From Sthenelais limicola (Eukaryota > Annelida > Polychaeta > Phyllodocida > Sigalionidae), in assembly GCA_942159475.1 (NCBI GenBank), contig OW804102.1:29952873-30016872 (forward strand): a stretch of 64,000 nucleotides of DNA, read 5' to 3'. The notes beneath the pieces were generated by a model. The model worked only from the letters and a program-made list of their open reading frames with translations. It was not told the origin of the DNA and did not search any database. Below, in pieces: positions 1-64,000 of the stretch (position 1 is its first letter; each line of letters opens with the position of its first letter). The translations under genes were made by a program, and so were the position numbers.

Positions 1-374
1 CTCTCCCACCTCTATAGCGCTAGCCGTTTGAGCAGCTCTCCCTGCTCCAGATGATGTCTCCATTAGGGAGGAGGGATATGGTTGCATGTATTGATCTGCT
101 CTCACGTGGTCAGGCAAGCATTTCTAATTGTGTATCAGTGAAACAATGCCATGAAAGAAAGATGGAGGCGTTTATAGCAAGGCGGGAGGATGGGCTGGTA
201 GACAGCGTGTGTATAGGTGAGGGGTGGCGGGGGTCGCTGATTCAGATTGGGGGTCTCGGAGTTGAGCAGTTAATCTTCATCACTTTACCTGACTTCAATA
301 CACCTAATTTGTTTGTTTTGGGGGTAAATATTGTAGGAGGAAATGAGGGTAGCATTCAGTTATGGGCCAGGACG
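1..374. other. Unassigned non-coding start of window
   Basis: I see no recognisable gene, exon with splice sites, or repeat here. The open frame over this stretch has no family resemblance and runs on into a degenerate MITE copy, so I read it as chance. Confidence 0.4.
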
Positions 375-645
375 CCTAGACATGTACAATTGGCTGCTGT
401 ACACATAGAGTAAACTCTGCTAATTAAGGCTGTCCATGAGAAATATTAGGTATATCCAGAGAACTAGTTTCTAGTTTTGTGCATTGATTTCTAATTGTGT
501 ATCAGTGTATTGTGTATCTATTGCGTTGATTGGAGAAACTATGTTTGGTTATGTTGAACTGTATTTTGTGCTCCATTTTCTCATTAACTTTGGCTTGTTT
601 GAGAAGATTCTTCAGGGTGGATTGTACATTGTTTATCTACTTCAC
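375..645 (+). repeat. Degenerate family A MITE copy
   Basis: Characteristic segments of the window's commonest repeat appear in order: GTACAATTGGC near the left end, a CTGCTAATTA block, then TTTGGTTATGTTGAACTGTA and a TTGAGAAGATT block before TTGTACATT. Both terminal GGGTCAG ends are lost and there is extra sequence in the middle, so this is an old copy. Confidence 0.6.
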
Positions 646-734
646 CCTTCACTTCACAGACTTGACATTTACTTGCTGTGCATCGTGGGTTGCACTTGAA
701 ACTAAAAATCAAAAAGTCCCTCTTCTGGTTAGTG

Positions 735-845
735 TCTACCTTGAACGCCTCCTGGGGCTATAACTACCTCAGGCAGAGACTAAACAGATTTATAACCTCC
801 ATTTCGGGCATGCTGGTGCACTATATGTGAAACAGCAGCCCCTCA
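735..845 (+). repeat. Family E repeat
   Basis: It shares the blocks GGCTATAAC, CAGAGACTAAAC, TTATAACCTCCATTT and CTGGTGCACT with copies near 5.7, 27.1, 42.4 and 51.2 kb. It is a short interspersed non-coding repeat, and terminal repeats are not clear in this copy. Confidence 0.55.
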
Positions 846-1568
846 ATTAATGTTGATGTGTCTGAGGTAACAAGTTTTGGTTTCAATTTATTATACCACA
901 AAGACAGCCCTTGCTGTCAAAGGGGTTTTTATAAAACAAATATGAATATTACATTCAACAATGGCGATTCACTTAGGGACTATAGATACAAACCCCCTGT
1001 TTTACAAACATCCTCCACCCCCATTATTCATAGGAAAACTTGCGGAGGAGGAGAAGTAGGTGGAGGAAGGAGTGTAGCCTGTTCTTATCCCTATTAGACA
1101 GCGTAAAGACTCGATAAATGGGATCAAAGAAATCCCTTGTAACGTTGATCCCATTGGATTAGTAGGTAGTGTTCCCCCACTTTAGGCCCGGAGAGGGATT
1201 AGCATTCTGGATAAGTAGGGGTTAACACAGAGGCCTGCGGCACAGGCGTACTCAGGCAGTCAGGGCTTAAACTGCTTAAATATTTACATAATTATGAAAA
1301 AATATTATGTTTTTCTAGTATAATTCATTGTGTATAGTTCTGCGGAATACTATTCTAGCATCGTCTTAAAGCTGCCTTTTCAGCTATTTCAGCTATTACA
1401 AAAACAAATCTTACCAAATTTTCTCACATATATGATTTATAGGACTCCAATCACCAATAGTTTGCTGCAGTTTTATGGATATCATCCATTGCTAGCTATG
1501 TATCTGGAGTGAGTATATACAGTGCATATCTCACTTATGTATACATATACTAGCAAAGTACCCGTCCT
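846..1568. other. Unassigned non-coding stretch
   Basis: AT-rich sequence without a persuasive open frame or repeat boundary. Nothing here can be supported as a feature. Confidence 0.4.
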
Positions 1569-1865
1569 CTGGACGGTTCCCCTCTCTCCCCACACTTCCA
1601 CCTCTCCCCCGATTTTCCCTCCGCCTCTTCTCTGTCTCTCCTACCTATTTTTCTCTCCCAACCCAATCTCTGATTACCCCCTCTCTCTCCCCTCTTCCTC
1701 ATGCTCCCCCTCCTCACTTTCTCTCCCTCACCTCTCTCCTTTCCCCTACATCCTCTCCCATGCCTCTTTCCCCTTCTTCTTTCCCTCCCCTCCCCCACTC
1801 CTATTTCCCCACCCTCTTCCTTTTCTTCACTCTTCCCTCCTACACCCTCCCAACTCCCCCTCTCC
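1569..1865. repeat. Polypyrimidine tract (CT-rich low complexity)
   Basis: About 300 bases almost entirely of C and T on the plus strand, with irregular TCTCCC and CCTCCC runs. It produces spurious open frames on both strands with biased Ser/Pro/Leu or Arg/Glu/Gly composition. It could form a triplex-prone purine-pyrimidine tract. Confidence 0.85.
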
Positions 1866-2440
1866 AATCACGATAGGGAAGAGACCTTCTTGAATCCTGT
1901 TTCCCATTTTTCATAAGCCCCATTTCCCAAATCCCGCAGGTTTTCAATTTGCAATCTCGTTTTTCTATTTGCAATCCCTACCTTGAAAAAGTATGCCAAC
2001 TCTATGTATGTCACCCTTTCGCAAATTCCATAGGCCCTTTTAAATCCCAAATCTCAACCTAAAATAGGTCCAAATCCTGTTTCTCGAAAAAGTATTCTCT
2101 ACCCTGTCCGATACCCCAACCCTCTCCCACCCCTCTTCTTCACACTCACACTCCTCCTGGAAGTAGATTGTGGGAAATGACGTAGTATCTCAGAGGGGCT
2201 TTCCCAGGCTATAAATAGAGTGTGGAGATCTCAATTTAAAAAGGCTTCAATACCACATTTTTATCCCAGATACCCTCACAAACGGACCAGTAGAGACCCA
2301 AAATACAGCTGGGTAATTCACTGATTCCCCAAACATTTGTGAAAAAAATCCCTTCTTGAGCTTTATATTCTGGTACATAATCAACATAATCTGGTACATA
2401 ATCAACAATAATACAGTAGTACACATGTATATCCTTTAGG
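1866..2440. other. Unassigned non-coding stretch
   Basis: It contains short loosely repeated phrases such as AAATCCC..TTTC and a repeated CTGGTACATAATCAAC unit near 2371-2405, but no element ends or coding signal. Confidence 0.35.
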
Positions 2441-2612
2441 CTTCCTTCCCTTGTCGATATGAGTCACTAAAATGTTGTATTTAGTCTAAAATTAATTAAT
2501 AATCATATTGAATGTATTCCACTAATTTTTCTGTAATATTTTAGACATGCTGAGAATGATCATTTGTAAAGTAATGAAATACTGTCAATAAAGAAACAAA
2601 CAAACAAACTAT
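2441..2612 (+). repeat. Possible LINE-type 3' end with AACA-rich tail
   Basis: A stretch ending in CAATAAAG directly followed by AAACAAACAAACAAAC. A polyadenylation-like signal followed by a short A-rich tandem tail is typical of 5'-truncated non-LTR retrotransposon ends. No coding remnant is visible, so the call rests on the tail alone. Confidence 0.3.
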
Positions 2613-2917
2613 AGGCATCGCAGACCGTACATGTCTGTTGTTATCCCCCCATTGAAAATGTTTACATCAATCTGTCTCTACGTTTTTGGTAAAAGGTAGT
2701 TGCCATATTCCTGAGGTTAGATATTCTTTATGTCAATCTTCCTTTGTACTGCTAGATTGGCTATGTTTTTAATAGCCTTCACGCTTTCTTTCTCTCTCCA
2801 TCCTTATATACCTATCTATCTATCCCAAGTATTGAGTCAGGTTATAACTTTGCCTTGCTTTAAAGTTGGTTTTCACGATATGAACTACTGAAATTGCAAG
2901 ATAAAAAAAGTATATTA
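2613..2917. other. Unassigned non-coding stretch
   Basis: No supported gene or repeat. A short CTATCTATCT run lies near 2812. Confidence 0.35.
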
Positions 2918-3322
2918 TGTGATGTGTCACAGATAAATGCGTCGTAAGTCACAGAAATGTTGCTTTAATGATGTTTTTCAACAGGAGCTTTCTCTTGGAA
3001 TGTACATTCTTTGGGTTGTTTTAACCTGTTGGTTGTATGAACACAATTACCAAATTTCAAGACTGTGTTATGAAAATATCTTGCAGTTTTTAAGACCATC
3101 ATATGTAGTATATTTAGATACTTTACTTTTGATTTGCCATATAAAGATATCATTAACTTTTTTCTCAAACTTAAAATGAGTTTTATTTGTGAGAACTACT
3201 TGTTAGTTTTCATAGAGGTTAACGTCAGTGACACTTACATGATCTCGTCTTTTTAAATATGATATAGTGTGTCTCAATATCGATGTTTTTGCGACTCGTA
3301 TTTCTGTGACACATCAGATATT
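2918..3322. mobile_element. Family D-like MITE (divergent interior)
   Basis: It begins TGTGATGTGTCACAGA and ends TTTCTGTGACACATCAGA, inverted versions of each other and of the family D termini (GTGATGTGT and ACACATCAC). Next to each end are remnants of the GTCACAAGTCGCA and TTTTGCGACT subterminal block. The interior differs from other D copies, suggesting a related element using similar ends. Confidence 0.55.
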
Positions 3323-3575
3323 ATATGACCTTTCGAGTATCGTTGTCGTGCACTTCTCTGCAGCGAGCCCTTACATAACTTATACATTATAGAAATATGG
3401 TCATTATAGAAAGCCAATTGATCAATTCACCCCATCCAGCTCCATTCATCACCTATGTCTCATCATGGCTTGCCATAGCCTGCCTTTTGACCCTGAGTTA
3501 TGCAAACTATGCCTATTAGGTATGAGTGGCTCACATTGATATCCGATGGATCACTGAGTGCATCTCTACCGGCCT

Positions 3576-3664
3576 TAATCGATCAAAACACTGCCTTAAC
3601 ATGGGAGCTTAATCCATAATGGTCCGACTCAATCTGCTGGCGACCACTCACTCACTAACTCACC
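3576..3664 (+). repeat. Family P repeat, copy 1
   Basis: It shares AATCGATCAA, CTGCCTTAACATG, ATCCATAA, CAATCTGCT and ACCACTCAC, in that order, with 4541-4628. Two local copies of an unknown dispersed repeat with no visible coding capacity. Confidence 0.5.
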
Positions 3665-4540
3665 ATCTCCCAGCCTTAAGGATCAGGTATTGTTAACCCT
3701 ACTGGTCAAAAATTCGGATTAGGACGGGACAATATAGAGAAGTGTAGTAGTTCTGCTACAATCCTTCGTGAGACCTTCCATAAAGGAATGGTTCTCTAGC
3801 TTAACACTAGAGGTGCCCTACGTTCGGGCCAGTGTATTTATGTTGTATCTCTCCATTAAATACTCTATTTCCCCTTATATCTTATCTTAAACCTTGTTGT
3901 AATATTCTAGTTGTTTCCTCAACCTCTTTCAGTCTATTTACTTGTCATCTTATTCGTTACCTGTTGCTTTGCAACTATGTGTTTGTTCTTTAGGGAGGTT
4001 TAGCTACCACTTTGTAGCAAGTTATGTTCTTCCCTACCCTATCCGGCTGTGACGGATTAAGGGCCGTTTTACGGACTGAGGTAATAAACTGGCATATGAG
4101 GAATTGGCCTTGTTAACTTGTTTATTCATTGTCGAGACTCTGCGAATCGCTACAGAAGTACATTATTCTTTTCAAAAAATAAAGAAAATAAAAAAAAATA
4201 CACTGTCTATGCAAAATTGACTCTTTTTTGCCAATTGCATAAGTGTTCCACTCGGAAGTTTATTCAAGCAACTTAAACATTGGCAGACTTAGATAGTTAT
4301 AGGATTATTTGGACATTTAAAAAAAAAAGATTAATCTATCATTATAGCCGCAATTGTTACAGTCGAAACTGCCAATGTAAAACTAAAACAAAAAGCAGGT
4401 AAACATTATTTGAGAGGTAATAAAACATGAATAAATACTGAAAAATTGGATTTCCCTTCATTTCAAAAGCTTTCCGTTCAGTATGGTGGCAAAATATTAG
4501 AAATAATATCATCAGTTCATTTAGCTGAGAACACCAACTT
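3665..4540. other. Unassigned stretch, possible retroelement 3' end
   Basis: Around 4035-4095 there is a GC-richer segment (GGCTGTGACGGATTAAGGG) followed by GGTAATAAACT and then AT-rich sequence. This resembles a retroelement 3' end but has no paired copy here and no coding remnant. Confidence 0.25.
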
Positions 4541-4628
4541 GTAATCGATCAAGACTGCCTTAACATGCGGGCTGGATCCATAACGGTCAGACCCAATCTG
4601 CTACCAACCACTCACCCTCTAACTCATT
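4541..4628 (+). repeat. Family P repeat, copy 2
   Basis: Second copy of the repeat at 3576-3664, same orientation, with substitutions and small gaps. Confidence 0.5.
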
Positions 4629-4760
4629 GAGCGACTCCCTTTAAAAGGCCAATTGTAGACTTTCTAAATATAGCTTTGAAGAGCTTTAAATATTCCTGAA
4701 ATCCCGAGATGCTCAAGGACATTTACGGTAATGTGGCATAGCAAGATGATTTTCACCTGT

Positions 4761-5000
4761 GGGTAAAATCGTCAGAAAATGACAATTTTTCTACACAAAT
4801 CCCCAAATAATCAGAGTTTAAGAGAAAACTGACTTTCAAAATACAGTTCAACATAACCGAACAGATTCTTTGAATCAAGACAGGACCAAATATATACTTC
4901 TGAAGATATACCTAGTAATCACCATGTTTCAGATTAATTTAACAGAATTCACTTGTAGTGTGTAGATCTGCCTATTGTACATTTTGTGAAGATCTGACCC
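4761..5000 (-). mobile_element. Family A MITE, full length
   Basis: Starts GGGTAAAATCGTCAGAAAAT and ends TTGTGAAGATCTGACCC, the family's terminal inverted repeats. The interior carries the reverse-orientation blocks TACAGTTCAACATAACCGAA and CAGAATTCACT. About 240 bp, no coding capacity. Confidence 0.85.
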
Positions 5001-5699
5001 CTGTGTTGGATTAGGTGGCACCCGTTGCATAACAAATCCTTACTTAAGCGTTTCCAACCGAGGTTCTTCAGGTATGCAACATTCTCTTCAGATATGCACC
5101 CATTTCTTTAACATAAACTTATAAAGGATATTTCTGCAAGTCTTTGAACTAGTATAGTGTATAATTATATACAGCATGACTTCTAAACTAGCGCCTCCTA
5201 AGCTACAGTTAACATTTTCATTTAACGGTTGTTAAAATTCAAAGGACAGATACATATATCAAGTTTAGTATGGTTCAGGGTGGAGTTTAACTGACAGAAA
5301 ATCTACGAACAATTCAAGATCATTAAGAAGACCCTCAATACATTGACTTCATATATAAACTGCCTCCCATGCTTAACCCCCTATCCCAAATCTAAAATGG
5401 TGCCTAGCTGTTCTAGCTGCTATGCTATGGGGTAAGGGTCTATAAAGGGAAATCTTTTGCCGTGCTAAGCAGTAGCGAGCTATAAGTACAACTCTCGCCT
5501 CGTGTTGCGATTCCCCATGTGTCAGACGGCAAACCGTTCACCATCGCGCACTTGCCTCATTTTTCTGGTGTGAACGCTGGCGCCACCAAGCGTGGTGAAA
5601 TGTAATCGATCATGGAATGTCCCTGTATAATACCGTACATGCAGCCTAGAGCACAACGAGCTACAACGCCCTCTGGCCACAGCCGTGTCTTTAACCACT
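5001..5699. other. Unassigned non-coding stretch
   Basis: No open frame with family resemblance and no clear repeat ends. GC rises slightly around 5500-5600 without a recognisable signal. Confidence 0.35.
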
Positions 5700-5775
5700 G
5701 CTTTGAAAGTCGTGGGGTTATAACCACCTAAGGCGGAGATTAAAAGGATTAATAACCTTTGTTTGGGTGATACAG
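5700..5775 (+). repeat. Family E repeat fragment
   Basis: GGGGTTATAACCACCTAAGG followed by GCGGAGATTAAAAGGATTAA matches the core of the other family E copies. Degenerate and truncated. Confidence 0.45.
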
Positions 5776-6769
5776 ACTTGACCTTCTAATAGGGGACTTG
5801 CATGTGCCACATGTGCGCATGTCTGTTACCGTGCATGATGGGATGGATTCTGTTGAAATCTGCCATACAGATATTTGGCAACATTTTTATCAAAAATTGC
5901 ACGAATGTTTTCACCAATATCACAGCTTGTATAACTGATATATGGACATCAAACGTATGATGGGAAAGTTGGGGACTATGTCATGGTAACATGGAGATTT
6001 GGAGAAATTATTTTGTTCAATTGTTGCTCTTTTGTATGGAACTAAATGGGTTTATAGACTATACGGTCCAGGCTATACGGTACCAGTCTTGTGCCCAGCC
6101 TGACTACTATTCCGTCTCTAAATGAGTTCCTCGTGAGCTGCTTCTGTCGATTCTCACAGATTTTACTGTCATTGGAAGCGGACAGTAGAGGTTTACAGTC
6201 TAGTTGTCCATGTGTAAGATTGGGTAGACTTGGAGAAAGTATATCTCCATGGCAGTACGTAGTGTAGCTTTACAATCGTGTTCTCAGTACCAGTCTGCCC
6301 ATATGGGTCATTTTGATGACCAGCCCTTCCCAATTTTAGTTTTCTTTTGCAATATATTTTTAGCATTATTCTTCCGTTATCTTGTCTTTAATTACACATT
6401 AAATGAAACCTATTCCCAGTGAATTGTTTTTTGGTTTCAGTTGAAAATGACAGAAGATGTTCCCATTCAATACTCAAACTGTATCTTTGCGAAAAAATTA
6501 TGAACAGTGGTTTTGCCCTGCTGTGTGAAATATATCAGTTACTTTCGTTGCTATTCTCTGACTATATCATTGTTTCTCTATCTAAAGTATCTCACTACGG
6601 TTTCATACATTTTCTGGTCTATAGGTTTCTCGATGTCATCATGAACTATCCAGATGTAACCGGTAGGGGACATAACTTTGAGATAATATATATATTACAT
6701 CAATCCAATGTATCCCCTATAATAACCCTATAATAACCCTGACCCATGCTTATGACCTGTTAATATTTT
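5776..6769. other. Unassigned stretch with weak family Q similarity
   Basis: GGGGACTATGTCATGGTAAC near 5970 resembles the GGGGACTTATGTCATGGAAA block of the family Q repeat at 43490. The rest shows no supported feature. Confidence 0.3.
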
Positions 6770-7095
6770 AAAACGTACATTCTACTATGGTAACCAGCGC
6801 TCTCTTGCTCGCTGGTTCGATTGTTTATGAAAACTCGCCTACCTAAATCCCAATATTCATAATCTATTAAGTACTCATTACATCTCATCTCATAACTTCA
6901 ATGTACTGTTGTAAACCTATTATTTATTTAATTCTCAATTATCCATAGTTCATGTTATATTGTAACAAAAGCAATCAAGGTTCTAGGCACTCGCCGGAAG
7001 AACTGGCTGAATAGTTTCTATTTAACCAGACGTCGAATCACCTAATATTGTAATACCAGCTTCAATAACAGAATCTATGAATTGAATTGAATTGA
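6770..7095 (+). mobile_element. LINE 3'-end fragment with ATTGA tail
   Basis: The segment ends in a tandem ATTGAATTGAATTGAA tail, and about 85 bp upstream carries GCCGGAAGAACT, also found about 110 bp from the tail of the similar fragment at 59740-59927. It is non-coding and reads as the 3' UTR of a 5'-truncated CR1/L2-type LINE. It abuts a half copy of MITE A, possibly its insertion target. Confidence 0.55.
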
Positions 7096-7270
7096 ACCCA
7101 AATTCAAGACAAAAATATAGGATAAAAGAATACAGTTAACATTTCTCCAAATTAACGCAATACACAATCGATTCTGATATACCTAGCATTCATGAATATT
7201 CACCATAATATAGCAGATTTTACCAATTGTGTAAACCTGCTCGATCATTGTACATTTTCAAATGCCCCAA
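7096..7270 (-). repeat. Family A MITE, right half
   Basis: ACCCAAATTCAAGACAAAAAT, TACAGTTAACAT and TACCTAGCATTCA occur in the order of reverse-orientation A copies, ending TTGTACATTTTCAAATG. The left half is missing where the LINE tail sits. Confidence 0.6.
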
Positions 7271-7575
7271 CCCATATACATATATAAAAGTTCATCCTAA
7301 TTTAACAGTAACCATTCACATTGACAGCGTTAACTTTACATCATTATTTCCAAACGGAATATTATTACTGTTGTTGCCAACACCCCTTCCAGGGATGAAA
7401 GGTACATTGTTAGCGACGAGTTTCTTGTGTGTCTCATTTATACGCCAGATCAAGGCAAACGTAGATGTCTGAAGAGGAGGCATGGGGGAGAAGGAGAAGG
7501 TAGTCCAAAGGGCTGGACAACAGGTAGAAGATGGTTTATTGTGTAGGTGCAGCTAAATCCTGCCCAGCCTTATAT
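7271..7575. other. Unassigned non-coding stretch
   Basis: No supported gene or repeat; a chance open frame crosses it. Confidence 0.35.
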
Positions 7576-7810
7576 GGGTAAGAGTTTCACATAATGTACA
7601 ATTCAACTTCGCCAATCTTCTCAAATAACCCACATTTCAGACGAAAATTAAGTTCAAAAAACAGTTCAACCTAGCCAAACAGATTGCTAGAATCAATGCA
7701 ATGCCAAATATACTCGAATTTACCTAGTATTGAACAAATTGCAGCCTAATTTAGCAGAATTTACTAAATGTGTAGAGCGGCCAATTGTACTTTTTCTGAA
7801 AACCTGACCC
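7576..7810 (-). mobile_element. Family A MITE, full length
   Basis: Starts GGGTAAGAGTTTCAC and ends TTCTGAAAACCTGACCC. It has the blocks CAACTTCGCCAATCTTCTCA and TCGAATTTACCTAGTATTGA typical of the A1 variant, and it is flanked on the right by a TATATATATA run. Confidence 0.9.
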
Positions 7811-8248
7811 ATATATATATATAGTAAGTCTGTGTACCAAAATTCGTACTTATGTTATTTGTATAATATTTACATTTGACTACAAATTGATTGATTGGTA
7901 ATGCGTTATTGCAAAACATGTTAGATAGTCAGGGGAATCTTTTTCACAATTTGGATGTTTTCAGGCCAACCTGTTTTTACAATTAATTACAGACTATTAT
8001 ACAGGTAGGCTATAATAAACATTATCATCAATGACAACAGTGGTCATAACTATCTTACAAAGTTTGTTTTTTGCAATCAATTTTATTATTTAATTACTTA
8101 AGTTAGCTGTTATATTACCATTGTTTTTTTTATTAAATTAAAATTGATTTGATTTTTTAAAGTCATCCTTCTCACAGAGTACATCTAACATACAATCATA
8201 TTGATATCACCCCTGCATTTCGGTGTCTAGTATTCACGATATATATAT
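7811..8248. other. Unassigned AT-rich stretch
   Basis: Very AT-rich with T and A runs. No repeat ends or coding signal. Confidence 0.35.
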
Positions 8249-8493
8249 GGGTCAGATGGTCAGATGGTCAGAAAATGTACAATTCACCTTCACCAATTCT
8301 ATCAAATAACCCAAATTTAAGGCAGAAATGAGGATAGAAAAACAGTTCAACATAACCGAACAAATGTTTTGAATCAGCCCAATGCATGCGAAGTATACTC
8401 GAATTACCAAGTATTCATCATTGTTCTGTCTAATTTAGCAGAATTTACTAAATGTTTAGAGCTGCCGATTGTACATTTTCTGACGATCTGACA
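8249..8493 (-). mobile_element. Family A MITE, full length
   Basis: GGGTCAGATGGTCAG is duplicated at the left end (GGTCAGATGGTCAGA), then the standard GAAAATGTACAATTCACCTT. It ends TTTTCTGACGATCTGACAC. A2-type interior. Confidence 0.88.
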
Positions 8494-9367
8494 CATATGC
8501 ATATTGTGTTGCTCTTGCATTTCTTCAGACAGCTTTTTCCGCTGCGACGTGTGGCAGTTTAGTTACAAGGCCCTATGTACATCATTAGTACCTACAACCT
8601 TACTTATAATTATATTGATCATGAATGCAAAGATATGTAGAAAAATGAATTGTAGGCATTGTATCTCCGAAGGACTGAACAAGGCCAGCATTGAAGAACT
8701 GTAACTTTCAGATGGATTGTCTTCCTTTCCAACAATTAAAGTAGAATAACATTTTAGCTAAATCAAACTTCTCATGATGTTCAGACTGTGTGTCCTCTGC
8801 CCTGCCACCTAACATGAGAACTACCAACTGAATGATGCATAAAACAACACCATAACTACTCCAACCTTTTACACTCTCCACACACGAGTAACATCAACCT
8901 GGCTAAAGAAAATCCCTGGGGGCAAGAAAAAAGGAAGAAAAGGTCTCTGTCTCCGAGTCTCCGAGGAACCACCAATGCCACAGCATCTACCATTCCTCCC
9001 ACAACGGCCCTGTAACAGCTAACATGATACAGCTACATAATGGAACAGCCCAATTGCTTTCTCAACAGTCAGGTATGAACAAATATGCCTTACGCCACCC
9101 CGGCCTGTGAAGTCAGGCAAACCCTCCTGTGTTCAATTGCTTTGATACATGAAGAGGCTCTGTGCCTTTTGATTTGCCTGCCTTTTGTCTAAAGAGGCAC
9201 TCTGATATCAAAGCACGATGACATAGCGGGTACCAATAGAGGGTTTTGCATAGTGCATGAGTTTGTGATGCACATTGAAAAGCCCTCTCTTGTGTAGATG
9301 GCGTTCACTCACCCCTGGGTGTTTATGAGATGTTTGTTAGTTTAGTCTATTTTTTTCTTTTGTTCAT
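8494..9367. other. Unassigned stretch containing a short inverted repeat
   Basis: At 9239-9287, GAGGGTTTTGCATAGTGCAT is followed after about 9 bases by its imperfect inverse ATGCACATTGAAAAGCCCTC, a hairpin-forming pair of unknown origin. Otherwise nothing is supported. Confidence 0.4.
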
Positions 9368-9600
9368 GGGTGAAATCGTAAGAAAACGTACAATTCACCT
9401 TCACCAATCCTCTCAAATAACCCAAATCTAAGACAGAAATCAGATTAAAAATACAGTTCAACATAAACAAACAGATTGCTTGAATCAAGGCAATAACAAA
9501 TATACTCAGATATACCTAGTGTTGACGATTTTCCAGTCTAATATAGCAGAATTTACTAAATGTGTTGATTTGCCAATTGTACACTTTCTGAAGAGCTGGT
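9368..9600 (-). mobile_element. Family A MITE, A2 variant
   Basis: Starts GGGTGAAATCGTAAGAAAAC and ends ACACTTTCTGAAGAGCTGGT. The interior carries CACCTTCACCAATCCTCTCA and ATACAGTTCAACATAAACAA. The right terminus has drifted. Confidence 0.82.
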
Positions 9601-9716
9601 CATCTTCCCTCTAATCTATTTTAGTTCACTCAATTTTTTCCCTTTTATTCCCTTATATTCCATTGTATTTGACTCTAATTGCGCCTTTAGTCTGTTTTAC
9701 TTAACTTTTAGTTCCC

Positions 9717-9759
9717 CTTACGAAGGCTACCCCAAGCCGAAACGCGTAGGGTTTTCGCC
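9717..9759 (+). ncRNA. Hammerhead-like motif of Penelope type
   Basis: The sequence reads CTTACGA, then a GGCT/AGCC stem closed by a short loop, then GAAACGCGTAGGG and TTTTCGCC. This matches the arrangement of the type I hammerhead ribozymes carried by animal Penelope-like elements (CUGANGA, stem II, GAAA, stem III). The core G of CUGA is T here, so this copy is probably inactive. No Penelope reverse transcriptase is visible nearby, so it is likely a terminal remnant. Confidence 0.4.
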
Positions 9760-9840
9760 ATGTTTTAAAGGAAAAATAAAACATATAAAAAACTACTTTC
9801 GGAGTACTTACTTGTTCGGCGATCCACCTATTCCATCTTT

Positions 9841-11147
9841 TAGTTCAAAAGATAAGGATTATTTGTGGTAATCTTTTTCTCATTTTGACTTAAATATACC
9901 ATATGTAAACTATTTATTGTTAATCTTTGTTTGTCCGGTCTGATCATTGTCTTAAAATCAATGATTAATTTCGCATGAATTCAATAAATAAGGATATTTA
10001 AATAAAATTATGAATAGGGCTGTACAAAAAGAGTCATTTGGTATACTTGGAATCTCACCTTCCTTACCCCTTCTGTCATGTATTCTCATTCTCCCTAACC
10101 ACCTGTCTGTCCCTTTTCTTTCTTCACCCTTCTCTCTCCTTGTTGGGGTCTCTGTCATTCCACTTCTTTGACACGCTTAGAACTTGCCTACTATACCTTG
10201 AGGACGAGTCAATACCTATGGTAACAATTACTTCTTGTTGCCCCTAATATCGCTATACCCCTGCTGCACCACTATACATTCATGCAGTAGGGCCTACTGC
10301 CAATGTATACACTATCATATATACACCGGATCAAAATAAGGTTCCCTAAATGCGTCACAATGACAGAACATCTTTGCAGATTCTTTTTAAGGATATGCGT
10401 ATAATCCTTTTATTACAACAGGGAATAGGTTAAATCCAAACACTTCATTAAAACCTTATTGTTCTTTGTTGCAACATATTACATGATACAAGATCCAAAG
10501 GGAGGCAATATGCCAAAACAAGATTGGCAAAACAAAGGGATTAATCTATCAGGTATATGCCATGCTCACCATAGTAAATTACATAATGATTCCATGGACA
10601 TGTTAATATTTAGTAACCAACACTCTCAGTTAACATTTGGAAACGATTTTTTAATTTATGTTCTTTTTCTTTTTGAACTTGACTAACGTTTTGGAGGATT
10701 TAGTCCGGCTGTTTCTGCTATTATACAGCGCTTCATACAAGTCCAAATCTATTTGTGACCTTAAAGTGCCTTTCTGTCTCTTTTTCTCTGTCTCTCTCTC
10801 CCTTCTTCTGTATCTCTATTTCCTGGGTATGATAATAAACTGCCTCCCTCTCAGCTCTCCCGCCCTTGATAGAACCTTTATATGTGTTGATAAGGGCGTA
10901 AAGCAACCAATCTCACTCACTCTATTTGTGGGAGACCCGCCAAAGTCGTTTCCTGCGGTGGCTTCACTTATTATCGCTCACCGGCGGCCCTTAGTTTTCT
11001 CTCGACCGATTTGACTTCAAACCCTTGTATAAGAATTTTAAAATCAGAAAAATATTGAAAAGTTCAGTCCCATAATTTATAAAATTCGATAAGATTTGTT
11101 TTTCATCATAAAAGCGGAGAATGCAGCTTCAAGAGTACTATTTTAAT
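9841..11147. other. Unassigned non-coding stretch
   Basis: Contains a C/T-rich patch near 10060-10170 and another near 10770-10815. Open frames are short and low-complexity. No supported gene. Confidence 0.35.
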
Positions 11148-11535
11148 TGTGATGTGTTTCAGCTAGGGAAATGAGTCGCAAAAAAAAAACGATTTTGAGA
11201 TATCATCATATTTGAAAAGATGAGATCAAGCCGATTCTAATGATAACATTGGGGCAACTAATAAGTATTTCTATATTTCAAGTTTGATGTTTTGAAACAT
11301 GAGGTTGCAGTATTGTTGGGTGGACAATTACTAGTAAAGCAGCTACATATACTCTATTAGGTGACCTTCAAAACGCAAAGATATATTAGAGGCAATCTCC
11401 TGATATTTGATGAATAGGTTCATGTGACTAAAACGCTAAACCCCCAAAATCAAAACATTCCTACAATAAGATCTTATAAATGCATCTCCTTGAAAAATAA
11501 CATTTATGCGACTTGTGACTCCATTCTCCACAAGA
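11148..11535 (+). mobile_element. Family D MITE, near full length
   Basis: Starts TGTGATGTGTTTCAG with the ATGAGTCGCAAAAAAA subterminal block, carries GAGATATCATCATATTTG and GGTGGACAATTACTAGTAAA inside, and reaches TTATGCGACTTGTGACTCCA at the right, where the final ACACATCAC end is eroded. No coding capacity. Confidence 0.75.
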
Positions 11536-11571
11536 CAAGACAATTAATATTGCCCAGAATACGCTTAGAGG

Positions 11572-11824
11572 TCATGCAAAACCCGCTATTGTACTAGTTT
11601 CGCGACACCACCACCGAGCGTGAGTACCCATCGTCTGCAGACTGGTCTGAGACAACATCATTGTATGCGCAGTTTGTGTGAGAGTTGAATACGGCTTTGA
11701 TGTCCTGCACGGAGTGAATAGTGAAGGATAGGAACTCTTGTCATCCTCTCTTATTTCAAACAAATCCCATTCAAGTGGACGCCATTTACCAGTCAACTTT
11801 CCAAGGTTTAAGACCACTAAATAC
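11572..11824 (-). CDS. Weak candidate exon (may be chance)
   Basis: An open minus-strand stretch follows an AG at 11825 and runs to a TAG-type stop. Its reading frame would be compatible with the phase-1 donor of the SUEL exon upstream, and it encodes a mixed-composition peptide with a PLEWDLFEIRE segment. There is no polypyrimidine tract at the proposed acceptor, I recognise no domain, and a frame match happens one time in three by chance. Listed only so it can be tested with RNA data. Confidence 0.15.
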
Positions 11825-11835
11825 GGCGCTTGCAT

Positions 11836-12248
11836 AGATCTATAAACATGCTTTATTTAAGCCTGATAGATTTTATGAATGAATGTAATAACAAATAATT
11901 TTGAAGAGCTTATGATACAACCTCGAAGCCACTTATCAATTCATTCAAGTTCAAATTCATCATTTGATATCTGAGGATAGATGTAATGAATGAGTGTACT
12001 CAGTGTTAGACATACCAAGGTATTGTGAAATATGAACTGCAGCTGGATCAGTGTGAAATATAATGGTAGGTTTGCTTAAGTTAAAGCTGGCATGGAAATG
12101 ATTCATGAATTAAAGTATTTGTTCTACAACTTGTTTCCTCAAGATATTCTTAAAAAAGCTTTTTATCATGGCGAATTCAGGATCACTCCAGATATAGTAC
12201 TTCCATATGAATGAATCTATTTTATAGTGTAAATGATTACAGTATTTG
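11836..12248. other. Unassigned non-coding stretch
   Basis: AT-rich intergenic or intronic sequence; nothing supported. Confidence 0.35.
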
Positions 12249-12437
12249 GGGCCTGTTGTATTTATAAGCTAAGGAAAGGAGAATTGTATAGGTAGAATTC
12301 TTACACCTTTTTACTTACTTTAGTGGGTAGGAATAGAAATGCATTGTGTGTTAAGGCTATTCCTACCAGCTGGGCATTTCGCATTGGAAGGATTCTGAAG
12401 TATTTCTGAATCCTTCCCTTAGCTTATGCAACAGGCC
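12249..12437 (+). mobile_element. Family M MITE, copy 1
   Basis: Left end GGGGCCTGTTGTA...TAAGCTAAGGAAAGGA and right end TCCTTCCCTTAGCTTATGCA then ACAGGCCCC are inverted repeats. The interior has GTGGGTAGGAATA and CTATTCCTACCAGCTGG, also complementary. A foldback element of about 190 bp; other copies lie at 29.65 kb and at the window's right edge. Confidence 0.8.
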
Positions 12438-12689
12438 CCTCCCAAGAAGAAGGCTGAGCCATCCAAGTCAAAGTAATGCCTCACTGGAAGTTATTCTGTA
12501 GTCTTCACTAAGATGTAAATTTGCCCACTAAACAGCATAACCAGCCACCTCCCCCGACGCTCTGACAGCTCTGACTAGGGTTAGGAAAGGAATAGGACTG
12601 GCTAGTGAATATCTATGTTCCTACTTCATACAAAAATACCGGAGTAACTTCTTTGTTCAGAGTAAATATATAGAGCTAGCGTATAACCA

Positions 12690-12950
12690 ATGCAGAACCA
12701 CTCTGCAATATTTCTGGTTGGGCAATTACCAGTAAAGTGATTAAATGTACTTACTCCAAAGGGTGACCTTCGAAATGTAAAGATGTATTTATCATAGCAT
12801 CTTTAGATTTTGTACATACATTCATTGAACTTAAGGCACTAAACCCTTCAAAAATCAGAAAATTCCAACGAAGAGATCTTATGAATAAATTATTTTGGAA
12901 AATATCACTTTTGCGATATGTGACTCATGTTCCTGGAACACATCACATAT
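12690..12950 (+). mobile_element. Family D MITE, left-truncated
   Basis: CAATATTTCTGGTTGGGCAA, TACCAGTAAAGTGATTAAAT and the right terminus TTTTGCGATATGTGACTCAT through AACACATCACATA match family D. The left terminus is missing. Confidence 0.7.
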
Positions 12951-13441
12951 ATTTTCGTTCATTTAGAATGTATTATTCTTTGGATCTGATACTGACAAAC
13001 AACCTTTCTTTCATATATGGAATTTGACAACACACAGATGAAAATTCGACATATTTGGTTTATCCTGGGGCTATTATACACATCTTAGATAAGATTAATT
13101 AAGATGAATTAAGATTTAATCGATCAGTGTTTGCCAGCATGTCAGCATAATAAATAGGATTGATACTGCAAAATGCATGTTTATGAGTACTTCAGCAGGT
13201 CGTCAGAATATTACTGTGGACTTTTATGCAGCCCTGTGGCAAGGACAATCATACAGAATCCTCCAGAATGTTGGTCAAATGACTTTTAGAAAATAATGGA
13301 ACAACACGTGAAAATGATTTAGTTATTGACCGATGTAAGCTGGGAATACAGCTTTAATTAATGTAACATTGATGATTTCATAGAGACACCCCCCCCCCCC
13401 CCCCGCCCGCTTCCCCAGTAAATTTGCTCACTCCATCACTG
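12951..13441. other. Unassigned stretch with poly-C run
   Basis: A run of about 15 C followed by GCCCGC lies near 13389-13410. No other supported feature. Confidence 0.45.
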
Positions 13442-13670
13442 GGGTCAGACCTTTAGAAAATGTACAATTGGCACCTCTACACATTTACTACTATCTGCAA
13501 AATTAGACTAAACAATGATGAATACTATGTATGGTTAAATATATTTTGTGTTGTATTGCTAACAAAAACTGTCTGGCTATGCTGAACTGTATTTTGAAAC
13601 TTGATTTTGTCTTAAATTAGGGTTATTTGAGAGGTCTGTTTAAGACAAATTGTACATTTTTTTAGCGATC
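13442..13670 (+). mobile_element. Family A MITE, A2 variant
   Basis: Starts GGGTCAGACCTTTAGAAAAT and has GTACAATTGGCACCTCTACA. The right end ACAAATTGTACATTTTTTTA is degraded. It lies only 38 bp downstream of the SUEL exon's splice donor, so it is intronic if that exon is real. Confidence 0.8.
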
Positions 13671-13707
13671 TATTCCTACTAATATACTGGTTGTAAGGCC
13701 CACCTAC

Positions 13708-13998
13708 CTCTGACACATGTATAGGATGCTTCCATGTAACCTTTGAGGTCACCAGGACAGGGCTGTAGTTTATCCAGCACAGCATCAGGCTGTACAAAGC
13801 TACACTTGTGTCTGCCTGAACATTTACTGTCTATGTAAGGTAAGATGTTCTCCTTGCATCCAACGTAACCGTAATCCCTCTGGAGACAACGCCCCAGCCG
13901 CATACGTCCGTACTCGGCTGTCTGCATCATCACCACCTCGTCACTGCCACAACTGGCGTTGAATACCTCAAAAGGACAGAACTCCTGAAGTGGTGGCT
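13708..13998 (-). CDS. SUEL/Gal_lectin domain exon of an unidentified host gene
   Basis: A 291-base minus-strand exon bounded by TTACATTGCAG at the 5' side (AG ends at 13999) and a GTAGGT donor starting at 13707. It begins with two bases of a codon and leaves one, so it is a symmetrical phase 1-1 exon, the class usual for shuffled extracellular modules. The 96 complete codons spell one SUEL (rhamnose/galactose-binding lectin) domain. Visible are FNASCGSDEV, an AEYGRM strand, and nine cysteines including GRC, VGC, SKC, KCSF and QPC, closing with YMEASYTCV. SUEL domains occur in secreted lectins, EVA-1 and latrophilins; the rest of this protein is not visible, so its identity stays open. It is probably extracellular. 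No start, stop or other certain exon is seen, and the flanking introns are filled with MITEs. Confidence 0.85.
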
Positions 13999-14157
13999 CT
14001 GCAATGTAAAAATATGAGAAAAAGGTTAAGTTTCCGTGTTTTTATTTGATTTGTTCTTGGATAGTTTTTTTTCAGTTATTCAACAGGCTTCTGTCTAAAC
14101 CTAGGGTCGGGTGGTTCATAAGAATAAGAGGTACTTAGTATATATACGGTAAAGTGT

Positions 14158-14347
14158 GGGTTCCATTGTCGCACTACTTCTTCCGTTTCTTTTATTTGGT
14201 CCTGCTACTTTTAGAAGCGGGAGCAAGTAGCGGGAAGTAGCCGTTTTAATACAAGCATGTTTTATTTGAAACAGCTATTTCCCCTTACTACTAAAGTAGC
14301 GGGACGAAAGGAACTAGAGCGGGAGAAGTAGTGGGGCAATGGAACCC
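14158..14347. mobile_element. Family F MITE, copy 1
   Basis: Left end GGGTTCCATTGTCGCACTAC and right end GTAGTGGGGCAATGGAACCC are inverted repeats. The interior is a run of complementary short blocks (CTACTTTTAGAAGCGGGAGC and AAGTAGCGGGA), so the whole element can fold on itself. Related copies lie at 50.9, 62.6 and 63.0 kb. Confidence 0.8.
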
Positions 14348-14802
14348 AAATTAAGAGATAGCTTCTTAAATATTGACCTTGATTATTTAAGTTCCATAAC
14401 CACCAACATTATTTTGTTAAACAAAATTTCTGAGGGAATGTTGAAATAAGTATAATAGATATATGAATAAAATAAAATAAATATTGTTATTATCATGCTT
14501 ATCATTCTCTGTTGATGAATGACACAAGTCGTTAAACCTTTGACATGGTGTTGTAGTTATTGGACATGGTTTCAAACCTTCAGACGTTTCACAGGAAAAA
14601 TTGCCATCTTAGATATGTGAAAGATGGGGTAAACACGATTATTTGGCGACATGGCAGAGCTTCAGGTGGATGATCATTGTGGCAGAGGTATTGCACTGAT
14701 GCACTTATAGGAATAAACCAATCAGTCAATGGGTGCAGTGCACTATATATGATTCTGTGTTAAGCCACTCTTAGAGGCCTTGTAACTTTCTCTTAGCAAC
14801 AG
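14348..14802. other. Unassigned non-coding stretch
   Basis: Near 14735-14752, GGGTGCAGTGCACTATATAT resembles a family G terminus, suggesting an outer or earlier G copy. Otherwise nothing is supported. Confidence 0.35.
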
Positions 14803-14994
14803 TTGCATTGCACTATATACGATTATTTTCCGAGACTAGTCTGAGAGAACTCGGATTCTGAGAGACCTCTTATCTAGCTCAAATTCGTGAGTTTCAATGC
14901 AACAACCCTCGTATCATAAAGCCCTCGTAGTCAAAACTTTAAGAGGGTGTTACTAGGCCTATAAGGCACGATCTGATCGTGTATAGTGCAATAC
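14803..14994. mobile_element. Family G MITE, copy 1
   Basis: Left end TGCATTGCACTATATACGAT and right end ATCGTGTATAGTGCAATAC are inverted repeats. Inside are the palindrome AGACTAGTCT and a CTCGTATCATAAAGCCCTCG block, both shared with 31172-31340. Confidence 0.75.
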
Positions 14995-15056
14995 ACTCAA
15001 GGTCTAACCTGCCCTGATTCTGTACTAGTAGCGAGGCCAACCTTTTTTTTTTTTTT

Positions 15057-15413
15057 AACAAATTTTATTGGATCCATTCTCATACAATGATAATTCCATG
15101 GTAGTCCAGAAAACATATAATGTTATCTCATAATAAATAAAATATTTTAATTATTTAAGTTGAGTCATTTATACATTAAGGGTTTCAAAATACCTTGTTG
15201 TTATAGGTTACAAGTTTCAGTTGGTGAATACATCGGGTACCTCTACTGAGGAAAATACATACCTACAATAAACACATAGATTTTTTTGTTGTTTTTTCTC
15301 CTCAAAATTATAACATAGTCCGCCACATGACAGATAAAAGACACGTCGCATGCAAGATATTATATACATTTGATTTGATTTGCTCAAGCAAATGATAGGG
15401 ACATGTTTTAGAA
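15057..15413 (-). other. LINE 3' UTR
   Basis: Sequence between the ORF2 stop and the A tail. The terminal part, reading AATAAAATTTG on the minus strand, and an internal AGGAGAAAAAAC block have counterparts in the fragment at 25303-25650, marking it as family 3' UTR. Confidence 0.65.
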
Positions 15414-16256
15414 TCAACCATACCAATCATCAGTTGATTTAAGATGACTTTTTATGTTATCCCAGGATTTCAAACGAATAATAGACGGAAGACTATTCCA
15501 TAAGGTTGGTCCAATATAGTGAGGGGATCGCACTACTTTCTCTAGTTTTGGTACCATGACCTTCATCACCGGTCCTTCGTTTAATCTAGTAATCACTGGT
15601 ATATCACTTAGGTTTTTCTTATCCAGTCGTTTTCTATACATTATTTGCATAAGTGCAATCTTTGAACGTTTTTCTAGAGAATCGATCCGACATTCGTTAC
15701 ACAATTCAATTTTATCCCTAGGGTCATTGAAATATACAGTTTTTACTGCATTATATATGATTCGCTGAAGCTTTGTTCTTATGTCAACGCTAGCCATAGA
15801 TGCGAAAAGATTACCGTACTCTAGTAAGGACAAGATATGGCTTTTTACTATTATCTTTGCCATTTTTACAGTGAGATACTTTCTTATACGCTGAAACTGT
15901 AGTAGCTTATACATGGCTGATGATTTCATTTTTATCAAATGACCTTTCATGGTTAATTTATCGTCGATCTTGAAACCGAGATAGTTCACTACTCTTGTTT
16001 TTACAACCTCCTGGCCTTTTAGATATATTTTTGCCAGGTTATCAAATTTTACCTTTTTCAATCTATTAGTCGTTCCCAATAGTTGTATCTGGCATTTTTT
16101 TACATTTAGATTAAGCATGTTATCCAACATCCACTTGTTAATTGAGTTCATAACCAGCTGGGTGTGGATCATACATTTGTTTAGATCTGGGCCAGTTATA
16201 CTGACCGCAGTATCATCTGCGTAAAGAGTCAGATTTACATTCATATCAGGGGCGGC
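15414..16256 (-). pseudogene. LINE ORF2, C-terminal part (RT motif C to end)
   Basis: This continues the reverse transcriptase of the ORF2 beginning at 20991. It resumes a few residues before the catalytic YADD box (16212-16223), followed by the thumb region with NYLGFKID, KSHILSLLEYGN and the C-terminal segment containing GPTLWNSLPS, which is conserved in CR1/Jockey-type LINEs. It stops with TDDWYG. The 46 or so codons open upstream of it belong to the inserted sequence, so this part has no start of its own. Frame is intact apart from the insertion, implying the element was coding-competent until it was split. Confidence 0.85.
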
Positions 16257-16928
16257 GATTAGATTTTTTATACAAGAGGATCCCGAGTGACACGGCACCT
16301 GCCGTCCGATGCGGGAAAGGTGAGAGAATACTACGTCTGCTGCCTGGCTGTACGGGCGTCGCACGAGGAAGGCAGTCTTCAGCTTTAACACCTACCGCTG
16401 GTCTAGTGTGCCCGGCGGCTGCGCTAGCTTTTTTGTACAGCTGTATTACATGTTTTCGCGCGAGGGGGCTGTATTCCCTTCAATTGGGATCTAAAATAGC
16501 CAGGCGGTGTACATTTCTCTATTTATACTCACAGTATTACAAATACCTCTAATATAGAAGGATGGCCTTATACTTAGAATACCTAGATTTGAAATATCGG
16601 CCCTGTAGAAGCGGTAATATCCATGCAGAAAAGTTGGTTATTTTCAGATCTTGTTTACTAGTAAATCGCTTTCTTTCCTCTGTACATAGCATCCTTTGTT
16701 GTATTAGGACATGTTATGAATGTCAAGACTATATGTATCTAAAATTTTACCACATTACAAGGTCTTTTAAAAAGTGTTAAGATTCATGAATCATGCGTCC
16801 ATGCTTGTGCATAGGAGGCACATCCCGCCGCGCGTCCGGGAAATGCGTCCTGATTCGCACAACTCCTCTTGCTCCTCCCGCGCAAGCTGAGCGGCCGTCT
16901 GGCTTTGGACACAAACAGTATAATAATA

Positions 16929-17407
16929 ACCGTATTTTATCAATAGAACGCCAGGACCCAAATAAACGCCTGCCCTGAAAAAAAACGCTGGGTCCAGATA
17001 AAGCCTTATTGACATAAGAGATGGAGAGATGGAGGGATGGATGGAGGGAGGGAGGGAAGGAGAGAGAGAGATAGAGAGAGAGAGGGAGAGGGAGAGGGGG
17101 GGTGAGAGAGAGAGGACAGAGAGAGGGAGACAGAGAGAGGGAGAGAGAGAGGGGGGAGAGGGGGAGTGAGAGAGAGAGGACACAGAGAGATAGAGAGAGA
17201 GGACACAGAGAGAGGGAGAGAAAGAGAGAGAGAGAGGCCGCCTATAATTAATTTATTTTGAGAGAGAGGGGCCGCCTATAATTATGTTTTATTTTGAACT
17301 TCATGAATGAATTCATTTTGGACTCCAACTGTTCCTTTACTCTAGCTCTGCTTAAAATTATAAGAAAAAAAATAAAAGCCTGGGCGTTTTATCGGTGAAA
17401 TACGGTA
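16929..17407. mobile_element. Family U inverted-repeat element
   Basis: The left end ACCGTATTTTATCAATAGAA and the right end GGCGTTTTATCGGTGAAATA then CGGTA are imperfect inverted repeats, followed inward by ACGCCAGGACCC and complementary CCTGGGCG blocks. The interior is filled by GA-rich simple sequence. Non-autonomous, no coding capacity. Confidence 0.7.
17019..17237. repeat. GAGA/GGAGG purine-rich simple repeat
   Basis: Over 200 bases of GA-rich sequence with GGATGGAGGGAGGGAGG, then (GA)n and GGGGGGTGAGAGAGAG phrases. The minus-strand Ser/Leu/Pro open frames here are artefacts. Confidence 0.9.
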
Positions 17408-17535
17408 CTTTTCATTTAGTGTTATACCTTGCGCCAGTTAAACTTACGTCGCCAAACTTGCGTCGGCATGACAACGCGCTACAGTTCCGTAGGTAATGTC
17501 ACTGACATATCTTTGATCAAACAGTTTCAATTAAT

Positions 17536-17590
17536 TACCGTATTTCATCAATAGAACGCCAGGGCCCAAAATAAATGCCTGCCCTGAACA
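17536..17590 (+). repeat. Family U left-end fragment
   Basis: TACCGTATTTCATCAATAGA, ACGCCAGGGCCCAAAATAAA and TGCCTGCCCTGAA repeat the left 55 bases of the element at 16929. Confidence 0.7.
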
Positions 17591-18761
17591 TAGAGATACA
17601 TGTTTGTTATCAAACATGACTTGAAATCAAGACTTGTACAAGTATATCATGCAGTAATAAATATTGATTTGATGTTATGCTTATTCTGCTTAGATCCGCC
17701 ACTTTTTTTTATCTGCCCCTGCGTGGCTGTGGACTATATACACAATTTGGGAAGCCTGTGGCAAATATTTCAATCTTATTTGCAAGGCAACGCCTCAATT
17801 CGTTCATGGTTTTTTTTAGAAAAATAACATTTTCACGTTTTCTTGTATACCGACCAAAATATCATTCCCACAGGTTTGTGCATATTAAATCATTTGTAGA
17901 CAACAAAATTACTGTTCATTTGATGTATAACACCTTATTGTACCCCCAATAGCTTAGAAGTTACAGCTTTCGGTAAACAAAAAATAGTGTCGGAAATTAT
18001 TTTAAATATCGGTGAATCGGCAGTGAAATCGGTCCCATAACTTTCAATGACAGTTTGTTGATATAACATTATGAAACTACAAATATTTCATGCAGCTTGG
18101 ACGCTAGTAGGCTTGAATATAATACAACCAATCATTCTCAATACATGGTACTTCTTGTCATAGGCTCCCTATTGTGTGACTTGTTCTCACCAGGTGGCTG
18201 GCGGCACTTGTTTTTCACTAGGTGGTGTGACAGGTCACTGCATTGCATTTATAATTTCTTTAACAATAAAGGTACCGCTAATACACTAATGTGGCATTCA
18301 TGCACTATAGATATTGTCCAACAAATACTTATGAATATCATAAGTGATATTCTTCTAGAGTTTATATGTATAATGTATGTTGGGAATCGACCTGATCAAA
18401 ACACCCACATAACTGTACATATGATTGTGGCTACTCAGCTGGGAGGGTCTAAACTCACCAACCATCCAAATGATTCATACACAGAGGTATGTGAACATAC
18501 TGATGATAAATGATGAATAAAAGGACGCAACCTATGCTGTTGTACCTTTAAAAGCTATCTGGGCTGTAGATGTTCAACCTAAGGTTGCCTTCAGTTTGCT
18601 ACTCTGACTGAACATATTAGGCAAACAGTACTTCATGGTAATGGTAGAGGAGTAAATTTATACTAACAAATTTTCATAATAACAATTAGCAAATATTTAA
18701 GTTGATCCCAAGTAATCTGAGCCCCACCCACAATACCCTACCTGCCCTAGGCATACTAAAA
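17591..18761. other. Unassigned interior of the insertion
   Basis: Two overlapping open frames near 17600-17950 and one at 18097-18513 have no family resemblance or splice context. I would not call any a gene. Confidence 0.35.
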
Positions 18762-18892
18762 TGTGCAGCCAAATGTGCAACCAAAGTGCAGCCGAATGTG
18801 CAACCAAAGTGCAACCAAAGTGCAGCCGAGCCAAAGTGCAGCCATTGTGCAGCCGGATGTGCAAGGCTGGCTTACACTGGCTGCACTTTTCC
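18762..18892. repeat. Tandem GTGCAGCC-type minisatellite with inverted ends
   Basis: About ten irregular units of 10-12 bases alternating GTGCAGCC and GTGCAACC with AAA spacers. The outer ends ATGTGCAGCCA and TGGCTGCACTT are inverted copies, so the block may be the terminus of a foldback transposon that caused the interruption of ORF2. Confidence 0.6.
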
Positions 18893-18954
18893 CTGAATCC
18901 GGATGTAGTCCATGGCCGTGCAAGGGCTGCGCATCCTAAGTGCATCAGCGCAAC

Positions 18955-20991
18955 CTGGGATAGGTCGTTGATATATATTAGAAATACTATCGGGCCAATA
19001 TGACTACCTTGGGGTACGCCTCTGTTTATAACAATGCGGTCAGACACATAATTATTTATAGTTGTTCTTTGGGCCCTGTTATGGAGATAGTTCATGATGA
19101 TTTTGATCAAGGAGGGATTTAACTTATAATAGACCATTTTGTCATATAGAATTTTGTGGTCGATACAGATAAAGGCTTTCGATATGTCGTAGAAGGATGC
19201 TACTGTCAGCTGTCCATTATTAATACCATGTATTATGGGTGACAGAAAATCAAAAAAGCTTAGATTAGTTGAGTGGTTAGCTCTAAAACCTCCTTGAGAG
19301 GGACCAAATAGTTCATTCGTCTCCATATGATCGACTAAGGCAGTACATATGATTTTTTCGAGTATCTTAGATAGGGTCGGAACTATGGCGATAGGTCTCA
19401 AGTTATTAAAGTATCTCAGGTTTCCCTCTTTGGGGATAGGTGTAATTGTGTACTCTTTCCACTCCCCTGGCATAACACCTGTGGCCATACAACGCTTCAT
19501 CAATAGAGTGACATGGGGTGTGAGCTGTTGTAGGAATAATTTTAGTATCTTAGTGTTTATCCAACTAAGGCCACAGCTTTTGGAAGTATCAATATCATTT
19601 ATCAGATCTTCAATTTTCTCGTTAGTAATAAGAGTTTTTGTGGACATCATTAGTTTCGGTGCATCATCAAGATAATTCACGTGAGATTGGGACGACTCCC
19701 TATCAGTTGAACCAAATTTGCTGAAAAACTCATTTAGCTTATTAGAAGCTTCAAGACCATTTATTTCTCGATTATCATGTATAAAGGAAGTTGGTAGAGA
19801 TTTAGAACCTTTCCCGAAAAGATCGTTTATGTTTCTCCAAAATTTTTTGCTATTATTAGCAGAATTTTGTAGGTTTGTTCGGATGGATTCCCTTTTCTGT
19901 TGTTTGATTTGTTTACTGATTTCTCTCCTAAGAGCAACAGCCTGTTTAAAATATTCATCAGAGTTGTATCTCCTTGATTTTTTGAACAGCTTGTCACGGT
20001 CCCTTATTTTCTTTAAGACAACGTTTGGTAATTTGAAGCTACCCTTTCTTACAGTTCTTATTTCCTCAACAGGACAGCAACGATCTAAGTACTTTATAAT
20101 ACATGATTTCATATTGGTCCAGATTTCCTCTGTGGATTTCATAGCATCCCCAAAGCTAAATTCTACATCACGATACGGTTGTAAGTAGTTTTCAAGATGA
20201 GCTTCATTCAGCTTATTATACCTTCGACCCTTACGTACATCTCTGTGAACCTGTTCCTTTCCTTTTTTAAATTGTGAAAGGAGACATAGATGGTCAGAGA
20301 TATTTACATTTAGCACCCTGGATGATAAGATATGCGGATGGTCCGTGAACATAACATCGATTAAGGTACCAGTATTACCTGAGTATCTAGTAGGTTTATC
20401 GATACATGAAACAAGGTTAAAGTCAGATAACATTGAGACAAAATCATTTGCCTTTGGCTCTTTCTTGTCCAGTAAGTTGATATTAATATCACCGCAAAGA
20501 AAAATATTATGATGTTTTGACATTTCTTTTAGGCCTGAGATTGATGACCTTAACTCATTTATGAACAGGGCTTTGTCGCCCGACGGCGGGCGATATAGGT
20601 TCAGTAAGCAAAACTTCCTTCTCAATTCTGGTTTTACCTCAAGACATTGTAACTCTATGTTGCGATTACAGATATTTAGGACATTATATTTCCATTTATC
20701 AACTGTACAGTCATCTCTAAAGAGGCAACATAGCCCTCCTCCATTCTTTTTTACAGCTGGGTCATCGGATTTACGATCATACCTGCATATACTATAATTT
20801 GAGTCGAGGAGAACATGAGAATCGAAGTCGGAGTTATTCAGCCATGTTTCTTGGATACACAATATTTTTACAAATCTACAGAGAAGAGTACTATGGAGCT
20901 CATATACTTTGTTTCTTATCGATCTGATATTCATTGATAATATTCCCATGCCCTTGAGCTCAGATAGACATTGCGGATTATCCGATTCCAT
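18955..20991 (-). pseudogene. LINE ORF2, N-terminal part (APE endonuclease + RT fingers/palm)
   Basis: Starts at the ATG at 20991 and encodes 679 LINE residues before foreign sequence takes over. Residues 15-240 are an apurinic-like endonuclease for nicking the target: MNIRS, IQETWL (46-51), NLYRPPSGDK (131-140), CGDININL (166-173), IDVMFTD (211-217) and the catalytic SDH (232-234). After a basic linker, the reverse transcriptase begins near 455: PIPK (518-521), NLRPIAI (530-536), GFRANHST (568-575), motif A with YDISKAF (Asp602) and motif B GVPQGS (658-663). One oddity is that the Asp normally following KAF is Ile. Motif C (YADD) lies beyond the insertion, so neither half can make a full polymerase. 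Confidence 0.88.
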
Positions 20992-21698
20992 CACGTTGGA
21001 AGGCTATAAACACATACAATGCATGACAATCTTTGTATTGAGGTCTAAATGAGACCGCGAGGCAGGCTATATACCAAGAGTCGGGGTAGCGGTGCGTAAA
21101 AACAAGAGGAGTAATGTATAAAAACAGATATGGCCATAATAGGCTATCGAACATATGGGCACGTCGAGCGTAAACTCAGAACAACAACACACTTTATGTA
21201 CGGTTGTGCTTCAACCAGGACATCATGACTTTCAGTAATACACACGTAATGGGAACTAAACATATATACATAAAGAGAGGCTTCTACTTACAGTAATATG
21301 GTAATCCAAACCAGAAAGCACTTTTACGCTAGCCTTAAACTTGCGAGATGGCCGAGTAGGCCGCCATGTTGGGTCTGCATGTGCGCCCGCAGAACACAGT
21401 ATTATCAAAAAATGAAAACGTACTAATTACTCATTAATTACCTAACAATATTAGGTCAACCTATTGGGTTATAATTTACCAGGTATACTAGTAATTATTA
21501 GTCTACTCATTCAGTCAAGAATAACTGAAAAGTGTCGGTGATATTTTCTGCCGACCACTTCCGGAAGTAGCGTGGTTTTGTTTACTACACGTGTTTTAAG
21601 GTGGGAGCGATGTTATCAACTTTTAACCTCTAAGAAACATACAATGGAAATAATTACGGGCATGACAACTATACACAGACGATCAATATGGTAAGTAC
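20992..21698 (-). other. Spacer between LINE ORF1 and ORF2
   Basis: About 700 bases with scattered stops in all frames. It contains AACATGGCGG-type and other GC-richer phrases near 21350-21390 on the minus strand, reminiscent of a LINE promoter or 5' UTR. An internal promoter, or a boundary between two elements, are both possible. Confidence 0.45.
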
Positions 21699-23399
21699 TT
21701 AATTCTGTTTGTATTTGGCTTTCCTCATTCTGTTGACCGATTCATTTAGAGCGTCTTTAATGTTTTGCGAACCGGCGATTCGGTCGTGTAGGCCTAGCTT
21801 TGGGTGAGGCGTGCTACTTGCGAGTAAGTCTTTCTTGTCTATTCTCAACGCAGTCATATTTTGTAGGGTTGAGTCAGATAGCAGGAGGGACGACATATCA
21901 TTTTCCAAGTCAGCTTCTACATCCATGTCAAGGGTTTGTCTTTCTTCGGCGGAAGGGAAACGACGGAAATATCTCGGCTTCGCTTTAGCTTGGGAGTTAG
22001 GGCTCAGGTCCTTCACATCTATAGGCGCGGGGGGAGGAGATAGCATGGTAATACTAGCCACCTCATTCCTGTATCTTTCCCTTAGTTCAGCTCGGACGTT
22101 CATCAGTAATTGGCCTTGTCGGTTAAATCCATCCCAGGTGTGAGTTTGTAACTGCACATTCCCTAGGTATACACCACATGCCCATTTTAGGTCATTTGTT
22201 GCTTCAATGAGCTCCATTTCATTTGTAGCTAGGAGTAACTGTCTGAGGTCCTTATTTTGCTCGAACTTTGCTAGCAGGAGAGAATGCATGTAGGCTTCTT
22301 CGCGCTTTTCCCAATCCTCATCTGAGATAAGTTTAGAGCCTTCAGCTTTTATCTCGTAAGGGTCCCGTAATTTAGCAATGCGTCTGGCAGCAGGGTTGTT
22401 TCCGGTCTTTAATGCTTTAAAATAAAAAAAAGCATGTTCTACTGAGTAGAATGGCAGTCTATTTGCAGTGAACTCACATGGGTAAAGATTAGAGGGCCAT
22501 GCATACGATGACTGATATGCCAAACCCAGGGCCACCTTTTGAACTTTGATGGTGGACGGGGCAACCTTTTCTGGTAGGAGTTCGAATTCGTCGGCACCAT
22601 AGGTGCGTCCCTTGACTAGCACCTTATCACCTTTGACTTTGGCTGTGGTATCAACATTTTCATGAATAGCTTTTTTAGCAATTTGTCGCAATAGCCCACG
22701 ATTTCTTCGGACTTCAGCATTGGTGTCGTCCTCAAAGGACCAGTATTGGATCGCTGGGTATCTTTCAGAACTAAATTTGCTTTTATCGAAAAGAGATCCT
22801 TTTCGTGACATAAATAGCTTTTTGTCTTTCAACGATTGAAACCTTACGTTTATTGGATCCGGTCTTCTTCGCCCATTTTCTTTTTTCTTTGACACGATGC
22901 GGTAGGTCTCATCCAATTGATCGTTCTTGAATGTTGGTATGACCATTCTAATAATTTGCGCTGCAGTATTTATTATGTTTTCGTCACGTTTTGCAAGAAC
23001 ACCGTTGAAAATGACACAGTTCTGTCTTAATTTGGTATCCACTTCATTATTGATTGTACGCTGCCTCTTTAATTCATGCGTTAAGTACTCCACATGAGTT
23101 TCTAATGATTTTATTCTTGTTTCCAGCAAATCTGAACGATCGTCCTGCTCGTTGTTGCGTATTATCTCATCAGTGAGATTAGTGGCAACTTCTGCACATA
23201 ATTTGTTCGTGTCGAGGAGGGACAATTGCGTTGCTTCCTGTGAGGCTTGCTGATTATCCATAGTACCAGGATTTGCGTCACCGACTGTAGGAGAACTCAT
23301 CATAGAACTTACTTCAATAGAGTCAGGAGCTTTCTTGGCATTTGGAGATGAACCTGTAGGACCTTCGTTTCGCCTTTTCCTTGTGGTCACTTTGGACAT
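21699..23399 (-). CDS. LINE ORF1 protein: coiled coil, L1-ORF1-like RNA-binding region and NADAR domain
   Basis: An intact 566-codon frame starting at the ATG at 23399 (A at -3). Residues 1-60 are polar, with a basic TRKRR nuclear-signal-like start. Residues 85-125 form a likely coiled coil (LLETRIKSLE, VEYLTHELKR). Residues 126-275 resemble the RRM plus C-terminal domain of L1-type ORF1 proteins: NCVIFNGV, ETYRIV, PDPINVRFQSLKDKKL, then a charged helix and KVLVKGRTYG. Residues 297-440 are a NADAR (YbiA-like) domain: YPSNLYP, YSVEHAFFYFKAL, an Ala/Gly segment, LLAKFEQN, LLLATN..LIEAT, LKWACGVYLG, WDGFNRQGQLLMNVR. The acidic, Ser-rich tail (441-566) is unrecognised. In LINEs ORF1 binds the element RNA and forms particles; NADAR members act on ADP-ribosylated guanosine. 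Position and strand tie it to ORF2 20991-15414. Alternative: an independent host gene, less likely given the RNA-binding half and absence of introns. Confidence 0.88.
   Translation of the reverse strand: MSKVTTRKRRNEGPTGSSPNAKKAPDSIEVSSMMSSPTVGDANPGTMDNQQASQEATQLSLLDTNKLCAEVATNLTDEIIRNNEQDDRSDLLETRIKSLETHVEYLTHELKRQRTINNEVDTKLRQNCVIFNGVLAKRDENIINTAAQIIRMVIPTFKNDQLDETYRIVSKKKENGRRRPDPINVRFQSLKDKKLFMSRKGSLFDKSKFSSERYPAIQYWSFEDDTNAEVRRNRGLLRQIAKKAIHENVDTTAKVKGDKVLVKGRTYGADEFELLPEKVAPSTIKVQKVALGLAYQSSYAWPSNLYPCEFTANRLPFYSVEHAFFYFKALKTGNNPAARRIAKLRDPYEIKAEGSKLISDEDWEKREEAYMHSLLLAKFEQNKDLRQLLLATNEMELIEATNDLKWACGVYLGNVQLQTHTWDGFNRQGQLLMNVRAELRERYRNEVASITMLSPPPAPIDVKDLSPNSQAKAKPRYFRRFPSAEERQTLDMDVEADLENDMSSLLLSDSTLQNMTALRIDKKDLLASSTPHPKLGLHDRIAGSQNIKDALNESVNRMRKAKYKQN
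22080..22511 (-). other. NADAR domain coding segment inside ORF1
   Basis: Codons for residues 297-440. All hallmark blocks are present and in order: the SN motif (YPSNLYP), the VEH helix (YSVEHAFFYFKA), the LL.KF helix, the ELIEAT block, the WACG strand and the closing LMNVR.ELR helix. No frameshift or stop, which suggests selection for function until recently. Confidence 0.85.
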
Positions 23400-23660
23400 A
23401 ATCAGATCTAGTGCTTGTTTACCTCAACCATTGTGTGTAATCCAAGATGGCTGTTGTTGGCGGGACCGTTCAAAGCACTTAGTTATCGCTCAGGTTAGGA
23501 CGGATTTGCAATAACTCTCGGATACAGTCATATAAGGCATAATCAATCACTCCAGGATGATCAGTTGGACTAATTAGACAGTTTGTGCGGATAAAAAGTA
23601 TTCCCAGTTCTGTGTGCACACGAAAATAGTCAGGTAAGTGGACCTAGTGTTTTTCACGTC
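23400..23660 (-). promoter_or_regulatory. Putative LINE 5' UTR/promoter region
   Basis: Sequence directly upstream of ORF1. On the minus strand it contains GCCATCTTGGATT and GCGGGACC-like GC-richer phrases, typical in flavour of internal LINE promoters (an AAGATGGC motif is a YY1-like site). The outer boundary is not visible. Confidence 0.3.
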
Positions 23661-23689
23661 TTACCGTTTCGGCAACCATGTTCATTCCA

Positions 23690-23840
23690 GGGGGGAGAGA
23701 AGGGGAGAGAGAAGGAGGGAGAGAAGGTGGGGGGAGTGAAGGATGGACCGAGGATGGATGGATTGAAGGATGGATTGAAGGATGGATTGAAGGATGGATT
23801 GAAGGATGGACTGAAGGATGGACTGTAGGATGGACTGAAT
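23690..23840. repeat. GA-rich tract followed by GGATGGATTGAA tandem array
   Basis: GGGGAGAGAGAAGGAGGG-type sequence passes into about seven copies of a 12-base unit GGATGGATTGAA or GGATGGACTGAA. The GWIEGWIEG reading frame is an artefact of this array. Confidence 0.88.
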
Positions 23841-24059
23841 TGATTTTTTTTTTTCGGCGGCCGTTATTGAGTCTCCGGCGGCCGCCTCAACGTTTCCGGT
23901 GGTGCGCCATAGACCTCTCTATGTAGGGAAAACCCTGCATAGCAAATGAACGGTGACACTGACAGATCATAACACGTTGATGGGCGATAATAGGGGTTTA
24001 AACCTTTACCGCCCCCTGCATTAACTAACACTACAGACTGTTCATTTATAAACAGAATC

Positions 24060-24200
24060 GTTCATTTGGGAATCAATAACCCACATTTAAGACAAAAACG
24101 AGCTTTAAAATGCAGTTTAACATAGCAGAACTGATACTTCAAATCAATGTGACCCGGTATTTATTATTTTTCAATTGTACATTTTCTGAAAATCTGATCC
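24060..24200 (-). repeat. Family A MITE, internally deleted
   Basis: AATAACCCACATTTAAGACA, TGCAGTTTAACATAGCAGAA and the right end TTGTACATTTTCTGAAAATC match reverse-orientation A copies, with the left terminus and the middle missing. Confidence 0.65.
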
Positions 24201-24690
24201 ATCAGAATACAACTAACAAGACTAAACGCAGTTGATAATGTCATGTAAGATTAACATCGAACCCACTGAGCTCTATCTGACCCCGAGGGGCAGCACAAGA
24301 ACCCGCAAGGTGCACGCCCATTTGTAAATGATAATAATATATGAATAAAATTAGTGTGTCTAAATTATTAAGTGATAATTTATTTGTCATGAATTGATGT
24401 GACATAGCGCAGGTGGTGGTAATTCTATGTATTTTAATATTTCTAAAAATTAGTATTGTGACAATATTTCACTTATATAATGTAAATCATCATGCACTGA
24501 GATAAAGTGTAAACTGTACATAATATCGTGATGAATAAAGCATTTAAAAATAAAAATCTATGCGACGCATAGCATAGAACAACACAACAGAGAGAAGTAT
24601 AAGGAAAGTAGACATAATGTACGGCATTAAGTATATACCCAATTAATGTTCACCAAATATAAGAAGTACAAGTGTATACATATTATATAT
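24201..24690. other. Unassigned AT-rich stretch
   Basis: Near 24530 GATGAATAAAGCATTTAAAA could be an old retroelement 3' end. Evidence is too thin for a separate call. Confidence 0.3.
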
Positions 24691-24915
24691 GGGTCAGATT
24701 TTCAGAAAATGTACAATTGGCAGTTCTACAAATTTAATATATTGTGCTGCAATTTGGCCAATACTGGGTAAATTTGAGTTTATTCGGCATTACATTGATT
24801 CTAGCAATCAGTTTGGTTAGGTTAAACTGTATTTTGATTTTGATTTTCATCTGAAATTTGGGTTATTTGAGAAGATTGGCGAAGTTGAATTGTACATTTT
24901 CTGAAAATCTGACCC
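24691..24915 (+). mobile_element. Family A MITE, full length, A1 variant
   Basis: GGGTCAGATTTTCAGAAAAT at the left and ATTTTCTGAAAATCTGACCC at the right are perfect inverted repeats. It is flanked by TATATAT on both sides. One of the best-preserved copies in the window. Confidence 0.95.
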
Positions 24916-25302
24916 ATATATATATGTACATGCACACTACAGGTATATAAACCTGGTGATTCCATGTACTAGAGCCATAAAACTGGGTCCTAGAATGTCC
25001 ACCTTGATGAAGCTAGCATCTAGGGCAAGGAATGGCAGATTGATGAAGTGAGGATGAGAGGACAAGTGGGCTGGCACCTCATTACTAATTACATTCTCTC
25101 CATGGGGAGACCAGCCCAGCCAGTGGTAATGTAACCAGGGCCTTGGTGATTGAAAGCCCCAGACCTGTTCCACAATGGCTTCTCCGCTCATGGGGCCAAT
25201 TACTCTTTGTTACACTGCATTTTCAGCAAAATCATCCAAGGATTAATTTTCACAGAATTTTTGTCATCACTATATTCATACCATTTGGGGATGGAGGATT
25301 GT
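24916..25302. other. Unassigned, slightly GC-richer stretch
   Basis: Open frames exist on both strands but show no family resemblance or splice sites that I trust. It could be unique genomic sequence. Confidence 0.35.
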
Positions 25303-25650
25303 TTTGGTTTTTTTGTAATAAATTTTATTAGATCGATTTTCATACATGGGAGTCCAAGCAAAAGGTTACCGATACAAATATTTTAGAAGTATTTTAAGTC
25401 AATTTAACATAATATTCAGTATCGAACAGATACAATTAACCATTGAATCAGTTGTTACTACAGAGTTTGCATATAGATATATACAGAACAAAGGATTTTT
25501 TTGGATTTTTTTCCTCAAACACAAACAGTTCATACTACTCGATTGATAAAACCCACGTGGTACATATAGAAGAATATATATACATTTTTCAAAGGAATTG
25601 ACATATCTTAAATGCACGAATAGACAGAACCGAATATTATTTGTACCAAT
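25303..25650 (-). mobile_element. 3' fragment of the NADAR-LINE family or a close relative
   Basis: It aligns with the 3' UTR of the LINE at 15057: AATAAATTTTATTAGATCGA beside the T-rich tail, and CTCAAACACAAACAGTTC further in. On the minus strand it begins with GATTGGTAC plus a stop, matching the final DWY codons of ORF2. It is cut off there by the family I element, so only the last codons and 3' UTR survive. Confidence 0.65.
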
Positions 25651-25652
25651 CG

Positions 25653-25904
25653 TTATAGCGGAACTCCACTATAGGTAAAAAACGGCGCCAACAGGCAAAA
25701 ATGGCTGCGACGAATTTGTTGCGATGAAATATCTAATCAAGTTAGATATTTTGCAATTGTTGGCAACAAATAAATGTGTTGCCAACAACCTATTTTACCC
25801 CCTCATCCACTAGAATTATTAGTTATGTCGAATTTTCCGAAATGTCGGCGACAAATTTTGCCTGTTGGCGCCGTTTTTTACTTATAGTGGAGTTCCGCTA
25901 TAAT
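25653..25904. mobile_element. Family I MITE with long terminal inverted repeats
   Basis: The left terminus TTATAGCGGAACTCCACTAT and following AAAAAACGGCGCCAACAGGC are matched by GCCTGTTGGCGCCGTTTTTT and ATAGTGGAGTTCCGCTATAA at the right, so the inverted repeats exceed 45 bases. Inside is a smaller inverted pair around TTGTTGGCAACA. About 250 bp, non-coding, very well preserved. Confidence 0.88.
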
Positions 25905-25985
25905 GCAGGGACTCCATTATGGGAAAAACGACACAAAACGGCTGCGACGAATTTTTTGCGACGAAATATCTAATCAAGTTAGATC
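25905..25985 (+). repeat. Second, partial family I copy
   Basis: Immediately downstream, GGGACTCCATTATGGGAAAA, ACGGCTGCGACGAATTTTTT and ATATCTAATCAAGTTAGAT repeat the left arm of the preceding element. Confidence 0.7.
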
Positions 25986-26445
25986 CTCCTGGAAGCCCCA
26001 ACACTAGCCGAAATATATGTATGCCAGGACCGAAATTAAAGGTTATTGAATCAACCATAAATTCAGGAAAATATAAGGGATTTGGTCACAACCTTACATA
26101 AGATAGGCCACACTGAAGGGACGGCGTTAGAAACCCCTAAAAAAACTATAATTATGCAGTCTTGTATCTAACACAGTGGTGTAACAGAAGGCCCATTTCT
26201 GTATAACTTTTTAAATGGTACGGAATGAAAGTTCTCATATCATTATGATAATAAAACACTTTACTGGCAGATAGACTTTTAGGCAGCATATTCCTCCTGT
26301 TCATATCGATGTCAAGGGCATGTATAGGCAGTAAAAGCCAGGTGCCAACACTTACTACTGTCAATAGGACATATTAATATATCACTCAGCCCTGTATGTG
26401 ATCATGTATGGACGGGTCATGATAACAGGAGGCCTTACCGATGGA
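25986..26445. other. Unassigned non-coding stretch
   Basis: No persuasive coding or repeat signal. A minus-strand frame of 70 codons is most likely chance. Confidence 0.35.
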
Positions 26446-26685
26446 TCGGATCGCCTAGAAATGTACAACTTATTTGTAGCGCTACGCATTTTCAGTAAAT
26501 TCTGCTAAATCTGGCTGAGAAATATTAAAAAGTAGGTAGATCTGAGTATATACTTGTATTGTGTTGATTCAAGAAGTATTTTTGGTTATGTTAATTTGTA
26601 TTCTGAAGGCCATTATTGTGTTGAATGTTTGATATTTGAGAGGATTGGTAAAGGCAAATTGTAGATCTCTCGGTGGCTTTACCCC
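26446..26685 (+). mobile_element. Family A MITE, degenerate A2 copy
   Basis: ATTTTCAGTAAATTCTGCTA, TTGGTTATGTTAATTTGTAT and TTGAGAGGATTGGTAAAGGC occur in family order. Both termini are eroded (GATCGCCTAGAAATGTACAA; CTCTCGGTGGCTTTACCCC). Confidence 0.7.
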
Positions 26686-27064
26686 TATATGCCGTGTTGA
26701 AAGGTAGATTTGGTGGCAAGGGGTGTAATATCTGGGAGGGGGAGGGGGAGGGCCTTAGATCCCCACTTACACTAAATGTTATTCCTAGGTCCTATGCTGC
26801 CACATCTTATGACATGGAACAATGTGACAAAACGCTTCTAAAATATTATCATTCAAGGAATTGTGTTACTATATTTAGCACCAACACGCATGTCGTCTGC
26901 AAATGAGGGGTATGCATATATTCTAAATAATTAAAATTTTTAGATAACACTCACTCAATCATGGACAAAATGTATTTAGATTTCAATGCAATACATTTTA
27001 ATGGCTTATAATAATAACTTCATTTCATTTCAAATAATAGTCTATACGGATTAATGACATGTCT
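26686..27064. other. Unassigned non-coding stretch
   Basis: A G-rich patch GGGAGGGGGAGGGGGAGGG lies near 26733-26752. Nothing else supported. Confidence 0.4.
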
Positions 27065-27205
27065 GTGCTGCTTGTGCACTGATGGTTGCATACTCCGGAG
27101 GTGAAGTAGATATACAATGTACTCTCAGTGCACCAGCAGGACAACAATGGAGGTTATTAATCCCTTTAGACGCTGTCTATGGTCGTTATAGCCCCGGGAG
27201 ATTGG
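27065..27205 (-). repeat. Family E repeat
   Basis: GTGCACCAGCAGGACAACAA, TGGAGGTTATTAATCCCTTT and GACGCTGTCTATGGTCGTTA then TAGCCCC are the reverse complement of the family E order seen near 735 and 42395. The longest copy in the window. Confidence 0.6.
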
Positions 27206-27450
27206 AAAGCTTGTTTAAACTTTGAGGAATTCCTACTGGCAGAAGAAAATGTTTATTAAAAGAAACGTATTAATGCTGAATTCTCAGTTATTACAACAAA
27301 TAATGTCTTGCCCAATATACTCACATCATGACATATAGGACTGAATTCATCAATATACTGCTGCTGTTATATATCTATGCAAGTCAAATCGACCAAGGAA
27401 AAATGGCCACTGGTGAGGAATGATAAGTGAAGCCATCGGTGGGTCCCAAA

Positions 27451-27656
27451 AATATAAATCTGGACTGGTAAAAAATATGAATCTGGACTGGTAAAAAATA
27501 TAAATCTGGACTTGTTAATAATATAAATCTGGACTGGTAAAAAATGTGAATCTGGACTGGTCAAAAATATAAATCTGGACTAGTCAAAAATATAAATCTG
27601 GACTGGTCAAAAATATAAATCTGGACTAGTCAAAAATATAAATCTGGACTGGTCAA
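27451..27656. repeat. 24-bp minisatellite, about nine copies
   Basis: Tandem units of the form AATCTGGACTGGTCAAAAAT plus ATA. Two alternating versions (GACTGGT and GACTAGT) form a higher-order pattern towards the right end, a sign of unequal exchange. The short minus-strand frame reading FFTSPDSY repeats is a by-product. Confidence 0.9.
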
Positions 27657-28235
27657 AATCCTCAAAAACTATGGTCAAATGACTTTAGATGTGTTGGAAA
27701 AGAAGGTAACAAAAAGTAGAATATCTAGAGTTTTGGAGGGACGTTAACTGAAAGTGCAGCTCTAACTGCCATCGCCCATCATAGAGAGATTCCCCATGAA
27801 GCAAGGGAGTGCTGCTCTAAGACCTACAGATCATACTTTAGGGGCTCCCCACAGCCCCTTCAGCCCCCTTGTACAGCAATATCTGCCCCTAGCCTTGCTG
27901 TAAATGCATATATAGGAAATCAATTAGTACAAGGGTCATTATAGAGAGGGATCAAATAGCAGACATGTGCGATTACAGCCTGAATGTATGAATCCATCCT
28001 TCTTTACATTGATCTTTTATTGATGACAGCAAAGCGGCTCAATACTCACTACACGCTCCCTCCTCTCATACTCTCTCCCTACCAGAGTATTGCTCTCCTC
28101 GCCATACATTATGTGCTATGTACTGTCATTTAGTTTATTCCATCTGTTATTATCAAATATTAAAATCACTGTCATCTGTATTATTACTCTATCTATGAAG
28201 ACTTGATATTCTACATCTATATTGCTATGCTATAT
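27657..28235. other. Unassigned non-coding stretch
   Basis: No supported feature. Confidence 0.35.
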
Positions 28236-28530
28236 ATGTGATGTGTTAGAGGAAATGAGTCACAAGTCGCAATAAATGGATTCTGTGATAGCATCATATT
28301 TGAAAAGAAAGGATCAAGCCGGTTCTATAATGATGTTAAACAGTAGTACATCAAATACGTACTTCTATATTTTAAGTTTGATATCTTTATTTTTGTGAAA
28401 AAAAAAATGTTTGAAGGGTGGTAGGTGGACATTTACTAGTAAAGTAGCTAAATATATTCTATGTACGAAGACCTTATAAATGCATAGATATAATATACTC
28501 TCTTGAAATTTGGTACATATATTGTACTGT
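28236..28530 (+). mobile_element. Family D MITE, right-truncated
   Basis: Starts TATGTGATGTGTTAGAGGAA then ATGAGTCACAAGTCGCAATA. The interior carries GGTGGACATTTACTAGTAAA and CTCTTGAAATTTGGTACATA. The right third and terminus are absent. Confidence 0.75.
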
Positions 28531-29652
28531 CAGTTATCTTGTTCTTTCCTTTCTTATTGCTCATGAATATTCATTGACTGATCAGGATGGGCTATACATG
28601 TATTAGTACTGTTGACGGGTCACTGATATATCTACCTTGTTTCACAACCTCCCCGATAATTTCCACCCATGGCTATTTACAATGCAACTATTGACTTGTA
28701 TCCCTACCTCTGTTACTCCAATCCATGGCCGCTCACAGGGATTCTGCACCATGCCTTATATAGATCATATAAACCAGTATTAATAACTCAAATATTATAG
28801 ATCCAGATTAATCTATTCATTGAATCAAGAACTTATTTATAAATGGCAGGAATCCAAATTAGTAATTAATTATCATTTATGGAATATCCACTGCAATGTA
28901 AAGTAGAATTGGAATCAAGAGGAAATAAACTATAGTATGCAGCCAAGAACATAGCTTCACTATTTCATGTGTCACAAAATAGCAAAGACTGATAACATGA
29001 TGAGAAGGTAATATTCATAAGCATTACATCTTTAGAATCACATACTGGCTTCAGTGGAATGGAATATTTTCATTTGTATAAACACAAAGCGTTCTTAAAG
29101 ATTAATTTTAAGTGTCGCGTCCCTGTAGACCGCAAACTCAGTATCTATTATTTAACCAAACAACCCAGGGGCCTATTGTATTTAACATATTACACACACA
29201 GAATCAAATCACCCACAAGCTTACCCACGGGGAAAACCCACAGATGAAAATGAACATCCCACGACCATAAGAACTCCCCAAGACTGAACCGATATGCCAA
29301 ACGGTTAAAACACACTGCAACGGATGGACAGAATAACCGATCATACCATGTAGACTAACAATTATCATCTTTCCTTTTAGACTAATTACTATTACTCATG
29401 CACTAATAATTTCCTTCAATAGTAGTAGCACTGCACCTACAGCCCTTGGCGGAAGATCATGGACAATGCTAGACAATAGTCCCTGTGAGCCTTGTATATC
29501 CTCATCGCTGATGGCTGTATCAATATGTTAAATAAAGAAAATAAAACAATAAGTTAAAGAAGGGAAAATCGTGCGTGTGTGGGAAGGGCCCTTCACTTTC
29601 CCCCCCCCTTACTTTGGTGGGTAGGAATACAAATGCCTTGTGTGTATAGGCT
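28531..29652. other. Unassigned stretch with possible LINE-like 3' end
   Basis: Around 29440-29550 a GC-richer segment ends in TGTTAAATAAAGAAAATAAA, the usual look of a LINE 3' UTR, but no coding remnant or second copy is visible. A partial family M phrase (TTTGGTGGGTAGGAATACAA) precedes the next element. Confidence 0.3.
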
Positions 29653-29831
29653 CTGCTCGGGCCTGTTGTATAAGCTAAAGAAAGGAAATTTGTCTTGGGA
29701 AATTCTCACCCTCTTTTGCCATTGTGTTCCAACCAGCTGGGAATAGCACATAAGAAGGAATTGTTTTCCTTCCTACAGGTGAAGGAATACCCACAAAACA
29801 ATACCTTTCTCCAGCTTATACAACAAGCCCC
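29653..29831 (+). mobile_element. Family M MITE, copy 2
   Basis: Left end GGGCCTGTTGTATAAGCTAA and right end CCAGCTTATACAACAAGCCC are inverted repeats, with CCAACCAGCTGG inside. Confidence 0.8.
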
Positions 29832-30254
29832 AGGTGGTTTAGTACAGCCATAGAAGAAAGCGGTGACCACCATGCATGACTTTTTATTTCATTCTCTCCC
29901 AAACAGACCCAAGATTAATGAACCACAGCGGCCATCACCAGGGCCTGCAATCAGTGTTTAGGAGTTGCAGTACCTAAGGCTAGTCAACCAGCTGTGGGTA
30001 ATCGATTTTATGGTCATCGTCTGAAAGAGCTATTAATTCTGCATTGACCTTTACCTCTCCATAGGTTACCTGAACAGTAGGGCTTTCCCATAAAGAACAC
30101 ATTGAAATTAGAATTGCAAAGGTGCTTTGTTTCGGAACTGAATATACTATATTAAGGACTGGTTGATGATGAAGCTTGATGGGTTCTGGATTGAATATTG
30201 ATTTTACTATATTATTTTTGTTTGTTTCTCCTTAAATACAGCTTTGATTCCTAG
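29832..30254. other. Unassigned non-coding stretch
   Basis: No supported feature. Confidence 0.35.
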
Positions 30255-30420
30255 AGCTTAATGTAGCTAGACACAGCAGTGGGTGGAAAACCATAGTTAT
30301 TCTGTATTGAATTATTGTCTGTGATCCCATTATCTTGATCTGTAATTGAACTTCATTGATTGTAACATTGATTGTACACTGTGCATGCCTGGCTACAATT
30401 CAATTATCATTTTACGGATA
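30255..30420 (+). repeat. Family T repeat, copy 1
   Basis: TATTCTGTATTGAATTATTG, CCATTATCTTGATCTGTAA and CATTGTACACTGTGCAT-type phrases recur in the same order at 32818-32975. Unknown dispersed repeat or local duplication. Confidence 0.55.
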
Positions 30421-30985
30421 ATTGGTTGTATAAACATTCTAAATGGAAAGAAAATGTTGGGCAAATTATGACCTGTAGTGTACATGAATTCCGGTTATGA
30501 ATTAAGGGCTCACATAAAACAAAAACTCACTAATTTCGTGAACAAAGCTGTTCACTGTATTATCCTCCAATGACATACAGTAGAGAGCTTTCCTTCTCTG
30601 TAGGGAAGCTTGTTAAAAAGTTCAGATGTACTCATATGGTTATATAATTATAGTGTAGTAGAATTAGAAAGGATCCATGACCCTATGGGTGCATTGCACT
30701 ATATGGTTTTATTACATGTATACATACATGATTTCAACGACGTGATACAGGGGTGCCAACTGATAAGTTGTATGGCATACCAATGCCATACAGGTTGTCA
30801 TGGAAGCATGTGACCCAAATAACGTAATTTCGGTTCATGACGTCGCGCTTCTTAGCAGCAGAAGCATAGCACTGCCTTGTATGGACTTGCATGTTTTGAA
30901 ATTTATCAGACGTTCGTCAAGATTCGTCAAGAGGACAGTACTAAGAAGGTAAATATAACAAATGAATCAATAAAATAGTATGTAA
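30421..30985. other. Unassigned stretch
   Basis: Near 30688, GGGTGCATTGCACTATATGG resembles a family G terminus, perhaps the partner of an eroded larger G element ending near 31340. Confidence 0.35.
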
Positions 30986-31129
30986 TAAACACCCAATGGC
31001 ACTCTGTACAGTTTGTAATCGATCTCGACGAAGGTCAAATCAAATGCCACCCCTTCGGGGTGGTGTGTGATTTGACTGTCTGTCTCGATCGACTACAAAC
31101 ATATGTCGTGCCATTGGGTATGAGTATGG
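30986..31129. mobile_element. Foldback element (family H), near-complete hairpin
   Basis: ACACCCAATGGCACTCTGTA at the left is mirrored by the imperfect inverse ATGTCGTGCCATTGGGTATG at the right. The centre is the perfect hairpin CCACCCCTTCGGGGTGG flanked by AGGTCAAATCA and TGATTTGACT. The whole 144 bp could fold as one long stem. Confidence 0.75.
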
Positions 31130-31171
31130 CAAACTTTTACAGGCACTGTAACTCACTTTTATCACAACTTG

Positions 31172-31340
31172 AATTGCGCTATATACAATTAATTTCTCAG
31201 ACTAGTCTGAGAGACATTTTACCTTTCTCAGTAAAATGGCTTTATGCACCAACCCTCGTATCATAAACCCTCGTAGTCGTGAATTTACTTTGGTGCAAAG
31301 AGGCCTGTAAGACACAATCTTATCGTATATAGTGCAATGG
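31172..31340. mobile_element. Family G MITE, copy 2
   Basis: Left AATTGCGCTATATACAATTA, right ATCTTATCGTATATAGTGCA then ATGG. It shares TTTCTCAGACTAGTCTGAGA and ACCCTCGTATCATAAACCCT with copy 1 at 14803. Confidence 0.75.
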
Positions 31341-31357
31341 GCCCTATATCCAACATC

Positions 31358-31636
31358 ATATGTGTGTTCAAGGAAAATGAGTCACAAGTCGCACAAATCA
31401 TGTACTGATTTATTCACAAGATGTATTTGTGGGAATGTTTTCAGTTTTAGGCTGCTTAACGCTGTCTGTACCATGAATACATTCATCTTATTTGAAATCT
31501 ATGTATTGAATATATCCATGTATAACGGAGGTTGTCCCAAAGAGTATATCTGAATAGTTAAGAAATAATACTAGTTTTTTTCCGTCATGCATACACAAAT
31601 ATAGAAGAACGAATTTTCCTGAAACACATCATATAT
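31358..31636 (-). mobile_element. Family D-type MITE with inverted interior
   Basis: Termini ATATGTGTGTTCAAGGAAAA plus TGAGTCACAAGTCGCA and TTTTCCTGAAACACATCATA match D ends. The interior TTCACAAGATGTATTTGTGG and GAATGTTTTCAGTTTTA reads as the reverse of the usual D right half. Confidence 0.6.
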
Positions 31637-31959
31637 TTGTGGACCTTGAATTGCCTAGTATAGTGTCCAGCATAAGGGGCAATCTTTGCTACTAAGTGCC
31701 CATTGCATAATCTTCAGCGATCATCCTACATGCCTTCAGTGGTCTCGCAGAGCCAATTGCCTTGCAAAATGAAAATGCTCTCAATTGCTATTACAACCTG
31801 GCACAATTGTGTTTCCTTATGCAATATACCCATTAGTAGCCAGCATGTGAGTTTCAAATTACTTTGTATCTAACAATATATATGTAGTTTACCACGCCAC
31901 ATTACTAGGTATACAGCCTAGAGGCTTAGTTGGCAACTTTAATGCCACTTACATATAAT
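31637..31959. other. Unassigned non-coding stretch
   Basis: No supported feature. Confidence 0.35.
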
Positions 31960-32185
31960 ATGTGATGTGTTTCAGGAAAATGAGTCACAAGTCGCAAAAA
32001 ATGAATTTTGAGATATCATCATATTTGAAAGGGTGAGATTAAGCCGATTTAATGATAGTGATCAGTAAATAGATATTTCTATACTTTATATTTGTATATT
32101 TGAAAAGGAAAATGCAGTATTTCTGGGTGAACAATTACTAGTGAGGTAGCTAAATATACTCCATAGGACAACTTGTGATTTACGT
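31960..32185 (+). mobile_element. Family D MITE, right-truncated
   Basis: TATGTGATGTGTTTCAGGAA, AATGAGTCACAAGTCGCAAA and GAGATATCATCATATTTGAA, then CTGGGTGAACAATTACTAGT. It ends abruptly after the CTCCATAGGACAAC block. Confidence 0.78.
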
Positions 32186-32817
32186 GCTAGTAAAATGCTA
32201 TTTTAGCGCCGAAATTCAACTTTGTTACACAATAATGTTTTCTATTCATATTATTAAAGTATATGTAGTGTTATTTTGAAGAATCTTTCAAAATAGTTTC
32301 ACACTTGGGAAGTTCAAAAATTTGCTTTGACTGTCTCACTATTAAATGCATTGTCCTGTCAATTATAGCACTTAAACAAATGTCCCCTCTAGTCCCTCGG
32401 ACAAGCGTGAAATAATCTCGCAACCTATTCATTATTATAAGGCATCAAACGCACGTAACTGCTCTATCTTTACTACCCAGTGTACCAGGTTTATGAGTTA
32501 GCCTCAGTAGCCTCTCCCAATCCCCCTGTGTTACTTCACTGACAATTAATGCCTAATGTGCTCACTCATGTGGAAGTATGCTTCCATATTCATTATTTTA
32601 CATCCACCATCTTTAATGTAATGATGGGTTGAGGGGGAAAGTACTTCAATCAATTCTGCACTAAAGGACCCACGACCCACGGTAGAAATGGTTTGCAGTG
32701 TATGAAGGTGGGTGGGGGTTCGCAGGGTGGGGGTAGGGGGTTCATATGGCAGTAATAATCATCAAATAAAAAAATGTTTCCAGTATTTCTGGAACATTAG
32801 TAGCATTTTGTTACTTC
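32186..32817. other. Unassigned non-coding stretch
   Basis: A G-rich patch (GGGTGGGGGTTCGCAGGGTG then GGGGTAGGGGG) lies near 32710-32745, a potential G-quadruplex. No gene. Confidence 0.4.
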
Positions 32818-32975
32818 AGATGTAGATCAGATGTTAGGCACAGCAGGGGAGTGGGGAGAGCATATTATTCTGTATTGGATTATCACCCATGAGCCCTTAT
32901 CTTGATATGTAAATGTCCTCAATTGATTATAAGTTTCATTGTACACTGTGCATTGCTTGTTTCTAACTAAACAGC
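32818..32975 (+). repeat. Family T repeat, copy 2
   Basis: Matches 30255-30420 in order and spacing: TATTCTGTATTGGATTATCA, CTTATCTTGATATGTAA, CATTGTACACTGTGCATTGC. Moderate divergence. Confidence 0.55.
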
Positions 32976-33839
32976 CCTTCACTGAGGATTTGTTGCATCA
33001 AAATACTCAATACATGTACAAAAATAAAAAATGATATTACATTTTGATGAATGGAATGTGGGTGAACCCCCTCCCCACACGCACCCTATTCCCCAACTTG
33101 TGTGGATTGGGTGGGGATGGGTAGTAGAGGTGTGTGTGTGTGGGGGGGGGGTGTATTCATATTGACCTATGGTTAAGTGGATATTAATTTCATAAACTTT
33201 GATTAGTTATAAGAAACAAAATACAACAATTAGTATGACTCGAAAACCATTATAAGCATAGATAAGAATAAAGATGTATATTCTATGCATTGACAAGCCC
33301 TTCCAGTGTATCTTGAGTACATTTCATTCATTTAAAATATTCTCAGATAATAGTTATGTGTGTAAATATGCATTGTTTATGGTATGCATTCGTAACATAT
33401 GGCTGGTAAAATTCTCAATATTTTCAATATTCTTCCAATCATGGCCAAAGCGTGTAAATAGAATGTAAGTTTTGGCTTTGAATTCGCTGAAATAGACCAT
33501 AGATAGTTTTTAAATGTATGGGTTATATATGGCATAAGGGAAAAGTTATGACTAATTGCCAATAGCACAATACATCCCCTAAGCCCAGTCTTTTGGGAGA
33601 GACATAACAGGATTCAATCTACTGCCCCTTGCCTATGTACATGTGTATAGACAACCTCAGACAGGCACGATCTTGACCTCTCCAGCCAAGAAGACTTATT
33701 CTAACAAAAGCTTTTCCTGCAGACACATGTAGTAAGGGGAGTTAGACTCCCACATCCTGCTTAATGCTAGCTGACCTTTGATTTCTGTGGTATCGGGTCA
33801 GCATTTGAGCACTATTTTAGATGAACTATAAGTATTTCG
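32976..33839. other. Unassigned stretch with GT/G run
   Basis: TGTGTGTGTGTGGGGGGGGG occurs near 33131-33150. The remainder is AT-rich without coding support. Confidence 0.4.
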
Positions 33840-34395
33840 TTATAAGCAAATTTAACTACAAATGCTACAAATGGGCCATCGCCGGGCCCAAGACAAAAGA
33901 AATATTGACCTTAGAACAATAAATACGAGAAATTTCAGAGATGGTAAAAAAATCCTGAAACACGATATCCCAAAAACTGAACAGATCAGAAAGTCGATAT
34001 ACCATCAATTACCATATTCTTGGAATAGGCTCCCGGCAATGGCTCATAAACAAATTGATTACAATACCTTTTCACTAAGTGCGAAAAATGTATATGTCTG
34101 GAATGATGAATATTTTATATGAGTATGTCTGAAACATCAAGCGAAAGAAAGATAGAATCACTTTTGTGTATTATCTAATGGTGCCAAATTGTTGTTACTA
34201 GTTACATGTAAAAATAATTACTTAAGACATTCTTGTAGCGAACCTCAGCAGTCAATGACTGAGAGGGAGTAAACCTACATCATAAAATACAAAATATGCT
34301 AATGAGGTGCCCGAAGACCTCCCTATTGTTCGGAGAAATCTTCGATTGGCAGCAAGTCTGCAAATAAAAGTATACCAAACCAAACCAAACCAAAC
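33840..34395 (+). pseudogene. LINE 3' fragment: C-terminal RT tail, UTR and AACCA tail
   Basis: An 86-codon open piece (33862-34122) carries the C-terminal signature of CR1/L2-type LINE ORF2: TRNFRDGKKILKHDIPK, then HQLPYSWNRLPA and a final SAKNVYVWNDEYFI before the stop. About 270 bases of 3' UTR follow, ending in a tandem ACCAA tail (34374-34395). The endonuclease and polymerase parts are missing, so this is a 5'-truncated insertion. The fragment at 54029-54610 is homologous but has a different tail sequence. Confidence 0.72.
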
Positions 34396-35212
34396 TATTT
34401 TAATTGGTAGAAACCTCCTATGAACAGAAAAGGATAGAGAATCGCTAAAAAAACATGTTGCAAAAGTTCGGAATGAATTGCCCCCTCCCATATAACAAAC
34501 ATAGAAACTTCGTCTATTTTCTGTAACTCTCTAAAAGCAAGACCATTGGATAGATAGCACGATGTAAACCCTGATGTATGTATGTTACAAATTGAGCAGT
34601 TGAAGTAATCACATTCACTCACTCATCGCGTGGAAGTCTATATGTATGTAATGAGAGTCTGTATAACGATCATCTATCAAACCATCTCACCATTACGTTT
34701 CTCTGACACAACCACCATCCCAATTAGGTATTAATCGAATCTTGTATGTAGAAAACTAAACACTTGTCAAATATATTTCATGAAGTAAAGTTGTAAAGTA
34801 TACTCAGGGTAGGACGAAAAACGACCAAAAGTTCGAGACAACTTTATAAAAATGTACATGAAATAAAAACTTGTGAAGAAAAAAAATGTTATTTAAACAT
34901 ATCACAACCCCATCACATCCCCATTGAACGCAGCCGAGGGCACATTCCTACTGATGTTACGAGGCATTTAGTGCTCCGATGTTTATCCAGTTATCCAGTA
35001 CTTTGTCTCTGCACTAAATAGGCTTGACATTATCGGCGGCAAATTACATTCGATCATTGTAATTTGATCCTTTTTCTACAGTCTGCCGCCATTTCACTTG
35101 GCCTTTATTTGCAACCGCGAGAAGTTAGAGACATTCCCGATTTTGAATTAGTTTGAACAACTGCGTCTTTGAATAGCGGGCTGCATGGGTTGGTGGCTTG
35201 GGTTTTGGATAA
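34396..35212. other. Unassigned non-coding stretch
   Basis: Minus-strand open frames at 34252-34622 overlap the LINE UTR and are not convincing genes. Nothing else supported. Confidence 0.35.
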
Positions 35213-35447
35213 GGGTCAGATCCTCAGAAAATATACAGTTGGCAGATCTACACATTTAGTAAATTCTGCTTAATTAGACTAAAAGATGCTCAACAGTATG
35301 TATATGTTAATATATTTGATGTTGCCCTGATTTAAACAATCTGTTTGTTTATGTTGAACTGTATTTCGACCCTCACTTTTGTCTTAAATTTGGATCATTT
35401 GAGAGGATTTGTGAAGGCGAATTGTATATTTTCTGGCGATTTCACCC
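35213..35447 (+). mobile_element. Family A MITE, A2 variant
   Basis: Starts GGGTCAGATCCTCAGAAAAT and ends TATTTTCTGGCGATTTCACC then C. It has GTTTATGTTGAACTGTATTT and TTGAGAGGATTTGTGAAGGC. Confidence 0.9.
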
Positions 35448-35749
35448 ATAACGATGCACGAGTAGTGAGTCCAAACCCTGGTAAAGTGCCCTACCCTCCG
35501 CCTCAAAGGCTTAGTGAATGACTGGCTTTCAGAAAGGGAACAGAAAATGGGCCGCTCATCAAATGATAAGTGCAGCTTTATTATAACTCTACAAATACCC
35601 ATGTCAACTGATATAGCCCTGGCGATTTTGCGCAGCAGAAGACTATTTTGCACTAGATTATGTGAGAACCGCGTGAGAATCGGCGTAGTGGAACAGGCCT
35701 TTTAGTATGAGAGTTTTGGTTCCACTGAGATGTACATGGATGAATGTAT
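35448..35749. other. Unassigned stretch with a family L half
   Basis: At 35626-35702, GATTTTGCGCAGCAGAAGAC through TGAGAATCGGCGTAGTGGAA matches the right arm of the family L element at 59320. Its left arm is not visible. Confidence 0.45.
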
Positions 35750-36013
35750 GTTCATTGATATTGATATTTGATATTGTATTTTTGAAAAATAAAGTTTGCA
35801 ATATTTGTGGGTGGGTAATTACCAGTAGATTTACTAAATATACTCCATAGGAAGACCTCCGAAACACAAAGATATAATTAATGAGATTTGGTACATAAAT
35901 TCATATCACTTAGAGTATCAAAAGTGAGAACATTGCAACAAAGAGATCTTGTGAATAAATCATTTTGGATAATCTCATTTTAGCGACTTGTGACTCATTT
36001 TCCTGTCACACAT
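35750..36013 (+). mobile_element. Family D MITE, left-truncated
   Basis: GGTGGGTAATTACCAGTAGA, AAGAGATCTTGTGAATAAAT and the right terminus TAGCGACTTGTGACTCATTT then TCACACATTACA. Confidence 0.75.
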
Positions 36014-36108
36014 TACAAATGTGTCATGTAAAGAATGCATGGAAGGACACATATTATCTACCAGTGGTCGATGGAAGAACAGACTTCAGACATACACCTT
36101 TAAAAGCT

Positions 36109-36322
36109 GGGTCAGATCATCAGAAAATGTACAACTCCCTTTCCTAATCCACTCAAATAACCAAGATCTAAGAGGAATTCTAGGGTCAAAATACATTTCA
36201 ACATAACCGAACCGACTTAAATCAAGCCAATGCCAAATACATACAATTTACAGATTTGGCAGAATTTATTAAATGTGTGGAGCTAGGGCCTACTGATTTT
36301 ACATTTTCTGACGATCTGACCC
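36109..36322 (-). mobile_element. Family A MITE
   Basis: Starts GGGTCAGATCATCAGAAAAT and ends ATTTTCTGACGATCTGACCC. The interior carries TACATTTCAACATAACCGAA and a small deletion near the TTACAGATTTGGCAGAATTT block. Confidence 0.9.
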
Positions 36323-36778
36323 AGCTACATTTTCCTGGGCCTGGACTGCAAAATAGAGGAGTTAGTTCTACCCTATATGTTCACAAACTCATCGAAGAAT
36401 CAAGAACATCAAGAACTCCATTCTCTTACTCATCCCAGACAGACTTTAGTTGGAACAGCCACTTTAAGGAGGCCCAGGAGACCGAGACGGAGAGAACCTG
36501 GAGAAGGCAGTGTTTAGTCATCACCTGGAGTAGGGGGGGGGGGGCGCCCATGCCTGACTGGTCTCCTGGCAGACCATTGTATTAAGTACCTTCATAAAGA
36601 CATGAAAGGGGCAACACTCAGGCATCGATGCTGTACTCACTCCTGTCTGCTACAAAAACAAAGTCTGCACTCTCTCACGGTGAATACAATAACTGCTTGA
36701 AATAACAAGCTGACATGCGCTGGGGGATACATAGGTGGGGAGGCAGGAGGGTTTAGGACTCCCCATTGCTTAGTATAA
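36323..36778. other. Unassigned, GC-richer stretch
   Basis: An open frame crosses it (36256-36585) but begins inside a MITE and ends in a G run, so I do not call it a gene. The GGGGGGGGGG run is near 36533-36543. Confidence 0.35.
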
Positions 36779-36886
36779 GGGTCCGATCGTCAGAAAATGC
36801 GCAATTGGCAACTCTGCACATTTAGAAAATACTCTACACATTTAGAAAATTCAGCTAAATTAGGCTGAAAAAGTAATGAGTACCGG

Positions 36887-37613
36887 TGTAGCAGTTCTAA
36901 TGTACCCCCCATCAGATGTACCCCCCGGTATAACTAACCTAGGTCTAATGTACCGGGGGTACATTTGACCTAGGTCCAATGTACCCCCGGGGGTACTTTA
37001 GACCTAGGTTGGATATACCCCCTCCAGTTTTAATGTACCCCCGGGGGTAAAATAGACCTAGGTCAAATGTACCCCCACCAGGTTCAAAGTACCCCAAAGG
37101 GGGAAACTAAACCTAGGTCTAATATACCCCAAATATTTGAAAATAACCAAGTACTGATCGAAACATTAATTCTTTAAATTATGACAATAAAAGTAATAGT
37201 ACATACCTAATAGTCAGAACTGAATAGATTTTAGTAATGAATTATTGTGATATGAGAAAAGTATTTAATTCAGGATATGAATTACACAGAGTGCTGTTCT
37301 CATCACATCCTGTAGCATTTTATTAGATATTAAATTATTGACATAATATTATAATAGTGACAATTCTACTTTTAGGCATTACATAGAGCAAAAATCGTAA
37401 ATTCCAATCTACAATAGTCCAATTCAATTTTAAATGTGGGGTTGTAGCATAATCCTAATTTGAGGCAAGTAATGGAATCAATAGAATTTACAAAATCCAA
37501 GATTATCAAAGAAACAAAGGGGGGTAATTTGAACCTAGAGGGGGTCATTTAAACCTGAGGTCTAAATTACCGGGGGGGTACATTAGATCGGGGGGTAATT
37601 TAGAACTGTTACA
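36887..37613 (+). mobile_element. Family B non-autonomous DNA element, copy 1
   Basis: Terminal inverted repeats TGTAGCAGTTCTAATGTACC (left) and TAATTTAGAACTGTTACA (right), flanked on both sides by CCGG. The left third is an array of CCTAGGTC and TACCCCCGGGGGTA palindromes alternating with short AT spacers; the right end mirrors it more simply. 727 bp, no open frame of note. Nearly identical to 45482-46210. Confidence 0.9.
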
Positions 37614-37647
37614 CCGGGTATATCTGAGTATACACTCTATACGCGTC

Positions 37648-37678
<31 letters not shown>

Positions 37679-39335
37679 AACGTTTTTTATTCTTACATTC
37701 AGATAGGTACATCTAGATGTTTCCATCAAATTTCGTTTGTATCCTATACATAACTTTCCATATTATACTTTCTACACAACAATAATGAAAAATAAGATAT
37801 ATTATATTATCAATGAAACAGGTATAAATTCTACGTTCTGATAATCAACATATATACAGTATGAATATATAAGTATTAATGTGCTGATACACTAGGCAGT
37901 TGAGTTATATCACATAGTTGTGTGTGACTACAAGTATAGCATATTCTCATTTTATATTTTACATCTTTTATAGCATATATTCTTATTATATAGTCTATTG
38001 ACTATTGGTGTGCTTACCTATGTACCAGGTCATAATCTTAAACTATACATGTGTTAGTAATGGGACATCCCTATATTGTAAGTTCCATAATTTACTGTGG
38101 TTTCTTTATGATGTAGTTGATTATTTCTGTATATGCCAGTTGTATATCAGTGTATATGGGTGTAGTTTCATACAAAACCGCACTCCTGATATGCTATATT
38201 ACATTGCTTATATTTATTTGTGAACATAATATATTCTGGTTAGGCCGTCAGTTTCATACAAAACCTTTCGGCTGGGCTTGAGGTGTTGTTATTAGAAGGA
38301 AATGCTTAAATAAATAATTTGTTAGTATATTTTTATCTTCAATTGTTTGTATATTGGTGGGCAGCTTATTCCATTCTCGGATGGCTCTATTATGAAAATT
38401 TTGATAGAGTTTTTCAGTTCTATAAGTGATTTCCTTAATATTTCTTCTATTCTGTGAATACCTGGTTTGTCTTGTTTTCTTTATTATATTATTTTTATTT
38501 TGGGCTATGTCAAATGCATATTGTATCAGATGCAATTTCCGCCTATCCACCAGTGGTAATAGTCCTAATTCTTTCTCATATTTAGTAGTGTTGGTTCTTT
38601 TAGGTAATTTTCTTATTATTCTAATGGCTCTGTTTTGTATTATCTGCAGTTTATCAGTTAGTTTTTTTGTACAGGAGTCATAAAATATATCTCCATAGTC
38701 GATTAGTGGGAGAATAGTGGTTTTAAAGATTAGGGATGATATTGGGGCTGTTAGAGCTTTCCTGATTTTTTGCAATTGGTAAGTTCTGTGGTTTGCATTA
38801 GACATTGCTTGCTGGATTTGTTTTTTAAAGGTGAGTGTATTATCTATGTGCACTCCTAAATATTTATATGTTGTGACTGGCTCTAGCTCTTCATTTTGGA
38901 TTGTGTATCGGATGCTTCTGTTGTTATCATTTTTATTTCTCATAGGCTGTATAATCATACTGTTTGACTTTTTTGCATTAATTGTTATTTTATTTACCTT
39001 ACACCAGTTCTCTAGTTTGTTTAGATCTTCTTGTAACAGGATTGATTTATGGTTAGTTGATGTCTCCGTATATAATATAGTATCATCAGCGTACATTTGC
39101 CAAGACTATTGTTGATATTATGGGGTAGGTCATTTATGTATAAGAGGAACATTAATGGTCCTATTGTGGTTCCTTGTGGTATTCCGCAGGAGATTTTGCT
39201 GGCTGTGGACTTAATATTATTACATAGTGTTTGCTGATAACGATTTTCAAGATAATTCTTTAATAATTTATTTAGGCCTGGTGGTTCACAGTGTCGAATG
39301 CCTTTCTTGTAGGCAGCGGCTTTCCATAGGGTTAA
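37648..39335 (-). pseudogene. 5'-truncated LINE with RT remnant and GTT-repeat tail
   Basis: On the minus strand, KAFDTVNH (RT motif A) appears near 39300, a frame-disrupted LNKLLKNYLENR leads to GIPQGTTIGP (motif B, about 39160-39190), then after another frameshift near 39096 YADDTILY (motif C) and 280 open codons. These include YKYLGVHIDN, LPLIDYGDIFYDS, RAIRIIRKLPKR and REWNKLPTNIQ, to the stop at 38254. The 3' UTR ends in (AAC)n, seen as GTT repeats at 37648-37678. No endonuclease part. Two frameshifts make it dead. Confidence 0.85.
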
Positions 39336-39376
39336 CCGTTGAGGGCTCAGATGTTTACTGCCTCCAGGACGCGTAT

Positions 39377-39510
39377 GGGTGAGGTTTTAATAAAATGTAC
39401 CATTGGCAGCTGCCCACATTTAGGAAATTCTGCAAAATCAGGCTGCAATTTTGTCAATACTAGGTAAATTCGAGAATATTCGGCATTGCATTGATTCTAG
39501 CCATCTGTTC
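39377..39510 (+). repeat. Family A MITE, left half
   Basis: GGGTGAGGTTTTAATAAAAT, CCATTGGCAGCTGCCCACAT and TCGAGAATATTCGGCATTGC through AGCCATCTGTTC, where another A copy begins. The right half is absent. Confidence 0.8.
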
Positions 39511-39744
39511 GGGTCTAGACTATCAGAAAATGCACAATTCAACTTCGTCAATCTTCTCAAATAACCCACATTTCAGACGAAAATAAAGTTCAAAATAGAG
39601 CTCAACCTAGCCAAACAGATTGCTAGAATCAATGCAATGGAGAATATACTCGAATTTACCTAGTATAACAAAATTGCAGCCTATTTTAGCAGAAATTACT
39701 AAATCTGTACAGCTAGCAATTGTAATTTTCTTAACATCTGACCC
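39511..39744 (-). mobile_element. Family A MITE, A1 variant
   Basis: Starts GGGTCTAGACTATCAGAAAA, has CAACTTCGTCAATCTTCTCA and TCGAATTTACCTAGTATAAC, and ends TTTCTTAACATCTGACCC. Joined head-to-head to the preceding half copy without spacer. Confidence 0.85.
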
Positions 39745-39893
39745 ATATACATAGAGTGTAGTTGGTATTGTGTTGATTTAAAATATCTGTTTTGCTATGT
39801 TAAACTGCATTTTGAAGCACATTTCTGTCTTAAAGAAAGGTTATTTGAGCGCATTGGTGAAGGCGAATGGTACATCTTCTGGTGACTTCACCC

Positions 39894-40214
39894 AGCCTCA
39901 CCTACATTCCCTTGTGCTTCCCCCTACACATATCACATGCCGTCAGCCTCAATGAAAAATGAAAACACTTAAAACCCTCCCCGCGCCTCCGGCTTTTCCT
40001 ATGTGTTCCTATCAGTCTTGTGTTGTAGAGAGAACGTATTTAACATAAACAACACCCAGGTTTATTTGATTATCTGGTATGTCTATTCAGACGAGGGTGC
40101 TTGTTTACAGTAGAATATAGAAAAACAATTGTTTTTTGCTGGAACATACTTCACGTATTTTGGAGTAGATTAAGTGATTATTATGTTTCAAGGTATTTTG
40201 TATTGACTCTATAT
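39894..40214. other. Unassigned non-coding stretch
   Basis: No supported feature. Confidence 0.35.
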
Positions 40215-40447
40215 GGGTCAGATCTTCAGAAAATGTACAATTTGTCTTCACCAATCCTTCCAAATAACTCACATTTAAGACAACAGATGAGCTTCAAAAT
40301 CCAGTTTAACATAACAGAACTGATACTTTAAATCGATGTGATACCATATATACTCAGATATATATCCGGTATTCATCATTTCTCAGCTTAATTTAGCTCA
40401 AGTGTAACGTTAGAGCCGCCAATTGTACATTTTCTGGAAACCTGACC
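40215..40447 (-). mobile_element. Family A MITE, A2 variant
   Basis: Starts GGGTCAGATCTTCAGAAAAT and ends ATTTTCTGGAAACCTGACC. CAGTTTAACATAACAGAACT inside. Confidence 0.88.
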
Positions 40448-42116
40448 AATATATGATGAACAGAAACACTAAGATATTGGTCAAAATGGTACATTTATGG
40501 GGGTTTATAAGTTAAGAAGTGTGTTCTCATATGATTTTAAGATGTTTCTCATATCAGTTCTGTGAAAAGCAATCCTTTGCAAAACTTTACATTATAATCC
40601 AATCCACTAAAATGCTAATTGAATACACATTACACATTCACTTATATATATTAATTTATGATTCAATTAGACTCGTGCTTAGATTTCAATATGACTCATA
40701 TAACTACGGTTTATAAACAATTGAGAAATAAAAGGTGACGTAACAGACTATAATTGATTCCCGATAGGAGTCCCTAAATAGATAGATACATATGGAGACA
40801 CTGGCAAAAATAGAACATCATTTGTCTCCCGAGCTACAAGAGCTAAAAATAGTCGCAGTAAAAGCATTGGTGTTGCACAAAGAGCAACAATAGGTTTAGT
40901 GTGGCCAGGAGGAGGTATGAATACATAGACTTGTTGTTTATTATCATGTTTGCCTCAGATTAAGGCCATAGGCAGGGATCTATACTACTACACCATCGGA
41001 GAACAAGCTTGATGAAGTAATACATCTTGCTTTCATTTCTTTGAACGAACCCCATTGTTGCTATACAAACTGCCAATTTCTTTTGTAAAAGAAGATAATT
41101 ATAGATAGAACCTGATGAGAATGTGGTAGAAGAGACACTATTGCAATGTCCTCCATGTTTGTTTGTTTTGTGGCCCATGAGCCGATACGTGAGTGGGTTA
41201 CGGAAAAAAAACAAAAAACATTGAAGACAGTGCAATATTGTCCCAAGTTGCACATTCGAATTTAGGTTCTATATTTACTCCCACGTTGCTATGCTTACCT
41301 TATATGGGTATATTATATATGTTTACTGGGGACAGGAAGTCATACCACACGCGTTGAACTGGTGCAAATTACCACACTACTCCCACCCATACAAATAGCA
41401 TGTGGTACATACATCAACGTGTAGTAAATGTGTATTTCAAGCATGTAATATATTAATCATGGTATCCAATTTAATGGTATGTATGATCTACTCATATATT
41501 AGGTGTCCATCAATAAGGGATTAAAATGTCGTTTTTATATTTCATGGAAATTGTAGTTTGACGTGATAGAGGGAAAATAGGGATATATATGAGACATGGT
41601 AGATATCCATACAAATTCATGTTTGTGGAGGATATATAATTCACTGGTTTGTATTGAAAGTCTTACTGTATGTCCCCGTGAAACCTTTTCTCTGTGATAA
41701 TATTGGGTACAGGTGATATGAAGGTAAATGTACCACATACACACTGACTTCTACGCAGTCATGTTTGACAGATCTACTGTGCTGTATTATAGATAACCCA
41801 CGTGTCCTTGGTGTCAATATTAGCAACACGTAATGGGATAGACAGCTAGTCGCTAACAGTCTTGGTCATAACTATCAGGACCGAAAATGAAGTAATATAA
41901 CTCCAATTCCATTAGTGTCATTTCATATGAATGTTTTTTTTACGTGGGTGCATCTCTAGTACTGCTGGTAATATTCAGGGTCGTTATTATTCAGGAACTA
42001 TTGGCTGACATTGAGGTCAGGAAGAGGCCTCTCGATGTTGATAATACCCGAGGTGAAGTAAAACGTGTTAGCAACCTCTTATGGCCTGGTTCCTGTCCAA
42101 AATTCCTGAGATTAAT
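40448..42116. other. Unassigned non-coding stretch (1.7 kb)
   Basis: Several short open frames on both strands, none with family resemblance or conserved motifs. I see no repeat ends. It could be unique intergenic or intronic DNA. Confidence 0.35.
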
Positions 42117-42343
42117 GGGTCAGATTGTTAGAAAGTGTACAATTGGTGGCAGCTGTACACATTTAGTAAATTCTGCAAAATCTGGCTGCAATTTGGTCAA
42201 TACTAGGTAAATTCGAGACTTTTTAACATTGCATTGATTCTAGCAATCTGTTGAACTGTATTTTGAGCTTTATTTTTGCCTGAAATTTGGGTTATTTGAG
42301 GAGATTGGCGAATATGAATTGTACATTTTCTGAAAATCTGACG
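42117..42343 (+). mobile_element. Family A MITE, A1 variant with small deletion
   Basis: GGGTCAGATTGTTAGAAAGT at the left and ATTTTCTGAAAATCTGACG at the right. The TTGGTTAGGT block is missing between AGCAATCTGT and TGAACTGTAT. Confidence 0.88.
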
Positions 42344-42394
42344 CTAATTTGTTTCACCTATTTTGGGACGATTTCAACCATAGGCTATATCTTT

Positions 42395-42545
42395 AGCCAT
42401 TGACCTGAACGGTCCAGAGGTTATAAATATAACGACCTATGACAGAGACTAAATGGATTTATGACCTCCATTTTGGACCTGCTAGTGCACTGTTTGTTAC
42501 TAATCAATTAAACACTAAACAGTGCACCAGCAGCCCCAAAATGTC
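42395..42545 (+). repeat. Family E repeat with hairpin end
   Basis: AGAGGTTATAAATATAACGA, CAGAGACTAAATGGATTTAT and GACCTCCATTTTGGACCTGC. At the right, AGTGCACTGTTTGTTAC and its inverse AACACTAAACAGTGCACC form a hairpin. Confidence 0.6.
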
Positions 42546-42630
42546 GAGCATTAATCCTTCTGTGTATTTACTGAGAAAAACCTCTCACAGAGAAATCATA
42601 CATATCCAGGGGCACCCAGGTTTAAGTCAA

Positions 42631-43265
42631 ATGTGATGTGTCACAGAGAAATGGGTCACAAAAGATAGATTTTGAGATATGATCATATTTGAAAAGATGC
42701 CATCAAGCCGATTTCACTAGTGGTAAACTAATAAGTATTTCTCCATTTTAAGTTTGTTGTTTTTATTTTTGAAAAAAAAAAGTTAGCAATATTTCTGGGT
42801 GGACATTTACTAGTTAAGTAGCTAAATATACTCTATAAGATGACCTGAAAAAGTCATGAATACATTTAATACACTTTCTTCACATTTGGTATATGGGTCA
42901 GATTTTCCGAAAATGTACAATTGGCAGTTGTACACATTTAGTAAACTCTGCTTAATTAGACTGCAATTTCATCAATACTAGGGAAATTCGAGTATATTCG
43001 GCATTGCATTAATTCTAGCAATCTGTTTGGTTAGGTTCAACTGTATTTTGAACTTTGTTTTCGTCTGAAATTTGAGTTATTTGAGAAGATTGGCGAAGTT
43101 AAATTGTACATTTTCTGCAAATCTGACCCATATGTATTCATACTGCAACCAGCGTTAAGCACTCTAAAATGAAAACATTCCCACAAAGACATCTCATTAA
43201 AAAAATCTCATTAAAAAATATATATGTTGCGACTTGTCACTCAATTGTCTGTAACACATCACAAA
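42631..43265 (+). mobile_element. Family D MITE interrupted by a family A MITE
   Basis: Left end ATGTGATGTGTCACAGAGAA, right end TTGCGACTTGTCACTCAATT then TAACACATCACAAAT. The D interior is broken after CACATTTGGTATA by the A element at 42895-43129 and resumes TATGTATTCATACTGC, exactly as in intact D copies. Confidence 0.85.
42895..43129 (+). mobile_element. Family A MITE nested in family D
   Basis: GGGTCAGATTTTCCGAAAAT and TTTTCTGCAAATCTGACCC ends. Flanking sequence TATAT/ATAT compared with the uninterrupted D sequence supports a TA (at most 4 bp) target duplication, as for Tc1/mariner-type elements. Confidence 0.92.
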
Positions 43266-43489
43266 TTTGAAAAGAAAGTATCTTGATGACTCTAATTTTA
43301 ATTGATATGTCTGGCTCAAGAGTGGTGTCACAATTTCTATGTGCAAAAATCATGATCTTTTTGCCTATAGAAAAAGGTATCTAGATTAGCGAAAAATGAT
43401 GACAAGAACAGGGAAGAAGTCTCCTGAAAGACATTAACTCACTAAATTGTCAATTGGAGTTGTCATGTATGTAACAGACCCATAAAAAT

Positions 43490-43660
43490 GATCTATAAAA
43501 ACCGAAAGGAAAAGATGGGGACTTATGTCATGGAAACATATATAACATATGGATATTGACATTAGAGCAACAACAAATTTAATTTATAGCCCATGCTGAA
43601 CATGGCATGTTTTCTATAGATTTTAGACTGTGCCATTAGTCCCGTAATTTCATACAAATC
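43490..43660 (+). repeat. Family Q repeat, copy 1
   Basis: TTATGTCATGGAAACATATA, TATGGATATTGACATTAGAG and GAACATGGCATGTTTTCTAT recur inverted at 49740-49960. Non-coding. Confidence 0.6.
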
Positions 43661-44631
43661 ATGATTCAAAATGGCGACTATGCAAATCCTTTATTATATC
43701 TATTATTATATTACATGTACATATCGTATTGTTTCACACAAACAAAAATATGGGAATATGGGGCTCGTATAATCAACAGGCCATCCAGTCGGTGAAGGAA
43801 AGGATATATATATTGAATTTTTATTCCATAAGAATATACAGAAAAGGACAAAAGCCTCAAAAGATTGATCTTCCGACAAGCCCTAAACAATAGAAAATGA
43901 TGTATAATCTCAAGCTTACAAATTCTCATCATAGATGGTTACATTACATTACATTATTATAGTTGTCGTTTCAAATTCTACTTGGCAGTCAGGCTGCGTG
44001 ATATACATTTCAGACTTTACAATTTTACATGAGCCTGTTTTACATTTTACCTTCATTACAATGTTATGCGCATTGACATTACGTGTTTTAACTTATTTTT
44101 TTAAACATTCCTGCAGATTTCAGAGTAGCTTGTAATAAAGTATTGTCTTAACTCTAGTATGCAATGTTAAATCATAATATTATATGATAAGACCTTTGAA
44201 TAAAAGTCACCCCTTATATACAATGTATTGTGGTTTGAGTACAAATTAAATATAATTGAAATTAACATCGATATCTCGATCTTAAATAGGCATTATGCGC
44301 CTTTTTGGTTTCACCTTTCTCCGGTTATATCTGACTATTCCCATCTTGTAGAAATATACACTCATGGAAGTTCAAAAACAAGTTTGGCTAAATGAATCTA
44401 CTACACTAACATCACTACAAGGCTATGAATAGAATAATTAATTATGCCAAGCCTTGATTAGCAGACATGTATATGGGTAGAGAAGGTGACGTGTGAATTA
44501 AGCAGTTACAATGCATACTGATAGTCACACCCAACCTTGTTAATCAGTAGACTGATTGGATCAGGTCTATCTTATCTAATCAATGTTCTACACCAGAGGC
44601 ACTGTACATGTATACATCTATACATATATAT
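43661..44631. other. Unassigned AT-rich stretch
   Basis: No supported gene or repeat. ATTACATTACATTACATTA is a short tandem near 43941-43958. Confidence 0.35.
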
Positions 44632-45051
44632 GGGTCAGATTTTCAGAAAATGTACAATTGGCAGCTCTACACATTTGGGAAGTTAAGCTGAATTAGGCTG
44701 AAAAATGAAGAATACTGGGTATATCTGGGCATATTTGGTATCGCATTGATTTAACGTATCAGTTCTGTTATGTTAAACTGCATTTTGAAGCTAATTTTTG
44801 TCTTAAATATGGGCTATTTGAGAGGATTGGTGAAGGCAAATTGTACATTCACTTCGTCAATCTTCTCAACCCAAATTTTAGACGAAAATACAGTTCAGAA
44901 TACAGTTAAACCTAACCAAACAGATTGCTAGAATCAATGCAATACCATATATACTCGAATTTACCTAGTATTGACCAAATTGGAGCCTAATTTAGCAGAA
45001 TTTACTAAATGTGTACAGCTGCAAATTGTACATTTTCTGAAAATCTGACCC
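44632..45051. mobile_element. Two family A MITEs fused head-to-head
   Basis: The first copy (plus orientation, A2) runs from GGGTCAGATTTTCAGAAAAT to AAATTGTACATT at about 44849. There the second (minus orientation, A1) takes over directly with CACTTCGTCAATCTTCTCAA and ends ATTTTCTGAAAATCTGACCC. The two inner termini are lost and both copies share one TTGTACATT junction. Flanked by TATATA. Confidence 0.88.
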
Positions 45052-45460
45052 ATATAAACATAATATACATCTGAATGGGTGTCTCAGACAACGAGGGCAA
45101 TATAGATAGCAGCAGAGTAGAAATCTACAAAATTATTTATTAATTACAATGTTGTTAATAGTCTAAATCGAGATATTTTAAAATGACATTTTGAAAAGTT
45201 TCCCACTTTCAATATTTTTGGCCGGGTGTGTGCTCAACGGGGCTTCTCCTATATTGAATTTACCGCCATAAGAACACATTTGATTGATATCTTCCGTTCC
45301 TAGTATTTCCATTCAATTTTCAATTAAGTCTTTTTGACAAAACAACACTAAAATATGGGTATATATGTCCCACTAGTTTCCCCATACTACAGACTTTTAA
45401 AACATCATGAATGTACAACTTACAATCAATCCATATATTTTTCATACAAAAAATATATAT
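45052..45460. other. Unassigned AT-rich stretch
   Basis: No supported gene. The minus-strand frame at 45320-45574 runs into the B element and is not a gene. Confidence 0.35.
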
Positions 45461-46381
45461 AGTGGCCCGTTTATAAGCCGGTGTAGCAGTTCTAATGTAC
45501 CCCCCATCAGATGTACCCCCCGGTATAACTAACCTAGGTCTAATGTACCGGGGGTACATTTGACCTAGGTCCAATATACCCCCGGGGGTACTTTAGACCT
45601 AGGTTGGATATACCCCCTCCAGTTTTAATGTACCCCCGGGGGTAACATAGACCTAGGTCAAATGTACCCCCACCAGGTTCAAAGTACCCCAAAGGGGGAA
45701 ACTAAACCTAGGTCTAATATACCCCAAATATTTGAAAATAACCAAGTACTGATCGAAACATTAATTCTTTAAATTATGACAATAAAAGTAATAATACATA
45801 CCTAATAGTCAGAACTGAATAGATTTTAGTAATGAATTATTGTGATCTGAGAAAAGTATTTAATTCAGGATATGAATTACACAGAGTGCTGTTCTCATCA
45901 CACCCTGTAGCATTTTATTAGATATTAAATTATTGACATAATATTATAATAGTGACTATTCTACTTATAGGCATTACATAGAGCAAAAATCGTAAATTCC
46001 ATTCTACATTAGTCCAATTCAATTTTAAATGTGGGGTTGTAGCATAATCTTAATTTGAGGCAAGTAATGGAATCAATAGAATTTACAAAATTCAAGATTA
46101 TCATAGAAACAAAGGGGGGTAATTTGAATCTAGAGGGGGTCATTTAAACCTGAGGTCTAAATTACCGGGGGGGGGTACATTAGATCGGGGGGTAATTTAG
46201 AACTGTTACACCGGGACGTGTTTCAAAGCCTATCTCGAATACAGACGACCGGGGCTGTGAAGGTCATGAAAAAATAAAATCCTCTAGAATTTGATTCTAG
46301 ATTAAAAGCCTACCTCAATTGCAAGCCGGGGATACAGTGGGGTCAAAACAAATACGATCCCGGTCTTATGAACGGGCCACT
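45461..46381. mobile_element. Family C inverted-repeat element containing a B element
   Basis: AGTGGCCCGTTTATAAG at the left and CTTATGAACGGGCCACT at the right are inverted repeats with one mismatch. The B element occupies 45482-46210. Without it, C is about 190 bp and non-coding, with AAAGCCTATCTCGAAT and AAAAGCCTACCTCAATT as an internal direct repeat. Confidence 0.82.
45482..46210 (+). mobile_element. Family B non-autonomous DNA element, copy 2
   Basis: Same ends as copy 1 (TGTAGCAGTTCTAATGTACC and TAGAACTGTTACA), same CCGG on both sides, same palindrome array. It differs from 36887-37613 at only about a dozen positions by eye, including one G-run length change, so both copies moved recently. 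Confidence 0.92.
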
Positions 46382-47179
46382 ACGGTATTTAGATGGAATG
46401 CACCAAGTGGTTGTATCAGACACACAAGGAGTGTTAATTAACAAGCCATGAAGGGTGACAAAACTACAAGCGATGATGCATGCATTTACACTCCAAGTGT
46501 GTCTTATACGCTATTTCAGAACGGCAGTTTGTATCCCATTTTTATATCATAACTATCATGTTCAATTGTTCAAATGTTCAAATTAATTGTGTAGATCATT
46601 CCCCCACCATTCCTTTCTGTATTGTACCCCCCACACACACACACACAAACACACACAGACACATTGTTTAAACTATAAAATTACCAAAAGATGTGGTTTC
46701 AAATCATAAAACAATGTCATAGTGTGGATCACCTAGTATCAGGTTTGGTAACAAACAATATAGATACAAGTACAATTCAACCTACGCTATGAGGGAGTTA
46801 TGTATACTATATATATAGTCTCTAAGACTGATTGCCATACAACTGTATATAATACATCTGGCACAAACACGCAGAGAACATAATAAAGACTTACATTATA
46901 CAAACGTTATACCACACTCCTTCAAATTGCTTCTCATCAGAGATATGTTTGCATATATATTGATGATCCCGATTAGATATCAATTTAGGCTTTGGCTTCT
47001 GGGATGTATGATTAGCATGTCTTCTCCCCCAGCCTCCCCCACCCCGAACTAACCCATCCAATTATTGGGAAGGGAGGGTAGAAAAGTAGGAGTTGAGTGT
47101 GAGATGGTCCGTTGGGAGGTAAGTAGCTTTTAGTGAATCAATAGAAAAGTGTCTTATTGAGACGTGATATCTGATATGT
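46382..47179. other. Unassigned stretch with CA repeat
   Basis: CACACACACACACAAACACA lies at 46632-46652. No coding support. Confidence 0.4.
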
Positions 47180-47392
47180 GGGTCAGATTTTCAGAACATG
47201 TACAATTGGCAGCTCCACACATTTAGTAAATTCTGCTAAAATAGGCTGCAATTTGGTCAATACTGGGTAAATTCGAGTATATTCAGCAATGCATTGATGG
47301 TAACTGTATTTTGAACTTTATTTTCGCCTGGAATTTGAGTTATTCGAGAAGATTGGCGAAGTTAAATTGTACATTTTCTAAATATCTGACCC
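47180..47392 (+). mobile_element. Family A MITE, A1 variant, internally shortened
   Basis: GGGTCAGATTTTCAGAACAT and ATTTTCTAAATATCTGACCC ends. The segment between GCATTGATGG and TAACTGTATT is about 20 bases shorter than in full copies. Confidence 0.9.
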
Positions 47393-47689
47393 ATGTAGGT
47401 ATGATGGAGTACTCGGTATGTATGATAAGAGATGCTCAATCATATCTTATCATGTTTCATCAGATTCTGCATCAAAAAGACCTCTCCTGTGAATACCTGC
47501 TTACTGATGTATATTCAGTATACCAGTTTTGTGTTTGTTTTCCACCTTATCCGCCTTTTTTTGTCGGTTACCGGTTTCAAACTTCAAGATGTGGCCCAGT
47601 TCAAAATAAATGACTGTTGTGTTCACAATTTGTTTGTTTTGTAACAATATTAGCATTAATTGTGTTGCCTTAACTAGCTCACTTATGGG

Positions 47690-47960
47690 GAGGGGGAGGG
47701 GCAAGTGGGGGTGAATTTGGAGGAGAGGGGGAGGGGAGGGGAGGGGCTGTAGGCAGCGCAGAATGAATTTAAGGGAAGGGTGGGACAACGAGGGCATTGG
47801 AAGGGACGGGGAGGGGAAAAAGAAGGGGAAGGGAGGATGAAGGGAAGGACGATTGGGGAGAAAATATGTGGTTGTTTTAAGGATGTTCCAACCAATCCAA
47901 AAAAATGGGAGAGGATCTGAGGGGTAGGGGACAGAATGAGAGGGTACTGTGAGAGGATGG
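47690..47960. repeat. G/A-rich low-complexity tract
   Basis: Runs of GGGGAGGGGGAGGGG and GGGGAGGGGAGGGGAGGGGC on the plus strand, with quadruplex-forming potential. The long minus-strand Pro/Ser/Leu frame is an artefact. Confidence 0.88.
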
Positions 47961-47988
47961 GGGGGGGGGAACCTTTGAGGCGATATAT

Positions 47989-48222
47989 GGGTGAGATCGC
48001 CAGAAAATGTACAATTCACCTTCACCAATCCTCTCAAATAAACCAAATTTAAAATAGAAATTAGGTTAAAAAAACAGTTCAACATAACCAAACAGATTAT
48101 TTGAATCAAGGCAATATCAAATATACTCAGATATGCCTAGTTTTGACATTTTGTCAGTCTAATTTGGCAGAATTGAATAAATGTGTAGATCTGACGATTA
48201 TATGCTTTATGACGATCTGGCC
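47989..48222 (-). mobile_element. Family A MITE, A2 variant
   Basis: Starts GGGTGAGATCGCCAGAAAAT and has CACCTTCACCAATCCTCTCA and ACAGTTCAACATAACCAAAC. The right end TATGACGATCTGGCC is eroded. Confidence 0.85.
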
Positions 48223-49257
48223 GATATCCAACTGAGCAACTGAGAAAGCCTTAATTATTCACTTATCAAAACCCATAAAACTTATATCAAATGCAATATA
48301 ATAATCATACCTCTAAGCCTATTCATCTCATTGTATCTAATTGCCCAAGAATAATGACAAAATGATATATATTACCAGTAAAACCATATAACAATGGTGT
48401 AGGTTGAACAATGGTATCAACAGTATACAGGGGCGAGGAGGGAGTGAGCACAATAAGATAAATATCTGACTCATTGCCTTGACCAATCAATGAGGCAGCC
48501 ACTGGGGACACGACCCAGCAAATAAACACTAATATCAGTGACCATCAATCATCCATTTATTTGCCTTCCTCCCTCCCTGTCTCTCACCTTGCTTTATTTA
48601 CATTTCCAGAAAAACAAGCTTTTTCCAATTTATCCACCCGAATTCATTGTGGTTTTGGCGATTTTCTTGTTGAAAACTCTATTGAAAACTGTATCAAATT
48701 GCAATATTGTTATCAACAATTTTCCATTTTCAACGCCCTTCATATATAATTAATGTTTTTATTGAAACATCAGTTTCACCTAAGTGAACAATGTGCTGGA
48801 TATGAATCATAATTTAAGGATGTGCCTACCAATATCTAAGTTAAGCAATATGTTTCACACCCGATTCTTTATGAATTAATATGATAATATATGGCCATAA
48901 CTATCAAACTACATATTGGCCACAATAGGCATGTTGTCTCCTGGGGCCCTGCCTCCTACACTTAACATTGTGTTACTATGTGATCATTCATAGATAGCCT
49001 CTCGTCCATGTGTTAGTGTTTTGAGAAGTTTTCCAGATATTGTTGTTGCACAATATTTGTATGATTTCCATCAAATCGCCTTGTTTCCTTGTGGATGGAA
49101 CACTCAAGCATCCAGGCAGCCTTTGAAATGAGTTAGATTCATGCACTTGCCAAAAGGAACCAATATAGCTTCGATAACTTGGTTGAGACATGCACAATGT
49201 CTGTGTATGCGGCACGCCCAATAAGTCTGATTGATCTAACATACTGCTCTATATGTA
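48223..49257. other. Unassigned non-coding stretch (1 kb)
   Basis: Short open frames near 48538-48753 and 48988-49242 show no family resemblance. No repeat ends. Confidence 0.35.
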
Positions 49258-49259
49258 TA

Positions 49260-49371
49260 CAGTGGAACCTCACATAAAGACCACCTCATTATAGAGACCA
49301 TTCCTCTATTCAGACCGGTTTTCCCAGTCCCTGATTATCCCAAGGGTGGTCTTCATAGAGAGGTTCCACTG
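49260..49371. mobile_element. Family J miniature mariner-like element
   Basis: CAGTGGAACCTCACATAAAG at the left and GTCTTCATAGAGAGGTTCCA then CTG at the right are inverted repeats, each directly flanked by TA. CAGTGGAACCTC ends with TA duplications are typical of Tc1/mariner or pogo-type MITEs. 112 bp, non-coding. Confidence 0.88.
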
Positions 49372-49372
49372 T

Positions 49373-49739
49373 ACTTGCTAAGTGGGTGTCTTACCACAGA
49401 AATATGGAATGAGAATGGATAATAGTGTTTGTAATGTTCGCAAGATACCTGTACGGGCAGTTTAAAAAAAGGTCTTACTAAAGTAAGCTGCATCCTATAT
49501 AGCTCCTTTTACAACTGGGTCCTTGATAGCAGTCATTGTTGAATGTGTATTCTTGGGAGTATTAGTAATAGACACAATAAAGGCTATAATGTATATATAT
49601 AGACTTTTGTAAAGTAGTCATACATTTGTGTCAGGACAAATTGACAAAATCAATAATGTTGAAGAATACTCGTGTGGTCGCGTTGATAAGGCTTTGAAAA
49701 TAAACTAAACTATTAAGTTAGGACCCTAACGTTACAATG
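49373..49739. other. Unassigned non-coding stretch
   Basis: No supported feature. Confidence 0.35.
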
Positions 49740-49960
49740 TTATAGGTCATTTGCATGTCCACTATATGGAATCTTGATTCCCATGGAATTATCGGAATTG
49801 TATGTTAGTATAAATTCTATAGAAAACATCCCATGTTCACCATGGAATATGTATCGTCGCCCCAATGTCAATATCCATCTGTTATGAATATTTCCATAAC
49901 ACAAGGATGTATATTTTCCATCATGCATTTGGTGTGGTATAGGCCATTTATACAAGCTAT
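49740..49960 (-). repeat. Family Q repeat, copy 2
   Basis: The reverse complement carries TGGATATTGACATTGGGGCG, GAACATGGGATGTTTTCTAT and AGAATTTATACTA in the order of the copy at 43490. Confidence 0.6.
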
Positions 49961-50877
49961 GATATTAGTGTAAATATTCTTGCAACTTTTGATGACAATG
50001 CTTTATATTTGTACGTCAGACCTGAACTTGATCTACCCTAATATTTACACCGTAACAGACATGCGCAGTGTCACATGCAAATTCCCTAATGTGATAGTGT
50101 TTCTGAATGAATAAAAAGCTTAAAATACTATACTGGGTAATAGTGTACTAATTGTGGTGTTTCTGGTTGTCCCAGACCGGTAGTGTTAGGGATTGACTAC
50201 CAGCCTGTGGTGTAATAGGGTGATACTATTCCACCAGGGACAGCCAGAGTCATCATCAGCGGTACAGCCATGAGCTGTAAAACACTCTATTTATCCAAAC
50301 TGCATCACTGGGAAACTTTTATCCATCACCCTGTGCTTTGCTTATCCCATTACAAACATAAGCACTGTATTAAGATTAAGTGTAGCACACCAAAGATGAA
50401 CTAACCAGTGATTGTTATTTGTAAAAGAACACATAGGACAAGCTCTTAAGGATATGCAGTACAAAACACATGAGCTTTGGAATTGTTATGTGACATTTTC
50501 TTTCTATAGAGACTTTAACCATACCATCATTATCTTTTATGTCATGCAATGTCACAACTTGTACCAACCCTGATACTAACTAATTTGCATAATTTTGTAG
50601 CATGGACATATCCTCTAAAATCTGCACGTACATCCCACTACAAATTTATTCAGGAGTTTTCTCTAAGTTGAGACAGAGCTATGACTATTTAATTGTGAAT
50701 CAAGACGATATATTGGGGTACTAAAGGTGTGTGGGATCGTGCACTGTAATGGGTGGTGTAGAAAAGGAGATGTTAAGGAAATGTTTTGGCAGCATTGATT
50801 GGCCTATTCAAAAAGGATGTACGCACAGCGTGGCACGGACATCCAGTATGGTCACAGTGAGTAATGGAGGAGTAACA
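49961..50877. other. Unassigned non-coding stretch
   Basis: No supported gene. TAATGGGTGGTGTAGAAAAG and neighbours give a chance open frame at 50731-50943. Confidence 0.35.
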
Positions 50878-51055
50878 GGGATGGGTGCTATTGGCTCTTG
50901 CTACATAGCCAAGTTACTTCCCACTTCTTTTGGCGGATTTTAGAAGCATAGAGTGCTCCCGCTTCTATTAAACATGTTTGATTTGTAACTACTACTTTGT
51001 AGCTGAAGAAACAGGAAGTAGTGGGAGCTGTAGCAGGGCACTGGCACCACTCTAT
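50878..51055. mobile_element. Family F-related MITE
   Basis: GGGATGGGTGCTATTGGCTC at the left, then AGTTACTTCCCACTTCTTTT, AGTGCTCCCGCTTCTATTAA, ACATGTTTGATTTGTAACTA and AGGAAGTAGTGGGAGCTGTA. These match the element nested at 63133-63423 in reverse order. The right terminus is not clear. Confidence 0.6.
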
Positions 51056-51185
51056 GTGAAAAGTTGGAGATGTATTATTCATGCAACTGCATTATAATGA
51101 AACACCCTTTTTTACAGTGAATAGACACAGTGAATACTAAACTGATGGATTCAACTAGTAAGGACTACATGACTAACATTGAGGG

Positions 51186-51250
51186 GCTGCTGGTGAGTTT
51201 ATTAATCGGTTTAGTCTCTGCCTACTTTTATTATAGCCCCTGGACTGTTC
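51186..51250 (-). repeat. Family E repeat fragment
   Basis: TTTATTAATCGGTTTAGTCT and CTGCCTACTTTTATTATAGC then CCCTGG is the reverse complement of the E core. Confidence 0.5.
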
Positions 51251-51775
51251 ACGGCAGGAATCCATAGGATACCAAGACGATCATTCATCTCAGTGACTTG
51301 ACACCCTTGATCTGATTTAAACAACGATCCTACAACCGTAATGCTACCGCCCAACACCGCCCAACAGTTTTACAGTGTAGAGACCACTTTGTTCTGGTAG
51401 GAGAGCTCGCACCTTACTTGCTGGCTTGATGCCTCTCCCGTGGAAGATAAAGCGGCGTGTGATATGAGGCAGTGTAAAAAGGGGTCATTGTGGAGGGTGC
51501 CTCGCTCCCCGACTAAACACACCAGAACAAGAACGGGAGAAAAAGTCTCCACAATACAAATGATGGCTCCCCAATTTATATACAGGGGTTAACAGGGGGA
51601 CGGAGGAAGAAGGGGTGCTGGAGAGACGGGGATGGGGGTGCATATTTATCAAGATTGTATAAATTCATAATTATAAAATTGATGATCTATTTAAATATTG
51701 TATTGGCCTTGAAATGAAATAAAATACATGAACAAAATAAACGGTGAAACTTCTGATGAACTCAGAAAAAAACAC
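51251..51775. other. Unassigned non-coding stretch
   Basis: Includes a GC-richer part (51360-51560) with a 60-codon minus-strand frame of no recognisable family. Nothing supported. Confidence 0.35.
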
Positions 51776-51912
51776 TTAAGGCTCAGTGTTTAGGGTGTCC
51801 CTCCAAACTGAGGTAAAGCCTCTCAATCCAAACCGCGAAATAGAATCATCCTAGATTGAAAACGCCTAGATTGAAAATGAACACTCTAAACACGATCCCT
51901 GAGGCTGGTCAA
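51776..51912. mobile_element. Family V foldback repeat, copy 1
   Basis: AAGGCTCAGTGTTTAGGGTG at the left and ACACTCTAAACACGATCCCT then GAGGCT at the right are imperfect inverted repeats. It shares CCAAACTGAGGTAAAGCCTC with 55268-55360. Confidence 0.6.
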
Positions 51913-52094
51913 ATAGGGAGTAGAAGTGTGAATACGTCTTGTACTAGCATAGAAAATACAGATGTATCTTTTCACTACTGAGTAACATTAAATCAACCAA
52001 TAAGTTATATTTATAGGAGGAATGTTTAAAATTAAAAAACAGTTTCTATTTCATTTTTAAAAATATATAAAAGCTACCCGATATATAAATACAG

Positions 52095-52192
52095 GTTAAC
52101 TAACGAGTTGGTTGAAGGAGCGTGAATATTGCACAAGTTGTGTAGCAACGAGGGCAATATTCTAGGCGACTAAACCCGACGAGTTAATTAAC
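52095..52192. mobile_element. Family W short inverted-repeat element
   Basis: GTTAACTAACGAGTT and GACGAGTTAATTAAC form the outer arms; GAATATTGC and GCAATATTC the inner arms. 98 bp, could fold into one stem-loop. Confidence 0.6.
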
Positions 52193-53675
52193 AGATTCAT
52201 TATACAAGCTTTCAATCATGAAAATAAAAATAAAATCGAGTCATAAATTTGAGTTTTATCGGTAATCTTAGTAAAGAAAACCCAGATTAGTTGCCATGAC
52301 AACCCCACGTGAATCACTAGTGAAATATGTGCTATGCCTAAATCAATCTAGACAGTCGGCACCCCCCGCTTCTTCCTTGGAAGAAGTCAGAATGACTCTA
52401 TTTACAATTTCGCACGGTGCACAGACTACTAGTGTCCAACGATATATACTCTTATACCATGTGGTTACTTCTCTGCCTGCATTCAATAATTTCCCCGCTG
52501 AGAATGTCTATTGATGCATGGAATACTTAGTTTATGCCTATACCTACAACCTAGCGTACTTACATTGTCGATTCAGGCACTCACACTTCCACAATCCATT
52601 TTCGTTTCAACCTCCACACTCAACCCACACAGCTACATCCACGCCATTGACCATTCCGATCCCTTGTTCCATTCCGTACGAGCCGGAAGTCACTTCAACG
52701 TAATCAACGTAACCGGCAAATGGGATTCGAAATGGATAGCGCTGTTTATTTACTGAATAAACAGCGCCGAGGTAGTATAGGGGTGGGGGTGGGGTGGGGT
52801 GGGGGTGGGGTAGGGTGCGTGGACGGGACCTCGTCGGCAACTGTTTTTCTTTATTTATACAAGCAACTAGCCTAAAAGTCAGATCCCAACACAACCCAAT
52901 CCAGCGGTATGCTTTCTGGATACACTGTTTGCAGAGCAATGTGTGTATAATAAAACGTAGCAGCCAAGAACGATCCGGTCAATGAGTCATTACATTCAGC
53001 AACCTATCAAATTGTGGACATCAAAACCAAATCTAATCGTGAAAGGATCAAGAGGGTACCAATGCTAAGAAAAAGGAGTTGAACGAAGCTCGTTTCCCCT
53101 CCCCATGTTGGCACCTTTAAGTGAAAATCTGATTTGATTACATGTTAGAACAATAAACTATTATATTTCATGTGAAATTTGATCTGAATGGCTGTAATGT
53201 TTATTGTGATTGTTTGACGCGCTGGACTGGTGGTTGATCTTTATTTTTGTTTTTACGTCAACTTCTTTATTCAATATTATATCAACAAAGTTTGGTCTTG
53301 GACAGATCCCATGCAGTGTGATTATTACCTAATGACCTGCAATTATAAATAGGACAACGGCAAAGATAAATATAACCCATCAATTGGCTTACTTTAGAAT
53401 TATATTGATTTCATTGACAGAAGTCGACTTGATCAAGAGAAGTACCCTTGTTAAAGCTTCACGCTCAGTTAACGTAGGTCAAAAACTGAACATTCTCTAC
53501 TTCTTGTTCCATTCTTTACAAACACATATAAAAGTAATTTGACCCAAATTTTGGAGGATTTGTTTCAGTTGCTATTGCTAAAGGGTTTCTAAAACGTCCT
53601 CATGTGTATTTATTTATCTTATTTCCATCGAAAATACAATTACAGGAAACTTTTGTTAATCAGCAGTTCTTCCAT
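52193..53675. other. Unassigned stretch with a perfect hairpin and a G-rich run
   Basis: At 52739-52767, GCGCTGTTTATT and AATAAACAGCGC form a perfect 12-bp stem around TACTG. At 52778-52820 a GGGGTGGGGGTGGGGTGGGG-type run could form a quadruplex. No gene supported. Confidence 0.5.
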
Positions 53676-54028
<353 letters not shown>

Positions 54029-54610
54029 TTGGAGAACCAGCCCGAATCCTTTCATGGGATGGCGTCAGTTTTCTCTCCATGATTTTAAATCTAGATCTTG
54101 TCGCTGCCAGAAAACCAGTAGAGTTTTGCAACAAACAATTCCACAGTAGTCATGGACAAAGGTGGTACTCTGCTATATTTGATTAACTTTTATAATACAT
54201 TCGTATAATAATAGATATCTAGCACAGTAGATCTTTATCATACTAGTGATTCTCAGAAGTAAACTAGTTTTTTTTGTGATAATAACAGTCAAGCTGTTTG
54301 TACATGTAGTATTCTTATTCAATCAATAAAATATTGGTCTGACCAGATTAACGTATTCTTTGCTACCGATTTGAATGCTTTAGGGTCAACTATCCCATGG
54401 ACCATTGTCTGTAAGGAGTTCCAAGAGAATGGTATTCTATGCAAAAAAGACTTTCCCATCTGTTAATTTTTGGTATGATTTGTTTTAGTGGTTTACGTCC
54501 CATTGCAAAGTTTCTTGTATCTAAATTCCTGATATCTATTCAACTTGGGTCTCCCGTTAGACCATGGCCCATCTGCAATACATACATGTAGTCTTCTTCC
54601 ATGCTTTATA
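54029..54610 (-). pseudogene. LINE 3' fragment: C-terminal RT tail and UTR
   Basis: On the minus strand LQMGHGLTG and LDTRNFAMGRKPLKQIIPK, then after a frameshift FLHRIPFSWNSLQTM and AFKSVAKNTLIWSDQYFID before a stop. These parallel the fragment at 33840 residue block by residue block. About 300 bases of 3' UTR follow, ending AAAGGATTCGGGCTGGTTCT then CCAAAATAAATAAA into the TAAA array. An in-frame stop and a frameshift make it non-functional. Confidence 0.7.
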
Positions 54611-55267
54611 ATGTCAGTATGTTCTTTTCTATATGGATCTTATCAACATTGGCGATTAGACTTCATATTCTTGTATTAATATAAAACAACTGCATAATGT
54701 TGATTACTTCAGCCCTATAAATCATGAGTGCATCCGCATCTGGCAAGATTTGTTTAGTTGTAATAGCTGAGGATGCCGCATTAACTAAATACATGTTGCA
54801 GTTTTTCACACTGCTTCGTTAGCAACACACCAGTCTGATAGATAAATTTATGCATAATCTTTTGCTATAATAAATTACATTAAATGAACAATTCCAAAGC
54901 GTTTCATCTTCATTTGTCATAGTTAAATATATATATCAAGACTAACATGATATAAAAACTAGTTATGAATAGGAAAACACAAATAGATTAGTAATTAGAT
55001 GACTGCTGTTAAATCCCTCCCGGATACTACTCCGAAGTCTGAGTTGCTATGTATATAATAGCAGTGGTCTGTGCAATAGCGGGACGATAAAAAAGGATTA
55101 AAAAACGGCTGTAGAGAATTGATGCAGATAGAGGGATGTTTTTGCGGAGGTATAACTGGCGCCAATAATGTATTACCAATAAAGATCATTGTAAATTGCC
55201 CCCCACACTTGTCTTATTGTTGAGTCATGGGCATAATGCGGCCGCAGTAGCACGTGGTGGTGGAACA
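54611..55267. other. Unassigned AT-rich stretch
   Basis: May hold further eroded LINE sequence at its left edge; I cannot follow it by eye. Confidence 0.3.
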
Positions 55268-55360
55268 GTGTAGGCTCAGAGCTAAGAGTGTCCCACCAAA
55301 CTGAGGGAAAGCCTCTCCGCCCGAGGTTGTAGAATCCGTTCAGAACGACCTATTCAGGGC
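55268..55360. repeat. Family V repeat, copy 2
   Basis: AGTGTCCCACCAAACTGAGG and GAAAGCCTCTCCGCCCGAGG match copy 1 at 51776. The right arm is not conserved. Confidence 0.5.
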
Positions 55361-55424
55361 CAGGAAAGCTACTAGCGCAGTAGGCGTCCAATCGATGACA
55401 TACCATTATCTGTTCTATGAGGTC

Positions 55425-55800
55425 CTTCTCTCCGATATTTCGCCTCTTCTCCTTTCCTCCCCCTCCATTATGTTACCCCTCCTTCTCCCCCAGCCCCTAC
55501 CACACTGAAATTCCCCCTCTTCCTCTTCTCCCCCTGCCCTTCCCCACTGTTCTTTCCTCCTGCCCGTCTCCTCTCCTCCTCTTCTGCCCATCCTTTTCCC
55601 CTTCCCCTCTCCCCTGCCCCTGCTCCTTCACATGCCCCTGCCCTTCTCCCCTCTCTTCCTCTGCTAGTCCCCCACTGTCCTTCCACCTCCTCCTCTCCTC
55701 CTCCCCCTGCGTCTTCCCCTCCCCTTTCTTCCCTTCTCCTCCCCCCCCCTAACCACTTTTCTTTCCCCTCCCTGCCCCACCCCTTCCAGCCACCCCCAGC
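55425..55800. repeat. C/T-rich polypyrimidine tract
   Basis: Nearly 380 bases of C and T on the plus strand (CCTCCCCCT, CTTCTCCCC). Open frames on both strands (Pro/Ser/Leu or Gly/Glu/Arg) reflect composition only. Confidence 0.9.
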
Positions 55801-57539
55801 CCCGCGACTACCACCAACCACTACCATACAGGAAGCCGTTAAAAAACGGCAAAATGAAGGATCGGTTGGGACCCGACTCACGGCAAGTGTAATTGGTGGG
55901 AATGGAATGGCTCGGTCCCCCAAATACCTCGCCATAAATCAAGCTAAAGGGGAGGCGGGTCCAGCTCCCATGTGGGTATTAAACGAATTGATTAATACTA
56001 AATTGTGCAAGCATGAGGGGCCAATAAATTCATGCGAATATTATGGCTCTAATTTGAGGAGAACAATGAACGTGCCTTTGTTGAGTGGCAGAATTATATT
56101 TTACGCCTGACTTTTTACCCACAGCTCTCCCCCTCATTCTGCCTGCGACTGGTGTTCTTCTTCGCTTATTTAAGTTTAAATCATCAATACTTTCTGGTAT
56201 GAAAAAGCAAATGGCTTGGATTTAGAGTTGTGATGGAGCCAACTCGGGGAAGGGGGACGGAAGCGAATGGGGGAGGTCATACAATCATTCGCATGAATTA
56301 CTCAGGTTGTTTCTCGTTTTAAGATTAATTGATTATATTTTATATGAGGGTATGATAAGTTGTTGTTCTTATGTATCACTGTGTGGTGTAGGATGGCACA
56401 GCGCTTGTTAGATGCTGCGCCATCAGTTAACTAAAACTAGAGATTTTCTACTTGTTATTCCGTCCTTTTACAACCCATCTTTTAATCCTTTAATAATTTA
56501 CAGCAATAGAAAATCACTCACAAACAGGATAACAAGTCATTTCTTTGTTTCTTCCTTTTTTTTGTGTGTGTGTGTGGGGGGGGGTGAGGGTGTGGAGGGA
56601 CCTAGGGGGAGGGGTGTCACACTTGTCATACATTTGACTTTTCCCCTGTACATCTAGAACGAACTCATATTATTCCCGAATATTCCAGAAGTAGAACGTT
56701 CAGAATCTACCTCGCAAATACAATTTAAAGGAGATTGGGTTTACTCCAGGCTTTGTATATATAGCATTTTACTTGCCTAAATTCATCAAACGTTAATAAT
56801 AAAAAAAAACTATCAGAAAACTATGCTAGATGTTTCCCTGACTATGATCACGTTAAAAGTTTAGCTCTAGCGCAAAGTGGGAATTTCAAACAAAAAGATT
56901 TTAAAAACCAAGAGGAAAATCGCATTGATCTTATCGCAGGGCAAGGACCAATCCCCTAAGTCCCCCTTCATAGATTTATTTAACTGCTCTTGCCAGAAAG
57001 AAATCTTTGGATCTGACATTTAAAAACAACCCCCTCCCATCACTCAGTCCTCTGGCTTTCCCCTGCCGACCAATTCCACTTGATCCGTCTTCTTCTTCTT
57101 CTCTCCCATCTCCTGCTTTTTCCCAATTGCTTAATTGTGTCTTGAAAAGATTTAGCTTCCTAAATGGCCATTTATTGTACTCAATTAAATTTCACCAATG
57201 ATCCTGCTTGTCCTGTTTTGTATCCATAAACTTCCATCCGTCAACTCCAATTCTCATCCTCACTACCAACGCCTCCATCCGATGGGTTGAATTGGCTTTT
57301 TACGATTAAGGAACGCCATTCATTTGCATTTGTATTGGAGTAAGACTAGATCTATACTGATATGACTGCCATTTGGAATTGTCTAGTCGTAGCAACATTT
57401 GATATATTATTATTTTCGTATTATTATTTTTTTTATATTAGTAATATTCATTATTCTAGAAGAAGTTTAATCGGAAATAAGAAAGTTCTCTTTATATAGC
57501 CATTTCTACGACCAACCACTGTGCCATACACATGTTGAC
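55801..57539. other. Unassigned non-coding stretch (1.7 kb)
   Basis: A TGTGTGTGTGTGGGGGGGGG run lies at 56564-56583. Open frames are short and unrecognised. No repeat ends that I can pair. Confidence 0.35.
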
Positions 57540-57744
57540 TTAAGCCGTGGACACAGCCGATTTGGCTCCCGATTGTCCCCCGATTTTGGTCTTCCAATGA
57601 ATCCTAGGATTTCATTTCCGATCCTGGTTGATGTTATTTTAAAACCATAAACCAGGACTTGAAATGAAATCATAGGATTTATCAGGAGACCAAAATCGGG
57701 GGGCAATTTGGAGCCACATCGACTCTGTGTGTCCACGGCTTTAA
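57540..57744. mobile_element. Family K MITE flanked by TTAA
   Basis: GCCGTGGACACAGCCGATTT at the left and TGTGTGTCCACGGC at the right are inverted repeats, followed inward by CCCCCGATTTTGGTCTTCC and its inverse AGACCAAAATCGGGGGG. TTAA abuts both ends, the duplication expected for piggyBac-type transposition. Non-coding. Confidence 0.82.
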
Positions 57745-58314
57745 TGCTCCAATGTACTATATAAACACACGCTGATATAACACACTTATACCTCTATATA
57801 TGCTGTAAATTATGACCACTTGGGACAGATAAAAAAACAAGAAAAGGGGAATTGTTAATCAAGTATAAATACAATCTTTTTTGAAAAATAATCTTGTTTT
57901 AACCTGGGTCTACGGTATCCTCTTTTGTTTGGTCAGCCTTGGCTCTGGGCCTATCAGATCAGATAACATTTGTATGTTAGATCGACAGGCCTTCTGTACT
58001 AATAGCTTTCCTGGCCCAGGAGTAGGCTGACTACTACTGTCCTTATGCGAGTTGTATGCAGTGAGTTTGCATTCAGGAATGCGGGCTATATATCCGATGG
58101 CGTTCACTGTATTTGAAGGGGTTTCTGCCTGCTCTGAGCCTAGACTGGGTTTCAACTACATGCATTTGGGCTTCCTAATGAGGCTAATTTCATTATCATA
58201 AATGATCACAGCATATTTACAAACTTGGTATTCAGGGGAGGCCTTGATGCACTTGTAGGGTAAAGGTAACAATATGGATTACTGTGTGCAGCAAATAGGG
58301 ATACTTTGTTTTCG
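57745..58314. other. Unassigned non-coding stretch
   Basis: An 81-codon minus-strand frame at 57910-58155 has no recognisable domain. No supported gene. Confidence 0.35.
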
Positions 58315-58520
58315 ACTGCTCTACACATTTAGTGAATTCTACTAATTTAGGATGAGGAATGATAAATACTGGGTGTATCGGAGTATATTAATAATTGGTC
58401 TGATTCAGGAAGCTACTCGGTTATAGAACTGAATTATTTAACCTCACTTTTGTATGTTAAATGTGGGTTATTTGGGAGGATTGGTGAAGAATATGGCGAC
58501 GTTTTCTGGTGCCCTGACTG
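58315..58520 (+). repeat. Family A MITE, degenerate
   Basis: CTGCTCTACACATTTAGTGA, GGGTGTATCGGAGTATATTA and TTTGGGAGGATTGGTGAAGA in family order. The left terminus is missing and the right end reads TTTTCTGGTGCCCTGACTG. Confidence 0.65.
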
Positions 58521-58530
58521 ATATATATAT

Positions 58531-58880
58531 CACACGTTACAGGAAAATGAGTCACAAGTCGCAAAAAAAATGAATTTTGAGACATCTTCATATTTGAAAA
58601 GATGAGATGAAGCTGATTCCAATGATGAGAAACATTAAGGACATCTAAGAAGGGTCTCTATAATCTATGTTTAATATTTATGTTTGAAAAGAAGAGATGA
58701 CCTTAGAAATCCAAGAATATATTCGATTCACATTGTTGAAATTTGGAGATGTATTTATGCTACCAACAGCACTTAACCCCCGAAGAATGATAACTTTCCC
58801 ACAAAGAGAACTTGTAAATAAAACACTTTGATGAATATCATTTTTGTGACTTGTGACTCATTTTCCTAAAACACACCACA
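58531..58880 (+). mobile_element. Family D MITE, full length
   Basis: Starts CACACGTTACAGGAAAATGA and GTCACAAGTCGCAAAAAAAA; ends TTTTTGTGACTTGTGACTCA and TTTTCCTAAAACACACCAC. About 350 bp, the only D copy here with both ends and no nested element. Confidence 0.85.
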
Positions 58881-59319
58881 AAATATATATAGATCTAAGA
58901 AAATTGTCAATGGGTAGAAAGGTACCCTTCTTATCCACCACCTAACGACCGTTCCCCCCCCCCCTCCCGCCCCACAACACAGAGAAGCCCCGCTTTCCCC
59001 TCTGCCACCCCTGCCTCCTCCCTCTACTGGCGGCACAGAGAGAGAGGTGTGAGTGGCAATCAGCCGCCAGATTGCTCTTTCACACCTGCGCCTTATTGCT
59101 AACTTTCCTCCCACGTTCACCACTTTTCCCCACCCACCCACACCACACACGCTCACACTATCTATACCCTCTCCTACAGCCATCCATCTCAGGTAGTTTT
59201 TGGTTTTCAATTTTCTTTTTGCCAACTTGCTATGCACAAAGTAGCAATGGCATGCAGTATTTGTCTCTCTCTCTTTCCTTTCACAGTTGGTCGAAACAGG
59301 GCGGTTTCATATGGGTACA
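58881..59319. other. Unassigned stretch with C-run and CT-rich patches
   Basis: CCCCCCCCCCTCCCGCCCC near 58956-58974 and TCTCTCTCTCTTTCC near 59263. Open frames follow composition. Confidence 0.4.
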
Positions 59320-59427
59320 GGGCCTAGTCCACTAAGCCGATTCTCATGCAGTTCTCACAGAATCTAGTGTAAAAGAGTCCTCTGCGGCGCAAAATCGCAT
59401 GAGAATCGGCGCAGTGGACTAGACCCT
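59320..59427. mobile_element. Family L miniature inverted-repeat element
   Basis: GGGCCTAGTCCACTAAGCCG then ATTCTCATGC at the left is matched by GCATGAGAATCGGCGCAGTG then GACTAGACCC at the right. 108 bp. Confidence 0.8.
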
Positions 59428-59515
59428 TCAGATCGTCAGATAACGTACAATTCGCCATCACAAATCCTATCATAAAATCCGAATTCGAGTTGAAAATGAC
59501 GGTCAAAATACAGAT
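59428..59515 (-). repeat. Family A MITE, left part only
   Basis: TTCAGATCGTCAGATAACGT, ACAATTCGCCATCACAAATC and GGTCAAAATACAGATGACG. Truncated after about 90 bases. Confidence 0.6.
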
Positions 59516-59739
59516 GACGTGACCATAGGAAGGGATTCGGGCGGGTCCTCCAAATACAAATGAGGGCGTTTTAACAGTCCTGTTGCCAAAACAATTGGAC
59601 AAAATCCTCTAAAATGTCGGTCAAATGACTTCTAGATGGGTTGGAAAAACTTGGAAGAAAAAACAGAAAAATTTAGATTCCGACCGACGTTAGCTGAGAC
59701 TGCAGCTTTAAGGATTGTCACGTTAGACACGTTGTTATA

Positions 59740-59927
59740 TGTCATAGATCTGTATTACTTAACCTCACTATGTACCTATTATTAGCTTATTCATAGATGT
59801 AAAGGAAACGGCCGGAAGAACTAGGTATAAATCCTAAACGGTACAGGTCTGTCGACCTGTTCGTCAACTTAATTGTAAAACCTTTGATGAATAAAAGATG
59901 TTTCTATTCTATTCTATTCTATTCTAA
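59740..59927 (+). mobile_element. LINE 3'-end fragment with TTCTA tail
   Basis: GCCGGAAGAACT (shared with 6770-7095), then AAACCTTTGATGAATAAAAG and a tandem TTCTATTCTATTCTATTCTA tail. A 5'-truncated non-coding LINE remnant. Confidence 0.6.
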
Positions 59928-60705
59928 GGACATGCTGCACTAATACGATTGAACTAGGAGTAGTGCCTTTCGCAATGTCCACTTTGCCTATACTACTTAC
60001 AATCTCCTGTAGGTACGGCGTGTTTAGTTCTAAGTCCTGTATTTACTTACCTTGTACACAGGAGGTTTAATGCATACATTCATGATTTTGAGAAAGATAA
60101 GATATCTTTCAGTCTGGTCTAGCTAAATAACCGTATCTATTATAGTGTAATGCAAGTCATGATTAAATGGAAAATCTATACGAGTTCTCTAAGAGTGGTT
60201 TACCATACAGTCGTATATTGTCCAATGCACTGTTTTACTGTCCCAAAAGACAGATTATTAGGCGACAACTTTTTGTAGATTAAACCTTCATAAGTAACGT
60301 TACTGGGCAAATAGTAAACATTTTTCCTGTCAACAAATGTTCATAACTTGGTGTCCAGGGGACAACCGGCTACGATTAGAAAGATGTGAGGACTCTAGAT
60401 CAGTAGGCTACATATATCAGTAGGCTATACACATATAATACATGTATATTAGTCATATATCATGGAAATATGTACGTTATTTATCTAATCATTTGTATTA
60501 TATTTGCGAATAATTTTAGCTATGCAACATTTTAATTCATGCGAATGACATCATCTCGATATAAAAGGATGGGGGAATATATTCCTAATTGTCTTTAGTA
60601 GTACGTATAGCCTTTCACATAGGAGATATGATATTCCATCCTCAAGTCTGGCAGACTGACCTTCACAACGAGGCACACGCTGTTGCCCGTCCCACATGTA
60701 TATAT
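59928..60705. other. Unassigned non-coding stretch
   Basis: No supported feature. Confidence 0.35.
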
Positions 60706-60940
60706 GGGTCAGATCGTCAGAAAATGTCTAATTCGCCTTCAACAATTTTCTCAAATAACCCAAATTCAAGACAGAAATAAGGTTCAAAACACAGTTCACC
60801 ATAGTAAAAAATATATTCATAATCAACACAATACCAAATGAACTCAGGTTTGTCTAGTATTTATCTCTTTTCAGTCTAATTTAGCTGAATCTATTAAATG
60901 TGTAGAGCTGCTGATTGTACATTTTCTGATGATCTGACCT
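60706..60940 (-). mobile_element. Family A MITE, A2 variant
   Basis: GGGTCAGATCGTCAGAAAAT at the left and ATTTTCTGATGATCTGACC at the right. TATATA flank at the left. Confidence 0.9.
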
Positions 60941-61029
60941 GTATATTCCTAGCGCCTCTACACTCAATCTTCGCGCCCTCCCCCACCATCCCTTGAGATC
61001 CTAGCGGACACTCATCAAACCATTCCCGG

Positions 61030-61118
61030 CGCTACTGCGCATGCGTAATCACACAATATCACGCACATCTAAGATGAGCCAGTTGTCCGCTCATCCGGGA
61101 AACTTTATGACGTCACAG
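61030..61118. promoter_or_regulatory. Possible promoter: NRF1-like and CRE palindromes
   Basis: TGCGCATGCGTA (61036-61047) matches the core of the NRF1 palindrome, and TGACGTCA (61108-61115) is a perfect cAMP-response element. Both lie in a short GC-richer, CpG-containing stretch within otherwise AT-rich repeats. Such pairs mark TATA-less promoters in animals. No transcript or first exon is identifiable, so this is a candidate only. Confidence 0.35.
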
Positions 61119-61326
61119 CGACGCCGTAATTGGGGTTGTCTGACGTATACGGCAATAACGATGAATCAGGTTGGAGAAATGGGCGAGAGGCGTGCAGAGG
61201 GAGAAAGGGTATGAGGAAAGGAGGGAAGTGAGGGTCAGAAAAGATCAGAAAGGGACCATTGGAAACGCGCTGTACCCAAAGAGAAGTTCAGAACAGGGTT
61301 TTGCAATCATATATAGATCTATATAT

Positions 61327-61543
61327 GGGTCAGATTCTCAGATAATGTACAATTCAACTTCGCCAATCCTCTCAAATAACCCAAATTTCAGACGAAAATA
61401 AAGTTCAAAATACAGTTCAACCTAACCAAACAGATTGCTAGAATTCTCGAATTTACCTAGTATTGACTAAATTGTAGCCTAATTTTGCAGAATTGACTAA
61501 ATGTGTAGATCTGCCAATTGTACATTTTCTGAAAATCTGACCC
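61327..61543 (-). mobile_element. Family A MITE, A1 variant, internal deletion
   Basis: GGGTCAGATTCTCAGATAAT and ATTTTCTGAAAATCTGACCC ends. About 18 bases are missing between TGCTAGAAT and TCTCGAATTTAC. Confidence 0.92.
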
Positions 61544-61547
61544 ATAT

Positions 61548-61784
61548 GGGAGGGGGATGTTTCCTGAAGTTGTACAATTAACTTTCAACAATCCGAGCTC
61601 CGATAACCCAAGTTTAGACAAAAACGAGATTGAAAATACAGATCGATATATCCAAACTGAGTTGTTGAATCAGCATGCGCAATATCAAAAACACTCCGAT
61701 AGAATTTGTCAATATCAGTCAAATAGAGCCGGATTTACTAAATGTATACCGCTGTCGAGTGTGCATTTCTGGACGACCTGACCC
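61548..61784 (-). repeat. Family A MITE, diverged copy
   Basis: GTTGTACAATTAACTTTCAA, CGATAACCCAAGTTTAGACA, ATTTACTAAATGTATACCGC and the end TTTCTGGACGACCTGACCC. It directly follows the previous A copy and is clearly older. Confidence 0.65.
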
Positions 61785-62321
61785 TGTATAAGAGTCACTT
61801 TGCCAGAATGTGTACAATTGAGCTTCAAACAAACATTTTACAAAATTCTCAAACCAATATCATACAACTGACTTTCCTACCCATATAACAATAGGAGATA
61901 TTGTATGTTTGTCAAGTGAAATTACCCGGATTAATCTAGGGTAATCTAACCTATTGAACTCTAATACAATCATCGATCAAGATGTACAACTGATTAATTG
62001 AACTCCTTCCCATATATCCCAGTCTTGTAAAATTCCAGGTTGGTTTAAGAAGAAGGGAAACAGATAAGCCGCATCGATGTTCAACTTCTTAATCCCCTAA
62101 GGGACAGGAGAAGGAATAGCAACATGCCAAAAAGGGAGAAAAATATATTGATATAAAGTCGGAGGGATTACATAGAGATTGTAGGGGTGGACTCAGATTG
62201 CCTATAGAGCCGATGCACTTACAGATAGACAGTGGATGGGATACACAGTGGCCTCTAGATTCAACCTTAGACAACAGGAGGTCAAGGAGACAGAAAAATA
62301 AAGATTCACGTGGCGATATAT
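61785..62321. other. Unassigned non-coding stretch
   Basis: AGTCACTTTGCCAGAATGTG then TACAATTGAGCTTC near 61793 may be one more eroded A left end. Otherwise nothing. Confidence 0.35.
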
Positions 62322-62556
62322 GGGTCAAATTTTCAGAAAATGTACAATTCAACTTCGCCAATCTTCTCAAATAACCCATATTTCAGATGAGAATAAAGTT
62401 TAAAATACAGTTCAACCTAGCCAAAGAGATGGCTAGAATCAATGCAATGCCGAATATACTCGAATTTACCTAGTATTGGCCAAATTGCAGCCTAATTTTG
62501 CAGAATTTACTAAATGTGTACAGCTGCCAATTGTACATTTTGTGAAAATCTTACCC
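62322..62556 (-). mobile_element. Family A MITE, A1 variant
   Basis: GGGTCAAATTTTCAGAAAAT and ATTTTGTGAAAATCTTACCC ends. Full-length interior with TCGAATTTACCTAGTATTGG. Confidence 0.93.
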
Positions 62557-62598
62557 ATATAAGGAAGTTGGTACGGGTGGTTGTGAGGGGTGACTAAA

Positions 62599-62756
62599 AG
62601 CTGGGTTCCACTGCTGGCTACTTCTCCCGCTTCTACTCCTGCTTCTTGATTAAAGAAGCGGGAGCTACTACTCCTGCTACTCCTCCCGCTACTTTGACAG
62701 ACTATTGCTCCCGCTTCTTAGAAGCAGGAGAAGTAGCTGAGCAGTGGAACCCAGGT
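62599..62756. mobile_element. Family F MITE, copy 2
   Basis: GCTGGGTTCCACTGCTGGCT at the left and AGCTGAGCAGTGGAACCCAG at the right. The interior alternates GCTACTTCTCCCGCTTCT with complementary AGAAGCAGGAGAAGTAGC. Confidence 0.85.
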
Positions 62757-63023
62757 TTTAAGGGCAAAGTGTCCTTTCCTTCAAATTGCATTCTCGGCTA
62801 TTACAACAAAATAAACTGACCAAATTCGGTTATGAATGTAAAATGTAGGACCATTTTCATAATTTGGATGTCTTTTCTATAGACTCTTGGTGTAAAATTA
62901 TGCTTCAAGCTTAGTATGTAATGTACACAACAACTGTTTCCAGGTCTTTCACATCCCTGACAAAGGACTATCAAGAGCAATATGATTAAATAGGATATGA
63001 TAGCTCTGAACTATCCTAATCCT

Positions 63024-63517
63024 AAAGGCTGGGTTCCATTGGCCGGCTACTTTTCCCACTACTCCTCCCATTTCTTTGACAGCTATAGCCTTTTAAAGAA
63101 GCGAGAGCAAGGAACTAAAGTTATACTGGAATAGGTGCTATTGCCCCACTACTTCCACCGCTACTTCTAATGCTACTCAGAAATGTAAGCCGACAACATT
63201 TTATTTTCACATAGAAATGAATACATCAAGTAGCATGAGAAGTAGCATAGAGTGGTGCCAGTGTCCCGCTTTAGCTCCTGCTACTTCCTGCTACCTCCTG
63301 CTACAAAATAGCCGCCGCTTCAAATCAAACATGTTTGATAGAAGTGGGAGCACTCTACGCTTTGAAAACACTCCTAAAGAAGTGGGAAGTAACATGACTT
63401 TGTAGTGGGGCCCAATAGCACCCATCCCTGTTACTCTCCTGCTTCTGCTCCCGCATCTTTCATCAAGAAGCTGGAGCAGTTGCTGAAGAAGTAGCCGGCC
63501 AGTGGAAGCCAGCTTTT
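63024..63517. mobile_element. Family F MITE, copy 3, with a nested element
   Basis: AAAGGCTGGGTTCCATTGGC then CGGCTACTT at the left; AAGTAGCCGGCCAGTGGAAG then CCAGCTTTT at the right. The middle is occupied by a second inverted-repeat element (63133-63423). Confidence 0.8.
63133..63423. mobile_element. F-related MITE nested in family F
   Basis: AGGTGCTATTGCCCCACTAC and TAGTGGGGCCCAATAGCACC ends. The interior has AAATCAAACATGTTTGAT and many CTACTTCC/GGAAGTAG-type blocks shared with 50878-51055. Confidence 0.75.
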
Positions 63518-63815
63518 AACGTCTAGGGTTACCTCTAGGAAATAAAATCTAATATTTCCAACTAGGACACTTTATATTTGCATGTCAAGGCTTCTTCGAC
63601 TATTTCTTTGTAAAGTTTATTCTATTCCATCCCATTGTATATTATTCCAAATATGCAACCAGAACAAGATGAAGGACTATATCGCATTACAATGGAAAAA
63701 GTAGTTCAAAACTGTATCATGGCTTTGAATCACTTTCTAATGAACAAAAAAGTTTTAATTCTCATAGTATTTTGTGAAGTTGGCGTTCTCCCATGAAAGA
63801 GACCAATGGACGCCT

Positions 63816-64000
63816 GGGGATTGTTGTATAAGCCAAGGAAAAGAAAAGGGTGTGTGAGAATTCTTTCTCCCTTATTTCGGTGGGAAGGAATACAAATGCA
63901 TTGTGTGAGTAGACTTGTGTGTTTAGCCTATTCCTACCAGCTGGAAAATGCACATATAAAGCAATGTCTTTCCCCCCAGCAGGTGAAGGAATCACAACAA
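63816..64000 (+). mobile_element. Family M MITE, copy 3, cut by window end
   Basis: GGGGATTGTTGTATAAGCCA and AGGAAAAGAAAAGG, then TTTCGGTGGGAAGGAATACA and CCTATTCCTACCAGCTGG as in copies 1 and 2. The right terminus lies beyond the window. Confidence 0.75.

Follow-up and report, generated by a model that had tools for sequence, protein, structure and literature searches.

Results

The LINE copy and its reading frames

The window, by which we mean the whole 64,000-nucleotide stretch of Sthenelais limicola DNA analysed here, holds on its minus strand a copy of an APE-type LINE. In the ORF1 of this element a YbiA-type NADAR domain is fused to a front part with a putative coiled coil and RRM/CTD. 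The features discussed are the following.

15043..23689, minus strand: LINE copy, ~8.6 kb including a 2.7-kb insertion, delimited by homology with its siblings
21699..23399, minus strand: ORF1, 566 aa, with N-terminal part, putative coiled coil, RRM/CTD-like region, NADAR domain and C-terminal tail
22545..23150, minus strand: putative coiled coil (~residues 84-125) and RRM/CTD-like region (~126-285), within limits of our own choosing
22080..22511, minus strand: NADAR domain, ORF1 residues 297-440 (Pfam)
18958..20991, minus strand: first part of ORF2, APE-type endonuclease and RT up to the insertion, 99% identical to sibling L046
16282..18957, no strand assigned: insertion of 2.7 kb that splits ORF2 within its RT domain
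15414..16281, minus strand: second part of ORF2, end of the RT and C-terminal region (RVT_1, 2.9e-7), 99% identical to L046

Homology with siblings L017-L020 stops at ~23683-23689, the 5' end of the element, and homology with L046 stops at ~15044, where a run of 14 A (15043-15056) forms the 3' end. No clear target-site duplication was found at the window copy, the one match being of 7 bp and lying outside the mapped 5' end. ORF1 reads from 23399 to 21699, ATG to TAA, through 566 unbroken codons, which bears out the single uninterrupted frame claimed in the earlier note and places it on the minus strand. ORF2 begins with an ATG at 20991, downstream of ORF1 on the same strand, and its first part matches Exo_endo_phos_2 (2.1e-8) and RVT_1 (7e-20) in Pfam. 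The proposed order of ORF1 upstream of an endonuclease/RT frame therefore stands, with the amendment that ORF2 of the window copy is split and resumes at 16281..15414. At the edges of the insertion 4 bp of sibling sequence are common to both sides (the L046 matches, 2583-4601 and 1347-2586, overlap), and L046 itself has an intact ORF2 frame.

ORF1 and ORF2 alone were recognised within the element. The APE endonuclease followed by an RT in ORF2, the dispersed copies, many of them 5'-truncated, and the A-rich 3' end together identify it as an APE-type LINE. It resembles L1-type LINEs in its two ORFs, the succession of EN and RT and the A-rich 3' end, but adds NADAR and a C tail to ORF1. A seven-sequence ORF2 profile matched LINE-1 ORF2p at 2.6e-28 over EN and RT, and R2 at 6.2e-21; with the single ORF2 sequence R2 proteins came out best (1.5e-8) and no LINE-1 chain appeared at E up to 0.1. 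We take the C-terminal part of ORF2 to read nearer the Jockey/CR1 group, as a lead only.

The NADAR domain and the front part of ORF1

Pfam PF08719 matches ORF1 residues 297-440 with an E-value of 8.3e-29 and a score of 101.4 bits where 35.1 are required, so that ORF1 passes the curated domain cut-off for the YbiA subfamily of the NADAR superfamily, and NCBIfam TIGR02464 matches it at 82 bits against a cut-off of 73.7. Sequence comparison with the PDB returned 8bau (3e-8) and E. coli YbiA (2b3w, 1.1e-6), the sole further chain being an SRP19 protein (E 0.17, residues 170-242). In the AlphaFold model of ORF1 the pLDDT is 81-96 in blocks of residues 301-400 and averages 58.6 over the whole protein, so the model carries little weight outside those residues; a Foldseek search with it again found 8bau (2.9e-6) and 2b3w (4.8e-6), the only two below 0.001 among the four listed. 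Profile, sequence and structure matches thus confirm the NADAR domain that the earlier note had placed at residues 297-440 and proposed to check against Pfam.

The coiled coil and L1-ORF1-like RNA-binding region claimed for the front part fared less evenly. A long helix covers the coiled-coil region in the AlphaFold model and makes a coiled coil plausible there. For the RRM/CTD, a nine-sequence ORF1 profile run against the PDB had LINE-1 ORF1p as its top match, a weak one (E 0.02), the single-sequence structure model of the RRM-like region was poor (pLDDT 48), and in the proposed check against L1 ORF1 profiles no L1 ORF1 family stood among the 25 shown of 44 Pfam families. These results weakly suggest an L1-ORF1-like RRM/CTD. 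ORF1 does lie before ORF2, where LINEs encode their RNA-binding protein.

Searches of protein databases with ORF1 and with the NADAR domain gave no match at E 0.001, and ORF1 had no relative among viral contigs; a NADAR alignment run against the viral contigs found eight loci at 27-33% identity. A NADAR search of a genome contig collection returned no match, which cannot be read as absence because bacterial NADARs exist. Plasmid and phage NADARs (36 and 166 records) are at most ~40% identical to that of the window among the matches listed, and thus no recent donor was seen there.

NADAR travels with this ORF2

Copies were surveyed in the window's own assembly (1.13 Gb, 161 contigs). A protein search with ORF1 gave at least 78 matches, a floor set by the scoring of 77 of 5650 first-look candidates. 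Five ORF1 copies, that of the window among them, share 98-100% identity and are open over their full length, and the others group at ~71, 59, 51 and 44-50% identity, mostly as one open frame. Of the 30 loci fetched, 29 have the same ORF2 endonuclease behind ORF1 in their flank, and the identity of ORF2 declines in step with that of ORF1 (about 98, 64, 55, 48 and 42%). In the exception, L034, ORF2 lies ~9 kb further on, and the 612-bp stretch adjoining its ORF1 recurs at 100% identity directly before the spacer of that ORF2, probably as the end repeats of an inserted element. ORF2 is unbroken, at 951-964 aa, in four of the five downstream stretches fetched (its first residues lie outside the stretch fetched for L046) and broken in L048.

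The reciprocal search with ORF2 gave at least 67 rows (66 of 18054 candidates scored). Fifty-five of the 67 listed start within the first 13 query residues and form the basis of the upstream count, the remaining 12 starting deeper in ORF2. By eye, 33 of the 55 adjoin a listed ORF1 row; for the other 22 we fetched ~3 kb of upstream sequence and found ORF1 pieces in 12 and none in 10. In nine of these ten copies the spacer between ORF1 and ORF2 matches that of NADAR-bearing siblings as far as a break, which is a 5' truncation or, at L067, the insertion also present at L034; the tenth, L057, starts at ORF2 itself. The ORF1 pieces of L060 and L064 consist of the C tail alone, short of the NADAR part. 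At L058 this ORF2 has beside it a decayed NADAR ORF1 from a different family (29% identity), an indication that L058's own ORF1 has probably been lost.

Among the 55 ORF2 rows followed upstream, no NADAR-free ORF1 was found beside this ORF2 in the window family. The copy collection proposed in the earlier note therefore comes out in favour of NADAR travelling with this ORF2, and the contrary outcome that it had named, ORF2 copies without the domain while ORF1 proves to be a separate host gene, was not seen. ORF1 as a host gene was ruled out by the survey itself, given the 98-100% identical copies and the ORF2 behind diverged open copies. There is strong support for NADAR as a part of the LINE ORF1, and we regard the identity of the domain and its ownership by the element as practically certain.

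Deeper LINE lineages

PF08719 run against the assembly revealed at least 150 NADAR places, a set that may overlap the ORF1 match list: 150 of 5561 loose candidates were scored, all 150 lay above the cut-off, and 148 have no internal stop. Three of five such places fetched (L075, L076 and L079) carry an ORF1 of 603-658 aa with the same domain order, accompanied by an EN-RT ORF2 26-30% identical to that of the window family. At L077 a 780-aa NADAR frame is followed by an SGNH/GDSL-like ORF, and no ORF2 was found in the stretch fetched around it.

The window also contains the 3' part of a second LINE (38254-39311), which belongs to another deep branch and is 27-48% identical to ORF2 of the first element. 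Its relatives were sampled by scoring 138 of 20217 candidates and fetching seven upstream stretches, and a NADAR-bearing ORF1 lay upstream in four of the seven (L081, L082, L086 and L087; Pfam E 8e-15 to 1.1e-21). The other three (L083-L085) had no recognisable ORF1, which counts against the explanation that we judge best.

Across eight lineages, NADAR and endonuclease distances correlate with a Mantel r of 0.964, a value that none of 10000 permutations reached, with much of the signal due to the contrast of the window family (five lineages) with the other three. Deep lineages share the architecture, and the two domains have diverged in parallel among them, so the fusion seems to be ancient and inherited for the most part vertically. 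A single early gain followed by vertical descent would best explain the parallel divergence, as judged from the sequences compared; repeated gains of NADAR by LINE lineages could also have taken place.

NADAR frames were also observed in other settings. A stand-alone frame of 160 aa (L078:1249-1728, G000:C1:94854000-94856800) lies beside a 222-aa ORF that has no Pfam match and presumably looks like a portion of a mobile-element DNA polymerase, and two further frames of 162 aa on contig C1 (66983187 and 89380390) score like that of L078. By eye, an SGNH/GDSL-like ORF follows the NADAR ORF1 of other LINE lineages at L058:1116-1412, L077:2883-3599, L082:1260-1895 and L087:1067-1795 (minus strand); the Pfam match is weak at L077 (E 0.018), and L082 and L087 have none.

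Selection on ORF1

The 30 loci yielded 27 ORF1s longer than 500 aa, which were reduced to 10 representatives below 97% identity. Mean pairwise identity among these is 0.43 in the N-terminal part, 0.55 in the coiled coil, 0.62 in the RRM-like region, 0.66 in the CTD-like region, 0.66 in NADAR and 0.39 in the C tail, and 50 of the 144 NADAR positions are invariant. The dN/dS comparison across copies that had been proposed was made by the Nei-Gojobori method on ten chosen pairs, of which four were usable (NADAR dS below 2). In these the NADAR ratio is 0.038, 0.047, 0.021 and 0.016, that of the RRM 0.018, 0.007, 0.019 and 0.089, and that of the C tail 0.117, 0.117, 0.077 and 0.254; one further pair has a NADAR dS of 2.3 and a ratio of 0.16, and five are saturated. 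Close copies, compared within five groups, give pN/pS values for the whole of ORF1 of 0.26, 0.18, 0.09, 0.03 and 0. NADAR is thus among the most constrained parts of ORF1 and is under purifying selection, with a constraint close to that on the RNA-binding part while the ends of ORF1 drift.

The ADP-ribose site

According to PMC11543638, E43, K50 and E125 are important in the P. nicotianae NADAR, as are E88, K95 and D171 in E. coli C7, and D130 and W133 of the P. nicotianae enzyme also touch ADP-ribose. By our own count through the 8bau alignment, in which chain numbers are those of the paper plus two, E43, K50, E125, D130 and W133 align with ORF1 E321, K328, E399, D403 and W406, E399 falling on chain residue 127, which we equate with E125. 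The full set of ORF1 residues mapped to the site comprises E321, K328, K351, W363, E399, D403 and W406. A dead catalytic site, as read from the Asn of LLMNVR, had been considered and was dropped when the 8bau numbering placed the catalytic Glu at E399.

We surveyed these positions in 38 ORF1s (the 30 loci and eight deeper ones), 37 of which have a NADAR, with 27 distinct NADARs among them; L042, which ends before NADAR, was left out. E321, W363, E399 and W406 are present in all 37, and K328 in 36, with an Arg in L077. The E125 position is a Glu throughout, neither the Asp of the DarT1-associated BC4488 type nor the His of phage gp30.3, and by the rule given in PMC11125620 and PMC11543638 this Glu makes the domain YbiA type. 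Two observations count against the explanation that we judge best: D403 is an Asp in 32 of the 37, and the place of R79, a residue that touches the pyrophosphate in the Phytophthora enzyme (PMC11543638), is taken by Ser355 on our count. In E. coli C7 the substitution K95R is described as retaining hydrolysis in vitro and losing cell rescue (PMC11543638), and by analogy the Arg of L077 may matter for function. Taken together, the conserved residues suggest that the NADAR of this ORF1 is probably catalytically competent. The reading of NADAR as a part of the LINE ORF1 thus holds on three counts: the endonuclease that follows in 29 of 30 loci, purifying selection, and retention of catalytic residues.

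Discussion

A description of NADAR in a LINE ORF1, which the earlier note did not know of but could not exclude, does exist: from a Repbase query, PMC12477816 reports that several Tx1 LINEs of the Pacific oyster (Crassostrea gigas) have a NADAR in their ORF1, and suggests that it processes RNA intermediates. The oyster elements are like the present one in having an ORF1 with a YbiA-family NADAR, a likeness drawn from their description alone, but what PMC12477816 offers on them is one short comparison and a suggestion. New here relative to that account are the copy survey, the selection analysis, the residue conservation and the deep lineages, and the signs of function are much stronger. We found no further description of NADAR in a LINE ORF1 in the open-licence literature, outside which most subscription papers fall, and words beginning with retro or transpos are absent from PMC11543638, PMC11125620 and PMC11833690. 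The Ectocarpus Gypsy lineage noted in PMC12477816 is likewise a retrotransposon with a NADAR, but it is an LTR element with the domain in Pol rather than in a LINE ORF1. Animal RNA viruses (PMC9503650) provide another selfish RNA-based element with a NADAR, proposed there as a counter to host ADP-ribosylation, but the domain lies in a polyprotein beside an RdRp and no retrotransposon is involved; the word retrotransposon has no occurrence in PMC9503650.

Bacterial DarT1-NADAR and YarT-YbiA toxin-antitoxin pairs (PMC11543638, PMC11125620) share the NADAR fold and the active-site set. They differ in being operons with a partner transferase, whereas the LINE shows ORF1 and ORF2 alone, and their reversal of guanine ADP-ribosylation is a model for the mechanism proposed here. 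NADARs are described as reversing guanosine ADP-ribosylation in DNA (PMC11543638, PMC11125620) and, in PMC11833690, as the sole hydrolase family doing so for the guanosine base of RNA, the macrodomain and ARH-like enzymes tested there having left guanosine-ADPr RNA untouched. The suggestion that the element strips ADP-ribose from its own RNA or cDNA is made plausible by the RNA activity, and the reports for DNA and RNA together favour protection of these nucleic acids. ORF1p would coat the element RNA and so tether a NADAR hydrolase to the element RNP, where the domain would remove ADP-ribose from guanines of the RNA, or of the cDNA or nicked target. Guanine ADP-ribose would be a lesion that stops translation or reverse transcription, and its removal would let the element survive a guanine-directed ADP-ribosyltransferase of host or environmental origin. 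Some marine animals do have this kind of chemistry, given the guanine-N2 DNA ADP-ribosylation that PMC11209040 reports in six edible clams. PMC11125620 describes NADARs that are not linked to DarT1 as less efficient antitoxins, and on that account the substrate cannot be read from sequence. We therefore advance the mechanism as a whole tentatively, at somewhat under an even prospect; that the domain acts on the element's own nucleic acids is a real possibility that we hold with reserve; and that a deep LINE radiation has kept a catalytically intact guanine-ADP-ribosyl hydrolase in its ORF1p RNP since a common ancestor is possible, on the doubtful side.

Removal of ADP-ribose from other targets, be they soluble ADP-ribose derivatives, NAD-derived immune signals, or ADP-ribose placed by PARPs on ORF1p or host proteins, is rather unlikely. 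Restriction of human LINEs by ZAP, a PARP-family protein, lends it some weight, but the NADARs assayed in PMC11125620, PMC11543638 and PMC11833690 act on guanosine-ADPr in nucleic acid, and fusion with a LINE ORF1 would itself favour a nucleic-acid target. Retention of NADAR as a non-enzymatic module that binds ADP-ribose or nucleic acid is improbable. In the Phytophthora structure the residues corresponding to E321 and E399 hold the distal ribose as well, so that their conservation alone is no proof of catalysis; against this, the full residue set is kept across lineages whose NADARs are 35-48% identical, and the catalytic Glu is lost in none of those compared. It is very improbable that the domain serves metabolism, for instance as an N-glycosidase of riboflavin intermediates in the manner of YbiA-type proteins: TIGR02464, the family of riboflavin biosynthesis intermediates N-glycosidases, does score above its cut-off, but a retrotransposon would have no evident reason to keep such an activity in ORF1. 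To read ORF1 as a host NADAR gene, or as a fusion that arose by chance beside a LINE, is almost certainly wrong in view of the five near-identical copies, the many diverged copies that are open and followed by ORF2, and the parallel divergence of NADAR and endonuclease.

The role of NADARs in animals is called unclear in PMC11125620. In this genome NADAR-ORF1 LINEs form a large group that looks old, abundant and kept by selection. If their NADAR protects element RNA or cDNA from guanine ADP-ribosylation, then ADP-ribosylation of nucleic acids is a pressure on transposons that has apparently gone undescribed, and ORF1p offers a ready-made means of probing that pressure. If, further, the intact hydrolase has been kept throughout the deep radiation, the retrotransposons carry an enzyme dedicated to reversing nucleic-acid ADP-ribosylation, and invertebrates would indeed exert pressure on transposons by ADP-ribosylation of retroelement RNA or cDNA. 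Should protection of element RNA or cDNA prove false, the element would still provide a large collection of natural NADAR variants with which to look for the true substrate.

Other features of the window

Elsewhere in the window, an ATTT microsatellite of ~89 units (53674-54029) gives rise to spurious long ORFs. A 738-bp duplicate with tandem units occurs at 36883-37618 and 45478-46215, its copies 98% identical. A short repeat of ~245 bp with inverted ends, containing GGGTCAGATTTTCAGAAAATGTACAATT, is present in many copies in both orientations, among them 7571-7815, 42890-43133 and 62317-62561.
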